From NCBI GenBank assembly GCA_021300495.1, contig JAJTDK010000023.1:1-50490 (forward strand): a stretch of DNA of 50,490 nt. The letters run 5' to 3'. The notes under the pieces were generated by a model, which saw only the letters and a list, made by a program, of their open reading frames with translations, searched no databases and was not told the origin of the DNA. Positions 1-50,490 of this stretch are shown here, piece by piece; within the stretch, counting starts at the first letter, position 1; each line of letters begins with the position of its first letter. The position numbers were made by a program, and so were the translations under genes. The DNA is from Limnohabitans sp. Its GTDB lineage: Bacteria > Pseudomonadota > Gammaproteobacteria > Burkholderiales > Burkholderiaceae_C.

Positions 1-794
1 GCATGCAATTTGGCCTTGACGTCTGAAGGCAAGCCCTTGGGCGCTGCAACGGCTTGCCAAGAGTAAACATTGGACTCCTTGATACCCAACTCTTCCAAAG
101 AGGGCACATTGGGCAACAAAGGGGAACGCTTGACACTGGTAATAGACAGCGCGCGCAGTTTGCCAGCCAAAATTTGGGGCATGGCCGTGTTGATGTTCAT
201 GAAAGAGCTGTCTATTTGTCCGCCAAGCAAATCGATCATGACAGGACCACCGCCTTTGTAGGGCACATGAATGCCCGTGGTGTTGGTTTGTTGCCAGAAC
301 AACTCGGCCGTCAGGTGATCACTGCTGCCATTGCCCGAGGAGGCCATGGTGAATTTATTCGGATTGGCTTTGTGAAAGGCAATCACATCGTTCATCGTCT
401 TGTGGGGTGAATTGGCCGGCACCACCAACACATTGGGCGCTTGAACAGCAATGGTGATGTAGTCAAAATCTTTAAGGGCATCGTACGGAACTCTGGCCAG
501 CAAGTGCGGCGCAATGACAAAAGGGCCCAATGAAGAAACAAACAAAGTATGGCCATCGGGTGCAGCACGCGTGACAAAACCTGCACCGATGGTGCCCGTG
601 GCACCCGCCTTGTTGTCAATGATGAAAGTGCCGCCCAGTTTCTCTTGTAACTTTGGTGCCAGCGTGCGTGCGATCAAGTCAGTAGAGCCGCCCGGCGGAA
701 ATGGCACCACCAGCGAAACCGTTTTATCAGGCCAGGCCATGGCACTAGAAATGCAAACAGCAGATAACAAAGCACTCAGTATTTTTTTCATCAT
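1..794 (-). CDS. Bug/TctC-family tripartite tricarboxylate transporter substrate-binding protein (C-terminus cut by window edge)
   Basis: Periplasmic solute receptor of the Bug (TctC) family, which feeds organic acids to a two-subunit membrane permease. Reading the minus strand gives a start with a double ATG (792-794 and 789-791), a signal peptide of about 20 residues ending near AMA-WP, then the family hallmark VVPFPPGGSTDLIAR and later VPYKGGGP. The reading frame is open to the left edge, so about the last fifth is missing. An AGGGA Shine-Dalgarno sits 2 nt from the first ATG and 5 nt from the second, so 791 may be the true start. It begins 25 nt after the garD stop, so it is probably co-transcribed with garD and could import aldarates or uronates. 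The substrate is inferred from context only; Bug receptors are very numerous and promiscuous. Confidence 0.9.
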   Translation of the reverse strand, partial: MMKKILSALLSAVCISSAMAWPDKTVSLVVPFPPGGSTDLIARTLAPKLQEKLGGTFIIDNKAGATGTIGAGFVTRAAPDGHTLFVSSLGPFVIAPHLLARVPYDALKDFDYITIAVQAPNVLVVPANSPHKTMNDVIAFHKANPNKFTMASSGNGSSDHLTAELFWQQTNTTGIHVPYKGGGPVMIDLLGGQIDSSFMNINTAMPQILAGKLRALSITSVKRSPLLPNVPSLEELGIKESNVYSWQAVAAPKGLPSDVKAKLH

Positions 795-819
795 CGTCCC
801 TTTTAATTTTGCAAACTTA

Positions 820-2397
820 TTAAGTAATCGGTGCAGGATTGAACAACACCAAGGCATTGTGCAGCCTCCAATGCTCCGCCCACGTTTTTTGGCCGCTGGC
901 CACTTCTAACAACAACTTGAACAACTCCCAGCCGCCCTCTTCAATGCTGATGTCACCATCGGCCACTCGGCCTGCGTTCAGGTCCATCAAGTCGTGCCAG
1001 CGTTTGGCCAAATCGGTTCGAGTGGCAATTTTCACCACTGGACAAGCTTGCAAGCCATAGGGTGTACCTCTGCCTGTGGTGAAAACATGCAGGTTCATGC
1101 CCGCTGCCAATTGCAAGGTGCCACAAATGAAATCGCTGGCAGGCGTGGCCGCAAAGACCAAGCCCTTTTGATTTCGCTTGAGTTTTTCGCCAGGCGACAA
1201 CACATGTTGAATGGGCAAGCTGCCGCTCTTCACAATAGAGCCCATGGCCTTTTCCACAATGTTGGACAAGCCGCCAGCTTTGTTGCCAGGTGTGGTGTTG
1301 GCACTGCGGTCTGCGTGGCCTCTTTCCAAATAGCGGTCGTACCAATCGAGTTCTCGCACAATGCTTTGCGCCACTTCAAGGCTGCTGGCTCTGTGTGTCA
1401 ATTGTTCAACGGCATCGCGTACTTCGGTGTTTTCACTGAACATGATGGTGGCGCCAGCGCGAACCAACAAATCGGCCGCAAAACCTACAACAGGGTTGGC
1501 AGTGACGCCAGAGAATGCATCGCTGCCACCACACTGCACGCCCACCACCAACTCGCTGGCAGGCACTGTTTCGCGGCGTCTGGCATTCAGGCGCGCCAAG
1601 TGTGGCTTGGCGCCTTCCACAATGTGCTGCAACATGGACATGAAGCCCACATGCTGGTCATCTTGCAAACAAATGGTGTCGGGTCCGTCAGTGGCCGTTC
1701 GTTCGTCGACCAATGGAAAACTGCCTGGCGGCAACAAGCGCTGCGGTGGTAATTTTTCACAGCCTAGACTGATCACAAACACTTCATTGCCAAAGTTAGG
1801 ATTGAGGCTGATGTTGCGCAGGGTGCGAATGGGAATGACGGCATCAGGCGCATCGATGGCCACACCACAACCATAAGTGTGCTCAATGCCCACCACATCG
1901 TCCACGTAGGGATACAAAGGCAACAACTCTTCTTTGATTTTTTGCACCGCAAGTGATACAACCCCCGCCACACATTGAACGGTGGTGGTTACGGCCAAAA
2001 TGTTGCGCGTTCCCACAGAGCCGTCCGAATTTCGGTAGCCTTCAAAGGTAAAGCCCGTGAGCGGCTCTATGGGAGCTTGTGGCGCGGTGGCCATGGGTAA
2101 ATTTTGAAAGTCTCTGGCGGCTGGAATGTCGAGCAAGCGTTCATGCACCCAACTGCCAGCTGGAATGTCGACTTTGGCATTGCCAATCTTGACGTTGTAG
2201 CGAATGACAGCTTGACCAGCTGCAATGGCACTTAAGGCAACTTTGTGTCCTTGCGGCACAGCATTCAATAAGACCAGGCTGTCTTGGGACAAACCTTTTC
2301 GAACTCGATCTCCCAGCTTCAAACCTCCCGCCGTCACCACAATGGCGACGTTGTCTGCAGGGTGCATCACAATGCTTGAATAAATGTCAGGGTTCAC
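820..2397 (-). CDS. garD: Galactarate dehydratase (UxaA/GarD family)
   Basis: Dehydrates galactarate to 5-keto-4-deoxy-glucarate in cytosolic aldarate catabolism. At 525 aa it has the length of enterobacterial GarD (about 523). The N-terminal SAF-like domain (residues about 1-95, with NVAIVV and GHKVAL) is followed by the large UxaA/GarD catalytic domain beginning near [13 protein letters not shown], with conserved HTYGCG, LGCEK and [13 protein letters not shown] stretches. Altronate dehydratase (UxaA) is the main alternative, but the single full-length polypeptide and the neighbouring gudD and udh favour an aldarate substrate. Transcribed divergently from gudD across a 59-bp gap and followed by a solute receptor gene. 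Confidence 0.88.
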
Positions 2398-2456
2398 GAG
2401 ATCAATGATAGCGTGTCGTCCTCATAGAATGACACAGACTAACCCGAACAAACCCT
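2398..2456. promoter_or_regulatory. Divergent garD/gudD control region with an imperfect inverted repeat
   Basis: This 59-bp gap must hold both promoters of the aldarate genes. It contains GTGTC at 2413-2417 facing GACAC at 2431-2435, with a near-match one base pair further in. This could be the operator of a GntR- or LysR-type sugar-acid regulator, but no regulator gene is visible nearby and I cannot assign one. The placement between two divergent catabolic genes is the main support. Confidence 0.3.
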
Positions 2457-3794
2457 ATGACCACCACCCACCACACCCCCACCGTTGTGAAACTGCAAGT
2501 CATTCCCGTCGCAGGCAGGGACAGCATGCTGTTGAACCTCAGCGGCGCTCATGGCCCCTTCTTCACACGCAACATCTTGATCCTGACCGACTCTAGCGGC
2601 AACACCGGCATTGGCGAAGTACCGGGTGGCGAGAAAATTCGCAAAACACTGGAAGACGCTTGCCCTTGGGTTGAAGGTCAAAGCATTGGCAACGCCAAGA
2701 ACTTGCTCAACAGCCTGCAACAAAAATTTGCAGATCGCGATGCCGGTGGTCGTGGCAATCAAACCTTTGACTTGCGCGTGGCCATCCATGCAGTCACGGC
2801 CATCGAAAGTGCCTTGCTTGATTTATTGGGTCAACATTTGGGCGTGCCTGTGGCAGCGTTGCTGGGGGAGGGACAACAACGCGCCCAAGTTCAGGTCTTG
2901 GGCTATTTGTTCTACGTTGCCGATCGGCAAAAAACAGACTTACCCTACAACGCCGAACCCAATGCCAACAACGACTGGCAGCGTTTGCGACATGAAACTG
3001 CTCTGACGCCCGAAGCCATCGTGCGCTTGGCGCAAGCGGCACAAGACCGCTATGGCTTTCAAGACTTCAAACTTAAAGGTGGCGCCCTACGCGCCGAAGA
3101 AGAAGTCGAGGCCATTGTGGCCTTGCATGAAAAATTCCCAGAAGCGCGCATCACGCTGGACCCCAACGGTGGTTGGTTGCTGAAAGACGCCATTCGTTTG
3201 CTGCGCGATCATCGCAACACCATGGCCTATGCTGAAGACCCCTGTGGCGCTGAGGGCGTATTTTCTGGCCGCGAAGTGATGGCCGAATTCAAACGGGCCA
3301 CAGGGCTACCTACGGCTACCAACATGGTGGCCACAGACTGGCGCGAAATGGCGCACAGCATTCAATTGCAGTCTGTCGACATTCCTTTGGCGGACCCCCA
3401 CTTCTGGACGCTTCAAGGCTCTGTCCGTGTGGCTCAGTTGTGCCAGATGTACGACCTGACTTGGGGCTCACATTCCAACAACCACTTTGATGTTTCTTTG
3501 GCCATGTTCACACACTGTGCGGCAGCAGCCCCTGGCAAAGTCACAGCCATAGACACGCATTGGATTTGGCAAGATGGGCAGTACCTCACACAAGAGCCGC
3601 TGCAAATCAAGGGCGGCATGATCGATGTCCCCACGGCACCCGGTTTGGGCGTCAAGCTGAACATGGACGCAGTGGAAGCGGCGCACCAACTTTATTTGCA
3701 ACACGGCTTGGGCGCGCGCAACGATGCCATGGCCATGCAATATTTGATACCTGGCTGGACCTTCAACCCCAAAATGCCAGCCATGGTCAGATAA
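2457..3794 (+). CDS. gudD: Glucarate dehydratase (enolase superfamily)
   Basis: Converts D-glucarate (and often idarate) to 5-keto-4-deoxy-glucarate by Mg2+-dependent abstraction of an alpha proton. The 445-aa product has the N-terminal capping domain ([15 protein letters not shown], about residues 52-66) and the enolase-type barrel. The KxK base pair is K205-x-K207 (FKLKGG) and the opposing catalytic histidine is H339 (GSHSNNH); both fall at the numbers used for the E. coli enzyme. Metal-site acids lie in TLDPNGGW and AYAEDPCG. Starts at the first ATG after the divergent intergenic region and is followed 24 nt later by udh, so the two probably form one transcript. Confidence 0.94.
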
Positions 3795-3818
3795 ACGACT
3801 CATTTCAAGGAAGCTTGC

Positions 3819-4643
3819 ATGCTGAACCCCAAAGTGTCTCCCCTCGTATTTCCAAGACTTCTGCTCACAGGTGCCGCAGGGCAATTGGGCCGTGAGTTAC
3901 GTCCGCGCCTAAAGGCCAACTGCGATGTGCTTCGGGTCAGTGATCAAAATGATTTGGGTATGGCGGCAGTTGGCGAAGAAATTCAAACAGCAGATTTGGC
4001 CAATGCATCGGACATGCAAACGCTTCTTAAAGATGTGAATGCCGTCGTCCATTTGGGCGGGGTTTCTACAGAGCAACCCTGGGCGCCCATTTTGGCCAGC
4101 AACATTGTGGGCATGGTCAATCTTTATGAAGCGGCACGCTTGCAAGGCACCAAGCGCATCGTATTTGCAAGCTCCAACCACGTCACAGGCTTTTACCGAC
4201 AAGACGAAGTGGTCAACACCAAAATGCCAACTAAGCCTGATGGTTTTTACGGCCTGTCCAAGGCCTTTGGCGAAGATCTCGCGGAATTGTATTGGGCGCG
4301 TTGGGGCATTGAGACTGTGAGTTTGCGCATTGGCTCTTCTTATGCAGAACCCAAAGACAGACGTATGTTGGCCACCTGGCTAAGCTTTGATGATTTAGAG
4401 CGCTTGGTGGTCTCTGCACTGACGGCCCCCATCGTGGGTCACACCATCATCTTTGGCATGTCAGACAATCAATCCTCTTGGTGGGACAACACACATGCCA
4501 AGCACATTGGCTACCGCGCACTTGATTCTTCGGATGTTTTTAGACACGAAGTTGAAGCACGTCAACCGCACATTGACAGACATGACAAGGCCGCACTTTT
4601 CCAAGGCGGTGATTTTGTCAAAATCGCACCTCACGGCGAATAA
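3819..4643 (+). CDS. udh: Uronate dehydrogenase (short-chain/extended SDR family)
   Basis: Likely oxidises D-galacturonate and D-glucuronate with NAD+ to the aldaro-lactones that open to galactarate and glucarate, the substrates of the adjacent dehydratases. The 274-aa protein has the Rossmann motif TGAAGQLGRE (about residues 17-26), the catalytic YxxxK as Y144-GLS-K148 and the preceding SSNHVTGFY stretch typical of bacterial uronate dehydrogenases. Family length is about 265-275 aa. The function call rests on sequence resemblance plus its place after gudD; a generic sugar-nucleotide epimerase is less likely because of the short length and the context. An AAGGA Shine-Dalgarno (CAAGGAAGC) precedes the ATG. 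Confidence 0.87.
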   Translation: MLNPKVSPLVFPRLLLTGAAGQLGRELRPRLKANCDVLRVSDQNDLGMAAVGEEIQTADLANASDMQTLLKDVNAVVHLGGVSTEQPWAPILASNIVGMVNLYEAARLQGTKRIVFASSNHVTGFYRQDEVVNTKMPTKPDGFYGLSKAFGEDLAELYWARWGIETVSLRIGSSYAEPKDRRMLATWLSFDDLERLVVSALTAPIVGHTIIFGMSDNQSSWWDNTHAKHIGYRALDSSDVFRHEVEARQPHIDRHDKAALFQGGDFVKIAPHGE

Positions 4644-4687
4644 GCACTGCCGTGCGCTCATCCTTGTTAAAGCCCGGAAAGACCTCA

Positions 4688-4740
4688 TTGACAGTCAGGA
4701 ATATTGATAAATATCAACAATATCAATAAGTTATATATTT
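4688..4740 (+). promoter_or_regulatory. AT-rich rpoH upstream region with promoter-like boxes and repeated TATCAA
   Basis: A perfect TTGACA box lies at 4688-4693, with a TATCAA box 18 nt downstream. A second, better -10-like TATATT lies at 4734-4739, directly against the CIRCE operator. Between them TTGATA (4704-4709) is followed by TATCAA at 4712-4717 and again at 4721-4726, forming a short palindrome plus an extra half-site. Multiple promoters are usual for rpoH genes. The assignment is by eye only. Confidence 0.45.
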
Positions 4741-4765
4741 AGCACTCCCTCTAAGAGAGTGCTAA
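4739..4765 (+). promoter_or_regulatory. CIRCE operator (HrcA binding site) upstream of rpoH
   Basis: The sequence matches the CIRCE consensus exactly: TTAGCACTC at 4739-4747, a 9-nt spacer, then GAGTGCTAA at 4757-4765. CIRCE is the binding site of the heat-shock repressor HrcA, normally in front of groESL or hrcA-dnaK. Here it sits 31 nt before the rpoH start codon and just downstream of a TATATT -10-like box, where a bound repressor would block transcription. It also falls in the 5' untranslated leader, so the hairpin could act in the mRNA. hrcA itself is not in this window. Confidence 0.88.
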
Positions 4766-4796
4766 AATCCGAACTATTATGGAAAGGAGTTCTGGT

Positions 4797-5741
4797 ATGA
4801 CAAACCTAGCTGGATCCCTCGACACTGCACTCACCCTGAAGAATCCATGGGCCGTAGTGCCTTCGTTGGGGCACCTCGATGCCTATATTTCTGCGGTCAA
4901 CCGCATGCCCATGCTCACCCTCGAGCAAGAGCAAGAGTTTGCGCGCAAACTGAAAAACGAAAACGACCTAGAAGCCGCTGGTAAGTTAGTGCTCTCACAC
5001 TTGCGCGTGGTGGTTTCTGTGGCACGTCAATATTTAGGCTACGGCCTGCCCCATGCCGACCTCATTCAAGAGGGCAACATCGGTTTGATGAAAGCCGTCA
5101 AACGCTTTGACCCCGATCAAGGCGTGCGCTTGGTGAGCTACGCCATGCACTGGATCAAGGCCGAAATTCACGAGTACATCTTGAAAAACTGGCGCATGGT
5201 CAAGGTGGCCACCACCAAGGCACAGCGCAAATTGTTTTTCAACCTGCGCTCCATGAAGCAAGGCATGAAAGCCGAGGCCGATGAAGCCACTGGCACACAC
5301 CGTGAAACCTTGACTGCTTCTCAAATTGACAGCATGGCCAAAGACCTGAACGTCAAACGCGAAGAAGTGATGGAAATGGAAACGCGCATGTCGGGCGGTG
5401 ATGTGCTGCTAGACCCATCACCCTCAGACGATGGCGAAGTGGCCTATGGCCCAATTGCCTACTTGGCAGATGCTCACCACGAACCCACCGCCATGATCGA
5501 AGCGCACCAGCGCGACCTGATGGCCAGCGATGGCATTGCCACAGCCCTTGCGTCGCTTGATGAACGCAGCCGCAGAATTGTGGAAGAGCGCTGGCTCAAA
5601 GTGAACGACGATGGCTCGGGCGGCCTGACCCTGCATGACTTGGCCGATGAGTTTGGCGTAAGCGCAGAGCGCATTCGCCAAATTGAAGTGGCAGCCATGA
5701 AAAAGATGAAATCGGCTTTGATGGAATACGCTGAGGCTTAA
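4797..5741 (+). CDS. rpoH: RNA polymerase heat-shock sigma factor sigma-32
   Basis: Directs RNA polymerase to heat-shock promoters. Region 2 is clear (LTLEQEQEFARKL, then DLIQEGNIGLMKAVKRFDP and the RpoH signature around VSYAMHWIKAEIHEYI), followed by the RpoH box-like stretch KAQRKLFFNLRS and a C-terminal region 4.2 helix-turn-helix (LHDLADEFGVSAERIRQIE). I place the start at 4797, giving 314 aa, because AAAGGAG at 4783-4789 lies 7 nt upstream; the earlier in-frame ATG at 4779 would overlap that ribosome site. The gene stands alone, preceded by an exact CIRCE element, so HrcA repression is predicted in addition to the usual post-transcriptional control of sigma-32. Confidence 0.95.
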   Translation: MTNLAGSLDTALTLKNPWAVVPSLGHLDAYISAVNRMPMLTLEQEQEFARKLKNENDLEAAGKLVLSHLRVVVSVARQYLGYGLPHADLIQEGNIGLMKAVKRFDPDQGVRLVSYAMHWIKAEIHEYILKNWRMVKVATTKAQRKLFFNLRSMKQGMKAEADEATGTHRETLTASQIDSMAKDLNVKREEVMEMETRMSGGDVLLDPSPSDDGEVAYGPIAYLADAHHEPTAMIEAHQRDLMASDGIATALASLDERSRRIVEERWLKVNDDGSGGLTLHDLADEFGVSAERIRQIEVAAMKKMKSALMEYAEA

Positions 5742-5803
5742 GCTAGGGCGTGAATCCAAAGCCAACTGCATGGCTCTTCATGCCAGTCCGAAAGCTGGTC
5801 ATT

Positions 5804-5859
5804 CATTCACTTGCTTTCCTTGCTCATCAGTTGATGATTCAGTTAAGTGAATGCATAAT
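5804..5859 (+). promoter_or_regulatory. hicBA promoter with nested inverted repeats
   Basis: A -35 box TTGATG (5831-5836) and a -10 box CATAAT (5854-5859) are separated by the ideal 17 nt. Two inverted repeats are laid over them: CATCA/TGATG (5825-5829 and 5832-5836) covers the -35, and CATTCACTT (5804-5812) pairs with AAGTGAATG (5845-5853), which abuts the -10. Such placement suits a repressor operator, as expected for a toxin-antitoxin operon. No T-rich tail follows, which argues against an rpoH terminator. Confidence 0.5.
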
Positions 5860-5885
5860 CAAATTTCAACTTCTAGGATGGTCCC

Positions 5886-6089
5886 ATGCTACTTTCAGCC
5901 GTCATTACCGAAGCAGAAGAGGGTGGGTTTGTTGCACTTAACCCAGAAACTGGCACTACGACTCAGGGCGAAAGCCTAGAAGAAGCCATGGAAAACTTAA
6001 AGGAGGCAACAAGCTTGTACCTTCAAGAATTTCCCATGAAAATTCAAACACCTCCCGTCTTAACCACATTCGAAGTTTCGCATGCCTAA
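5886..6089 (+). CDS. hicB: HicB-family antitoxin (short form)
   Basis: Antitoxin of a type II HicBA module. The 67-aa protein shows the partial RNase H-like HicB fold: a first beta strand with AEEGGFVALNPETGTTTQG, then the helix ESLEEAMENLKEATSLYL. It lacks the C-terminal helix-turn-helix or ribbon-helix-helix domain found in longer HicB proteins, so autoregulation would need another mode of DNA binding or the HicA-HicB complex. AGGATGG lies a few bases before the ATG. The gene overlaps hicA by 8 nt, so translation is probably coupled. The order antitoxin-toxin is the reverse of the classical hicAB arrangement but common for this short subtype. Confidence 0.85.
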   Translation: MLLSAVITEAEEGGFVALNPETGTTTQGESLEEAMENLKEATSLYLQEFPMKIQTPPVLTTFEVSHA

Positions 6090-6303
6090 ATTTCCGGGCC
6101 TCTCTGGCTCGGACATCATTAAAGCATTGCAAAAACTTGGTTTTCACGTCATCAGGCAATCAGGTAGCCACATTGTTTTAAAACGCAATGGCATAGGCTG
6201 CGTTGTCCCCAATCACAAAGAAGTCAAAATAGGCACTGTGAACGGACTTTTGAGACAAGCGGGTATCAGCGCCAAGGAATTTGAAAGCGCTCTTTACAGC
6301 TAA
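6082..6303 (+). CDS. hicA: HicA-family mRNA interferase toxin
   Basis: Small double-stranded-RNA-binding-fold toxin that cleaves mRNA in the ribosome-associated pool when free of HicB. The 73-aa sequence has the family pattern: GSDIIKALQKLGFHVIRQ, then GSHIVLKRNG with the catalytic histidine at H30, and a C-terminal helix (VNGLLRQAGI). It starts inside the end of hicB. The pair sits as a two-gene insertion between rpoH and the oxidase assembly genes and looks somewhat AT-richer by eye than its neighbours, consistent with horizontal gain, which I have not measured. Confidence 0.86.
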   Translation: MPKFPGLSGSDIIKALQKLGFHVIRQSGSHIVLKRNGIGCVVPNHKEVKIGTVNGLLRQAGISAKEFESALYS

Positions 6304-6324
6304 CAAGCCTGAATTAGAAATTGC

Positions 6325-6957
6325 TTATTTCAACAACAACTTGAAATCATCGGCCAGTGCTTGTGCGCCCATGCCATAGCGGTTGAACAACCGCACCCTG
6401 CCCTGTGTGTCAAAGGTATAGCTACCCGCAGAGTGGTCCATGGTGTAGCTGGTAGGTGTTTTGCCTTCCACCCGCTTGAAATAAATTTTGAACTCTTTGG
6501 CAATGGCCGGCAATTGCTCTTGCGTAGGCCTTAAGGCTACAAAGCTGGCATCAAAATTCTCAATATAAGCTTTCAACAATTCTGTTGTGTCTCGCTCAGG
6601 GTCAACCGTGACAAACACAGCCTGGAGTTTGTCGCCGTCAGGGCCTAACAAGCGCTTCACTTCAGCCAACTCTTGCATGGTAGTAGGACACACATCAGGG
6701 CATTGGGTGTAGCCAAAGAACACCACCACCAACTTGCCTGAAAAGTCTTTCAGCTTGCGCACCTGGCCGTTTTGATCAGGCAGGTTCAACTCTTTGGCGT
6801 AATCGGCACCGGTGATGTCAACGGCTTTGAATGCGGGCTTGGGTTCTGAACAAGCACTCAGCCCCACCAAAGATAACGCCAAAGCAAAGGCGCCAAATAA
6901 CCTAAACCAAGAGGCAAAGAAACGTGTGCTGTTGAACATGAGAATCTTGGCTCGCAT
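6325..6957 (-). CDS. SCO1/SenC-family copper chaperone for cytochrome oxidase
   Basis: Membrane-anchored thioredoxin-fold protein that delivers copper to the CuA centre of cytochrome c oxidase subunit II. The 210-aa product has a signal segment ending in the lipobox LVGLSAC (lipidated Cys36), copper ligands C86 and C90 in CPDVC, and the third ligand H175 in DHSAGSY. The ATG overlaps the ctaB stop by one base (TAATG), which supports this start and translational coupling, although an in-frame ATG six codons later is possible. It ends the minus-strand assembly run SURF1-thioredoxin-like protein-ctaA-ctaB-SCO. Confidence 0.93.
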   Translation of the reverse strand: MRAKILMFNSTRFFASWFRLFGAFALALSLVGLSACSEPKPAFKAVDITGADYAKELNLPDQNGQVRKLKDFSGKLVVVFFGYTQCPDVCPTTMQELAEVKRLLGPDGDKLQAVFVTVDPERDTTELLKAYIENFDASFVALRPTQEQLPAIAKEFKIYFKRVEGKTPTSYTMDHSAGSYTFDTQGRVRLFNRYGMGAQALADDFKLLLK

Positions 6958-7853
6958 TAAAACAAATAGTGATCGACCAACAAGGCCGCAAACAACACAC
7001 TCAAATGAATGAGTGAAAATTTAAAGGTCTTGCGCGCCAACTCATCAGAGTAATTGCGCCACAAGGCCCAAGCATAGCCAATGAACATGACGCTCAAAAT
7101 CACAGCGGCAGCAAGGTACAACCAAGAACTCATGCCATAAGCAAAGGGCATGAGGCAAGAAGCCATGAGCACAATGGTGTAAAGCAAAACTTGAAGACGC
7201 GTAAATTCATTGCCGTGGGTCACTGGCAACATGGGCAAGCCCGACTTGCGATAGTCTTCTACACGGTACAAAGCCAGCGCCCAAAAATGCGGTGGTGTCC
7301 ACAAGAAAATAATCAAGAAAAGAATGAGTGCTTCAGGACCCACATCGTTTGTCATGGCGGCCCATCCGAGCACGGGCGGCATAGCACCTGATGCGCCACC
7401 AATCACAATATTTTGCGGCGTCAGTGGCTTCAAGATCACGGTATAAATGATGGCGTAGCCCACAAAGGTGGCAAAGGTGAGCCACATGGTGAGCGGGTTG
7501 ACTGCATAGTACAAAATAGCCGAGCCAATGCTGCACAGCACAGCAGAAAACAGCAGAGCTTGCATGTCGCTCAATTGACCCTTGGCCGTGGGGCGCCAAG
7601 ACGTGCGTTTCATTTGAGCATCAATGGTCTTTTCAACCAAGCAATTGAAAGCAGCAGCAGCACCTGCTACCAACCAAATACCCACACAAGCAATGAAGCC
7701 CAATTGCACTTCTTTCCATGTGGGCACACCCGGCACAGCCAAGACCATACCAATAAGAGCACAAAACACAATGAGTTGCACCACCCGCGGCTTCATGAGC
7801 GCGTAGTACTGACGCCAAGGTGAGCCAGCTTGTAATTCGGCAGCGGTGCTCAT
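6957..7853 (-). CDS. ctaB: Heme O synthase (protoheme IX farnesyltransferase)
   Basis: Inner-membrane UbiA-family prenyltransferase that adds a farnesyl group to heme B, making heme O, the precursor of heme A for the aa3 oxidase. The 298-aa sequence is strongly hydrophobic with about eight or nine membrane segments. The polyprenyl-diphosphate motif is [15 protein letters not shown], and the second acidic motif is [16 protein letters not shown]. Length is normal for CtaB/CyoE. It lies 31 nt after the ctaA remains and one base before the SCO gene; its product would have no downstream enzyme here if ctaA is truly inactive. Confidence 0.95.
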
Positions 7854-7884
7854 GCGGCAGGCCTTCTAAAAAAATTATTCTTGA

Positions 7885-8981
7885 TCATCTTTGAATTTTG
7901 CTTCGGCTCAGCATGTAGGTAAGGGTCATCATCAGAGCACCCGCGCCGCCGGTGTGCGCAACAGCTGCTAGCAAGGGCCAATCTAACACGACGTTGGACA
8001 AGCCAGTGATCAATTGAAGAGTTAACAAAGCAAATAAAACGCGCGTGAGGCCAGGCAGGATGTCAGCTTTTTTAAACTGCCACAGCATGATGGCAGCAAA
8101 AGAAAACACGAACAAAGCCATGAGCCTGTGCACAAAGTGAATTGAAACCAAGGCCTCCATGGGCAAGTATTGTCCCTTTGAGTCAATGCCTAAGCCGCGC
8201 CAAATTTCAAAACCTTGGAAGTTCCAAGCTGGCCACCACTGGCCATTGCAATCTGGAAAGCCAGTACACGCCAGCACGGCGTAATTGGTGCTGACCCAAG
8301 CGCCAAAAGCAATTTGAAGTGTGAGGAAAGCAGCAGCAGCCCAAATGAGTTGGCGGTGAAATTTGCCAATGGTCTGGCGCTGCGATGACGGCTTCCAAGC
8401 CACTTGTGCAGACAGCAACACCAGCAAACCAATGCCGCCCAACAAGTGCAAAGTGACAATGGCGGGAGATAGTTTCAGGGTCACTGTGAGCGCGCCAAAA
8501 GCGCCCTGCATGCAAACCCAAAACAAAGTGAGCCATGCCCAAAAGGGTTTCACCTGCCATGCGCCGTTAAAAGAAAATTGCCCTTTCCAACGCTGCCAAG
8601 TGCTGCTAAGCGCCAACACCAAAATTAAAAAACCCACCGCCATGGCCAAGTAGCGGTGAATCATTTCGTCACAGGGCCTGTGGGCATGGCAGTTTGCGCG
8701 GCATCAATGTGCGCTACAGCACCGATGGGGCTGGCACTGCCATAACAACCCGGCCAATCGGGGCATCCCAAACCAGAGTCGGTAAGCCGGGTGAAAGATC
8801 CAAACAAAACCAAATCGAAAGTGAGAAACAAAGTAAGTACCGTGATGGCGCGTAATTTGGAGTTCACAGGCTGGTTTCGACTGCTGTACAAAGTCCACGC
8901 CAAGGGCAGCAGCGCAATGAGCACGCCCATGCCCAGCAATCGCAGGGTGGGTGAGAGGTTGTACAAGTCGACTTCGGTCAT
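7885..8981 (-). pseudogene. ctaA: Heme A synthase (COX15/CtaA), split by a frameshifting deletion
   Basis: Heme A synthase oxidises the C8 methyl of heme O to a formyl group. The gene is in two frames. The 5' part (8661-8981, start MTEVDLYNL) carries the first membrane segments and the signature TRLTDSGLGCPDWPGCYG, and ends in MPTGPVTK-stop. The 3' part (7885-8664) opens MIHRYLAMAVG and runs intact to the end. The two overlap as ATGA. Related proteins, as I recall them, read roughly PVT..KAWIEMIHRYLA here, so four or five residues including the Glu three before the heme-ligand His are missing. A 13-nt loss between two GAAA tetramers would create exactly this junction. A coupled two-chain protein is conceivable, but the lost Glu argues against activity. 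Sequencing error must be excluded. Confidence 0.8.
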
Positions 8982-8985
8982 TGGT

Positions 8986-9726
8986 TTAACGGCCTGGTGT
9001 GTCCCAAAATGCAGAAGCACGCAACAGTTTGTCTAAGTCTTTTTTGGCTTTGGCAGCAGCCGCCAAATCGATGCCAGGCGGAAAGCGCATCATCCAATTG
9101 CCCATGGGATCAACCACATACAAATGCTCGGACAATTGCCGGCCCGCAGAGGGCTGCAGCCACTCAGCAATACTTTGCGAACTCATTCTCAAGACAGTGG
9201 CTTGCGACAAGGCCGGCATGAGCTTTTCATCGACCGGCGAATCACCCGTGACCAACCACACCCATTCGATGCGATCTTTTTCTTTGCCCAAGGACTCGCG
9301 CAATTGACGCTGAAAATACAAGTGCTTTTGACAAGCCTCATTGCATGTCGCATCGGCCACACTGACCAACAACCATTGACCCTTAAGTGAATTCAAAGCC
9401 ACTTTCTCGCCATTGAGCTTTGAAACCTCAAGCGCAGGGAAGGTACGCTGCGGCTGAATGAGTTCGCCATGGTTGCGCCGGCCCTCAGGGCGAATGACGT
9501 AATAAGTGAAGTAAGACGCAATGACAGGCGATGCACACACCAACAACACGGCCAACATTTTCCAGCGCCCTGCGCGCGTGCGCTTCTCATCCACCAACAC
9601 GACATCATTCGGGTTGGGCAGGGTGTGAACCGTCATGCTCAAGGGAGCGTCTTCCCGTTGGGCGCGTTCAGCTGGCGACAGTGACTTTGGATTTGAAACG
9701 GGGTCGGACAATTTGGAACCAGACAT
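8986..9726 (-). CDS. Membrane-anchored thioredoxin-like protein of the oxidase assembly cluster (SCO-like)
   Basis: About 246 aa. An N-terminal cytoplasmic stretch is followed by one membrane segment (WKMLAVLLVCASPVIASYF) and a periplasmic domain with a thioredoxin-like layout. LKGQWLLVSVADATCNEAC resembles the SCO copper site (CxxxC), and YVVDPMGNWMMRFPPG resembles the C-terminal part of redoxins, but no SCO-type histidine is obvious. Proteins like this lie between SURF1 and ctaA in many Burkholderiales; the exact role is unknown and assembly of the oxidase is inferred from context. The start is uncertain: from 9726 it overlaps the SURF1 gene by 59 nt, while the internal ATG at 9636 would avoid overlap but has no clear ribosome site. 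Confidence 0.75.
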   Translation of the reverse strand: MSGSKLSDPVSNPKSLSPAERAQREDAPLSMTVHTLPNPNDVVLVDEKRTRAGRWKMLAVLLVCASPVIASYFTYYVIRPEGRRNHGELIQPQRTFPALEVSKLNGEKVALNSLKGQWLLVSVADATCNEACQKHLYFQRQLRESLGKEKDRIEWVWLVTGDSPVDEKLMPALSQATVLRMSSQSIAEWLQPSAGRQLSEHLYVVDPMGNWMMRFPPGIDLAAAAKAKKDLDKLLRASAFWDTPGR

Positions 9727-10444
9727 AAAGCAATGCAATCAAAAGCGCCAATCCAAACCATTGGAAGGCATAACCGTAGTGTTTCTCAACACCTGTTGCG
9801 GCCTGTGGCCATTCACGCAGCAAGCCTTCAGAGGCCGCACCCATTTGAATGACTGAGATTTCCAACAAGGGCAAGCCAGTCTCAACACGAAAATCTTGCA
9901 GATCTAGATTTTGCCGTATTACTGTCTTGGCTTCCTCGCCCAGCGCATAAAGCTTGGATGGCGGCAAGGCTATCAAACCATTGACTACAACCGCACCCGA
10001 GGGCGTTTGAATGGCAGGCAAACGCGTGCGGTCGGTAAAGTCTCGTCCGACCCATCCGCGTTGCACCAAGACCACGGTGCCTGTGGCTTGCAATTTGATG
10101 GGCGTCATGACGTAAAAACCAGGGCGTGCGTTCATTTGGCGGTTGTCCAAATAGACGGTGTATTTGTCTAACCACTCGCCTTCCAATTGAATGGGCCGGT
10201 GCAACAACCCAGCACGATTGCCTTCTGTGTCTTGGCGGCTTCCTAAAAATGAGCCTTCAAGAACTGGCATTTGGCCCTTTTGGGTGATCTCAGCCTGCCA
10301 ATCAAGCTTGGTCTGAGCCCTGCCCAATTGCCAAAAACCCAATGAACTCGTGATACCGACACACACCAGCGCCAATAAGAACCACAACACCGATTGAAGG
10401 CGTGAGTTCTTTTTCAAATGCGCTGAAAATGCCGACCAACTCAT
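9668..10444 (-). CDS. SURF1-family cytochrome oxidase assembly protein
   Basis: SURF1 proteins sit in the membrane and help insert heme a into subunit I. This 258-aa protein has the family form: an N-terminal membrane helix followed by LGFWQLGRAQTKLDWQ, a periplasmic domain with the conserved VYLDNRQMNARPGFYVMTP and VLVQRGWVGRD, and a second membrane helix near the C-terminus (GYAFQWFGLALLIALLYVWF). It is the first gene of the minus-strand heme A and assembly run and is divergent from the small DUF2909 gene, 15 nt away. Confidence 0.92.
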   Translation of the reverse strand: MSWSAFSAHLKKNSRLQSVLWFLLALVCVGITSSLGFWQLGRAQTKLDWQAEITQKGQMPVLEGSFLGSRQDTEGNRAGLLHRPIQLEGEWLDKYTVYLDNRQMNARPGFYVMTPIKLQATGTVVLVQRGWVGRDFTDRTRLPAIQTPSGAVVVNGLIALPPSKLYALGEEAKTVIRQNLDLQDFRVETGLPLLEISVIQMGAASEGLLREWPQAATGVEKHYGYAFQWFGLALLIALLYVWFQIVRPRFKSKVTVAS

Positions 10445-10459
10445 CCGATAATTCCATTC

Positions 10460-10705
10460 ATGAAAATAATAGTTGCACTTGCATTCCTTGCCATTTTGGC
10501 AAGCCTAGCCTCCGCCCTCTTTTACATGATGCGCGGCGGCGTCAAAGACACCTCTGATGGGGCCGATACGCCGCTGGCCCCTAAAGGCAACATGGTGAAG
10601 GCTTTGGCCTTTCGCGTGGGGCTCTCCATTGTGCTTTTCATCTGTATCTTGATTGCCTGGAAGTTGGGCTACATCCAACCCTCAGGCATTCCGCCAGGCG
10701 CCTAA
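10460..10705 (+). CDS. DUF2909 twin-transmembrane small protein
   Basis: An 81-aa protein with two membrane helices (about residues 3-23 and 50-70) joined by a short hydrophilic loop containing SDGADTPLAPKGNMVKALAFRVGLS. This pattern is typical of DUF2909, a small inner-membrane family found beside cytochrome oxidase genes in betaproteobacteria. Function is unknown; a structural or assembly role at the oxidase is only inferred from conserved position. It is the only plus-strand gene in this locus, placed between ctaE and SURF1, and it ends at a strong shared terminator. Confidence 0.83.
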   Translation: MKIIVALAFLAILASLASALFYMMRGGVKDTSDGADTPLAPKGNMVKALAFRVGLSIVLFICILIAWKLGYIQPSGIPPGA

Positions 10706-10710
10706 TTCAC

Positions 10711-10738
10711 AAAAAAAGCGCCCATAGGCGCTTTTTTG
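10711..10738. terminator. Bidirectional intrinsic terminator between DUF2909 and ctaE
   Basis: A run of seven A, then GCGCC (10718-10722), a four-base loop, GGCGC (10727-10731) and six T. The flanking A and T runs extend the stem and give each strand its own U tract, so it can end transcription of both the plus-strand DUF2909 gene and the minus-strand ctaC-ctaE operon. Confidence 0.9.
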
Positions 10739-10756
10739 TTGCCAAGCAAAACCAAA

Positions 10757-11638
10757 TTACATCCAGTAAACCAAGATGTACAGGCCAAGCCAGACCACAT
10801 CCACAAAGTGCCAGTACCAAGCCGCACCTTCAAAACCGAAGTGACGGTCTTTGGTGAAATGACCCTTTTGCAAACGCAGCGTAATGAACAACAGCATGAG
10901 CATGCCAATGAACACGTGGAAGCCGTGAAAGCCCGTGAGCATGTAGAAGGTAGAGCCATAAACACCTGAGCTCAACTTCAAATTCAGATCGCCCCATGCG
11001 TGGGCATATTCGTAACCTTGCACGAACAAAAACACCAAGCCCAAAATAACCGTCATCCACATGAACTTGATGGTTTTGCTGCGGTCGCCATGCTGCAACG
11101 CGTGGTGCGCAATGGTTAAAGTGACACCAGAAGTTAGCAACAGGGCAGTGTTGATGGTGGGCAACCAGAAAGGACCCATGGTTTGGAAGGGCTCAACAAT
11201 GCCAGCAGGAGAAGCTGTTGCACCAGCAACCACCGAGGGCCAAACCGCTTTGAAGTCAGGCCACAAAAGTGCGTTTTCTAAGCTGCCCAAGGCAGGCAAA
11301 GAGTGCGAACGTGCCCACCATAAAGCGGTGAAGAAGGCACCGAAGAACATCACTTCAGAGAAGATGAACCACGTCATGCTCCAGCGGTATGACAAATCAA
11401 TCTTGTGACCAAACTGCCCGCTTTCGCTTTCGTGGATGGCCTCACTGAACCACTGATACAAGACCACCAAAAACCAAATCAGACCTGCGAACAGCGAGTA
11501 TTTACCCCACTCCTCGCCATTGATCCATTGGCCTGCGCCCAGGATCAACAAGAACAATCCAAACGCAGCCATGGCTGGATGCCGTGATGGATGGGGCACA
11601 TAGTAATAAGGCGTTGTGCCGTGTGCTGTAGAACTCAT
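10757..11638 (-). CDS. ctaE: Cytochrome c oxidase subunit III
   Basis: Third core subunit of the aa3-type oxidase, which stabilises the proton-uptake side of subunit I. The 293-aa protein has seven predicted membrane helices and family motifs such as WARSHSLPALGSLE, TIAHHALQHGDRSK, GFHGFHVFIG and the C-terminal FEGAAWYWHFVDVVWLGLY. It is the last gene of the minus-strand run that starts at ctaC and is followed by a strong terminator. Confidence 0.96.
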   Translation of the reverse strand: MSSTAHGTTPYYYVPHPSRHPAMAAFGLFLLILGAGQWINGEEWGKYSLFAGLIWFLVVLYQWFSEAIHESESGQFGHKIDLSYRWSMTWFIFSEVMFFGAFFTALWWARSHSLPALGSLENALLWPDFKAVWPSVVAGATASPAGIVEPFQTMGPFWLPTINTALLLTSGVTLTIAHHALQHGDRSKTIKFMWMTVILGLVFLFVQGYEYAHAWGDLNLKLSSGVYGSTFYMLTGFHGFHVFIGMLMLLFITLRLQKGHFTKDRHFGFEGAAWYWHFVDVVWLGLYILVYWM

Positions 11639-11680
11639 ACTTGCTCCTGCTCTCTCTTAAACCAAATCTGTCTCAAAAAA

Positions 11681-11890
11681 TTACAAAGTGATGGGCTGTG
11701 CCACCACCCAATTGACCAAGGCAATTAAGCCCAAAACAAAAATCAGCGCCAAACATATGCCAACCACAATCACATGAAAAGGGTTGAGCTTGGCCATGTC
11801 TGCGTGACTCTCGCTGTTTTTCCTAATGCCGATGAAAGACCAAAGCACCGCTTGCACGGTGCGAAAAATTGACATCTCACCACCGCTCAT
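11681..11890 (-). CDS. DUF2970 small membrane protein
   Basis: 69 aa: an amphipathic N-terminal part (FRTVQAVLWSFIGIRKNSE, a DUF2970 hallmark) followed by one membrane helix (VIVVGICLALIFVLGLIALV). Its ATG overlaps the ctaG stop as ATGA, which fixes the start and suggests coupled translation. It is conserved between ctaG and ctaE in Burkholderiales. Function is unknown; oxidase assembly is inferred from position. Confidence 0.85.
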   Translation of the reverse strand: MSGGEMSIFRTVQAVLWSFIGIRKNSESHADMAKLNPFHVIVVGICLALIFVLGLIALVNWVVAQPITL

Positions 11891-12513
11891 GAACCCACCT
11901 TTGGTGAGATCAACGCAGCTGGAACTGCTGCGACTGGCGTAGAGCTTGGCGCAGGGGGCGTTTTGCCACCCACTTCAAAAAATGTGTACGACAAGGTAAT
12001 GGTGGTCACATCTTTAGAAAGCTTAGGGTCAATCACAAAGGCAACAGGCCACTCTTTCTTTTCACCAGGCTCCAGCGTGTACTGGTTAAAGCAAAAGCAC
12101 TCCAACTTATTAAAGTGCGATGCAGCTTGATTGGGGGCATAACTGGGAATGGCTTGGGCAGCCATGCGGCGGTTTTGCACATTTTGAAATTGGTACATCA
12201 CCGTGGCGAGCTCACCAGGGTGAACTTGCACTGAACGCTGCGCTGGCTTGAAGTCCCAAGGCCCCCGTGCGTTAGCATCAAACTCGACCGTGATGGTGCG
12301 CGAATAATCAACTTGCGTGTTGCCGACCTTGACGTCTTTGCCTGCAGCGCCATTGCCAGGCACTTGGCGCTCTGACAGCGACAAAATGTTGATGCCAGTC
12401 AGCTCACAGATGTGTTTGTAAATAGGAATGAGCGCATACCCAAAGGCAAACATACCGGCCGCAACAATGGCCAGTTTGCTGACCATTTTGATATTTTCGC
12501 GGTAGAGGCTCAT
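11887..12513 (-). CDS. ctaG: Cytochrome c oxidase assembly protein CtaG/Cox11 (copper chaperone for CuB)
   Basis: Delivers copper to the CuB site of subunit I. The 208-aa protein has a single N-terminal membrane helix (about residues 10-32), then a periplasmic immunoglobulin-like beta domain. The copper-binding pair is C139 and C141 in ECFCFNQYTLEPGE, the Cox11 signature, with a further Cys36 just after the membrane helix. The C-terminal tail is Ala/Pro-rich. It lies between the 39-aa assembly protein and DUF2970. Confidence 0.95.
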   Translation of the reverse strand: MSLYRENIKMVSKLAIVAAGMFAFGYALIPIYKHICELTGINILSLSERQVPGNGAAGKDVKVGNTQVDYSRTITVEFDANARGPWDFKPAQRSVQVHPGELATVMYQFQNVQNRRMAAQAIPSYAPNQAASHFNKLECFCFNQYTLEPGEKKEWPVAFVIDPKLSKDVTTITLSYTFFEVGGKTPPAPSSTPVAAVPAALISPKVGS

Positions 12514-12538
12514 GCTGCTGGCTTGAAATGATGAGGGC

Positions 12539-12658
12539 TTATTTGGCGGTAAGCAGAATCATTTTGGCCAAGAAACCGACAAAGAAAACCAAGGCTACCG
12601 AGGCCAAGATGAGGCCCAAGCGCGCGTTGCTTTTCTTTTGTTCAGGTGTTGTGGACAT
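12539..12658 (-). CDS. Cytochrome oxidase small assembly protein (39 aa)
   Basis: A very short gene read directly from the sequence: ATG at 12656-12658, 39 codons, TAA at 12539-12541. The product starts MSTTPEQKKSNARLGL, then one membrane helix (ILASVALVFFVGFLAKMILL) and ends in TAK. Short basic-then-hydrophobic proteins of this kind occur between ctaD and ctaG in Burkholderiales and are annotated as cytochrome oxidase small assembly proteins. It fills what would otherwise be a 160-bp gap in a tightly packed operon, which supports it being real. Confidence 0.82.
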   Translation of the reverse strand: MSTTPEQKKSNARLGLILASVALVFFVGFLAKMILLTAK

Positions 12659-12676
12659 GATGTTTGAATGCTTCTA

Positions 12677-14299
12677 TTAGCCAATCACGCGGGTTGCCGT
12701 GGCATCCAGCTTGGGTGGGTTTTCAAAGGTGTGGAAAGGTGCAGGAGAAGGTACTTCCCACTCCAAGCCTTCAGCCGCTTCCCATGGTTTTTGAGCTGCC
12801 TTTTCGCCCTTGCCGCGCATGCAAGGCAGCACCACGAACAAGAAGAAGTAAACCTGTGCAAAACCGAAGAAGAAACCACCCACAGAGGCAATGGCGTTGA
12901 AATCGGCAAACTGCATGGGGTAGTCGGCGTAGCGACGCGGCATACCGGCCAAGCCCAGGAAGTGCATGGGGAAAAAGGTGACGTTGAAGGAGATCAGTGA
13001 CCACCAGAAGTGCAGCTTGCCGCGACCTTCGTTGTACATCACACCCGTCCACTTAGGCAGCCAATAGTAGACACCCGAGAACATGGCAAACAAGGAGCCT
13101 GCCACCAACACGTAGTGGAAGTGTGCCACCACGTAATAAGTGTCTTGCAATTGAATGTCGATAGGCGCCATGGCCAAAATCAAGCCCGTAAAGCCGCCCA
13201 TGGTGAACACAAAGATGAAGCCAATGGCAAACAACATGGGTGTTTCAAAGGTCATGGAGCCGCGCCACATGGTGGCAATCCAGTTGAAGATTTTCACAGC
13301 AGTAGGCACCGCAATCAACATGGTGGCGTACATGAAGAACAACTGGCCAGTCACTGGCATGCCGGTTGTAAACATGTGGTGAGCCCACACAATGAACGAC
13401 AAAATGGCAATGGAAGAAGTGGCATACACCATGGAGGCATAACCGAACAACTTTTTGCGTGAGAACGCAGGAACCACCTGGCTGATGATGCCGAAGGCCG
13501 GCAAGATCATGATGTACACCTCGGGGTGACCGAAGAACCAGAAAATATGTTGGTACATGACGGGGTCGCCGCCGCCAGCTGGGTTGAAGAAGCTGGTACC
13601 GAAGTGACGGTCAGTGAGCGTCATGGTGATGGCGCCAGCCAACACAGGCATAACAGCAATCAGCAAGTACGCCGTAATGAGCCATGTCCAAGCAAACATG
13701 GGCATCTTCATGAGCGTCATACCAGGGGCGCGCATGTTCAAAATGGTGACGATGATGTTGATGGAGCCCATGATGGACGAGGCGCCCAAGATGTGCAGTG
13801 CAAAAATGCCAGCGTCCATAGACGGGCCCATTTGCAATGTCAAGGGTGCATACAAAGTCCAACCTGCAGCAGGTGCGCCACCAGGCATGAAAAAGGAGCC
13901 TGCCAACATGACAGCGGCTGGAATCATGAGCCAAAAGCTGAAGTTGTTCATGCGGGCAAAGGCCATGTCGGCCGCGCCAATTTGCAAAGGAATCATCCAG
14001 TTTGCAAAGCCCACAAAGGCCGGCATGATGGCGCCAAACACCATGATCAAACCGTGCATGGTGGTGAGTTGATTGAACAACTCAGGGTTGACCAATTGCA
14101 AACCTGGCTGATACAACTCAACGCGAATGAGCAGGGCCAAAATGCCGCCGATCATGAGCATGGTGAAGCTGAACAACAAGTACAAAGTACCGATGTCTTT
14201 GTGGTTGGTCGCAAACACCCAACGGCGCCAGCCTTCTGGGGCACCATGGTGGTCGTCGTGACCGTGGGCATGATCGTGAGGATGTAGAACTGCGCTCAT
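12677..14299 (-). CDS. ctaD: Cytochrome c oxidase subunit I (aa3-type)
   Basis: Catalytic subunit with low-spin heme a and the heme a3-CuB centre; it reduces O2 to water and pumps protons. The 540-aa protein has about twelve membrane helices. The active-site segment [16 protein letters not shown] holds the CuB histidine and its cross-linked tyrosine, followed by the paired CuB histidines in [24 protein letters not shown] carries the two heme-ligand histidines, and the D-channel-like stretch is in [23 protein letters not shown] His-rich N-terminus ([13 protein letters not shown]) is typical for the order. Confidence 0.98.
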
Positions 14300-14334
14300 C
14301 TTGAATTCCTTTAAATACTTTTCAAAGTACCAAA

Positions 14335-15507
14335 TTACTTGCGGGCGGCCAGCACTTCAGCCGGTTGCACCACTTGCCCAGTCTTGTTGGACCAATTGTT
14401 TTTCGTGAAAGTGATCACTGCCGCAATTTCAGTGTCGGACAGTTGTTTCCATGCAGGCATGGCTTGGTTGTTTTGGCCGTTCAATAAAACCATGATTTGT
14501 TTGGTTTTGTCAGCATCGAGCACCACGGCAGCACCGTCAAGCGCTTTGATGGGGCCGACGGCCTTGCCAGCAGCTTGGTGACATGCAACGCAATTGGCTG
14601 CGTAAACTTTTTCACCCCGCTTGATTGAATCTTCCAATGCCCAAACTTTGGTGGGGTCATCGGCTTTGGCGGCCATTTTCTTTTTCTCAGCATCGACCCA
14701 TTTTGTGTAGTCTTCAGCCGAGACAACCTTCACATGAATCGGCATGTAGGCGTGCTCTTTGCCGCACAACTCTTGACACTGGCCGTAGAAATCGCCGACG
14801 CGCTCTGCACGGAACCATGTGTCTCGCACAAATCCAGGAATGGCATCTTGTTTAACGCCCAAAGAAGGCACCGCGAAAGCGTGAATCACATCGTTTGCAG
14901 TGGTGATGACGCGGACTTTTTTGCCCACGGGCACCACTAAGGCGTTGTCGACCTTCAACAGGTAATTGTCGCCAGCAGGTTTGCCTGCATTGGACATTTC
15001 GCGATGCGAATTGTCCAAAGTAGAAATGAAGCCGATGCCTTCACCTTCGCCCTTGATGTAGTCATAGCCCCACTTCCACTGGTAGCCAGTGGCTTTGACG
15101 GTGAGGTCGGCATTGGTGGTGTCTTTGGAGGCCACCAAAACCTTGGTAGCAGGCAATGCCATCAAGATCACGATGATGAACGGCACGATGGTCCAAATGA
15201 TTTCAACCGTCATGGACTCATGAAACGTGGCGGGCTTGTGACCCACTGATTTGCGGTGCTTCCAAATGGAATAAAACATGACAGCAAAAACAGCCACAAA
15301 AATGACTGTGCACAAGACCATCATGAACACATGAAGCGAGTGTTGCTCTTCGGCAATTTTGGAGGCGGCGGGATGAAAGTCCAATTGATTGACAGCGGGG
15401 CCGCCAGGCAAATCGTTAACGGCGTAGGCTGCAGTTGCGGCCCATGCACCAGCCCAAATACCTGCTTTGCTTAGCAAAGAGGACAATGCTTTGGAAATAC
15501 TCTTCAT
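14335..15507 (-). CDS. ctaC: Cytochrome c oxidase subunit II with fused C-terminal cytochrome c domain
   Basis: Accepts electrons from soluble cytochrome c at the CuA centre. Counted from the ATG at 15507 (390 aa): signal peptide to about residue 29, two membrane helices (about 60-80 and 103-122), a cupredoxin domain with CuA ligands H209, C244, C248, H252 and M255 ([12 protein letters not shown]), and a fused class I cytochrome c with CVACH at 306-310. A longer GTG-initiated reading at 15543 exists, but it would put extra residues before the signal peptide. It is the first gene of the oxidase operon. Confidence 0.96.
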
Positions 15508-15656
15508 AGTTTTCACAAACTTCCAAGTTTCAAATGAAACCACTACAGTTATAAAAAGGAATGCTCAGTGTTACACCGATGACCGCTCAAATGAGCAAAG
15601 AGATTCGGGTTAACGCGAGGAATTTTAACCGAGTTGAAGGCCTAGTTTGAGCTTTA

Positions 15657-16592
15657 TCAAACTTGATCGTGTTTCTTTTGGGGGTTTTGAAGCATTTGAC
15701 GCATGTCATCCAAGTCAATTTCACTTTTTGAGGTTATTTTGACGCGCGCTTGTGGCTTCAGTGCATGACCATAAACTACCTCGAAAGTGAGCGCCAATCG
15801 GCCTTCCGAGTCAATTTGGGCCAATGACAAAAGGGCATTTTGGAAATTTTTGTACCAATTTTTGCCACGCAATCCCTCAAATCTGCTGACGTGAAAATTA
15901 CGCCCTAATCTACGCAAATCTTCAACAAGCTTTTCTGGATTGACGTAAGTCAAGGTGATCTTTTCCATGTCCATCACAGGTTCTGCAAATCCTGCGTGCA
16001 CCAGCATGTCGCCCCAGTCGTGCATGTCGGTAAACTCATGCGATGGCATGGGCCAGCCCATGCGCGCATAAACCGTTCTTAATTCTTGCAGGGTGTCAGG
16101 GCCTAAACAAGAAAACATCAAGAAACCATCGACCGCCAAGACACGATGCCAATCGGCCAATAAGGTTTGCGGATCTGCCGCTTGGTGAAGCAGCATATTG
16201 GCCCAGACCATGTCCATGCTGTGAGGTTTCAAAGGAGCCGTTTTTAATTTCGACTGAAACCACGCCGAGGGCTTCCACCAGGGCGCTGATGCATTGGATT
16301 GAACCCACTCCCCTTCACCTTTTCGATCGGCCGACAAATACCCAATGGCCTGGGGGTAGCGCTTTTGTAACAAGGCCAAGCCATTGAGGCCTGCGCGAAT
16401 CGGGTTCCAACAAACCCAGGACTTAGGTTGTAAGCGAATGAATTCAAGTCTTTCTTCCATTCGCCTTGCCACTTCTTCGTGCAGCCAAGGCGAAGTCACG
16501 CTGCTTGGTTTGTAGGGCTTTGGGCCCAAAGCCAATGTCGCCCATCTGCGGGCCGCAGCGGGGTCTAGGCTTGGGGGTCGTTCTTGGGGCAT
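15657..16592 (-). CDS. BioC-like class I SAM-dependent methyltransferase
   Basis: 311 aa with methyltransferase_11-type features: the post-I region DMVWANMLLHQAADPQTLLADWHRVLAVDG and GFLMFSCLGPDTLQELR match the BioC (malonyl-ACP O-methyltransferase, biotin synthesis) group, as do HEFTDMHDWGDMLV and LTFEVVYGHA near the end. The usual SAM-binding glycine loop near residues 60-75 is degenerate: SWVCWNPIRAGLNG lacks the GxGxG pattern. I recall the same feature in relatives, so this is probably not damage, but it leaves activity open. No other biotin genes are in the window. Divergent from comF. Confidence 0.7.
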   Translation of the reverse strand: MPQERPPSLDPAAARRWATLALGPKPYKPSSVTSPWLHEEVARRMEERLEFIRLQPKSWVCWNPIRAGLNGLALLQKRYPQAIGYLSADRKGEGEWVQSNASAPWWKPSAWFQSKLKTAPLKPHSMDMVWANMLLHQAADPQTLLADWHRVLAVDGFLMFSCLGPDTLQELRTVYARMGWPMPSHEFTDMHDWGDMLVHAGFAEPVMDMEKITLTYVNPEKLVEDLRRLGRNFHVSRFEGLRGKNWYKNFQNALLSLAQIDSEGRLALTFEVVYGHALKPQARVKITSKSEIDLDDMRQMLQNPQKKHDQV

Positions 16593-16650
16593 GCGATTGA
16601 AAGCAATTTGAAAATCTATTTGTCCAGTACGCCAAGTATATTGATTTGCA

Positions 16651-17313
16651 ATGTACCTCCCTAGTCAATGCGCCATTTGCAAAGCCTGGCCATCCCATGC
16701 CATTTGCGATGCGTGTGTGGCGGCATTTGGCCAACCCGTCTCAAGGTGCCAAAAGTGCGCTGCCGAATCAGCCCTCAAAATTTGCAGCGCATGCCTTCAA
16801 AACCCACCGGCCCTCAATGCGTGTTGGGCGGCCATGTCTTACACATGGCCATGGGTGTCGCTCATTGCTCAGTTCAAATTTCAAAGCCAACCCGGATGGG
16901 CAAGGCATTTTGCGTTGTTGATGCACAGTACACCCTTCGTGGCAGACGCCCTTGAGCTAGCGCAAGTGCTGATCCCCATTCCACTGTCGTTCAAGCGCCT
17001 GTCTGAAAGGGGCTTTAACCAATCCTTGGTGTTGTCGCAGCAATTGAGCCGTGAAAAAACACACCCCAGCAGCTTACTGAGAATGCGCAACACCCTGGCA
17101 CAAAGCTCCCTGCCCCGAAATGAAAGACTGACCAACTTGAAAGGCGCATTCGTTGTAGCCCCGCTCATGGCAGCCAAGCTCAGAGGACAACGCATCTTGC
17201 TCATCGACGATGTCATGACCAGTGGCGCCACGCTCAATGCAGCTGCACAGGTTTTAAAGCAAGCCGGCGCTGCTCACGTTTCAGCCTTGGTCTTTGCCAG
17301 AACACCCGCCTAA
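16651..17313 (+). CDS. comF: ComF family phosphoribosyltransferase-like protein
   Basis: 220 aa. The N-terminal part holds a double zinc-binding cysteine pattern (CAICKAWPSHAICDAC, then CQKC and CSAC), and the C-terminal part has the phosphoribosyltransferase PRPP motif ILLIDDVMTSGATL preceded by RLSERGFNQSLVLSQQL. ComF proteins are linked to DNA uptake and single-strand DNA handling in competent bacteria. Followed 18 nt later by trmL in the same direction. Confidence 0.9.
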   Translation: MYLPSQCAICKAWPSHAICDACVAAFGQPVSRCQKCAAESALKICSACLQNPPALNACWAAMSYTWPWVSLIAQFKFQSQPGWARHFALLMHSTPFVADALELAQVLIPIPLSFKRLSERGFNQSLVLSQQLSREKTHPSSLLRMRNTLAQSSLPRNERLTNLKGAFVVAPLMAAKLRGQRILLIDDVMTSGATLNAAAQVLKQAGAAHVSALVFARTPA

Positions 17314-17331
17314 AGCAACGACAATAGCTAC

Positions 17332-17802
17332 ATGTTTCAAATTGTTTTGGTTGAACCTGAAATTCCGCCCAACACGGGCAATGTGATTCGCCTTGCGGCC
17401 AACACAGGTTGTGCCTTGCACCTCATAGAGCCGCTGGGGTTTTCCATGGAAGACAAGCACATGCGGCGCGCAGGTCTTGACTATCACGAGTACGCCAAGG
17501 TCAAGCGCCATGCCAACTGGGCCGAATTTTTAGCTGCTGAACAGCCCAACTTAGCGCGCATGTTTGCCCTCACCACACGCGGCACACGTTATGTGCAAGA
17601 CACATCATTTCAAAAAGGCGATTGGTTGGTGTTTGGCGCCGAGACGCGCGGCCTAGCGCCTGAGTTGCGCGAAAGCTTTGCACCCGAAAATCGATTGAAG
17701 CTACCCATGCTTGAAGGACAGCGCAGCTTGAACTTGTCCAACAGTGTGGCGGTCACGGTGTATGAAGCATGGCGGCAAAATGCTTTTGCCAAGCTCCCTT
17801 AG
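17332..17802 (+). CDS. trmL: tRNA (cytidine(34)-2'-O)-methyltransferase
   Basis: SPOUT-family enzyme that methylates the wobble ribose of tRNA-Leu isoacceptors. The 156-aa length is typical. Motifs: the N-terminal VLVEPEIPPNTGNVIRLAANT, the trefoil-knot segment WLVFGAETRGLAPEL and the C-terminal LNLSNSVAVTVYEAWRQ, which binds S-adenosylmethionine. It follows comF closely and is convergent with the MaoC-family gene. Confidence 0.94.
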   Translation: MFQIVLVEPEIPPNTGNVIRLAANTGCALHLIEPLGFSMEDKHMRRAGLDYHEYAKVKRHANWAEFLAAEQPNLARMFALTTRGTRYVQDTSFQKGDWLVFGAETRGLAPELRESFAPENRLKLPMLEGQRSLNLSNSVAVTVYEAWRQNAFAKLP

Positions 17803-17824
17803 CTCTTTGACCAGCGTAGTTTAT

Positions 17825-18280
17825 TTAAACGTAATAACGCGCCAAAGATTCTGCAATGCAAGCGGGCTTTTCTGAGCCCTCGCGCTCGATGCTCATCTCC
17901 CATGTGAATTGCATGCCATTGCCATCGATGGGCACGGCGTTCAACAATTTCATATGGCCGCGCAACTTGCTACCCACCGGCACCGGCGATGTGAAGCGGA
18001 CTTTGTTCAAGCCATAGTTCACGCCCATGCGCACATTTTCGATTTTGATGGCGCTTTGCGACAACTTCGGAATGAGCGACAAGGTCAAAAAACCATGCGC
18101 AATGGGCGCGCCAAATGGACCCGCCTTGGCTTTTTCGACATCGATGTGAATCCATTGATGATCGCCCGTAGCCTCGGCAAACATGTTGACTTGCTCTTGC
18201 GTGATTTCGGTCCATGGCGAAACTGCCACAGTTTGGCCAATGCACGCTGCGAGTTCTTGAAGTGTTTGAAATATTTTCAT
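17825..18280 (-). CDS. MaoC-family (R)-specific enoyl-CoA hydratase
   Basis: Single hot-dog-fold hydratase, 151 aa from the ATG at 18280. The catalytic hydratase-2 motif is present: TGDHQWIHIDVEKAKAGPFG with the Asp/His dyad, then IAHGFLTLSLIP. I chose 18280 rather than the upstream ATG at 18316 because the longer version runs into the last codons of the neighbouring quinone-reductase remnant, and MKIFQTL is a typical family start. The substrate is unknown; acyl-CoA or polyhydroxyalkanoate precursors are possible. Confidence 0.87.
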   Translation of the reverse strand: MKIFQTLQELAACIGQTVAVSPWTEITQEQVNMFAEATGDHQWIHIDVEKAKAGPFGAPIAHGFLTLSLIPKLSQSAIKIENVRMGVNYGLNKVRFTSPVPVGSKLRGHMKLLNAVPIDGNGMQFTWEMSIEREGSEKPACIAESLARYYV

Positions 18281-18305
18281 AGGATGCACTCTAACCAGCT
18301 TTTCA

Positions 18306-19186
18306 TCAGAGATCAATCACGACATTACCTAGTTGGCCGGCTTCAACGGCTTCGTGGGCTTGCACAATTTGATCCAACCGATTGAGTTAAACAACAAGGG
18401 GCGAAATGTCAATGGAATATCGCCCACCACATTGGAGCCATAACCAATCAATTGTCCATGCGGCGCTAGGCCACCTTGGGTGACCCACTGCGATGCCGTT
18501 GCAAAGTCCATGTCAATGATCACATCGACACCGCGGCCGCCACTGAACGCTTTCAAGCGCTCAAGCACTGGCTCTGTTTTGTAAAAAATGGTTTCAATAG
18601 CACCTGCGGCCTTGGCATGCACGGCCTTCTGTTCTGAGCCCACTGTGCCAATGACTTGACCGCCGTATTGCGTCACCAGTTGGGTGATGTAGTGCCCCAC
18701 GGCAGACGACGCACCCGTGACCAACACTTTTTTACCACGCAGGCTTTCGTTTCCAGCTAAATGCACCGCTTGGACCGCTGTCAAACCAGGAATGCCCATG
18801 CATGCGCCTGCTGCAAAATCGGTGTTGTCTGGTAATTTCACGGCTTGGGTTGTAGGCAACACAATGAATTCGGAAGCGGTGCCGTGAGGACGCTGCCACT
18901 GCGCATTCCAAATCCAAACACGCTCGCCCACACGCTGCTTTGAAACACCCTCGCCTACCGCTTCAATGATGCCGGCACCATCGCTGTGCGGCACCACCCA
19001 TGGATCGGTTAGGGGCTTTGCTCGGCGCGATTTCACATCGGAAGGGTTGACGCCCGAGGTCGCCAATCGAACACATACTTCGCCTGCACCGGGTGCCTTG
19101 AGGGGCAAGGTCCCCAGCACCATCACATCGCGAGCCTCACCATTTTTTTCATACCAAGCGGCACGTGTTGTCAAAGTCGAGCTCAT
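18306..19186 (-). pseudogene. Zinc-independent quinone reductase/alcohol dehydrogenase-like protein, broken near its 3' end
   Basis: An MDR-superfamily NADPH:quinone-reductase-like protein. Residues 1-269 are intact: N-terminal GroES-like domain (SGVNPSDVKSR, VPHSDGAGIIEAVGEGV) and the Rossmann domain (GKKVLVTGASSAVGHY). After FNSI at about 18380 the open frame runs into 16 foreign residues and stops at 18329. In another frame the normal C-terminus follows at once: RLDQIVQAHEAVEAG, then GQLGNVVIDL, with its stop at 18306-18308. Family members carry roughly 40 more residues between these points (family recollection), so about 120 bp appear to be missing with a frame change. The remaining tail has no further damage. 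Confidence 0.82.
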
Positions 19187-19196
19187 TCCAGAATCC

Positions 19197-20411
19197 TTAA
19201 ACGCGTTCCAAAATCACGGCAATGCCCTGACCCACGCCAATGCACATGGTGCACAGCGCATAACGGCCGCCCGTGGCATGCAAACGGTTCACAGCGGTGG
19301 TGGCCAAACGCGCACCCGATGCACCCAATGGATGACCCAAAGCAATAGCGCCGCCCCATGCATTGACGCGCTCGTCGTCGTCTTTCAAACCCAACATGCG
19401 CAAGACAGCCAAGCCCTGCGCAGCAAATGCTTCGTTCAATTCGATCACATCGATTTGGTCTAAGCTGAGGCCTGTTTGTGCCAGCACTTTTAAGGTTGCA
19501 GGTGCAGGGCCAATGCCCATGACGCGGGGCGCCACGCCGGCAGTGGCCATGCCCACCACACGCGCTTTGGGCGTGAGGCCATATTTGCCCGCCAGCGTTT
19601 CATTGGCCAACAACAAGGCGCATGAGCCATCGTTCACACCACTGGCATTGCCAGCGGTCACGGTGCCATCGGGGCGCACCACGCCTTTGAGTTTGGCCAA
19701 GGATTCCATGCTGGTTTCGCGCGGATGCTCGTCCTTGTCGACCACAATGGCATCGCCCTTTTTCTGAGGAATGGTGACCGCCGTAATTTCGCGCGCCAAG
19801 TGGCCCGCCTTTTGCGCCGCCACGGCTTTCATTTGGCTGGCTAAGGCCATGCGGTCTTGTGCTTCGCGTTCAATTTTGTAATCGTTGGCCACGTTTTCGG
19901 CAGTCTCAGGCATGGAGTCCACGCCGTATTTTTCTTTCATCAATTTATTGACAAAGCGCCAGCCAATGGTGGTGTCATACACTGCGTTGTTGCGGCTAAA
20001 AGCTGTCTCAGCTTTGGGCATCACGAAGGGCGCGCGGCTCATGCTTTCAACGCCGCCTGCAATCATCAAACCAGCTTCTCCCGATTTGATGGCACGCGCA
20101 GCAGAACCGACGGCATCCAAACCTGAACCGCACAAACGGTTCAAAGTGGCACCCGGCACATCAATCGGCAAACCTGCCAACAAACTGCTCATGTGCGCCA
20201 CGTTGCGGTTGTCTTCACCCGCTTGATTGGCGTTGCCATAAAAAACATCTGTCACGGCAGCCCAATCAACTTGCGGGTTGCGGGCCATCAAGGCTCGCAA
20301 AGGAATGGCGCCAAGGTCATCTGTGCGAATGCTGGACAAAGCGCCACCGTATCGACCGAAAGGGGTCCGGATGGCATCGCAAATAAAGGCTTGTGTGATG
20401 TTGCTGCTCAT
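19197..20411 (-). CDS. Acetyl-CoA acetyltransferase family thiolase, probably 3-oxoadipyl-CoA thiolase
   Basis: 404-aa thiolase. The nucleophilic cysteine is in NRLCGSGLDAVGSAARAI (about residue 91), the GHPLGASGAR loop holds the catalytic His, and the second cysteine is in ALCTMCIGVGQGIAVI. The stretch YDTTIGWRFVNKLMKEKYGVDSMPETAENVA resembles PcaF/PaaJ thiolases, which cleave 3-oxoadipyl-CoA to succinyl-CoA and acetyl-CoA. That would suit the phenylacetate genes near 43749-46357, though they are not adjacent, so a general beta-ketothiolase role remains possible. Confidence 0.85.
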   Translation of the reverse strand: MSSNITQAFICDAIRTPFGRYGGALSSIRTDDLGAIPLRALMARNPQVDWAAVTDVFYGNANQAGEDNRNVAHMSSLLAGLPIDVPGATLNRLCGSGLDAVGSAARAIKSGEAGLMIAGGVESMSRAPFVMPKAETAFSRNNAVYDTTIGWRFVNKLMKEKYGVDSMPETAENVANDYKIEREAQDRMALASQMKAVAAQKAGHLAREITAVTIPQKKGDAIVVDKDEHPRETSMESLAKLKGVVRPDGTVTAGNASGVNDGSCALLLANETLAGKYGLTPKARVVGMATAGVAPRVMGIGPAPATLKVLAQTGLSLDQIDVIELNEAFAAQGLAVLRMLGLKDDDERVNAWGGAIALGHPLGASGARLATTAVNRLHATGGRYALCTMCIGVGQGIAVILERV

Positions 20412-20511
20412 GGTTTTACTTTTAAAGAGTTCGTCATTTCAAGAATCATGCAATATAGTGCATGTCCCGACTTAATTCAAGCCCTGATTCCACCTAGGCG
20501 ACAATCGGCGC

Positions 20512-20949
20512 ATGCTGATACAACCTTCTCAAGCCGATGTGCGGCGATTTTTTTGTGGAGCTTATGCCAAATCTCGGTCTGGGTCCAAACTGGAACCCAT
20601 TGAAATTTTGGCCAGCCAGTGGATCGATGAGCATCCCGAATACCACGCCGAATTGGCAGATGTCGATGCCGCATTGGCCAACATGCTTTTGGTGGATCCG
20701 AACCGCGACAATCCTTTTTTGCACCTGTCAATGCACTTGTCGATCAGCGAACAGTGCAGCATTGATCAGCCACGCGGTATTCGCCAAGCCGTTGAATTGT
20801 TGAGTCACAAAAAGCAATCCTTGCACGAAGCTCATCACGCCACGATGGAATGCTTGGGTCGCATGATTTTTGAAAGCCAGAGAGCCGGCAAAATGCCGGA
20901 TGGCCAAATTTACATTGACTGCGTGCAAAGGCACGCAACAAAAGACTGA
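20512..20949 (+). CDS. DUF1841 family protein
   Basis: A 145-aa soluble, mostly helical protein. The pattern QPSQADVRRFFCGAYAKSR, then EPIEILASQWIDEHPEY, FLHLSMHLSISEQCSIDQPRG and HHATMECLGRMIFESQR matches DUF1841, a betaproteobacterial and gammaproteobacterial family of unknown function. The His-rich pattern HLSMH...H could bind metal, but this is not shown. It is commonly a neighbour of the diheme cytochrome c gene, as here, where they converge with 6 nt between stops. Confidence 0.86.
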   Translation: MLIQPSQADVRRFFCGAYAKSRSGSKLEPIEILASQWIDEHPEYHAELADVDAALANMLLVDPNRDNPFLHLSMHLSISEQCSIDQPRGIRQAVELLSHKKQSLHEAHHATMECLGRMIFESQRAGKMPDGQIYIDCVQRHATKD

Positions 20950-20955
20950 GAAGAA

Positions 20956-21618
20956 TTAGCGGAATTTAGACTGCGGAACAGTTTTCAGTTCGCCATCCAA
21001 AGACCCGATGTAGGCAGACAGGGCCTTCAATTCGTTGTTGGTGTATTGCTTGGCAATGCCACCCATGACGCCATTTGCGCGGCCCCAAGTGGCTTGGTTT
21101 TCGGTTTTGTAAGACTTCAAAGCCACGAACAAGAAATCTTTGTGCTGACCGGCAATTTTGGGATAGCTAGGGTCAATAGGCTTAGAAAAGCTCTCGCCGT
21201 GACAAGACACACAAGCGCCTTTTTTCAGTAACTCGGCAACTTTGGCGTCGGGGGCTTTGGCCACCACGGGTGCTGCGCCTTGAACCACGCCATGTTGAGC
21301 GTAATAAGCTGAAATATCAGCAATGTCTTGGTCAGTCAGGCTGGTGGCAATACCGCGCATGGTGGGGTGCTTGCGGTCGCCTTTTTTATAGGCGTTCAAA
21401 GAAGAAGCAATGTACTTTTCAGTTTGACCCGAGATCATAGGAACGCGGTACACCTCGGGGAAGCTGGCCTGGTAGCCTTTAATGCCGTGGCAACCAATGC
21501 ACATGGCAATCTTGGCTTCGCCGGCCTTGGCGTTGCCCTGCACGTCTTGTGCGTGGGCTGTGAAAACGGTCGCTGAAGCGACAGTTAAAGCGATCAATGA
21601 GGATAACAAAGCGTTCAT
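20956..21618 (-). CDS. Diheme cytochrome c (c4-like)
   Basis: A 220-aa periplasmic electron carrier with a signal peptide ending near AHA-QD and two class I cytochrome c domains. Heme sites are CIGCH at 40-44 and CVSCH at 136-140, each followed by a likely methionine ligand (PMISG and VMGGIAKQ). Two-domain cytochromes of this kind (c4) pass electrons from the bc1 complex to terminal oxidases, so it could serve the aa3 oxidase encoded upstream. Confidence 0.92.
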   Translation of the reverse strand: MNALLSSLIALTVASATVFTAHAQDVQGNAKAGEAKIAMCIGCHGIKGYQASFPEVYRVPMISGQTEKYIASSLNAYKKGDRKHPTMRGIATSLTDQDIADISAYYAQHGVVQGAAPVVAKAPDAKVAELLKKGACVSCHGESFSKPIDPSYPKIAGQHKDFLFVALKSYKTENQATWGRANGVMGGIAKQYTNNELKALSAYIGSLDGELKTVPQSKFR

Positions 21619-21737
21619 TTTGCGAGCACAATCAAACTAAGACTGATGAAAATCAATGCGGAATTATATCGAGTGAGCCTACTCATTTCTGACATTTCTC
21701 ATTTCTAATAACTTTTAATCCACTTTTGCAGCCAATT

Positions 21738-22369
21738 ATGAAATTCCAAGGGACCGAAAACTACGTTGCCACGCAAGATTTGAAGCTGGCCGTCAATGCG
21801 AAAACTACATCATCAAGGGTGTGTTGTGGCAAGCCTTCACCGCCGATGAGCCTGTGGCCATTTTGATTGATGAGATCGACAAAGCCGACATCGAGTTTCC
21901 CAATGACTTGTTGCGTGAAATTGATCGCATGGAGTTTTATTGCTACGAAACTCGTCAACTGATCAAAGCCAAAACTCGTCCTGTGGTGTTTATCACTTCT
22001 AACAATGAGAAGGAATTGCCCGACGCTTTCTTGCGCCGCTGCTTCTTCCACTACATCAAGTTCCCAGAAGCCGACACCATGAAGCAAATTGTGGATGTGC
22101 ACTTCCCCAATTTGAAAAAAGAGCTTCTGGCAGTGGCCTTGAAAAACTTTTACGATGTGCGCGGTTTGCCAGGTTTGAAAAAGAAGCCCTCCACCAGCGA
22201 ACTGCTCGATTGGCTCAAACTCTTGGTGGCCGAAGACATTCCACTAGAAGCTTTGCAAAGTGCAGACCAAAAAGTGAGTGTGCCGCCATTGGTGGGTGCT
22301 TTGCTGAAAAACGAACAAGACGTTAGCTTGTTTGAAAAGTTGGTCTTCATGAACCAACGCAACCGCTGA
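21738..22369 (+). pseudogene. MoxR-family AAA ATPase with the Walker A region deleted and the frame shifted
   Basis: The gene starts at 21738 (MKFQGTENYVATQDLKLAVN) and is in frame only to about 21800. From 21800 on, the next frame reads ENYIIKGVLWQAFTADEPVA and continues to the normal end at 22369, with Walker B (ILIDEIDKAD), the sensor loop VFITSNNEKELPDAFLRR and the C-terminal lid. MoxR proteins normally carry about 70 residues between these two pieces, including the P-loop GxxxxGKT (family recollection); none of it is present in any frame. The product, even if translated from the internal GTG at 21821, could not bind ATP normally. It heads the cluster that contains the VWA protein at 23258, its usual partner. 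Confidence 0.87.
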
Positions 22370-22379
22370 GAAACATTCA

Positions 22380-22637
22380 ATGGCCCGCAACTTACTTCTT
22401 GAAGGCATTTCAGACGCCCTTGGCTTTATCGGTGGCGCTTTGGTGGGCTTTTGGGTGGGCCGATTACTAGGCTGGAATATTTTTGCCGCGGGCTACGGCA
22501 ACGAAAGCATTGCCGGCATTGTTTTGGTGGGCTTAGGCGGTGGCTTGGGTTTGCAATTGGCTCGCCGCTGGCAAGCCAATCAACAAGCCAAATCAGAGTC
22601 TGATCCTGATACAAAAGAAGATCAAAAGAACAAGTGA
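22380..22637 (+). CDS. Small glycine-rich two-helix membrane protein
   Basis: 85 aa. Two glycine-rich hydrophobic segments (about 13-33, IGGALVGFWVGRLLGW, and 43-60, IAGIVLVGLGGGLGLQLA) suggest a helical hairpin, followed by a charged C-terminal tail. I do not recognise a named family. It begins 11 nt after the moxR stop and its stop overlaps the start of the acetyltransferase gene, so it is part of the same transcript. Confidence 0.75.
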   Translation: MARNLLLEGISDALGFIGGALVGFWVGRLLGWNIFAAGYGNESIAGIVLVGLGGGLGLQLARRWQANQQAKSESDPDTKEDQKNK

Positions 22638-23254
22638 TGAGCTCACCCAATCCTTTTCTTCAAGAAACTCAGCTCTTGGGCAAGCACGTCCAGTTGGTGC
22701 CCCTTTCCATGGCGCATCACGATGCCTTGGTTGAAGCCGTGAAGGATGGCGAACTTTGGCGGCATTGGTACACCTTCATTCCCACGCCCGAAAAAATGGC
22801 CGACGAAATATCGCGCCGTTTGAACCTGCATCAACAAGGCAGCATGCTGCCCTTCGCCGTATTGCAAGAAGGCAAAGCGGTGGGCATGACCACTTACATG
22901 AACATCGACGCTGCCAACAAACGCGTTGAAATTGGCTCTACTTGGTACCGCGCCAATGTGCAGCGCTCTAGTCTCAATACCGAATGCAAACGTCTTTTAT
23001 TGGCGCATGCCTTTGAGCAACTCAACTGCATCGCGGTCGAATTTAGAACTCATTTTTTCAACCAACAAAGCCGCAATGCCATTGAGCGCTTGGGTGCCAA
23101 ACTAGATGGCATTTTGCGCAACCATGCCATCAACACACACCCCGATGCCGTAGGCGCACTTCGCGACACTTGCGTTTACAGTATTTTGAACACCGAGTGG
23201 CCTTCTGTGAAGGCTCATTTGGATTACCAACTCAGTCGTGCGCGCAAGGCCTAA
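22637..23254 (+). CDS. GNAT family N-acetyltransferase (RimJ/RimL-like)
   Basis: A 205-aa acetyltransferase of the Acetyltransf_3 type, as in ribosomal-protein acetylases. Conserved parts are LVPLSMAHHDALVEAV at the N-terminus, the central VGMTTYMNIDAANKRVEIGSTW, the acetyl-CoA-binding region NTECKRLLLAHAFEQLNC and VEFRTHFFNQQSRNAIERLGA. The ATG at 22637 shares a base with the stop of the preceding gene (TGATG), which supports coupling; a GTG one codon earlier is also in frame. Its target is unknown. Confidence 0.88.
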   Translation: MSSPNPFLQETQLLGKHVQLVPLSMAHHDALVEAVKDGELWRHWYTFIPTPEKMADEISRRLNLHQQGSMLPFAVLQEGKAVGMTTYMNIDAANKRVEIGSTWYRANVQRSSLNTECKRLLLAHAFEQLNCIAVEFRTHFFNQQSRNAIERLGAKLDGILRNHAINTHPDAVGALRDTCVYSILNTEWPSVKAHLDYQLSRARKA

Positions 23255-23257
23255 ACC

Positions 23258-24442
23258 ATGCTGATCGATTTCTTTTACACCCTTCGAGCCGCCAAGGTAC
23301 CGGTGTCTGTTCGTGAGTACCTGAATGTGCTTGAAGCGCTTCAAGCCAACGTGATTGGCCCCGCCTCCGATGCCTGCAGCATTGACGACTTCTATCACCT
23401 CAGCCGCACCGTCATGGTGAAAGACGAAAAGCATTACGACAAGTTTGACAAAGCCTTTGGTGCTTACTTCAAAGGCGTCGAGATGCTGACAGACTTCACC
23501 AAAGAAGTGCCGCTTGAATGGTTGCAAAAGATTCTAGAAAAAGAACTCACGCCCGAACAAATAGCCGCCATCGAAAAAATGGGCTGGGACGAGCTCATGG
23601 AGACATTGAAGAAACGTCTCGAAGAACAAAAAGAGCGCCACGAAGGTGGCAACAAGTGGATTGGCACTGGCGGCACATCGCCTTTTGGCAATGGCGGCCA
23701 AAACCCTCAAGGCATTCGCATTGGCGGCAAGGGCGGCCAACGCAGCGCTGTGAAAGTGTGGGAACAACGCGCCTACCGCGACTACGACGACACCCAAGAA
23801 CTGGGCACACGCAACATCAAAGTGGCATTGCGCAGACTGCGCAAGTTTGCACGCGAAGGCTCGGTTGAAGAACTCGACTTGCCCGACACCATTCGCGCCA
23901 CAGCCGCCAACGCAGGCTACCTGGACATCAAAATGATTCCCGAGCGCCACAACAACGTGAAAGTGCTGTTGCTGATGGACGTGGGCGGCACCATGGACGA
24001 CCACATTGCGCGCGTTGAAGAATTGTTTTCTGCCGCCAAAGCAGAGTTCAAGCATTTAGAGTTTTATTACTTCCACAACTGCGTGTACGACTTCATGTGG
24101 AAGAACAACAAACGCCGCTATGCCGAAAAGTTTCCAACCTGGGACATCTTGCGCAAGTACAACAAAGACTACAAGCTGATCTTTGTGGGCGATGCCACCA
24201 TGAGCCCCTATGAAATTTTGCAGCGCGGCGGCAGCGTGGAATACAACAACGAAGAAACCGGTGCAGAGTGGCTACAACGCCTGACACACACCTTCCCCAA
24301 ATACGCTTGGATCAACCCCGAGCCTCAGGGTGTTTGGCAATACCGCCAGAGCATTGCTGTCATTCAACAACTCATGAGCAACCGCATGTTCCCCCTCACC
24401 CTCAAGGGTTTGGAAGATGCCATGCGCATGATGAGCAAATAA
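23258..24442 (+). CDS. VWA domain-containing (CoxE-like) protein, partner of MoxR
   Basis: 394 aa. The N-terminal helical part contains the charged stretch around WDELMETLKKRLEEQKERHEGG, followed by a Gly-rich linker (GTGGTSPFGNGGQNPQG) and a C-terminal von Willebrand A domain. The metal site is degenerate: the usual DxSxS reads DVGGT in LLLMDVGGTMDD. VWA proteins of this kind work with MoxR ATPases as chaperone-like pairs that mature or activate metal enzymes; here the MoxR partner is disrupted while this gene is intact. It starts 3 nt after the acetyltransferase stop. Confidence 0.88.
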   Translation: MLIDFFYTLRAAKVPVSVREYLNVLEALQANVIGPASDACSIDDFYHLSRTVMVKDEKHYDKFDKAFGAYFKGVEMLTDFTKEVPLEWLQKILEKELTPEQIAAIEKMGWDELMETLKKRLEEQKERHEGGNKWIGTGGTSPFGNGGQNPQGIRIGGKGGQRSAVKVWEQRAYRDYDDTQELGTRNIKVALRRLRKFAREGSVEELDLPDTIRATAANAGYLDIKMIPERHNNVKVLLLMDVGGTMDDHIARVEELFSAAKAEFKHLEFYYFHNCVYDFMWKNNKRRYAEKFPTWDILRKYNKDYKLIFVGDATMSPYEILQRGGSVEYNNEETGAEWLQRLTHTFPKYAWINPEPQGVWQYRQSIAVIQQLMSNRMFPLTLKGLEDAMRMMSK

Positions 24443-24475
24443 ACACGCATTCAAAACATTTTTTAGGAGCCCCCT

Positions 24476-24772
24476 ATGACCAAGGCCTATCTCATTGGAC
24501 AAGTCACCGTTCACAATGCCGAGGGCTACCAAAAGTATGCACAACATGTGCCTGCTTCGCTGGTACCACATGGCGGCAAATATTTGGTCAGGGGTGGCAA
24601 AGACACACAATTAGAAGGCCAAGCCCAAGGTCTTCGTAAAGTGGTCATTGAATTTCCAAGCCGTGCAGCCGCAGAAGCTTGGTACCACGGCCCTGAATAC
24701 CAGGCCATCCTGCCCCATCGTCTGGCCAATTCAGAGGGGCACATTGTTTTGGTCGATGGGTTTGACGGCTAA
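24476..24772 (+). CDS. DUF1330 domain-containing protein
   Basis: A 98-aa ferredoxin-like-fold protein of the DUF1330 family: AYLIGQVTVHNAEGYQKYAQ at the start, GGKYLVRGG in the middle and VVIEFPSRAAAEAWYHGPEYQ near the end. These are small dimeric alpha-beta barrel proteins of unknown role. A good AGGAG ribosome site (TTTTTAGGAGCC) precedes the ATG. Its stop lies only 12 nt before tRNA-Arg, so the tRNA promoter must overlap it or the two are co-transcribed. Confidence 0.86.
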   Translation: MTKAYLIGQVTVHNAEGYQKYAQHVPASLVPHGGKYLVRGGKDTQLEGQAQGLRKVVIEFPSRAAAEAWYHGPEYQAILPHRLANSEGHIVLVDGFDG

Positions 24773-24784
24773 AATCCTGCATCC

Positions 24785-24859
24785 GCCGCCGTAGTTCAAT
24801 GGATAGAACGAGTGCCTCCTAAGCGCTAGATACAGGTTCGATTCCTGTCGGAGGCACCA
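24785..24859 (+). tRNA. tRNA-Arg (anticodon CCT)
   Basis: 75 nt including an encoded CCA. The D arm is GTTC...GAAC, the anticodon stem AGTGC/GCGCT with loop CTCCTAA (anticodon 24818-24820, reads AGG), and the T arm CAGG-TTCGATT-CCTG. The acceptor stem is GCCGCCG against CGGAGGC: six pairs are Watson-Crick and the fourth is a G-A mismatch (24788 and 24852). Confidence 0.95.
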
Positions 24860-24890
24860 AGAAAAAGCTGACACGCTTGATTCATTGGAC

Positions 24891-25555
24891 TTATAAACAA
24901 TTCTTTTTGAGAGTCAGCACATCGTGGTGCAAATCATGGGCCCAAGCCCGGCGATTTCTACCTTGGGGAGCAAAGTGTCATCGCCCACAAACCGAGCAGC
25001 CATGCTGATGCTGTGGGTGTGAGTATCAATAAACTGCAAAGCCAAAGTTTGAATGGGCGCATCGCCCTCAATGGCAGATTGAATAAGGTTGGAGTGAAAA
25101 GGCAGCATGCCAATGCCATCGCCGGTGGTGCCTTCTGGAAAAACAGCCAAAACCTCACCATTGCGCAAAGACTTCGCCATGTCTTTGACCATGCGCATGG
25201 CGTCTTTTCTTTGTGCTCTTTCGATGTACAAGGTGCCAGCGCCAGTGGCCAAAGTACCTAGCAGAGGCCAGCCTCGCAATTCAGATTTTGAAACAAAACG
25301 ACAGTGGCGTGTGGCATGTATCACCACAATGTCTAACCACGAAATGTGGTTGGAAACCAAAAGCGCTGGGCCCGTTGTGACAGGCTTGCCGCGAACTTCT
25401 AAGTCAATGTCCCATATACGCAGAAGTTGCATGGCCCACACTTGAACACGTGCTTCACGCTGCGCAGGTGTGAGTTGAGGAAACCGAAAATAAATGGTCA
25501 CCCATCCCATCAGGACATGCCAAACACCTCGCAGCAATTTAAAGGCTGCGCGCAT
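24891..25555 (-). pseudogene. plsC: 1-acyl-sn-glycerol-3-phosphate acyltransferase, broken near its 3' end
   Basis: PlsC makes phosphatidic acid at the inner membrane. From the ATG at 25555, 2 nt after the pyrC' stop, the catalytic part is intact: NHISWLD (H70, D75) and FPEGTT at 139-144, with an N-terminal membrane helix. After ARFVGDDTLL (near 24968) the frame changes to an unrelated tail and stops at 24914. The expected C-terminus follows in another frame: QGRNRRAWAHDLHHDV and then LTLKKNCL, ending at 24891-24893. Relatives have roughly 25-30 more residues between the pieces (family recollection). The open frame extends 5' to 25678, but that part lies inside pyrC'. A shortened protein of about 213 aa might keep activity because both catalytic blocks survive. 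Confidence 0.83.
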
Positions 25556-25557
25556 GC

Positions 25558-26829
25558 TTAGGCTTGGTACGCTATTTGTCCGCCAACCAAGGTGTACCGA
25601 ACACGGCCGGGCAAGTCGTAGCCAGAAAACGGGGTGAACTTGCCTTGACTGCGCAAGTTCTGTGCGGTCACTTGCCAATGCGCTTCAGGATCCAAAATAC
25701 ACACGTCAGCCTGAGCACCCACCTTCAGTTGGCCCAGGTCTAGTTTGAGTACACGCGCCGCTTCGTGGGTGATGGTGGCCATGGCACGCATCATTGGCAC
25801 TTTGCTGTCTTGAGACCATTTAAGGGCCAAGCTAAGCAACAATTCGAGGCCCGTGGCGCCGGGTTCGGCTTCTGCAAAAGGCAATGCCTTTTCATCTTCG
25901 CTGACTGGGCTGTGGTCTGACACCAAAGCATCGATGGTGCCGTCGGCCAAGGCTTCGCGCAGTGCATCGCGGTCGCGTTGCTGACGCAGCGGAGGCGACA
26001 CGCGCGCACGGCTGTCGAAGTAACCCACATCGGCATCGGTTAGATGCAAAGAATTGATGCTGACGTCGCAAGTGATGGGCAGGCCATCTGCTTTGGCTTG
26101 GCGCACCAATGCCACGCCCGCAGCACTGCTGATGCGGCACAAGTGCACATGCGCTTTCGTACTTTTAAGCAATTCAAAGATGGTGTGCAAGGCAATGGTT
26201 TCTGCGGCTACGGGTACGCCCGACAAACCCATGCGTGTGGCCAAGGGTCCACTGGCAGCCACACCTTTACCAAGATGCAATTCTTGCGGGCGCAACCACA
26301 CGGTGTAGCCAAATGAGTTGGCGTATTGCAAGGCGCGCTGCAACACTTGCGTGTTTTCTAGTGCCACTTCGGCTTGGCTGAAACCCACACAACCTGCTTC
26401 TGTGAGCTGAACCATTTCCGTCAGAATTTCTCCCTTCAAACCGCGCGTCAATGCACCGAGCGGCATGACCTTAGAACGATTGAGTTTTTCAGCTTTAAAG
26501 CGAAGCATTTCTACAAGACCTGGCTCATCCAGCACAGGGTCTGTGTCGGGTGGACACACCAGACTGGTCACACCACCGGCCACAGCAGCTGCCAACTCCG
26601 AATCGAGCATGCCTTCGTGTTCATGACCTGGCTCTTTCAGGCGCACAGACAAATCAACCAAGCCAGGCATCACGATGCAGCCTTTGGCATCGATGGTTTT
26701 TTGCGCTTGAAAACCATCAGGCGCTTTGCCAATGGCCACAATTTTGCCAGCCGAAATAGCCACATCGGCCACCGCATCTGTTTTGCTTTGTGGGTCCAGC
26801 ACCCTGCCGCCTTGAATCAAAATTTTCAT
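25558..26829 (-). CDS. pyrC': Dihydroorotase-like protein (inactive PyrC', partner of PyrB)
   Basis: 423-aa amidohydrolase of the class I dihydroorotase type (KILIQGGRVLDPQ at the start, SGYDLPGRVRYTLVGGQIAY at the end). The zinc-binding HxH expected after PGLVDL is replaced by S61-V-R63 (PGLVDLSVRLKEPG), and the later DH-P motif reads VSDHSPV. This matches the non-catalytic PyrC' of pseudomonads, needed to hold aspartate transcarbamoylase in its dodecamer. A true dihydroorotase should be encoded elsewhere. It follows pyrB by 23 nt. Confidence 0.88.
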   Translation of the reverse strand: MKILIQGGRVLDPQSKTDAVADVAISAGKIVAIGKAPDGFQAQKTIDAKGCIVMPGLVDLSVRLKEPGHEHEGMLDSELAAAVAGGVTSLVCPPDTDPVLDEPGLVEMLRFKAEKLNRSKVMPLGALTRGLKGEILTEMVQLTEAGCVGFSQAEVALENTQVLQRALQYANSFGYTVWLRPQELHLGKGVAASGPLATRMGLSGVPVAAETIALHTIFELLKSTKAHVHLCRISSAAGVALVRQAKADGLPITCDVSINSLHLTDADVGYFDSRARVSPPLRQQRDRDALREALADGTIDALVSDHSPVSEDEKALPFAEAEPGATGLELLLSLALKWSQDSKVPMMRAMATITHEAARVLKLDLGQLKVGAQADVCILDPEAHWQVTAQNLRSQGKFTPFSGYDLPGRVRYTLVGGQIAYQA

Positions 26830-26852
26830 GGTCTTTGTTCTTTCTTCTTTTT

Positions 26853-27815
26853 TCAGGCTTCGTTGCCCGCCACGATGCTCATCACCGCCATGCGCACCGC
26901 AATGCCAAAGGTCACTTGCGGCAAGATCACGCTTTGCGGACCATCCACCACCGCAGAGTCAATTTCGACACCGCGGTTAATGGGTCCTGGGTGCATCACG
27001 ATGGCATCTGGTTTGGCCAGTTGCAGTTTTTCGGGTGTGAGGCCAAAGCGTTTGAAATACTCTTGGCTAGAAGGCAGCAAAGCACCGCTCATGCGCTCGT
27101 TTTGCAAACGCAAGGTGATGATTACATCGCAGTCTTTGATGCCTTCTTCTAAGTTGTGAAACACCTTCACACCCATTTGAGACATGTCGGCAGGCACCAA
27201 GGTTTGCGGGCCTACCACCCGAACTTCAGCGCAACCCAAGGTGGTGAGTGCATGAATGTCAGAGCGCGCTACGCGAGAGTGCAACACGTCGCCCACAATG
27301 GCCACCGTGAGGTTGCTGAATTCTTTTTTGTAGTGCCTTATGGTGTACATGTCGAGCAAGCCCTGCGTCGGGTGTGCATGGCGGCCGTCACCCGCATTGA
27401 CCACGTGAACATGCGGTGCCACGTGTTGCGCAATAAGGTAAGGCGCACCCGACTCAGAATGCCGCACCACAAAAATATCGGCCGCCATGGCCGACAAGTT
27501 GGCAATGGTATCGAGCAGCGATTCGCCCTTTGAAGCAGAAGATCGGGCAATGTCGAGGTTAATCACGTCGGCCGACAAACGCGTGGCAGCAATTTCAAAT
27601 GTGGTGCGGGTGCGGGTGCTGTTTTCAAAGAACAAATTGAACACGCTTTTACCGCGCAGCAAAGGCACCTTCTTTACTTCGCGGTCACTCACACTCACAA
27701 AGTTGGCTGCGGTGTCTAGGATGTGCGTCAGGATGTCTCGCGACAAACCTTCGGTGGACAGAAGGTGGATGAGTTCGCCGTTCTTGTTGAGTTGGGGGTT
27801 GCGTTTGTAGAGCAT
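26853..27815 (-). CDS. pyrB: Aspartate carbamoyltransferase catalytic subunit
   Basis: Makes carbamoyl aspartate, the first committed step of pyrimidine synthesis. The 320-aa product has the carbamoyl-phosphate motif [12 protein letters not shown], the aspartate-domain [12 protein letters not shown], the [17 protein letters not shown] stretch and the C-terminal [13 protein letters not shown]. No pyrI regulatory gene is present; the next gene is the inactive dihydroorotase, as in class A transcarbamoylases. It starts 2 nt after the pyrR stop. Confidence 0.96.
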
Positions 27816-27817
27816 TG

Positions 27818-28342
27818 TTATTTTTTTCCTACTGAACTTGATTCATCTTGGACTTGCACTTCAAAACTGAACTCGCCGTTGTCTAAACGCGCCAGCGCCA
27901 AGGATTGCGAGTTGGGCAAGCTGACGCGTGCCGCTGCAAAGTCGGCTTGAATAGGCAATTGCCTACCGCCGCGGTCGACCAACACGGCCAGCCTCACATT
28001 GGCTGGCCGGCCATAATCAAACATCTCGTTGATCACCGCACGAATGGTGCGGCCGGTGTAGAGCACATCGTCCAAAATGAGCACGTCGGCGCCTTGAATT
28101 TCAAAGGGCAAGGTGGTTTGACCACCGGAAGACAAACCGCGTTGGGCAAAGTCATCTCGGTGCATGGCTGAAGAGATGCTGCCGTGCTTGCCACTGAGCC
28201 CCAAGTCTTTTTGCAAACGTTCAGCCAACCAAGCGCCGCCCGATGTGATGCCGACCAAACGAGTTTCGGATGTGCACATTGATCGCACACCGCGCAAGAG
28301 TTCGCCGTAAAGCGCCTCTGCATTCAAAGCCAATGCACTCAC
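27818..28342 (-). CDS. pyrR: Bifunctional pyr operon regulator / uracil phosphoribosyltransferase PyrR
   Basis: 174 aa from the GTG at 28342, which overlaps the ruvX stop as GTGA; a longer ATG reading at 28378 would lie inside ruvX. The PRPP loop is [17 protein letters not shown], and [16 protein letters not shown] precedes it. PyrR binds pyr mRNA in Gram-positive bacteria; in proteobacteria its role is less clear and it may be mainly a phosphoribosyltransferase. It opens the pyrR-pyrB-pyrC' run. Confidence 0.92.
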
Positions 28343-28755
28343 GGCAGACTCCTTAAAAATTGTTCCAAAATAATGCAAGCCGAGGCGGCATCAGCATCTT
28401 TCGCACCACTCGAAATGGCTTCGGTGGTGCTGTAGCGTTCATCTACTTCGTAGACACTCAATCCAAAGCGGCCGCGCAGTTGGCGAGCAAACTTTTGCGC
28501 GCGCAAGGTGTTCTCGTGCGATGCGCCATCGGGGTGAAAAGGCACACCCACCACCAAGGCATCGGGCGCCCACTCTTTGATGTGTTTTTCAATCAATGCA
28601 AAACGTGCGTCGCCCTCGGCCACCACCGTGGCTTGCGGCGTGGCCTGCTTCAGCATTCGATTGCCTACCGCCACACCTGTGCGTTTAAGTCCAAAATCGA
28701 AAGCCAAAAAACTCTGCTGAGACGCAGGCACAGAGAGCGCCTGGTCTAGCATCAT
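28339..28755 (-). CDS. ruvX: Holliday junction resolvase-like / pre-16S rRNA nuclease YqgF
   Basis: An RNase H-fold nuclease that matures the 16S rRNA 5' end. From the ATG at 28755, which overlaps the yqgE stop, it is 138 aa. Signature: FLAFDFGLKRTGVAVGN at the first catalytic Asp, VVGVPFHPDG in the middle and YEVDERYSTTEA near the end with the other acidic residues. An ATG one codon later is equally possible. The yqgE-ruvX-pyrR-pyrB order is widely conserved in proteobacteria. Confidence 0.93.
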   Translation of the reverse strand: MMLDQALSVPASQQSFLAFDFGLKRTGVAVGNRMLKQATPQATVVAEGDARFALIEKHIKEWAPDALVVGVPFHPDGASHENTLRAQKFARQLRGRFGLSVYEVDERYSTTEAISSGAKDADAASACIILEQFLRSLP

Positions 28756-29303
28756 GCGTGACCCGCATCGGTTGAAAGCATCCAAGGCTGCAAGCCCAAA
28801 AGGGCCAAGGCCTTTTCATAGCGTTGCTCCAAGGTTACCAAGACACGTTTGGGCCCAGAGCCGTTGGACAAGGCCTCTAGGACGTCTTTGGAGGTGGTCA
28901 TGGCCAAGCCACCGGGAACGCTCAAAGTTGAAGCGTAAATGGAGCTTGCAGCTTCTGCTTGATCTGGAGCTTGGTCATTGGCCGGTTCTTTGCTTGCTTC
29001 TGAGTTTTCTGCACTGGAGAACCAAATAGGTTCATGCAATACAAAGCCTCGCTCGGTTTGAATGGGGCCGCCATGCAATACATTTGATTTCAATAAGTCT
29101 TCGCGGCGCAATGGGAGGTCGACTTTGTCAAACAAATGCTTCAAACTGAGTTCGCCGGGCTTGTTGATGATCAAGCCCATGGCACCCCGCTCTGAGTGTT
29201 CACACAAATAAACCACACTCTTGGCAAAAGTAGGGTCTTCCAAACCGGGCATGGCTATCAAAAAATGATGCGAAAGCTGAGTGGAGGCAAAATCGGCAGA
29301 CAT
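28752..29303 (-). CDS. YqgE/AlgH family protein
   Basis: 183 aa. The family pattern is clear: LSHHFLIAMPGLEDPTFAKS, VVYLCEHSERGAMGLIINKP, VLHGGPIQTERGFVLH and LTTSKDVLEAL-like MTTSKDVLEALSNGSGPKR. A low-complexity insert rich in Ala, Glu and Gln (about residues 103-127, EASKEPANDQAPDQAEAAS) is longer than in E. coli YqgE. Molecular function is not established; AlgH was first linked to alginate regulation. It heads the minus-strand run and is divergent from phr. Confidence 0.92.
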   Translation of the reverse strand: MSADFASTQLSHHFLIAMPGLEDPTFAKSVVYLCEHSERGAMGLIINKPGELSLKHLFDKVDLPLRREDLLKSNVLHGGPIQTERGFVLHEPIWFSSAENSEASKEPANDQAPDQAEAASSIYASTLSVPGGLAMTTSKDVLEALSNGSGPKRVLVTLEQRYEKALALLGLQPWMLSTDAGHA

Positions 29304-29329
29304 GTCCCAATTTTAACGGCCTCCAACCC

Positions 29330-30820
29330 ATGCACAAACCCTTTTCTACCGGCTTAGTCTGGTTTCGCAGAGATTTACGCGTTGCAGACAACGCGGCGCT
29401 CTTCCACGCCCTCAAAAACTGCACCAAAGTGCATTGCGTGTTTGTCTTTGACACCGAAATCCTGCAGCACCTCCCCTCCCAAGACCGGCGGGTGGCTTTC
29501 ATTCGAGAATCTTTGGTTGAATTGGACGAATTGCTCAGGGCCGCGGCGCTTCAGGCGGGGGCAGAGGCCTCTCTGGCAGCGCAACTGGGGCTCATTGTTC
29601 TGCACGGCAACACCCTGAAGGAAATTCCCCATTTGGCCAAGCAAATCGAGGCGCAAGCCGTCTTTGCCAACCACGACGATGAGCCAGCAGCGCTGGCGCG
29701 CGACGCCCAAGTGCGCGGCGGCTTGGCCAATGCCGGCATTGCCTTCCATACCTACAAAGACCATGTGGTCTTTGAAAGGCAAGAAGTGCTCACTTTGGCA
29801 GGCAACCCCTACACCGTGTTCACCCCTTATAAAAACGCTTGGCTGAAGAAAATTCAGCCCGAAGATTTGGCCGCCCACCCCGTGGCTGAGCATGCGTCAG
29901 CCTTGGTGCCAAGGCCTTCTCAGTTCCGCTTGCCTGTTCCAACACTGCCCGACATTGACTTTGAAAACATCGATCTCAAAGCGCTTCACTACAAATCGGG
30001 GGTATCCGGCGCTCAGGCATTGCTAGAAGACTTTATGGACCGCATTGACCTGTATGAAGAAACCCGTAATTTTCCCGCTATCAAGGGCCCCAGCTATTTA
30101 AGCGTGCACCTGCGATTTGGCACCATTTCCATTCGGCAGTTGGCCTTGGAAGCTTGGCGCCGGTACAAAACCAGCGAAGGCGCCAGCGTTTGGTTGTCAG
30201 AGCTTATTTGGCGTGATTTTTACGCTCAAATTCTGGCCAATTTCCCACACGTCACAGAGCGTTGCTTCAAGCCCGACTACGACGCCATTCCTTGGGATCA
30301 TGGCCCCCACGGCAAGGCCTTGTTTGCAGCTTGGTGCGAGGGCAGAACGGGCTACCCCCTGGTGGACGCGGCCATGGCGCAAATCAATCAAACGGGCTAC
30401 ATGCACAACCGACTGCGCATGGTGGTGGCGTCTTTTCTCACCAAAGATTTAGGCGTCGATTGGCGCTGGGGCGAAAAATACTTTGCCCAGCATCTCATTG
30501 ACTTTGACTTGTCGGCCAATAACGGCGGCTGGCAGTGGGCCAGTTCAAGCGGTTGCGATGCACAACCTTATTTTCGAATTTTCAACCCAGTCACGCAGAG
30601 CGAAAAATTCGATCCAAAGGGTAAATTCATCAAGCGTTATTTGCCGCAGTTGGCTGCGCTGGAGGGGGCCGACATTCACGCCCCTTGGGAAGCCAAACCG
30701 CTGGCACTGCAAGCCGCAGGCATTACCCTCGGAAAAGACTATCCTCTGCCCGTAGTGAACCATGCAGAGGCCCGAGAAAAAACCTTAGCACGCTATGCCG
30801 TGGTGAAAAAAACAAGCTGA
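29330..30820 (+). CDS. phr: Deoxyribodipyrimidine photolyase
   Basis: Light-driven repair of cyclobutane pyrimidine dimers. The 496-aa class I photolyase has an N-terminal antenna domain (LVWFRRDLRVADNAALFHAL) and a C-terminal FAD domain with GPSYLSVHLRFGTIS, ELIWRDFYAQIL, TGYPLVDAAMAQINQTGYMHNRLRM and DFDLSANNGGWQWASSSGCDAQPYFRIFNP, which includes the tryptophans used for FAD photoreduction. Length and motifs are complete. No LexA-type box is visible in the short gap to yqgE. Confidence 0.96.
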   Translation: MHKPFSTGLVWFRRDLRVADNAALFHALKNCTKVHCVFVFDTEILQHLPSQDRRVAFIRESLVELDELLRAAALQAGAEASLAAQLGLIVLHGNTLKEIPHLAKQIEAQAVFANHDDEPAALARDAQVRGGLANAGIAFHTYKDHVVFERQEVLTLAGNPYTVFTPYKNAWLKKIQPEDLAAHPVAEHASALVPRPSQFRLPVPTLPDIDFENIDLKALHYKSGVSGAQALLEDFMDRIDLYEETRNFPAIKGPSYLSVHLRFGTISIRQLALEAWRRYKTSEGASVWLSELIWRDFYAQILANFPHVTERCFKPDYDAIPWDHGPHGKALFAAWCEGRTGYPLVDAAMAQINQTGYMHNRLRMVVASFLTKDLGVDWRWGEKYFAQHLIDFDLSANNGGWQWASSSGCDAQPYFRIFNPVTQSEKFDPKGKFIKRYLPQLAALEGADIHAPWEAKPLALQAAGITLGKDYPLPVVNHAEAREKTLARYAVVKKTS

Positions 30821-30851
30821 GTTCGGCCTAGGTTGGCCAAACAAAAGTAAC

Positions 30852-31025
30852 TTAAATGGCCACCATTTCAAAGTCTTCTTTGCGGGCACCGCACTCTGGG
30901 CAAGTCCAGTTCATGGGCACGTCGGCCCAAGCGGTGCCAGGGGCAATACCGTCTTCAGGGCAACCCGTAGCCTCGTCGTAAATCCAGCCGCAAATTAAGC
31001 ACATCCAAGTTTTTGAATCAGTCAC
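30852..31025 (-). CDS. Rubredoxin
   Basis: Small iron electron carrier, 57 aa from the GTG at 31025. The iron ligands are two CxxC pairs, CLICG and CPECG, with the usual YDEATGCPEDGIAPGTAW between them. No ATG precedes the first CxxC except one within the motif itself; GTG at 31025 gives a typical rubredoxin length, though a GTG at 31034 is also possible. Divergent from thiD, as in many Burkholderiales. Confidence 0.9.
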   Translation of the reverse strand: MTDSKTWMCLICGWIYDEATGCPEDGIAPGTAWADVPMNWTCPECGARKEDFEMVAI

Positions 31026-31081
31026 GTGTGTCACCAGTGTCGAATAGAATGAAACGATTGTATCGGGCTTCACTGTAACTC

Positions 31082-32023
31082 ATGACCACGACATTACCGC
31101 CGTCAGACCTGCTTCAAGACGACCTCGAAAACGAAGAGGAAGCCGTCATTGCTTGCGTTTTGGTGTTCAATGCCAGCGACCCCAGCGGCGCCAGCGGCAT
31201 CAGCGCCGATGTTTTGGCCATTGCTTCTGTCGGCGCCCATGCACTGCCTGTCCTCACGGGCGCCTATGCCCGCGACTCTGCCCAAATTTTTGACTTTTTC
31301 CCCTTAGACGAAGAAGCAGTGGGCGATCAAGCCAAGGCAGTTTTAGAAGACATTCCGCCTCAGGTCATCAAAGTAGGCTTTGTCGGAAGTGCTGAAAATA
31401 TCAGCATCATTGCAGAACTTACTGCAGACTATGACGGCGTGCCGGTGGTCGCCTATATGCCCAATTTGTCGTGGTGGGAAGACGACAAAATAGATCAATA
31501 CCTCGACGCTTTTCGCGAGTTGCTGTTGCCACAAACCAGCATTCTGGTGGGCCATCACAGCACTTTGCGTCGCTGGCTTTTGCCCGATTGGTCCAGCGAA
31601 AAAAATCCGGGCCCCCGAGACATTGCCAAAGCAGCTGCCGAACTAGGCGTTCCCTACACCTTGGTCACAGGCATCACCGCCAACGACCAGCACATTGACA
31701 ATGTTTTGGCCACCCCCGAAACCGTGGTTGGCCATGAAAAATTCGAGCGCATTGAAGCTGTTTTCAGCGGCGCAGGTGAGACACTTTCGGCTGCGCTGGC
31801 CGCTCTCATTGCAACCGGGCTAGATTTATCAGCCGCCGCCAGCGAAGCTTTACATTATTTAGACCGTTGCTTAGACGAGGGCTTTCGCCCTGGCATGGGC
31901 AAGGTCATCCCCGATCGCCTATTTTGGGCGCTACCCGATGCCGAGGACGATGAATCCGAGGCGGAAGGTCCCGACATGAACGCAGATTTTTTCGAAATGT
32001 CCATCAATGAAACCAAGCACTGA
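31082..32023 (+). CDS. thiD: Hydroxymethylpyrimidine/phosphomethylpyrimidine kinase
   Basis: Phosphorylates the pyrimidine half of thiamine. The 313-aa ribokinase-fold protein shows [33 protein letters not shown] split over its N-terminus, [11 protein letters not shown] in the middle and [17 protein letters not shown] near the anion-hole region, where the canonical GTGCT is altered. An acidic C-terminal tail (about residues 285-313, rich in Glu and Asp) is longer than in E. coli ThiD. It overlaps hemL by 17 nt. No thiamine riboswitch is visible upstream. Confidence 0.85.
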
Positions 32024-33311
32024 CCTCAACGAAACCCTGTTCGAACGCGCTAGAAAAGTGATTCCTGGCGGCGTCAATTCACCCGTGCGCGCTTTTCGCG
32101 CTGTGGGCGGCACACCGCGCTTTGTGAAGCGCGCTGAGGGCGCTTATTTTTGGGATGCCAACGGCAAAAAACACATCGACTACATCGGTTCGTGGGGCCC
32201 AATGATTTTGGGCCATGGCCACCCTGCCGTTTTGGAAGCTGTGCAAAAAGCAGCTCTCGATGGCTTCTCTTTTGGCGCCCCCACCGAGCGCGAAGTGGAA
32301 CTGGTCGAAGCTCTGCTCAAGTTGGTGCCTTCTATGGAAATGGTGCGCTTGGTCAGTTCGGGCACTGAAGCCGGTATGAGTGCATTGCGCTTGGCACGCG
32401 GCGCCACAGGCCGCAGCAAGTTCATCAAGTTTGAAGGCTGCTACCACGGCCATGCCGATGCCCTGCTGGTCAAAGCCGGTTCAGGCTTGGCCACCTTTGG
32501 CAACCCCACCAGCGCAGGCGTGCCGCCTGAAGTGGTGCAACACACCTTGGTGCTTGAGTACAACAACCTTGAGCAACTTGAAGAAGCTTTCAAACTTCAT
32601 GGCAAGGAATTAGCCTGCATCATGATCGAGCCCATTGCCGGCAACATGAACTTTGTGCGCGCCAGCGTGCCCTTCATGAAACGCTGCCGCGAACTGTGCA
32701 GCCAATATGGCGCGCTGTTGGTGTTCGACGAAGTCATGACCGGTTGCCGCGTCGCCTTAGGTAGCGCACAAAGCGTTTACGCCAAAAGCATTCCAGGCTT
32801 TGAGCCCGACATGACCGTCATGGGTAAAGTCATAGGTGGCGGCATGCCTTTGGCTGCCTTTGGCGGCAAGCGCGCCGTCATGGAACAGCTCGCACCATTG
32901 GGGCCTGTGTACCAAGCGGGTACTTTAAGTGGCAACCCTGTGGCCACTGCGTGCGGCTTGGCCACTTTGTACGAAATCAGCAAGCCCGGATTTTTTGATG
33001 CGCTGAGCGCCACCACACGGTCCTTGGTCGATGGCCTTACTGCTGCCGCCAAAGCCGAAGGAGTGCCCTTTGCAGGCGACAGCGAAGGCGGCATGTTTGG
33101 CTTCTTCTTGTTGCCCACCCTGCCCAGCAATTACCCGCAAGTCATGAAAACCGATGGCACCAAGTTCAACACTTTGTTCCACGGTTTGCTAGACCGCGGC
33201 GTGTACATTGCACCTGCACTTTACGAAGCAGGCTTTGTAAGCGCTGCGCACACTGCACAAGACATTGCTGACACCGTGAGTGCTGCGCGCGAAATTTTCA
33301 AGACCTTGTAA
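32007..33311 (+). CDS. hemL: Glutamate-1-semialdehyde 2,1-aminomutase
   Basis: PLP enzyme that makes 5-aminolevulinate in the C5 heme pathway. 434 aa with [16 protein letters not shown] near the start, [17 protein letters not shown], the phosphate-site [17 protein letters not shown], the cofactor Asp in [12 protein letters not shown] and the PLP lysine K274 in [15 protein letters not shown]. Its ATG lies inside the end of thiD, so translation is probably coupled. Convergent with purH, with 5 nt between stops. Confidence 0.97.
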
Positions 33312-33316
33312 TCCGC

Positions 33317-34897
33317 TCAGTGGCGGAAGTGGCGCACACCCGAAAACACCATGGCCACACCGCGTTCGTCGGCGGCAGCAATCACCTCGGGGTCGCGCAT
33401 AGAACCACCGGGCTGAATGACGCAATTGGCGCCAGCTTCCACCACCACATCCAGACCATCACGGAACGGGAAGAAGGCGTCGCTGGCCACTACGGTGTTT
33501 TGCAAACTCAAACCAGCATGACCAGCTTTGATGCTTGCAATCCGCGCTGAGTCCAAGCGGCTCATTTGACCAGCACCGACACCCATGGTCATGCCGTTGG
33601 CGCAGAACACAATGGCATTGCTCTTGACGTACTTGGCCACTTTCCAAGCAAACAACAAGTCTTGCAACTGCGCTGGCGTGGGTTGCACTTTGGTGACCAC
33701 TTTGAGGTCTGCCAATTGCAGCTCGTGGTTGTCGGCACTTTGAATCAGCAAGCCCGAACCCACGCGCTTGATGTCTTGCGCGTTGCGGCCTTGCTCGAAC
33801 GCAGTGCCACCTGCTTTAAGCTCTGACAAAGAGATTTGGAGCACACGCACATTGGCTTTGGCTTTGAAAATTTCCAGAGCCTCAGGCGAGTAAGAAGGTG
33901 CCATCAAAACTTCTACAAACTGCTTGCTAATTTGCTGTGCTGCAGCAGCGTCCACGATGCGGTTCAGCGCAATGATGCCGCCAAAAGCAGAAGTGGGGTC
34001 AGTTTGAAATGCCTTGCTGTAGCTCTCGAGTGCATTGGCACCCAAGGCCACGCCACACGGGTTGGCGTGCTTCACAATGACGCAGGCAGATTCGTTAAAG
34101 CTCTTCACGCATTCCCAAGCTGCATCGGCATCGGCTATGTTGTTGTAGGAAAGTTCTTTGCCCTGCAACTGAACGGCTGTGACCAATGAGCCAGGCGCGG
34201 GGTGAAGGTCACGATAAAAGGCTGCAGTTTGGTGCGGATTCTCTCCGTAACGCAGGTCTTGCAATTTCACAAAGCGGCCATTGGATTGCGCAGGAAATTC
34301 CGTGCGTGTGCCATCTTCTAAGTTGTAGGAAGACAAATAGTCGCTGATGGCCGCGTCGTAATTGCTGATGCGATTGAAGGCTGCCACAGACAAAGCAAAG
34401 CGTGTTTTTTCAGAGACTTGACCGTGGGCTGTAAGCTCTGCAATCACGGTAGCGTACTGAGACGCATCGGTGAGTACAGCCACGTCTTTCCAGTTCTTGG
34501 CTGCACTGCGCACCATGGCAGGGCCACCAATGTCGATGTTCTCAATGGCATCTTCCAAAGTACAGCCGGGCTTGGCCACAGTGGCTTCGAAAGGGTACAA
34601 ATTAACAATCAGCAAATCGATGGTTTGAATGCCATGCTCTTTCAATGCGGCCATGTGCTCGGGCACATCACGGCGGGCCAACAAACCACCGTGAACTTTG
34701 GGGTGCAATGTTTTCACACGCCCATCCAGCATTTCCGGAAACTCTGTGAGTTGCGCCACTTCCGTCACTGGCAAGCCTTGCTCTGCCAACAGCTTGGCGG
34801 TACCGCCTGTTGAAACCAGTTCTACTTTCAGATTGTGAAGCGCTTTGGCGAGATCAAGGATGCCAGTTTTGTCAGAGACAGAAATGAGTGCTTTCAT
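33317..34897 (-). CDS. purH: Bifunctional AICAR transformylase / IMP cyclohydrolase
   Basis: Catalyses the last two steps of IMP synthesis. The 526-aa protein has the N-terminal MGS-like cyclohydrolase domain ([56 protein letters not shown]) and the C-terminal transformylase domain with [14 protein letters not shown] and the end motif [18 protein letters not shown]. Length is normal. It lies 5 nt after fis on the minus strand, forming the order dusB-fis-purH. Confidence 0.97.
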
Positions 34898-34902
34898 TAT
34901 TT

Positions 34903-35139
34903 TTATTTCAAAAGTTTGTGTTCTAAAAGTTTTTTGCGAAGCGTGTTGCGGTTAAGTCCCAGCCACTCTGCCGCGCGTGATTGATTTTGCTCCGCGCGGT
35001 GCATGACCACTTCAAGCAAAGGTTTTTCAACAGTACTTAACAGCATGTCGTACATGCCAGTGGGTTCTTCACCCTCCATGTCGTGAAAGTAAGCGTTCAA
35101 GCTTTCGCGGATGCATTCGTCAATTTTTTTCTTGGTCAT
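34903..35139 (-). CDS. fis: DNA-binding protein Fis
   Basis: A 78-aa nucleoid protein and growth-phase regulator. The C-terminal helix-turn-helix is plain: [22 protein letters not shown]. The N-terminal part is shorter than in E. coli Fis (98 aa), as is usual in betaproteobacteria. The start overlaps the dusB stop by 4 nt, giving the widely conserved dusB-fis operon. Confidence 0.94.
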
Positions 35140-36185
35140 TCCATAGTCTCCAATGCCATTTCTGGGCGCGTGCCTGAAACAGCTTTTGGCATGCGCTCAA
35201 TGTGCGATGCCATCTCTTCAAAAAAATCTGCCACAGCACGAGATTGCAGATCGGCTGCTTCCAAGGTATTCATGTGATCTCTGAACACATCACCGCCTGG
35301 TAAATCGCGCACGTACCAACCGATGTGTTTGCGCGCAGACCGCACCCCCGTTAACTCACCATACAAGCCATAGTGATCTTGCAAATGTTCAAGCAACGCA
35401 CGCTTCACTTCGGCCACCAATGGGGGCGCTAAGTGCTCGCCGGTAGCCAAAAAGTGAACGATCTCGCGAAAAATCCAGGGTCGGCCTTGAGCAGCACGCC
35501 CGACCATCAGAGCGTCTGCTCCGGTGTACTTAAGCACCTGCAATGCTTTTTCGGGTGAATCAATGTCGCCATTGGCCACCACTGGAATTTTCAGAGCAGC
35601 TTTCACGGCGGCCACCGTGTCGTACTCGGCAAAACCTTTGTAGCCTTGTTCGCGCGTACGGCCATGCACCGTGACCATTTGAATACCAACACTTTCAAAG
35701 GCCTTGGCCAATACCAATGCGTTTTTTTCGGTGGCACACCAGCCAGTGCGCATTTTTAATGTCACAGGCACACCGCGTGGCGCGCAAGCTGTGACCACTG
35801 CTTCTGCAATTTCAATGGCCAGTTTTTCGTTTTGCATCAGCGCTGAACCCGCCCATTTGTTGCAAACCTTTTTGGCAGGGCAGCCCATGTTGATGTCAAT
35901 GATCTGCGCGCCCTGATCAATGTTGTAAGCAGCTGCCTCGGCCATCATAGGCGCGTCGGTGCCAGCAATTTGCACGGCAATGGGCCCAGGCTCTCCATCG
36001 TGATTAGCGCGTCGCGAAGTCTTCAAACTTTGCCACAAGTCTTTGCGCGAAGTGACCATTTCGCTCACAGCGTAGCCAGCACCAAACTGTCTGCACAGTT
36101 GGCGAAACGGCCGATCTGTGACGCCCGCCATGGGCGCTACAAAAACAGCATTGGGTAAAACGTAAGGTCCGATTTGCATGGACAT
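35136..36185 (-). CDS. dusB: tRNA-dihydrouridine synthase B
   Basis: A 349-aa FMN-dependent enzyme that reduces uridine in the tRNA D loop. Signatures: VFVAPMAGVTDRPFRQLC at the start, the active-site loop IDINMGCPAKKVCNKWAGSALM with the catalytic cysteine, VTVHGRTREQGYKG and VVANGDIDSPEKAL, then ALMVGRAAQGRPWIFRE. Followed by fis with a 4-nt overlap. The 125 bp upstream, shared with the divergent yqaA, hold no other gene. Confidence 0.96.
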   Translation of the reverse strand: MSMQIGPYVLPNAVFVAPMAGVTDRPFRQLCRQFGAGYAVSEMVTSRKDLWQSLKTSRRANHDGEPGPIAVQIAGTDAPMMAEAAAYNIDQGAQIIDINMGCPAKKVCNKWAGSALMQNEKLAIEIAEAVVTACAPRGVPVTLKMRTGWCATEKNALVLAKAFESVGIQMVTVHGRTREQGYKGFAEYDTVAAVKAALKIPVVANGDIDSPEKALQVLKYTGADALMVGRAAQGRPWIFREIVHFLATGEHLAPPLVAEVKRALLEHLQDHYGLYGELTGVRSARKHIGWYVRDLPGGDVFRDHMNTLEAADLQSRAVADFFEEMASHIERMPKAVSGTRPEMALETME

Positions 36186-36310
36186 GGAGAAAGAGAACCG
36201 AAGGTGATTGCTTAAAAAGGAGGCACGATTGTAATTGCTTACTTTTTGAGCAAGGGAATTATTTTTGAAGAAATTTCAAAATAGAAACCTTTGGCTACAC
36301 TCTTTGGCAA

Positions 36311-36826
36311 ATGGAAGCATGGCTATCACCCCTCTTGGCACAACTCATGGCATGGTTGGCATTGCCTGAACACGGCTTGTCTACCGTGTTCACCATCGCC
36401 TTTATTTCGGCAACCTTGCTGCCCATGGGATCTGAGCCTGCCGTGTTTGGTTTAGTCAAACTCAACCCCGATTTATTTTGGGCGGCTATTTTGGTTGCCA
36501 CGGTGGGCAATACGCTTGGTGGCATGCTGAGTTGGTGGATGGGTTACGGTGCACACCATGCGATAGAAAAAGTACGCAGTCGCAAGGCCAATCAGAGCCC
36601 GACCAATGACAGCATGAGCGATCGAATGCATTTGCGCGCGCTCCAATGGCTGGAGAAGTTAGGCCCTAAAGCATGCATATTGTCTTGGCTTCCTGGTGTG
36701 GGCGACCCTTTGTGCGCCGTAGCGGGATGGCTCAAAATGCCACTGGCTGCTTGCACGTTTTACATGGCGATAGGCAAATTTTTACGTTATTTGCTCATGA
36801 CAAGTTTGCTTTTGTGGGTGTTTTAA
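36311..36826 (+). CDS. YqaA/DedA-type (VTT domain) membrane protein
   Basis: 171 aa with about four hydrophobic segments. ATVGNTLGGMLSWWMGYG and LSWLPGVGDPLCAVAGWLKMP are typical of the YqaA branch of the DedA/SNARE-associated (VTT) family, whose members act in lipid-carrier flipping or membrane homeostasis. A hydrophilic loop rich in Ser, Asn and Lys lies at about residues 91-106. The exact substrate is unknown. Convergent with the TauE/SafE gene, with 12 nt between. Confidence 0.86.
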   Translation: MEAWLSPLLAQLMAWLALPEHGLSTVFTIAFISATLLPMGSEPAVFGLVKLNPDLFWAAILVATVGNTLGGMLSWWMGYGAHHAIEKVRSRKANQSPTNDSMSDRMHLRALQWLEKLGPKACILSWLPGVGDPLCAVAGWLKMPLAACTFYMAIGKFLRYLLMTSLLLWVF

Positions 36827-36838
36827 ATGCATTCACAA

Positions 36839-37591
36839 CTACCTAAACACCAGCAAAAGCGCTACCACCACTAAAAAGCCAAGCAAGGCTCGGCGAAAAG
36901 TCTCTTCACTCAAACGATGTCGAATTTTTCGACCAGCTTGCAGGCCCAAAAACATTGGAACAATGGCTAAAAAAGAATAGCCCACATCGTCCAATGACAT
37001 ACGGCCAAAATGCCACATGGCCAAATACAGTGGCCATGCAGCGTTGAAATAAATCACACTGATGCAGCCCACAAATTCATCTCTGCTGAGTTTCAGTGAC
37101 ATCATGTAGCTGATGACAATGGGGCCCATCAATGAAGATGCGCCACCCAGCAATCCGGAGGTAACCCCTACGAGGGCACTGGCCGCAGGTTCTTTTTCTG
37201 GTGGGATATTGAAGCTTGGCTTGAAGGCCATAAGCACCACGGCCACGATCAAGGCAAACGCCAAAACCATGTTCAATTCACGAACGCTGAATGACAAAGT
37301 CCAGTACACCGAAAACACGGTCACGATGGCTTGCGTGAGCATCAAAGGCCAAAACCGCTTCAGGCTCGTCTTTAAACTTCCTTCTTGCCAGACCTGCCAA
37401 ATGTTGGAAACCAACACAGGCACCGAGACCAGTGCAATGGCTTGAGTGCTGCTGATAAATAGCGACATGACGGGAACTGCAAACAAAGGCAAGCCCACGC
37501 CCAATGTGCCTTTGATCAACCCCCCGCACATGATGGCAGCCCAACAGATGGCGATGACCAGCAGCGTGTCCGTGCTGAACGGAATAGACAT
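36839..37591 (-). CDS. TauE/SafE family sulfite/organosulfonate-type exporter
   Basis: 250 aa, about eight membrane helices with the family's two glycine-rich blocks: CGGLIKGTLGVGLPLFAVPVMS in the first half (read in two pieces) and GVTSGLLGGASSLMGPIV in the second, which form the duplicated transport core. Substrates in the family range from sulfite to sulfoacetate and acetate-like anions; nothing here fixes it. Not in an obvious operon. Confidence 0.88.
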   Translation of the reverse strand: MSIPFSTDTLLVIAICWAAIMCGGLIKGTLGVGLPLFAVPVMSLFISSTQAIALVSVPVLVSNIWQVWQEGSLKTSLKRFWPLMLTQAIVTVFSVYWTLSFSVRELNMVLAFALIVAVVLMAFKPSFNIPPEKEPAASALVGVTSGLLGGASSLMGPIVISYMMSLKLSRDEFVGCISVIYFNAAWPLYLAMWHFGRMSLDDVGYSFLAIVPMFLGLQAGRKIRHRLSEETFRRALLGFLVVVALLLVFR

Positions 37592-37608
37592 CTGGTGTGA
37601 TTTCTGGT

Positions 37609-38700
37609 TTAGCTGCTGAACAAGAAGTTCATCACGTCGCCATCTTTGACCACATACTCCTTGCCTTCAGCGCGCATTTTGCCGGCGTCTTTGGCACCTT
37701 GCTCACCTTTGTACGAGATGAAGTCTTCGTAAGAAATGGTCTGAGCACGGATGTAACCTTTTTCAAAGTCGGTGTGAATCACGCCTGCAGCTTGAGGGCC
37801 AGTGTCGCCCACATGAATGGTCCACGCGCGCACTTCTTTCACACCTGCAGTGAAATAGGTTTGCAAACCCAAAAGTGAATAAGCAGAGCGAATCAATCGG
37901 TTCAGTCCTGGCTCTGTTTGACCCAACTCTTCCAAAAACATCTGACGGTCTTCGTCTGACATCTCAGACATTTCCGCTTCTAACTTGGCACTGATCGCCA
38001 CCACAGGGGCATTTTGTGCTGCAGCGTATGCCTTCAAACGATCAAGCAAGGGGTTGTTCTCAAAACCATCTTCAGCCACATTGGCCACAAACATGGCGGG
38101 TTTGGCCGTGATCAAGAAAAATTGCTGAAGCAGCGGTCGCTCTTCTTTGCTGAAGTCAATGGTGCGAACAGGCTGACCTTGATTCAATGCGACTTGGCAT
38201 TTTTCCAAAATGGCCACCAACTTGATTGATTCCTTGTCGCCAGAGCGGGCTGTTTTTTGCACGCGGTGCAAGCCTTTTTCAACGGCTGACAAATCGGCCA
38301 GACACAACTCAGTTTGAATGACTTCGATGTCCGAGATGGGGTCAACTCGGCCAGCAACGTGAATCACGTTGTCGTCTTCAAAGCAACGCACCACATTGAT
38401 GGTGGCGTCGGTTTCGCGAATGTGCGCCAAGAATTTGTTGCCCAAGCCCTCGCCGGTGCTGGCGCCAGCGACCAAGCCAGCAATGTCGACAAACTCCACA
38501 ATGGCAGGGACGATGCGCTCAGGGGTGATGATGGCAGCCAGTTCTTGCAGGCGGGCGTCGGGCACTTCCACTACACCCGTATTGGGCTCAATGGTGCAAA
38601 AAGGGTAGTTTTCGGCTGCAATGCCTGCTTTGGTCAGGGCGTTGAAAAGGGTGGACTTGCCAACGTTGGGCAGGCCCACAATGCCGCATTTGAGGCTCAT
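37609..38700 (-). CDS. ychF: Redox-regulated ATPase YchF (Obg family)
   Basis: A 363-aa Obg-like P-loop protein that prefers ATP over GTP and binds ribosomes. G1 is [16 protein letters not shown]3 is [22 protein letters not shown], followed by [15 protein letters not shown]4 reads FVANVAEDG, altered from NKxD as in other YchF proteins, and the C-terminal TGS domain ends [12 protein letters not shown]...[16 protein letters not shown]. Complete and of normal length. Confidence 0.97.
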
Positions 38701-38767
38701 GGAAGACTTTCTTGGATTCAGCGATGAATCCGTGATTTTAAAGGGTCTGCGTGGTCTAATTTAAACC

Positions 38768-39532
38768 ATGCCTTCAGCCACGATGCAAAGCACCTTGAAT
38801 TGCCAACTTACCCCCCCATGCCCCCGCCTGCGCATTGTGGCAGTGGTGTTAGCCGCTGGCACCGCTTCTCGAATGGGCGGACGGCCTAAATGCTTGCTGC
38901 AAAGGGATGGCCAAACGCTGCTCAACCGCCTTCTCACAGCCCTAGAAAATGCAGGGATCGATGAAACGGTTCTGGTCTTGGGACACAAGGCAGACATCAT
39001 TCAGACCTCGCTGAGCACAAGAGCTCATGCGACTTTGAAAGGGCCACAGTGGCCCGCCATGCCAATCCATCAGGTTCTGAACCCACAGCCCACGGATGGC
39101 CAAAACAGCTCTTTGCATCTGGGCTTGGCCAAAGCACAAAGCCTACAAGCACAGTGGCTGATGGTGGCCTTGGCCGACCAACCCTTGCTCAATGCGGCCG
39201 ATCTACAAGCTCTGATTGCTGCCGTCAAAGCCAGTCCAGCTGGCACCCAAATGCTTCAGCCTTGGGTTGAACACCAGCCTGGCAATCCTGTCATGTTGTC
39301 GCAGAAAGTGATGTCTGACCTGTTGGCACAGTCACAAGGGGCAACATTTTCAAGCGGCCTGCCTTCTAAAGACTTGCCTGGCGGCAAAGAATGGCGCCAA
39401 CGCCATCCGCAACAAGTTCACCAATGGACGACTTCTAACCCCCACTACAAAGTCGACATGGACACCCCAGAAGACATTGCAGCTTTGCAAACGAAATACG
39501 GCGTCGCCTTGACTTGGGACACCCCCATTTGA
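38768..39532 (+). CDS. MobA/MocA-like nucleotidyltransferase (molybdenum cofactor type)
   Basis: 254 aa with the NTP_transf_3 start motif VVLAAGTASRMGGRPKCLLQRDG (in two pieces), VLVLGHKADII, a QNSSLHLGLA loop and LMVALADQPLL, the metal-binding region, plus a C-terminal YKVDMDTPEDIAAL. This pattern fits molybdenum cofactor cytidylyltransferases (MocA) and their relatives. No molybdoenzyme is nearby, so the exact base and acceptor are unknown. It overlaps the following open frame by 19 nt only if that gene used an earlier start. Confidence 0.85.
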   Translation: MPSATMQSTLNCQLTPPCPRLRIVAVVLAAGTASRMGGRPKCLLQRDGQTLLNRLLTALENAGIDETVLVLGHKADIIQTSLSTRAHATLKGPQWPAMPIHQVLNPQPTDGQNSSLHLGLAKAQSLQAQWLMVALADQPLLNAADLQALIAAVKASPAGTQMLQPWVEHQPGNPVMLSQKVMSDLLAQSQGATFSSGLPSKDLPGGKEWRQRHPQQVHQWTTSNPHYKVDMDTPEDIAALQTKYGVALTWDTPI

Positions 39533-39567
39533 ACCAAGCCTTCTACAGGGCTTCTACAATCAGACTC

Positions 39568-40740
39568 ATGTCTCAATCATCCACTCAATTTGACGTTTGC
39601 ATTCGGGGGGCAGGCATTGTCGGACGCAGCTTGTCCTTGATGTTGGCATCGCAAGGTTTGCGTGTGGCATTGGTGAACCTATCAGACGCGCAAAAATCAG
39701 CCCACGGTCACAGCGATGTTCGAGCCTACTCCTTGAATTCGGCCTCTCAACAACTGTTAACTGACCTGCGTTGCTGGCCAGAAGGCACTGCCTGCACCCC
39801 CATTTTGAAAATGCACATTGAAGGCGATCAAGATGGCAACCTGGAATTCAATGCTGCCCAACAAAACGTTGAGGCGTTGAACTGGATGATTGATGTGCCT
39901 ACCTTGGAAGATAATTTGGCAAAGGCCATTGGTTTTCAGCCACTGATTCAAGAAGTTGCGGAAAATGTGCGGGCGCCCTTGACAGTCATTTGCGAAGGCC
40001 GCGCCAGCCAAACGCGCGCTGAGTTGGGTGTTGCGTTTGATGTGAAGCATTACGAGCAACACGCATTGGCTTGCCGCATTCAAACCCAAGCGCCGCACCA
40101 GCAAATTGCTCGCCAGTGGTTTCACACTGCTCACGGCCCCGAAATTTTGGCGTTCCTGCCGATCGGCGGTGAAGACAGCTGCGAGTGGGCTGTGGTGTGG
40201 TCACTCACGCCCAGCCGCGCGGAACAATTGAAATCCACCGATGCAGCCAGTTTTTGTACGCAATTACATGAGGCCAGCAAAGGTGTTGCAGGCAGCATTG
40301 AATTAATCAGTGAGCGGGCTGTATGGCCTTTGCAGTTGGCCAAGGCAGCTCGCTGGACTGGCAGCATGCCTTATTCAGAATCTGGCCAACGCGCCACATC
40401 TTTTGCATTGGCTGGAGACGCTGCACACGCCATGCATCCACTGGCGGGACAAGGCTTGAATGTGGGATTGGCCGATGTCATGGCTTTGTCTCGCGTCATT
40501 CAAGCGAAAGAATTTTGGAGGCCCCTGAGCGATGCCAAATTGCTGCGGCGCTACGAACGTTCACGCCAAGCCGAAGTGTTGGCCATGGGCTTTGTGACCG
40601 ATGGCTTGCAAATGCTCTTTGCACAACCCGACCTACCGCTGCAAAAACTTCGCAATTGGGGCATGTCGACTTTCAATCAATTGAGTCCTTTGAAAAAATG
40701 GATGGCCTCACAAGCCATGAAATCTTCATCGCAGCATTGA
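39568..40740 (+). CDS. UbiH/UbiF/COQ6-family FAD-dependent monooxygenase
   Basis: About 390 aa from the ATG at 39568. The FAD-binding start is DVCIRGAGIVGRSLSLMLAS, where the first part of GxGxxG is intact, and the C-terminal signature is FALAGDAAHAMHPLAGQGLNVGLADVMALSR, typical of ubiquinone-ring hydroxylases. The region between is more divergent than in UbiH or UbiF, so the position hydroxylated cannot be stated. It stands directly before dsbC, an arrangement I associate with Burkholderiales. Confidence 0.85.
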   Translation: MSQSSTQFDVCIRGAGIVGRSLSLMLASQGLRVALVNLSDAQKSAHGHSDVRAYSLNSASQQLLTDLRCWPEGTACTPILKMHIEGDQDGNLEFNAAQQNVEALNWMIDVPTLEDNLAKAIGFQPLIQEVAENVRAPLTVICEGRASQTRAELGVAFDVKHYEQHALACRIQTQAPHQQIARQWFHTAHGPEILAFLPIGGEDSCEWAVVWSLTPSRAEQLKSTDAASFCTQLHEASKGVAGSIELISERAVWPLQLAKAARWTGSMPYSESGQRATSFALAGDAAHAMHPLAGQGLNVGLADVMALSRVIQAKEFWRPLSDAKLLRRYERSRQAEVLAMGFVTDGLQMLFAQPDLPLQKLRNWGMSTFNQLSPLKKWMASQAMKSSSQH

Positions 40741-40782
40741 TTCCATATTTATCGTCTTTCAGAACCTTAGGAAATTTAAAGC

Positions 40783-41496
40783 ATGCGCTTGATCAGAGCT
40801 TTCACCACCACTTGCTTGCTAGTGGCCGGCACTTGCGCCATGGCCCAAGATGCCAACTTGAAAAAAACACTCAGCGAGCGCTTGCCTTCCTTGCCAAAAA
40901 TTGAAGAGATTTCAAAAACCCCGATGGCCGGCGTGTTTGAAATTCGAGTTCAAGGGAATGAAATTTTTTACACCGATGCCAAAGGCGACTTTCTCATTCA
41001 AGGCGCCCTGATTGACACCAAGCAAAAGCGCAATTTGACAGAAGAGCGAAACGACAAACTTTCAGCCATTCCTTTTGATAGCCTGCCAGTTAAATTTGCT
41101 TTCACGCAGGTCAAGGGCAATGGCAAACGCAAATTGGTCGTCTTTGCCGATCCCAATTGCGGCTACTGCAAGCGCTTTGAACGCGATTTACAAAAGATCG
41201 ACAACGTCACCATTTACCACTTGATGTACCCTGTGTTGGGTGAAGACTCCAAAGTCAAATCACGCAACATTGCTTGCGCCAAAGACAGAGCCAAAACGTG
41301 GAACGACTGGATGATTCAAGGTATAACACCGCCAGTGGTCGCTTGCGACACACACAACATCGATGCCATTGTGGAGTTCGGCAAAAAGAACCGCATCAAT
41401 GGCACACCCACCCTGTTTGTAGCTGACGGCACGCGTGTGCCAGGCGCCATTGAGGCCGCGCAAATTGAATCTTTGTTAAACGCAGTCAAACCATGA
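40783..41496 (+). CDS. dsbC: Thiol:disulfide interchange protein DsbC
   Basis: Periplasmic disulfide isomerase, 237 aa. The signal peptide ends near AMA-QD (residue 21). An N-terminal dimerisation domain (about 22-85) is followed by a thioredoxin domain with active site CGYC at 126-129 (FADPNCGYCKRFERDL) and the cis-Pro segment NGTPTLFVADG. A second cysteine pair (ACAKDR and VACDTHN) matches the structural disulfide of DsbC. Its stop overlaps the start of the DUF3429 gene. Confidence 0.93.
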   Translation: MRLIRAFTTTCLLVAGTCAMAQDANLKKTLSERLPSLPKIEEISKTPMAGVFEIRVQGNEIFYTDAKGDFLIQGALIDTKQKRNLTEERNDKLSAIPFDSLPVKFAFTQVKGNGKRKLVVFADPNCGYCKRFERDLQKIDNVTIYHLMYPVLGEDSKVKSRNIACAKDRAKTWNDWMIQGITPPVVACDTHNIDAIVEFGKKNRINGTPTLFVADGTRVPGAIEAAQIESLLNAVKP

Positions 41497-41942
41497 GCCC
41501 ACATGCCGATCAAACTAGAAGGCAGGTCAAGCTTTTGGCTTATGCAGGCCTCACCCCTTTTATCGGCATGGCAGTCTTACTCTGGCTGGTCGATGCCGAC
41601 TTGCACCCTTTTCTAGCCTTGGCCATGGCGGGTTACGGCGCAGCCATTGTTTCTTTTTTAGGCGGCATCCATTGGGGCATTGGTTTTAAAAATATTTCAC
41701 GCATGCACAATGCGCCGCTGTTTAACTTTGGCTGGGGCGTTGTGCCTTCCTTGCTGGCATGGGTTGCTGTGACCATGCCTGCCTTTGCTGGACTGCCTTT
41801 GCTGGCCTTGATCTTGGGCATTTGCTATGCGGTAGATCGCAAAACCTACCTAGAAGCAGGTCTGCAAGAATGGTTGCCGATGCGTTTGCATCTCACCCTT
41901 GTGGCCGCGTTAAGTTGCTTAATTGGAGCCGCAGCCACATGA
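41493..41942 (+). CDS. DUF3429 membrane protein
   Basis: 149 aa with about four membrane helices and the DUF3429 pattern: LAYAGLTPFIGMAVLLWLV, then AMAGYGAAIVSFLGGIHWGIGF, LFNFGWGVVPSLLAWVAV and a final helix. Function is unknown. It overlaps both neighbours by 4 nt (dsbC before and the M61 peptidase after, the latter as ATGA), so the three genes are translated as a unit. Confidence 0.88.
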   Translation: MSPHADQTRRQVKLLAYAGLTPFIGMAVLLWLVDADLHPFLALAMAGYGAAIVSFLGGIHWGIGFKNISRMHNAPLFNFGWGVVPSLLAWVAVTMPAFAGLPLLALILGICYAVDRKTYLEAGLQEWLPMRLHLTLVAALSCLIGAAAT

Positions 41943-43738
41943 GCTCGAATAAAAATACCGCTGCTGTTCACTACAGCATCGATGCCAGCCAGACACACTC
42001 GCACCTGTTCAAAGTTTCTCTGCTCATTGCCGAACCGCAAGCTGGGCAGCTTGTCTCCTTGCCTGTCTGGATTCCAGGAAGTTATTTGATACGCGATTTT
42101 GCTAAAAACTTGCAACGCTTGAAAGCCATGCAAGGCGGCAAACAAGTTGCAACACAGCAGGACAACAAAAGCCAATGGCTCATTCAATGCAAAGAAGGAC
42201 AAGCCTTGCAACTGAGTTACGAGGTGTATGCCTTTGACAATTCAGTCCGTTCTGCATGGCTTGATACACATCGGGGGTTTTTCAATGGCACCAGTTTGTG
42301 CTTGCGAGTGCATGGCCAAGAAGACAGGCCACATGCCCTCACGTTGACCGCCATCAAAGGCAGCACTTGGCTGGCCGCTACAGGTTTGCAAGCAACCAAA
42401 GTCAACAAGCAGGGCTTTGGCGATTATGTGGCTGCCAATTACGATGAGTTGGTCGATTGCCCCTTTGAATTGGGCAACTTTTGGCGCGGAGAATTTACAG
42501 CCTGCGGCATTTCACATGAGTTTGTGGTGGCCGGCGCGATGGCCTCTTTTGATGGCGCCAAGCTCATTGCAGATACTCAAAAAATTTGCGAAACACAAAT
42601 CAAGTTTTGGCACGAAAAAAAACCCGCCACCAGCACCCCCTACAAACGCTACGTCTTCATGCTAAACGCCGTAGAAGAAGGATACGGCGGCCTAGAGCAT
42701 CGCAACTCAACCGCCCTCATTTGCAACCGACGTGATTTGCCTGCGCTGGGCATGAAAAAAATGCCGGACAGTTATGTCACCTTGCTAGGCTTGATCAGCC
42801 ATGAATATTTTCACACTTGGAACGTGAAGCAATTGCGACCTGCAGAGTTTGCGCGCTATGACTACACCCAAGAAAATTACACTCAGCTTCTATGGTTCTT
42901 TGAAGGCTTTACCAGCTACTACGATGATTTGCTTTTGCGCCGCGCCAAGCTGATTGATGACACCACGTATTTCAAATTGATCAACAAAACCATCAACATG
43001 GTGTTGCAAGCACCGGGCAGGCAAGTTCAGTCAGTGGCGCAAGCCAGCTTTGATGCTTGGGTGAAGTATTACCGTCAAGATGAAAACACGCCCAATGCCA
43101 CCATCAGCTACTACACCAAGGGCGCCTTGGTGGCCATGTGCCTTGATCTTTCCATGCGCTCAGAAGGCAATGCCAACCTAGACCAAATCATGCGCGGCTT
43201 GTGGCAACGCTGCAAAGGCGGGCCCCTCACAGAAGCCAACTTGTTGGCAGAGTTGCAAGAACAAACTGGGCGCAGTTGGCAAAAAGAAATCAAAGCTTGG
43301 GTTCACAGCACGCAAGAACTCCCGCTAAAAACTTTGCTTTCTTCGCACGGTGTGGTCGTGCACGAAGATCCCTCGCAAATGGCGCAACGCTTAGGTCTGC
43401 GTGTTGCAGAAGTTCAAGGCGTGGTTCAAATCAAAGCCGTCTTGCGCGGCGGCGCCGCCGAGAAAGCAGGCATGGCGGCTGGCGATGAATGGTGGGCCGT
43501 GGCGAGCAGCAAAGCCAAAGCGACCCCTTGGCGTTTGAAAAAACTGGAAGACTTGACCTTGATACTTGGCAATGAGAAGAAAGCCAAAGCGACCATCACG
43601 CGGGATCAAAAAGTGTTTGTCTTAGATTTAAACGTCCCCACAGACGTTCACACCTGGCGTTTGAGTTATACCAACTCCGACCAAGCGCACAAAGTCCGAA
43701 CCAGCGCGTGGCTGGATGGCACTTTGAGCAACGCTTAA
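41939..43738 (+). CDS. M61 family glycyl aminopeptidase-like metallopeptidase with PDZ domain
   Basis: 599 aa from the ATG at 41939, which overlaps the DUF3429 stop; the longer open frame to 41759 lies inside DUF3429. The zinc site is HEYFH (H288, E289, H292) in LISHEYFHTWNVKQLRP, followed by LLWFFEGFTSYYDDLLL with the third ligand Glu. The N-terminal half is the beta-rich M61 domain (VSLPVWIPGSYLIRDFAKNL), and a degenerate C-terminal PDZ domain covers about residues 500-590 (GGAAEKAGMAAGDEWWAV). No signal peptide is visible, so it is likely cytosolic. Confidence 0.92.
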   Translation: MSSNKNTAAVHYSIDASQTHSHLFKVSLLIAEPQAGQLVSLPVWIPGSYLIRDFAKNLQRLKAMQGGKQVATQQDNKSQWLIQCKEGQALQLSYEVYAFDNSVRSAWLDTHRGFFNGTSLCLRVHGQEDRPHALTLTAIKGSTWLAATGLQATKVNKQGFGDYVAANYDELVDCPFELGNFWRGEFTACGISHEFVVAGAMASFDGAKLIADTQKICETQIKFWHEKKPATSTPYKRYVFMLNAVEEGYGGLEHRNSTALICNRRDLPALGMKKMPDSYVTLLGLISHEYFHTWNVKQLRPAEFARYDYTQENYTQLLWFFEGFTSYYDDLLLRRAKLIDDTTYFKLINKTINMVLQAPGRQVQSVAQASFDAWVKYYRQDENTPNATISYYTKGALVAMCLDLSMRSEGNANLDQIMRGLWQRCKGGPLTEANLLAELQEQTGRSWQKEIKAWVHSTQELPLKTLLSSHGVVVHEDPSQMAQRLGLRVAEVQGVVQIKAVLRGGAAEKAGMAAGDEWWAVASSKAKATPWRLKKLEDLTLILGNEKKAKATITRDQKVFVLDLNVPTDVHTWRLSYTNSDQAHKVRTSAWLDGTLSNA

Positions 43739-43748
43739 CGGCGCTGAG

Positions 43749-45053
43749 TTATTTGCCGCGCAGGTCAAGCACGCGCTTGGCTTTGCCTTGACTGCGCTCA
43801 ACACCCCCCTCAGGGCGCAAATCAATTTCGACACTCGAGCCAATGTAAACCTTGATTTCGTGTTGCAATATTTTGGCGGCAGCTCGGGCTTCGATGCTGT
43901 CGGGGGCTGTACCAGGGCGTGTTTCAACGGCCACCTTCAAGTTGTCCATGGGGCCTTCGCGCGTCAGAACGCATTGATAATGCGGCGCCAATTCGGGGCG
44001 CTTCAAAATCAGCTCTTCAATTTGTGTTGGAAAAACGTTCACGCCGCGAATGATCATCATGTCGTCGCTGCGGCCCGTGATTTTTTCCATACGGCGCATG
44101 GTTCTGGCCGTGCCTGGCAACAAACGGGTTAAATCGCGTGTGCGGTATCGAATGATGGGCAAAGCTTCTTTGGTGAGGCTGGTAAAGACCAGTTCACCCA
44201 TTTCACCATCGGCCACAGGCTGGCCGGTATCTGGGTTGATGATTTCAGGGTAGAAATGGTCTTCCCAAATGGTGGGGCCATCTTTCGTTTCAATGCACTC
44301 GCTGGCCACGCCAGGCCCCATCACTTCAGACAGACCATATATATCAACCGCATCAATACCCATGCGGTGTTCAATGGCCGCACGCATGTCGTTGGTCCAT
44401 GGTTCAGCACCAAAAATACCTAGGCGCAATGAACTGCTGCGAGGGTCAATGCCTTGGCGCTCAAACTCATCGGCAATGGCCAACATGTAGCTGGGCGTGA
44501 CCATGATGATGTCGGGTTTGAAGTCTTGAATCAGCTGCACTTGGCGTTCGGTTTGTCCCCCGCCAAAAGGCACAACCGTGAGGCCCAATTTTTCTGCGCC
44601 ATAGTGAGCGCCCAAACCGCCAGTGAACAAGCCATAGCCATAGCTCACATGCACCATGTCGCCTGCTTGCGCGCCGCCAGCTCGAATGCTGCGAGCCACC
44701 ACCGTGGCCCATGTGTCAATGTCGCGCTGGGTATAGCCTACCACGGTGGGTTTGCCAGTGGTGCCACTGGAAGCATGGATGCGAGAACAAGCAGCACGTT
44801 GCACTGCAAACATGCCGTAGGGATAGCTGTCGCGCAAATCGACTTTGGTGGTGAAAGGAAACTTGGCCAAGTCTGCCAAGGTGTGGCAATCACTCGGATG
44901 CACGCCGGCTTTATCAAACTTGAGTTTGTAAACGGGCGAGTTATCGTAGGCGTGTTGAAGCGTGGCTTTCAAACGTTTGAGTTGCAAGGAACGCAACTCG
45001 TCGATGCTGGCTTTTTCTATGGCTTCTAAAGGCAAGCGTGAGGGGGTGCTCAT
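43749..45053 (-). CDS. paaK: Phenylacetate-CoA ligase
   Basis: Activates phenylacetate with ATP and CoA, the first step of aerobic phenylacetate breakdown. 434 aa from the ATG at 45053; the open frame extends eleven codons further up but MSTPSRLPLEAIEKASIDEL is the usual start. Motifs: HASSGTTGKPTVVGYTQRD (ATP loop), the YGYGLFTGGLGAHYGAEKLG block, YGLSEVMGPGVA and the C-terminal GRSDDMMIIRGVNVFPTQIE. It is the third gene of the minus-strand paaG-paaI-paaK run. Confidence 0.94.
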   Translation of the reverse strand: MSTPSRLPLEAIEKASIDELRSLQLKRLKATLQHAYDNSPVYKLKFDKAGVHPSDCHTLADLAKFPFTTKVDLRDSYPYGMFAVQRAACSRIHASSGTTGKPTVVGYTQRDIDTWATVVARSIRAGGAQAGDMVHVSYGYGLFTGGLGAHYGAEKLGLTVVPFGGGQTERQVQLIQDFKPDIIMVTPSYMLAIADEFERQGIDPRSSSLRLGIFGAEPWTNDMRAAIEHRMGIDAVDIYGLSEVMGPGVASECIETKDGPTIWEDHFYPEIINPDTGQPVADGEMGELVFTSLTKEALPIIRYRTRDLTRLLPGTARTMRRMEKITGRSDDMMIIRGVNVFPTQIEELILKRPELAPHYQCVLTREGPMDNLKVAVETRPGTAPDSIEARAAAKILQHEIKVYIGSSVEIDLRPEGGVERSQGKAKRVLDLRGK

Positions 45054-45086
45054 AAAAAATCTCCGTCTTTTTTCTTCTGGGTCCAA

Positions 45087-45557
45087 TTATTCAGGAATGA
45101 CTGTGCCTTGAATTTGCGCACTCTTTCCTCTGAACATGGCAATCACATCGCCCTTTTGATTGGTCACTTTCATGTCGTAAATGCCGTGTCTACCGCTCAA
45201 GGCTTGTTCTTGCCCGACACAGGTCAACACATCGCCTAGTTGGCCAGGCTTTAGAAATTCAATGCTGCAGCCCGCGGCCACGGCCACCTTGTTGTAGCTG
45301 TTGCAGGCAAAAGCGAAGGTGGAATCTGCCAGCGTGAAAATAAAGCCACCATGGCAAATTTTGTGACCATTCAAGTGCATTTCCTTCACGGTCATTTGAA
45401 TCACCGCACGGCCAGGCTCACATGAAATGAGTTGCATGCCCATGGTGTCTTTGCTTGCGGTGTCAACGGCAAACATAGACTCGCCCACTTGTTTGGCCAA
45501 ATCAATGGCGGCTTGCGATGGTGCTACAGGCTTGTTCACAGGGGCGTTCATGTTCAT
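45087..45557 (-). CDS. paaI: Hydroxyphenylacetyl-CoA thioesterase PaaI
   Basis: A hot-dog-fold thioesterase, 156 aa, thought to release CoA trapped in dead-end phenylacetate intermediates. The family core is HKICHGGFIFTLADSTFAFACNSY (two pieces: HGGFIFTLADSTFAFA with the catalytic Asp, and NGHKIC before it), followed by GRHGIYDMKVTNQKGDVIAMFRG. Its start overlaps the paaG stop by 4 nt, and an ATG two codons later is possible. Confidence 0.93.
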   Translation of the reverse strand: MNMNAPVNKPVAPSQAAIDLAKQVGESMFAVDTASKDTMGMQLISCEPGRAVIQMTVKEMHLNGHKICHGGFIFTLADSTFAFACNSYNKVAVAAGCSIEFLKPGQLGDVLTCVGQEQALSGRHGIYDMKVTNQKGDVIAMFRGKSAQIQGTVIPE

Positions 45558-46357
45558 TCACCCTTGAAATTGGCTGGGCGTTTTTCCAAGAATGCTTTCA
45601 CACCTTCAAAATAATCATGTGATTTGCCCAGCGCCGATTGCGCATCGCGTTCTTGGTCAAGTTGCTCAGACAAGCTGCGCGTGTGCGCGCCTGCCATGAG
45701 TTTGCGCGTAGCTACCAATGCTTTGGTGGGCATGGTGGCCAATTTTTCTGCCATGCCCATCGCAGCAGCTAGCGGGTCATCGGCCACATCCCAAATCATG
45801 CCCCATGACTTGGCTTGCTCAGCCATCAATTTGTCGCCTGTCATGGCCAAAGCCAAAGCGCGGGGCAAGCCCAAACGCTCAACCAACAACCAACTGCTAC
45901 CGGCGTCTGGAATAAGGCCAATTTTGCTGAAGGCTTGAATAAAACTGGCTTGAGGCGCAGCAATGACAATGTCGCAGGCCATGGCAATGGATGCGCCTGC
46001 GCCAGCTGCCACGCCATTGACCGCGGCCACAACCGGCATGCGCAAAGCTTGAATGCGGCGAGTTGTTGGGTTAAACGCTTGGTCAATGATGGGGCCAGGA
46101 TCGGCACGCTTGACCATGTCGGGGCCAGGTGTGAAGTCGAACTCTGATAAATCGGCACCCGCACAAAAACCTCTGCCTGCACCTGTCAACACCATGGCTC
46201 TAATTTCAGGATCGGCCTCAGCTTGGTCAAATGCTGCCCACAAGTCATGGTGCATTTGGCGCGTGAAACTGTTCAGGGCTTGAGGGCGGTTCAAAGTGAC
46301 CAAGGCCACGGCGCCACGTTTTTCAAAGGTCACTGACAAAGTTGGGTCTTGGGTCAT
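45554..46357 (-). CDS. paaG: 2-(1,2-epoxy-1,2-dihydrophenyl)acetyl-CoA isomerase PaaG
   Basis: Crotonase-fold enzyme, 267 aa, that turns the ring epoxide into the oxepin form in phenylacetate breakdown. Motifs: VTLNRPQALNSFTRQMH, the oxyanion-hole pieces GAGRGFCAGADLSEF and AAVNGVAAGAGASIAMACD, and GLIPDAGSSWLLVERLG, where the aspartate typical of PaaG replaces the usual glutamate pair of hydratases. First gene of the paaG-paaI-paaK run, behind a TetR-type palindrome. Confidence 0.92.
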   Translation of the reverse strand: MTQDPTLSVTFEKRGAVALVTLNRPQALNSFTRQMHHDLWAAFDQAEADPEIRAMVLTGAGRGFCAGADLSEFDFTPGPDMVKRADPGPIIDQAFNPTTRRIQALRMPVVAAVNGVAAGAGASIAMACDIVIAAPQASFIQAFSKIGLIPDAGSSWLLVERLGLPRALALAMTGDKLMAEQAKSWGMIWDVADDPLAAAMGMAEKLATMPTKALVATRKLMAGAHTRSLSEQLDQERDAQSALGKSHDYFEGVKAFLEKRPANFKGE

Positions 46358-46407
46358 GATGGCTTCCTGCCTGAATTCTGCTTGAGGGCTAAAACCGAGA
46401 ATGTACC

Positions 46408-46433
46408 ATTAACCGACCGATCGGTTGGTTAAT
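46408..46433. promoter_or_regulatory. TetR-type operator palindrome, probable PaaR site
   Basis: A 26-bp inverted repeat with a single mismatched pair: ATTAACCGACCGA against TCGGTTGGTTAAT. It lies 50 nt before the paaG start and upstream of a likely promoter for the divergent enoyl-CoA hydratase (TTGAAG 46446-46451, 16 nt, TATAGT 46468-46473). The ACCGACCG/CGGT core resembles what I recall of the betaproteobacterial PaaR operator. No paaR gene is in the window, so the regulator is inferred. Confidence 0.68.
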
Positions 46434-46512
46434 GTTTTCCCTTGATTGAAGCACCTTTTCATCCCGCTATAGTCAGGGGTAATGGCTTTTAGAACCTGAC
46501 TGGAGAATCCTT

Positions 46513-47292
46513 TTGTCTTACGAAAACATTGAAGTCCGCGTTGAAGGCGGCAAAGTTGGCATCGTCACCCTCAACCGCCCTAAAGCTCTGAACGCTTTAA
46601 ATGGCCCCTTGATGGACGAATTGGGTTCAGCACTCAAGGCATTCGATGCCGATGAGGCCATTGGGTGCATCATCATCACTGGCAGCGAAAAAGCATTTGC
46701 GGCTGGTGCCGATATTTCGGCCATGGCCAAGCACAACTTCAACGACGTCTACAAAGAAGACTTCATCACCCGCAACTGGGAAACCATTCGCAGCATTCGC
46801 AAGCCCGTGATTGCAGCCGTCAGCGGCTTTGCATTGGGCGGAGGTTGCGAGTTGGCCATGATGTGCGACTTTATGATTGCGGCCGAAAACGCCAAGTTTG
46901 GCCAGCCCGAAATCAAACTGGGCATCATTCCTGGCGCAGGTGGCACACAGCGTTTACCGCGTGCCGTTGGTAAATCAAAGGCCATGGACATGGCCTTAAC
47001 GGCCCGCATGATGGACGCACAAGAAGCAGAACGCGCAGGCTTGGTCAGTCGTGTGGTGCCTACCGACAAATTGATGGAAGAGGCCTTGGGCGCTGCCTTG
47101 GTCATTTGCGGCATGGGCCGTTTGGCTGTGATGGCGGCCAAGGAATCGATCAACCGTGCGTTTGAAAGCGGTCTGAGCGATGGCGTGATGTTTGAGCGCC
47201 GCTTGTTCCATTCGCTGTTTGCCACAGAGGATCAAAAAGAAGGCATGGATGCGTTTTTGAACAAACGTGCGCCAGCCTTTCAAAATAAATAA
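46513..47292 (+). CDS. Enoyl-CoA hydratase (crotonase family)
   Basis: 259-aa short-chain hydratase. The catalytic glutamates lie in [14 protein letters not shown] and [22 protein letters not shown], and the oxyanion hole in [11 protein letters not shown]; the C-terminal trimer helix is complete. The start codon is TTG (46513), supported by GGAGA about 7 nt upstream and no other start nearby. It is divergent from paaG and shares its control region, so it may be the PaaF-like hydratase of the phenylacetate pathway or a fatty-acid enzyme co-regulated with it. Confidence 0.93.
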
Positions 47293-48631
47293 GTTAGAAC
47301 GATTGCAAAACGCTCTTACCTCGGCGCCTATTTTCCCAACCATTTGGCGACTGGCTTTACCGAATATTTTTGCCATGATCGCCAGCGCGCTGGTGACCAT
47401 TGCTGAAACTTGGTACGTGGGCCAACTGGGCCTGCTGCCTCTTGCTGGTATGGCCTTGGTGTTCCCTATGGTCATGTTGCAGCAGATGCTGTCTGCAGGC
47501 TCGATGGGGGGTGGTATTTCTTCTGCAGTCAGTCGTGCGCTGGGGGCAAACGACCTTGTCAAGGCCAACGCCTTGGTTTTGCACGCCACGCTCATTTCTC
47601 TTGGCATTGGCCTATTTTTTACGTTCATTTTTGTTTTTTTCAGTCGCCACATCTTCACGGCCATTGGCGGTCAAGGCGAAGCACTTGAAAATTGCCTGGC
47701 CTATGCGAACATTGCCTTTCTAGGCGCTGTGAGTATCTGGCTGACAAACTCTTTCACATCTGTCCTGCGTGGCACTGGCAATATGCGCACCCCCTCTCAG
47801 GTGCTTCTCACGGTCTGCTTGGTGCAAGTCGCCCTGAGTGGTATTTTGGGATTGGGCTTGGGGCCTGTACCTGCTTTTGGCATGGCTGGCGTTGCCGCCG
47901 GCACTGTCACTGCTTATTCAGCGAGCGCTATTTATTTGTTCTTTTATTTGCGCTCTTCTCGCAGCCTTTTGAAGCTTAGCTTTAACAGTCCCTTGTCGCG
48001 AACCTTGTTCATTGACATTCTTAAAGTTGGCGGCATCTCCAGCTTAAGTTCGCTACAAACTGTGGCCACCATTGTGGTGGTGACTAGCTTAATGTCCAGT
48101 TTTGGTCCCGAAGCTTTAGCCGCATATGGCATTGGCACTCGATTGGAATTTTTGCTAGTGCCCATCACCTTCGCTTTTGGTGTGGCTTGCCTGTCTATGG
48201 TGGGCATGGCCTTGGGTGCCAACATGGCTCAACGGGCCAAACAAGTCGCTTGGTCCGGTGCATTGCTTTCAAGTGTCTTGGTAGGCTGCATTGGATTGCT
48301 CGTCTGCTTTTGGCCTGGCATTTGGACTGAGTTGTTCACCTCAAACCCTTTGGTTCTTTCTTTCACTGCGCTTTACTTCCAATGGATTGGACCTTGCTAC
48401 GGTTTCTTTGCATTGGGCTTGTGTTTGTATTTCGCATCTCAAGGTGCAGGCAAACTTCTTGGGCCCGTTTTGGCGGGCACTTTCAGACTGTGTTTGGTGG
48501 CAGCAGGCGGTATTTGGCTCACTCACAACAACGGTACCGCAGCTGAAATGTTTTCACTCATTGCAGCGGGCATGGTGGGCTATGGCCTGCTAACTGCCTT
48601 ATCGGTCTACAAAGTAAGCTGGGCTCGTTAA
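47267..48631 (+). CDS. MATE family multidrug/cation efflux transporter
   Basis: 454 aa with twelve hydrophobic helices in two halves. MATE hallmarks: [25 protein letters not shown] at the start (read in two pieces), [21 protein letters not shown], and in the second half [28 protein letters not shown]. Exports cationic compounds using Na+ or H+. The start is uncertain: the GTG at 47267 overlaps the preceding gene by 26 nt, and a TTG at 47303 is an alternative. Its stop overlaps that of the convergent asparaginase gene by 4 nt. Confidence 0.88.
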
Positions 48632-49635
48632 AGCGTTTGGATTTTAAAAACACTTCGGCGCTCACCCACGTTTGCACCTTTGATATTTTTCAATCCAGCA
48701 GAGCGCCAAGGCTTCAAGGCCTCACGCTGTTCAGAATCTAGCCATCCCAATTGATCCAATGCTTCTACAGAAGCTGCAAACAAGGCAGGCTTGTTGCCAT
48801 CGGCAATTTTGATCGCTAGGGCTTGTCCGCGAGCACGACTGGCAATGACTTGGACACCATCTGCACCCACCTTCGTCACCCAATCACCACGGCCAACCCG
48901 CATGAAATCAGCATCGCTTCTGCCTGTACCAGACACCAACTCCGGGTGAGCCGACATGGCTTCGCCTAACAGTTTCAAACTGGCACCGTATTCGTTGTTT
49001 GATTCTGGTTGAGCCACACGTGCATAGGCCTGCGCCAAATTCGAAAGAGGCATGGCAAAGTTGGGAGCAGAGCAACCATCAATGCCCCAAGCCAAGTCTT
49101 CAGAAGCTATACCTGCCACGTCGGCCACGGCTTTGCGCACTTGAAGTTGTAAAGGGTGGGTGAGGTCTGTGTAAGTTTCTGCTGGTAGTTCGTGTAGCGC
49201 GCAATAGGCTAAAAAGCCACTGTGCTTGCCACTGCAATTGTGATGACGCTCGTCGTATTCAAAACCATCGGGTAGCGGCAGGTCGTTGAATGAGAAGCGG
49301 TAAGGCACATGACAGCCACATTGCATTTGCTTGTAAGTGCTACCGCTTTTTTTCAAAATAGAAGAGACCTGCGCTACGTGCATATCTTCACCATTGTGAC
49401 TAGCGCACATAAGCGCCAATTCTTGCGAGCTAAAGCCAAAATGTTTGGCGCCACCACTTTGCATCAGTGGCAAGGCTTGTAGGGCTTTCAAGGTAGAGCG
49501 CGTAAAGCAAAGCCAGTGAGGGTTGCCCGCAGAGGCTATCAATTTGCCATGGATGTCGGTAACAGCCAGTGCTCCCAAGTGCAAGCACTCAGAAATGCCG
49601 TTGCGGGTGAGCTCAATCATGGGTACGAAATTCAT
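48628..49635 (-). CDS. L-asparaginase of the Rhizobium etli (class 3, PF06089) type
   Basis: Hydrolyses asparagine to aspartate and ammonia. About 335 aa from the ATG at 49635, which has AGAGG four bases upstream; a longer open frame reaches 49659. Key residues of the class 3 fold, counted from 49635: Ser47 and Lys50 (RSTLKALQ), a zinc-type trio Cys134, Lys137 (HNCSGKHSG) and Cys188 (GIDGCSAPNFAMPL). These correspond closely to Ser48, Lys51, Cys135, Lys138 and Cys189 of the R. etli enzyme, as I recall its numbering. Unrelated in sequence to E. coli AnsA and AnsB. Confidence 0.9.
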   Translation of the reverse strand: MNFVPMIELTRNGISECLHLGALAVTDIHGKLIASAGNPHWLCFTRSTLKALQALPLMQSGGAKHFGFSSQELALMCASHNGEDMHVAQVSSILKKSGSTYKQMQCGCHVPYRFSFNDLPLPDGFEYDERHHNCSGKHSGFLAYCALHELPAETYTDLTHPLQLQVRKAVADVAGIASEDLAWGIDGCSAPNFAMPLSNLAQAYARVAQPESNNEYGASLKLLGEAMSAHPELVSGTGRSDADFMRVGRGDWVTKVGADGVQVIASRARGQALAIKIADGNKPALFAASVEALDQLGWLDSEQREALKPWRSAGLKNIKGANVGERRSVFKIQTL

Positions 49636-49671
49636 AAGACCTCTGTCAAAAATGGCCAATTTTTCTGCCGT

Positions 49672-50430
49672 TTAAAGCGCGGCAACGCACCTGAAACCAA
49701 CGTAACCCACTCGGGTGTCTCTAGGCTTTGTGGCCACATCTTCGGCCACCTGCCTGCTGGCGTCGTACCACCAAGAAGCCCCACGGGTGACTCTCTCGTC
49801 ACCACTGCCTGTGTCAACCCATTCCCAGACATTGCCGCCCATGTCATACAAACCGTTCACCCCAGGTCGGGTTGTCATCACTGGCACGTGTCCTGTTCCG
49901 CGCCACAGTGAGCCCGCGGGCGCTGTCCCCTTCAAAGAAGTGCAGCCTTCTAGACAATGACTTTGGCGCGCACTGTCGCCATTGGGATATCGGTAGCGTT
50001 TACCTGAAACAAAACCGTCAGGGGCTTGAGATCTTTGTTCGACAAAAGCGGCATTGACCCACTCGGTGTCTCGCGGCAAGCGCTTGCCTTCGTGTTGACA
50101 AATTTTTTGAGCCTCATCAAATGTCAGGTGAACTGCGGGCTCATTGTCTTGCGCTGGAATTCCGAAGGGCGCACGCCAAGTCCAGCCTTTTTTCAGTACA
50201 AAGCCAGACTCGTAGATGTAACCACCGCCTTCTTTTTCAGCACGGCTGACGAAACCAGTACTCTGAGCAAATCGCTTGACTTGCGCTACTGTGACTTCAT
50301 GGGCATCCCATAGCAGTCCGTGCACTTTAAGTTGTGCACCGATTGATGGGCTTGGCAATGGTGTTTGCGCTTGTGAAGAAAAGCAAAACGACAGGCCAAG
50401 TGCAATGAGAGCGTCGAAACGAATTTGCAT
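49672..50430 (-). CDS. Exported formylglycine-generating-enzyme (SUMF1) domain protein
   Basis: 252 aa. A signal peptide (MQIRFDALIALGLSFCFSSQAQ) is followed by an FGE-sulfatase fold domain: WDAHEVTVAQVKRFAQST, PAVHLTFDEAQKICQHEGKRLP, the GLYDMGGNVWEWV core and the end GYVGFRCV. The copper-binding cysteine pair of true FGE is not seen near the RGASWWYDASR segment, so this is probably not a sulfatase activator; related domains occur in EgtB, PvdO and denitrification accessory proteins. It starts 8 nt after the unidentified gene that enters from the right edge, suggesting an operon with it. Confidence 0.82.
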   Translation of the reverse strand: MQIRFDALIALGLSFCFSSQAQTPLPSPSIGAQLKVHGLLWDAHEVTVAQVKRFAQSTGFVSRAEKEGGGYIYESGFVLKKGWTWRAPFGIPAQDNEPAVHLTFDEAQKICQHEGKRLPRDTEWVNAAFVEQRSQAPDGFVSGKRYRYPNGDSARQSHCLEGCTSLKGTAPAGSLWRGTGHVPVMTTRPGVNGLYDMGGNVWEWVDTGSGDERVTRGASWWYDASRQVAEDVATKPRDTRVGYVGFRCVAAL

Positions 50431-50437
50431 TTTTTAA

Positions 50438-50490
50438 TTACAACTTACGGGCTACCCAAAAGTGGGCGCCTTCTGGACCATATTGCTCTG
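50438..50490 (-). CDS. C-terminal end of an unidentified protein (cut by window edge)
   Basis: The last 16 codons and stop (50438-50440) of a minus-strand gene that enters from the right edge: the product ends EQYGPEGAHFWVARKL. This is too short to identify. It lies only 8 nt before the SUMF1-domain gene and is probably co-transcribed with it. Confidence 0.55.
   Translation of the reverse strand, partial: EQYGPEGAHFWVARKL

Follow-up and report, generated by a model that had tools for sequence, protein, structure and literature searches.

The stretch of DNA analysed here (50,490 bases; the window) carries rpoH, encoding the heat-shock sigma factor sigma-32, on the plus strand at 4797..5741 (start 4797, stop 5741), identified by TIGR02392 (394 bits, cut-off 323) and NF005143 (406 bits, cut-off 241). 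The control region is bounded upstream by a co-directional plus-strand gene (3819..4643) resembling NAD-dependent sugar dehydrogenases/epimerases, with the Azf family as its top NCBIfam match (113 bits, below the cut-off of 400). Before rpoH lies a predicted CIRCE operator (4739..4765, plus strand), TTAGCACTC CCTCTAAGA GAGTGCTAA, made up of left arm (4739-4747), spacer (4748-4756) and right arm (4757-4765) and separated from the rpoH start codon by 31 bp. It is an exact 27-bp site, agreeing with the consensus at 18/18 positions, and the only match at ≤3 mismatches across the window; a chance match was rejected as its source, since 100 dinucleotide shuffles of the window yielded none (chance expectation 0). 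A sequence-only reading of this DNA had described an exact CIRCE before rpoH, and both the site and, by TIGR02392, the identity of the downstream gene are borne out. Its placement of the operator between a TATATT box and the ribosome-binding site stands as far as the flanking elements go (GGAAAGGAG, 4781..4789, plus strand, read from the sequence), but the box (4734-4739) overlaps CIRCE by one base, the final T being common to both.

The window is contig C96 of an 86% complete MAG (2.43 Mb, 132 contigs), whose RpoH is 93–98% identical to those of its seven nearest relatives (L004-L010, four of them named Limnohabitans) and 76–86% identical to the remainder of the list; on these identities it is taken for a member of the Limnohabitans group. 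Control by HrcA, proposed from the sequence alone, presupposes an hrcA gene, and a full-length copy is present in the assembly (PF01628, 228 bits; TIGR00331, 312 bits, cut-off 197), divergent from a neighbouring gene that by eye encodes NAD kinase. At ≤3 mismatches the assembly has two CIRCE sites in all, one preceding rpoH and the other groES (control search with the pattern read backwards: one match per strand). The gene after groES is, by eye, groEL, and a sigma-32-type promoter, CTTGAAA-N12-CCCTTAT (L002, minus strand, 1555-1530), closely precedes the groES CIRCE. CTTGAAA was found by eye at a like place in 10/13 groES loci, eight of which were flagged by the full pattern.

A search for the same site before rpoH in related genomes, which the sequence-only reading had advised, found it at every one of the 80 nearest loci (the best 80 of 568 rpoH relatives from named genomes; near set), drawn from genera that include Limnohabitans, Rhodoferax, Curvibacter, Polaromonas, Comamonas, Variovorax, Acidovorax and Ramlibacter. 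The near-set sites are exact in 67 loci, differ by one mismatch in 12 and by two in one, and sit 27–82 bp before the matched start; runner-up matches in the same stretches have 5–9 mismatches. Across the window and its seven closest loci both CIRCE arms are 100% identical, the spacer 72%, and the stretch from CIRCE to the start codon is 93% conserved.

For the order, 120 genomes from 51 families were sampled, with rpoH in 117 (118 copies, upstream DNA of all taken); G006, G030 and G045, all with hrcA, gave no rpoH match and were dropped. hrcA was found in 108 of the 120, although the G085 copy is a 42-bit remnant with a stop. CIRCE at ≤4 mismatches precedes rpoH in 106/118 loci (43 exact, 40 with one mismatch, 18 with two, two with three and three with four): 105/105 loci with intact hrcA vs 1/13 without (Fisher p 1.5e-15, the relatives not being independent). 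Best matches in the 12 site-less genomes (G019, G034, G040, G041, G044, G053, G066, G085, G086, G089, G110, G115) have 5–8 mismatches; eleven of these genomes lack hrcA and the twelfth, G085, has the broken gene. The sole departure is G052 (84% complete, 520 contigs), which keeps CIRCE and has no hrcA that could be found. Joint loss of hrcA and CIRCE is seen in a single sampled genome of each of families f35, f4 and f25, where others kept both, and in f20, f41, f42 and f45 both are gone from every sampled genome.

The class draw comprised 143 genomes: the window's own, one further member of that family, and 141 that each represent a different family. Outside the order, CIRCE precedes rpoH in 84/90 hrcA-bearing genomes (84/91 loci; nine hrcA-bearing genomes without an rpoH match dropped) vs 5/24 hrcA-less genomes examined (Fisher p 8e-12, the relatives not being phylogenetically independent). 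These 24 came from 39 hrcA-less class genomes with rpoH, 20 hand-picked mostly for completeness and four returned by search. Six hrcA-bearing genomes (G231, G191, G145, G239, G132, G156) lack CIRCE in the 500 bp examined next to rpoH, and G151, also hrcA-bearing, lacks CIRCE at one of its two rpoH copies. Among the five hrcA-less genomes with the site, G124, G157 and G218 are 62–81% complete; G135 and G213 (97–99% complete) are either true exceptions or genomes in which hrcA was missed. Counting CIRCE anywhere in the genome outside the order gave 97/99 hrcA-bearing vs 9/42 hrcA-less genomes, four of the nine (G152, G223, G246, G253) lying outside the rpoH examination. A phylum draw contained 12 same-class loci under new locus numbers, with the site in two (G205, G173) and absent in ten, of which G126 and G257 are hrcA-less and the other eight of unchecked hrcA status. 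In another class of the phylum, probably Alphaproteobacteria, CIRCE was found at 0/15 rpoH loci (the best-scoring of 45 genomes, second rpoH copies left out; hrcA not checked there). No CIRCE stands before the rpoH of E. coli K-12 (best match 7 mismatches), and the E. coli control genome has no PF01628 match for HrcA.

The near-perfect arms, the variable spacer and the joint presence and loss with hrcA argue for control of rpoH by HrcA, as the sequence-only reading had predicted, and the rpoH CIRCE is, with high probability, the operator by which HrcA represses rpoH transcription at the predicted start site. For the HrcA/CIRCE regulon, the window has the operator TTAGCACTC-N9-GAGTGCTAA before rpoH and hrcA in the genome, and among relatives the site is kept or lost with hrcA, with exceptions.

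The operator appears to share bases with promoter elements. The right arm plus three further bases forms a candidate extended -10, TGCTAAAAT (4760..4768, plus strand; TAAAAT 4763-4768), the extended -10 form being TGN TANNAT, and TTAGCA in the left arm (4739-4744), 18 bases upstream of TAAAAT, is a candidate -35; TTAGCA-18-TAAAAT is the sole plus-strand promoter-scan call in 4500-5100 (9/12 with TG). As 1.4 copies of the 9-mer are expected in the window by chance, it gains its weight from its fixed place: TGCTAANAT, the right arm with the next three bases, is present in 80/80 near, 73/106 order and 52/87 class loci, unlike at groES CIRCE sites (0/13; all 13 control loci found by a simple start-peptide pattern in 30 loci), where the bases completing the extended -10 are absent. 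The third base after CIRCE is T in 105/106 order loci. N[AC]T follows CIRCE in 170/193 order and class loci vs 1/13 groES sites (p 1e-9), including 30/37 order loci without a GAAC box, and occurs at the mirror position before CIRCE in 15/193; it therefore does not belong to the symmetry of the HrcA site.

Upstream of the operator lies an AT-rich block seen in the window's lineage (4704..4738, plus strand; placed by eye, promoter scan silent), whose 35 bp show 94% column identity in the window and L004-L010 vs 77% further upstream. It offers alternative promoter elements, TTGATA (4704-4709) with TAAGTT (4727-4732) 17 bases on, and TATATA/TATATT (4732-4739) directly before CIRCE. A window promoter in this block, placed by eye, was set aside, the extended -10 at the right arm now being the better candidate; the AT-rich readings and the extended -10 alike would place initiation inside CIRCE or no more than about ten bases from it. 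The block also holds the palindrome TTGATAAATATCAA (4704..4717, plus strand), an exact TTGATN4ATCAA and the only one in the window, which we take to be of FNR/Anr type. It is found at the same distance before CIRCE in 6/7 closest loci, and Crp/FNR-type HTH proteins are encoded in the window genome; an oxygen input to rpoH in the window's clade through this palindrome is possible.

A second, sigma-E-type promoter (GAACTT-N16-TCNNA) overlaps the left arm and spacer in many relatives. The word seen ahead of CIRCE in many of them is GGAACTT. GAAC occurs in the scanned zone of 68/105 order loci (106 less the CIRCE locus of G082, left out for its short upstream DNA), where shuffles preserving base content only give 4.4 expected and a maximum of 11. 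It starts 15 or 16 bases before CIRCE in 60/105 loci, 13 in six and 11 in two. GAAC is at the right place in 58/87 class loci, starting at -15 or -16 in 55/87 (the 87 include three loci from hrcA-less genomes), and in 39/80 near loci, starting at -11 in 36. TCNNA after GAACNN-N16 was found in 44/68 order, 44/58 class and 34/39 near loci with GAAC, compared with 15, 7 and 4 at spacer 17, one sequence possibly counting at several spacer lengths. In near loci the -35 has moved by 4 bp and the -10 moves along with it, from the border of left arm and spacer (words TCTCA, TCTTA, TCTAA) to spacer positions 3-7 (TCTAA, TCCAA). A spacer that begins with T[CTA]A, whichever way it is read, was found at 14/36 rpoH sites vs 1/38 other CIRCEs from the same genomes (p 9e-5; spacer control from 37 genomes, among the matches listed). 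As judged from these motifs, a sigma-E-type promoter would feed into the same spot in roughly two thirds of the sampled relatives, its -10 lying in the CIRCE left arm and spacer; with motifs over both CIRCE halves, each half of the operator seems to serve also as part of one of two promoters.

Two of the 12 site-less order genomes keep this promoter: hrcA-less G034 (GGAACTT-N16-TCATA, CIRCE decayed to 5 mismatches) and hrcA-less G115 (TGAACTT-N16-TCTTA, repeat changed). The pattern is not found in the other ten, six of which (G019, G041, G044, G066, G086, G110) have either no RpoE match or a distant one. In the hrcA-less class genome G196, TGAACTT-N16-TCTTA runs through the left half-site TTGGCACTC and CIRCE is gone (6 mismatches); a like pattern was seen in 4/20 hrcA-less stretches, one of the four far upstream, vs 1/20 on the reverse strand. 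E. coli rpoH has GAACTT-N16-TCTGA, the match starting 121 bases before the start codon.

The GAAC box in turn goes with RpoE. It is present in 1/7 order genomes that have CIRCE and lack a true RpoE (G000, G009, G031, G033, G076, G101, G102) vs 67/98 others (p 0.007; G037, with RpoE split across two contig ends, scored as RpoE-bearing), and among near relatives in 11/11 with RpoE vs 1/17 close ones without (L017, GGAACAC by eye). RpoE was not found in the window assembly (86% complete; best TIGR02939 match 28 bits, cut-off 236), nor above that cut-off in any of 17 close relatives searched (0/17). These 18 genomes without RpoE are the window's and those of L004-L010, L012, L015-L018, L020, L023, L025, L032 and L059; RpoE is present in all 11 other near relatives searched (30 loci chosen for the survey, less L037; L055, likewise named Limnohabitans, was not among them). 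The window's freshwater group thus seems to have lost the sigma-E factor of envelope stress. At the window's own rpoH no GAACTT -35 stands at the expected place, and hence no GAACTT-N16-TCNNA promoter; sigma-E control of this gene, suggested by TCTAA in the spacer CCTCTAAGA, was rejected because the -35 is missing and no RpoE was found. The word, seen in 0/7 sister loci, may be a trace of an old sigma-E -10.

Three other accounts of the region were weighed against operator function. The inverted repeat might act in the rpoH mRNA as a 5′ hairpin governing stability or translation, rather than as a protein operator; the transcribed leader may include the repeat, and a 9-bp stem is part of the predicted minimum-energy structure of 4739-4830. 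However, the fold is unexceptional (z = -1.7; 10/200 shuffles fold equally well), the arm sequence itself is conserved, as the 67 exact near-set sites illustrate, and a hairpin would not explain why the site vanishes along with hrcA; we regard this account as highly improbable, by a narrow margin the least likely of the three. Scarcely more credible is that the arms are kept as promoter elements, with HrcA binding at rpoH incidental or without effect and sigma-32 set post-transcriptionally, as E. coli rpoH is controlled. An extended -10 can indeed be read in the right arm, the sigma-E-type -10 adjoins the left arm, and E. coli K-12 rpoH has GAACTT-N16-TCTGA with no CIRCE, yet promoter use needs no full 9-9-9 palindrome, and the arms are kept with hrcA, one or both decaying without it.

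The remaining account makes a protein of FNR/Anr type on the AT-rich block the main regulator in the clade, with CIRCE secondary. The palindrome and its conservation in the closest loci speak for it, as do the Crp/FNR-type proteins, but the FNR-type box is present in only six near loci, plus two at another distance, of the 80 that all carry CIRCE, and being AT-rich it may be part of a promoter; we regard this account as highly improbable too, on a level with the promoter-element account.

Under repression by HrcA at CIRCE, the reading preferred here, the HrcA dimer, kept active by GroEL, would sit on CIRCE over both promoter and start site and exclude RNA polymerase. HrcA activity depends on GroEL, so unfolded protein occupying GroEL would free both rpoH and groESL: heat or other stress would tie up GroEL, HrcA would come off and both transcripts would be released. 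New sigma-32 would then drive additional groESL transcription from the sigma-32-type promoter, and recovered GroEL would render HrcA active again, closing a negative feedback. The window's lineage would have lost RpoE and the sigma-E box while keeping the extended -10 form, with the AT-rich block upstream. Use of either promoter, HrcA binding, and the sign and timing of control are all inferred here. The sequence-only reading had set the two main heat-shock circuits in a cascade instead of in parallel. As CIRCE mostly comes and goes with HrcA among the relatives sampled, the circuits do look wired together; the plain cascade, however, calls for refinement, since groESL has both a sigma-32-type promoter and CIRCE, an arrangement that predicts a feed-forward loop with GroEL feedback.

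On balance we lean towards a common origin for these arrangements, in which rpoH across the class Gammaproteobacteria (beta included) would descend from one ancestral composite, an HrcA operator and two promoters on shared bases (sigma-E -10 in left arm and spacer, extended -10 from the right arm), HrcA and either polymerase excluding one another base for base; E. coli, with sigma-E P3 and no HrcA, would be the remnant after HrcA loss, and Limnohabitans, which would have lost sigma-E and kept HrcA, its mirror image. Heat shock is usually shown as two alternative designs, positive (sigma-32) and negative (HrcA/CIRCE). Against joint wiring, HrcA and RpoH of Agrobacterium were reportedly called independent in the title of a 1999 paper. 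If the present reading is true, HrcA/CIRCE would stand atop sigma-32 in most HrcA-bearing genomes sampled in the class, and one 30-bp element would join envelope stress (sigma-E), chaperonin load (HrcA/GroEL) and the cytoplasmic response (sigma-32); the composite would join basal supply to envelope stress and chaperonin load as well, and E. coli would be a derived, simplified case. Base sharing predicts that altering the spacer or the three bases that follow the right arm would in each case hit one promoter and leave HrcA binding intact.

HrcA/CIRCE is classical at the groESL and dnaK operons, where operator (9-9-9) and repressor are the same as here, groES having the window genome's other CIRCE; the difference is that the target here is the sigma-32 gene, the other heat-shock regulator, and not a chaperone. 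An exact CIRCE before rpoH, as in the window, is already listed for Geobacter sulfurreducens, at -51 from the start codon and predicted by comparison in 2004 (PMC545781, Table 8); that report, in the part covered, concerns one species, grouped with the delta-proteobacteria, and does not mention sigma-E overlap or co-loss. The comparative-genomic hints mentioned in the sequence-only reading thus have a counterpart in Geobacter sulfurreducens (PMC545781) but, in the literature covered, found no confirmation for betaproteobacteria; they may be those of the survey by Permina & Gelfand. For the sigma-E side, SigE of Bordetella bronchiseptica drove transcription from the rpoH (fam) promoter in vitro, and this promoter and the sigma-E-dependent E. 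coli rpoH P3 are of the GAACTT-N16-TCTGA type found in many of the relatives here (PMC3490749), unlike the window, which has neither such a promoter nor RpoE; the covered text of PMC3490749 contains 0 mentions of HrcA or CIRCE. A review, as far as covered, puts a heat-inducible rpoH promoter of Burkholderia pseudomallei under rpoE control (PMC5994319). Cupriavidus metallidurans rpoH is among the genes with several start sites in the covered part of PMC7563307, so part of rpoH transcription may escape a single operator. Among the matches listed, no title concerned regulation of rpoH by HrcA in beta- or gammaproteobacteria (the Permina & Gelfand survey was not covered), a phrase search found no literature pairing the CIRCE element with a position upstream of rpoH, and PMC5343134 and PMC3840689 make no mention of HrcA or rpoH. 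How widely the site extends across order and class, its disappearance together with hrcA and the double use of the same bases by operator and promoters were not met in the literature covered.

Several loci depart from the common arrangement. By eye, G115 carries a perfect inverted repeat, TCAGGCACT-N9-AGTGCCTGA, over its sigma-E-type promoter (L193, ~331-357 of the reverse complement), perhaps a replaced operator. The rpoH CIRCEs of G012, G060, G104 and G065 (L131, L134 and L136, family f13; L135, f19) have a common right-arm change, GAGTGC to AAGTGC, perhaps an operator variant. G047 has two rpoH copies (L214, L220), each with CIRCE and a GGAACTT box, although with 3% contamination its assembly may be a mixture. 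L324 (G129) has, by eye, two tandem CIRCE-like sites before rpoH, in a genome with four CIRCEs.
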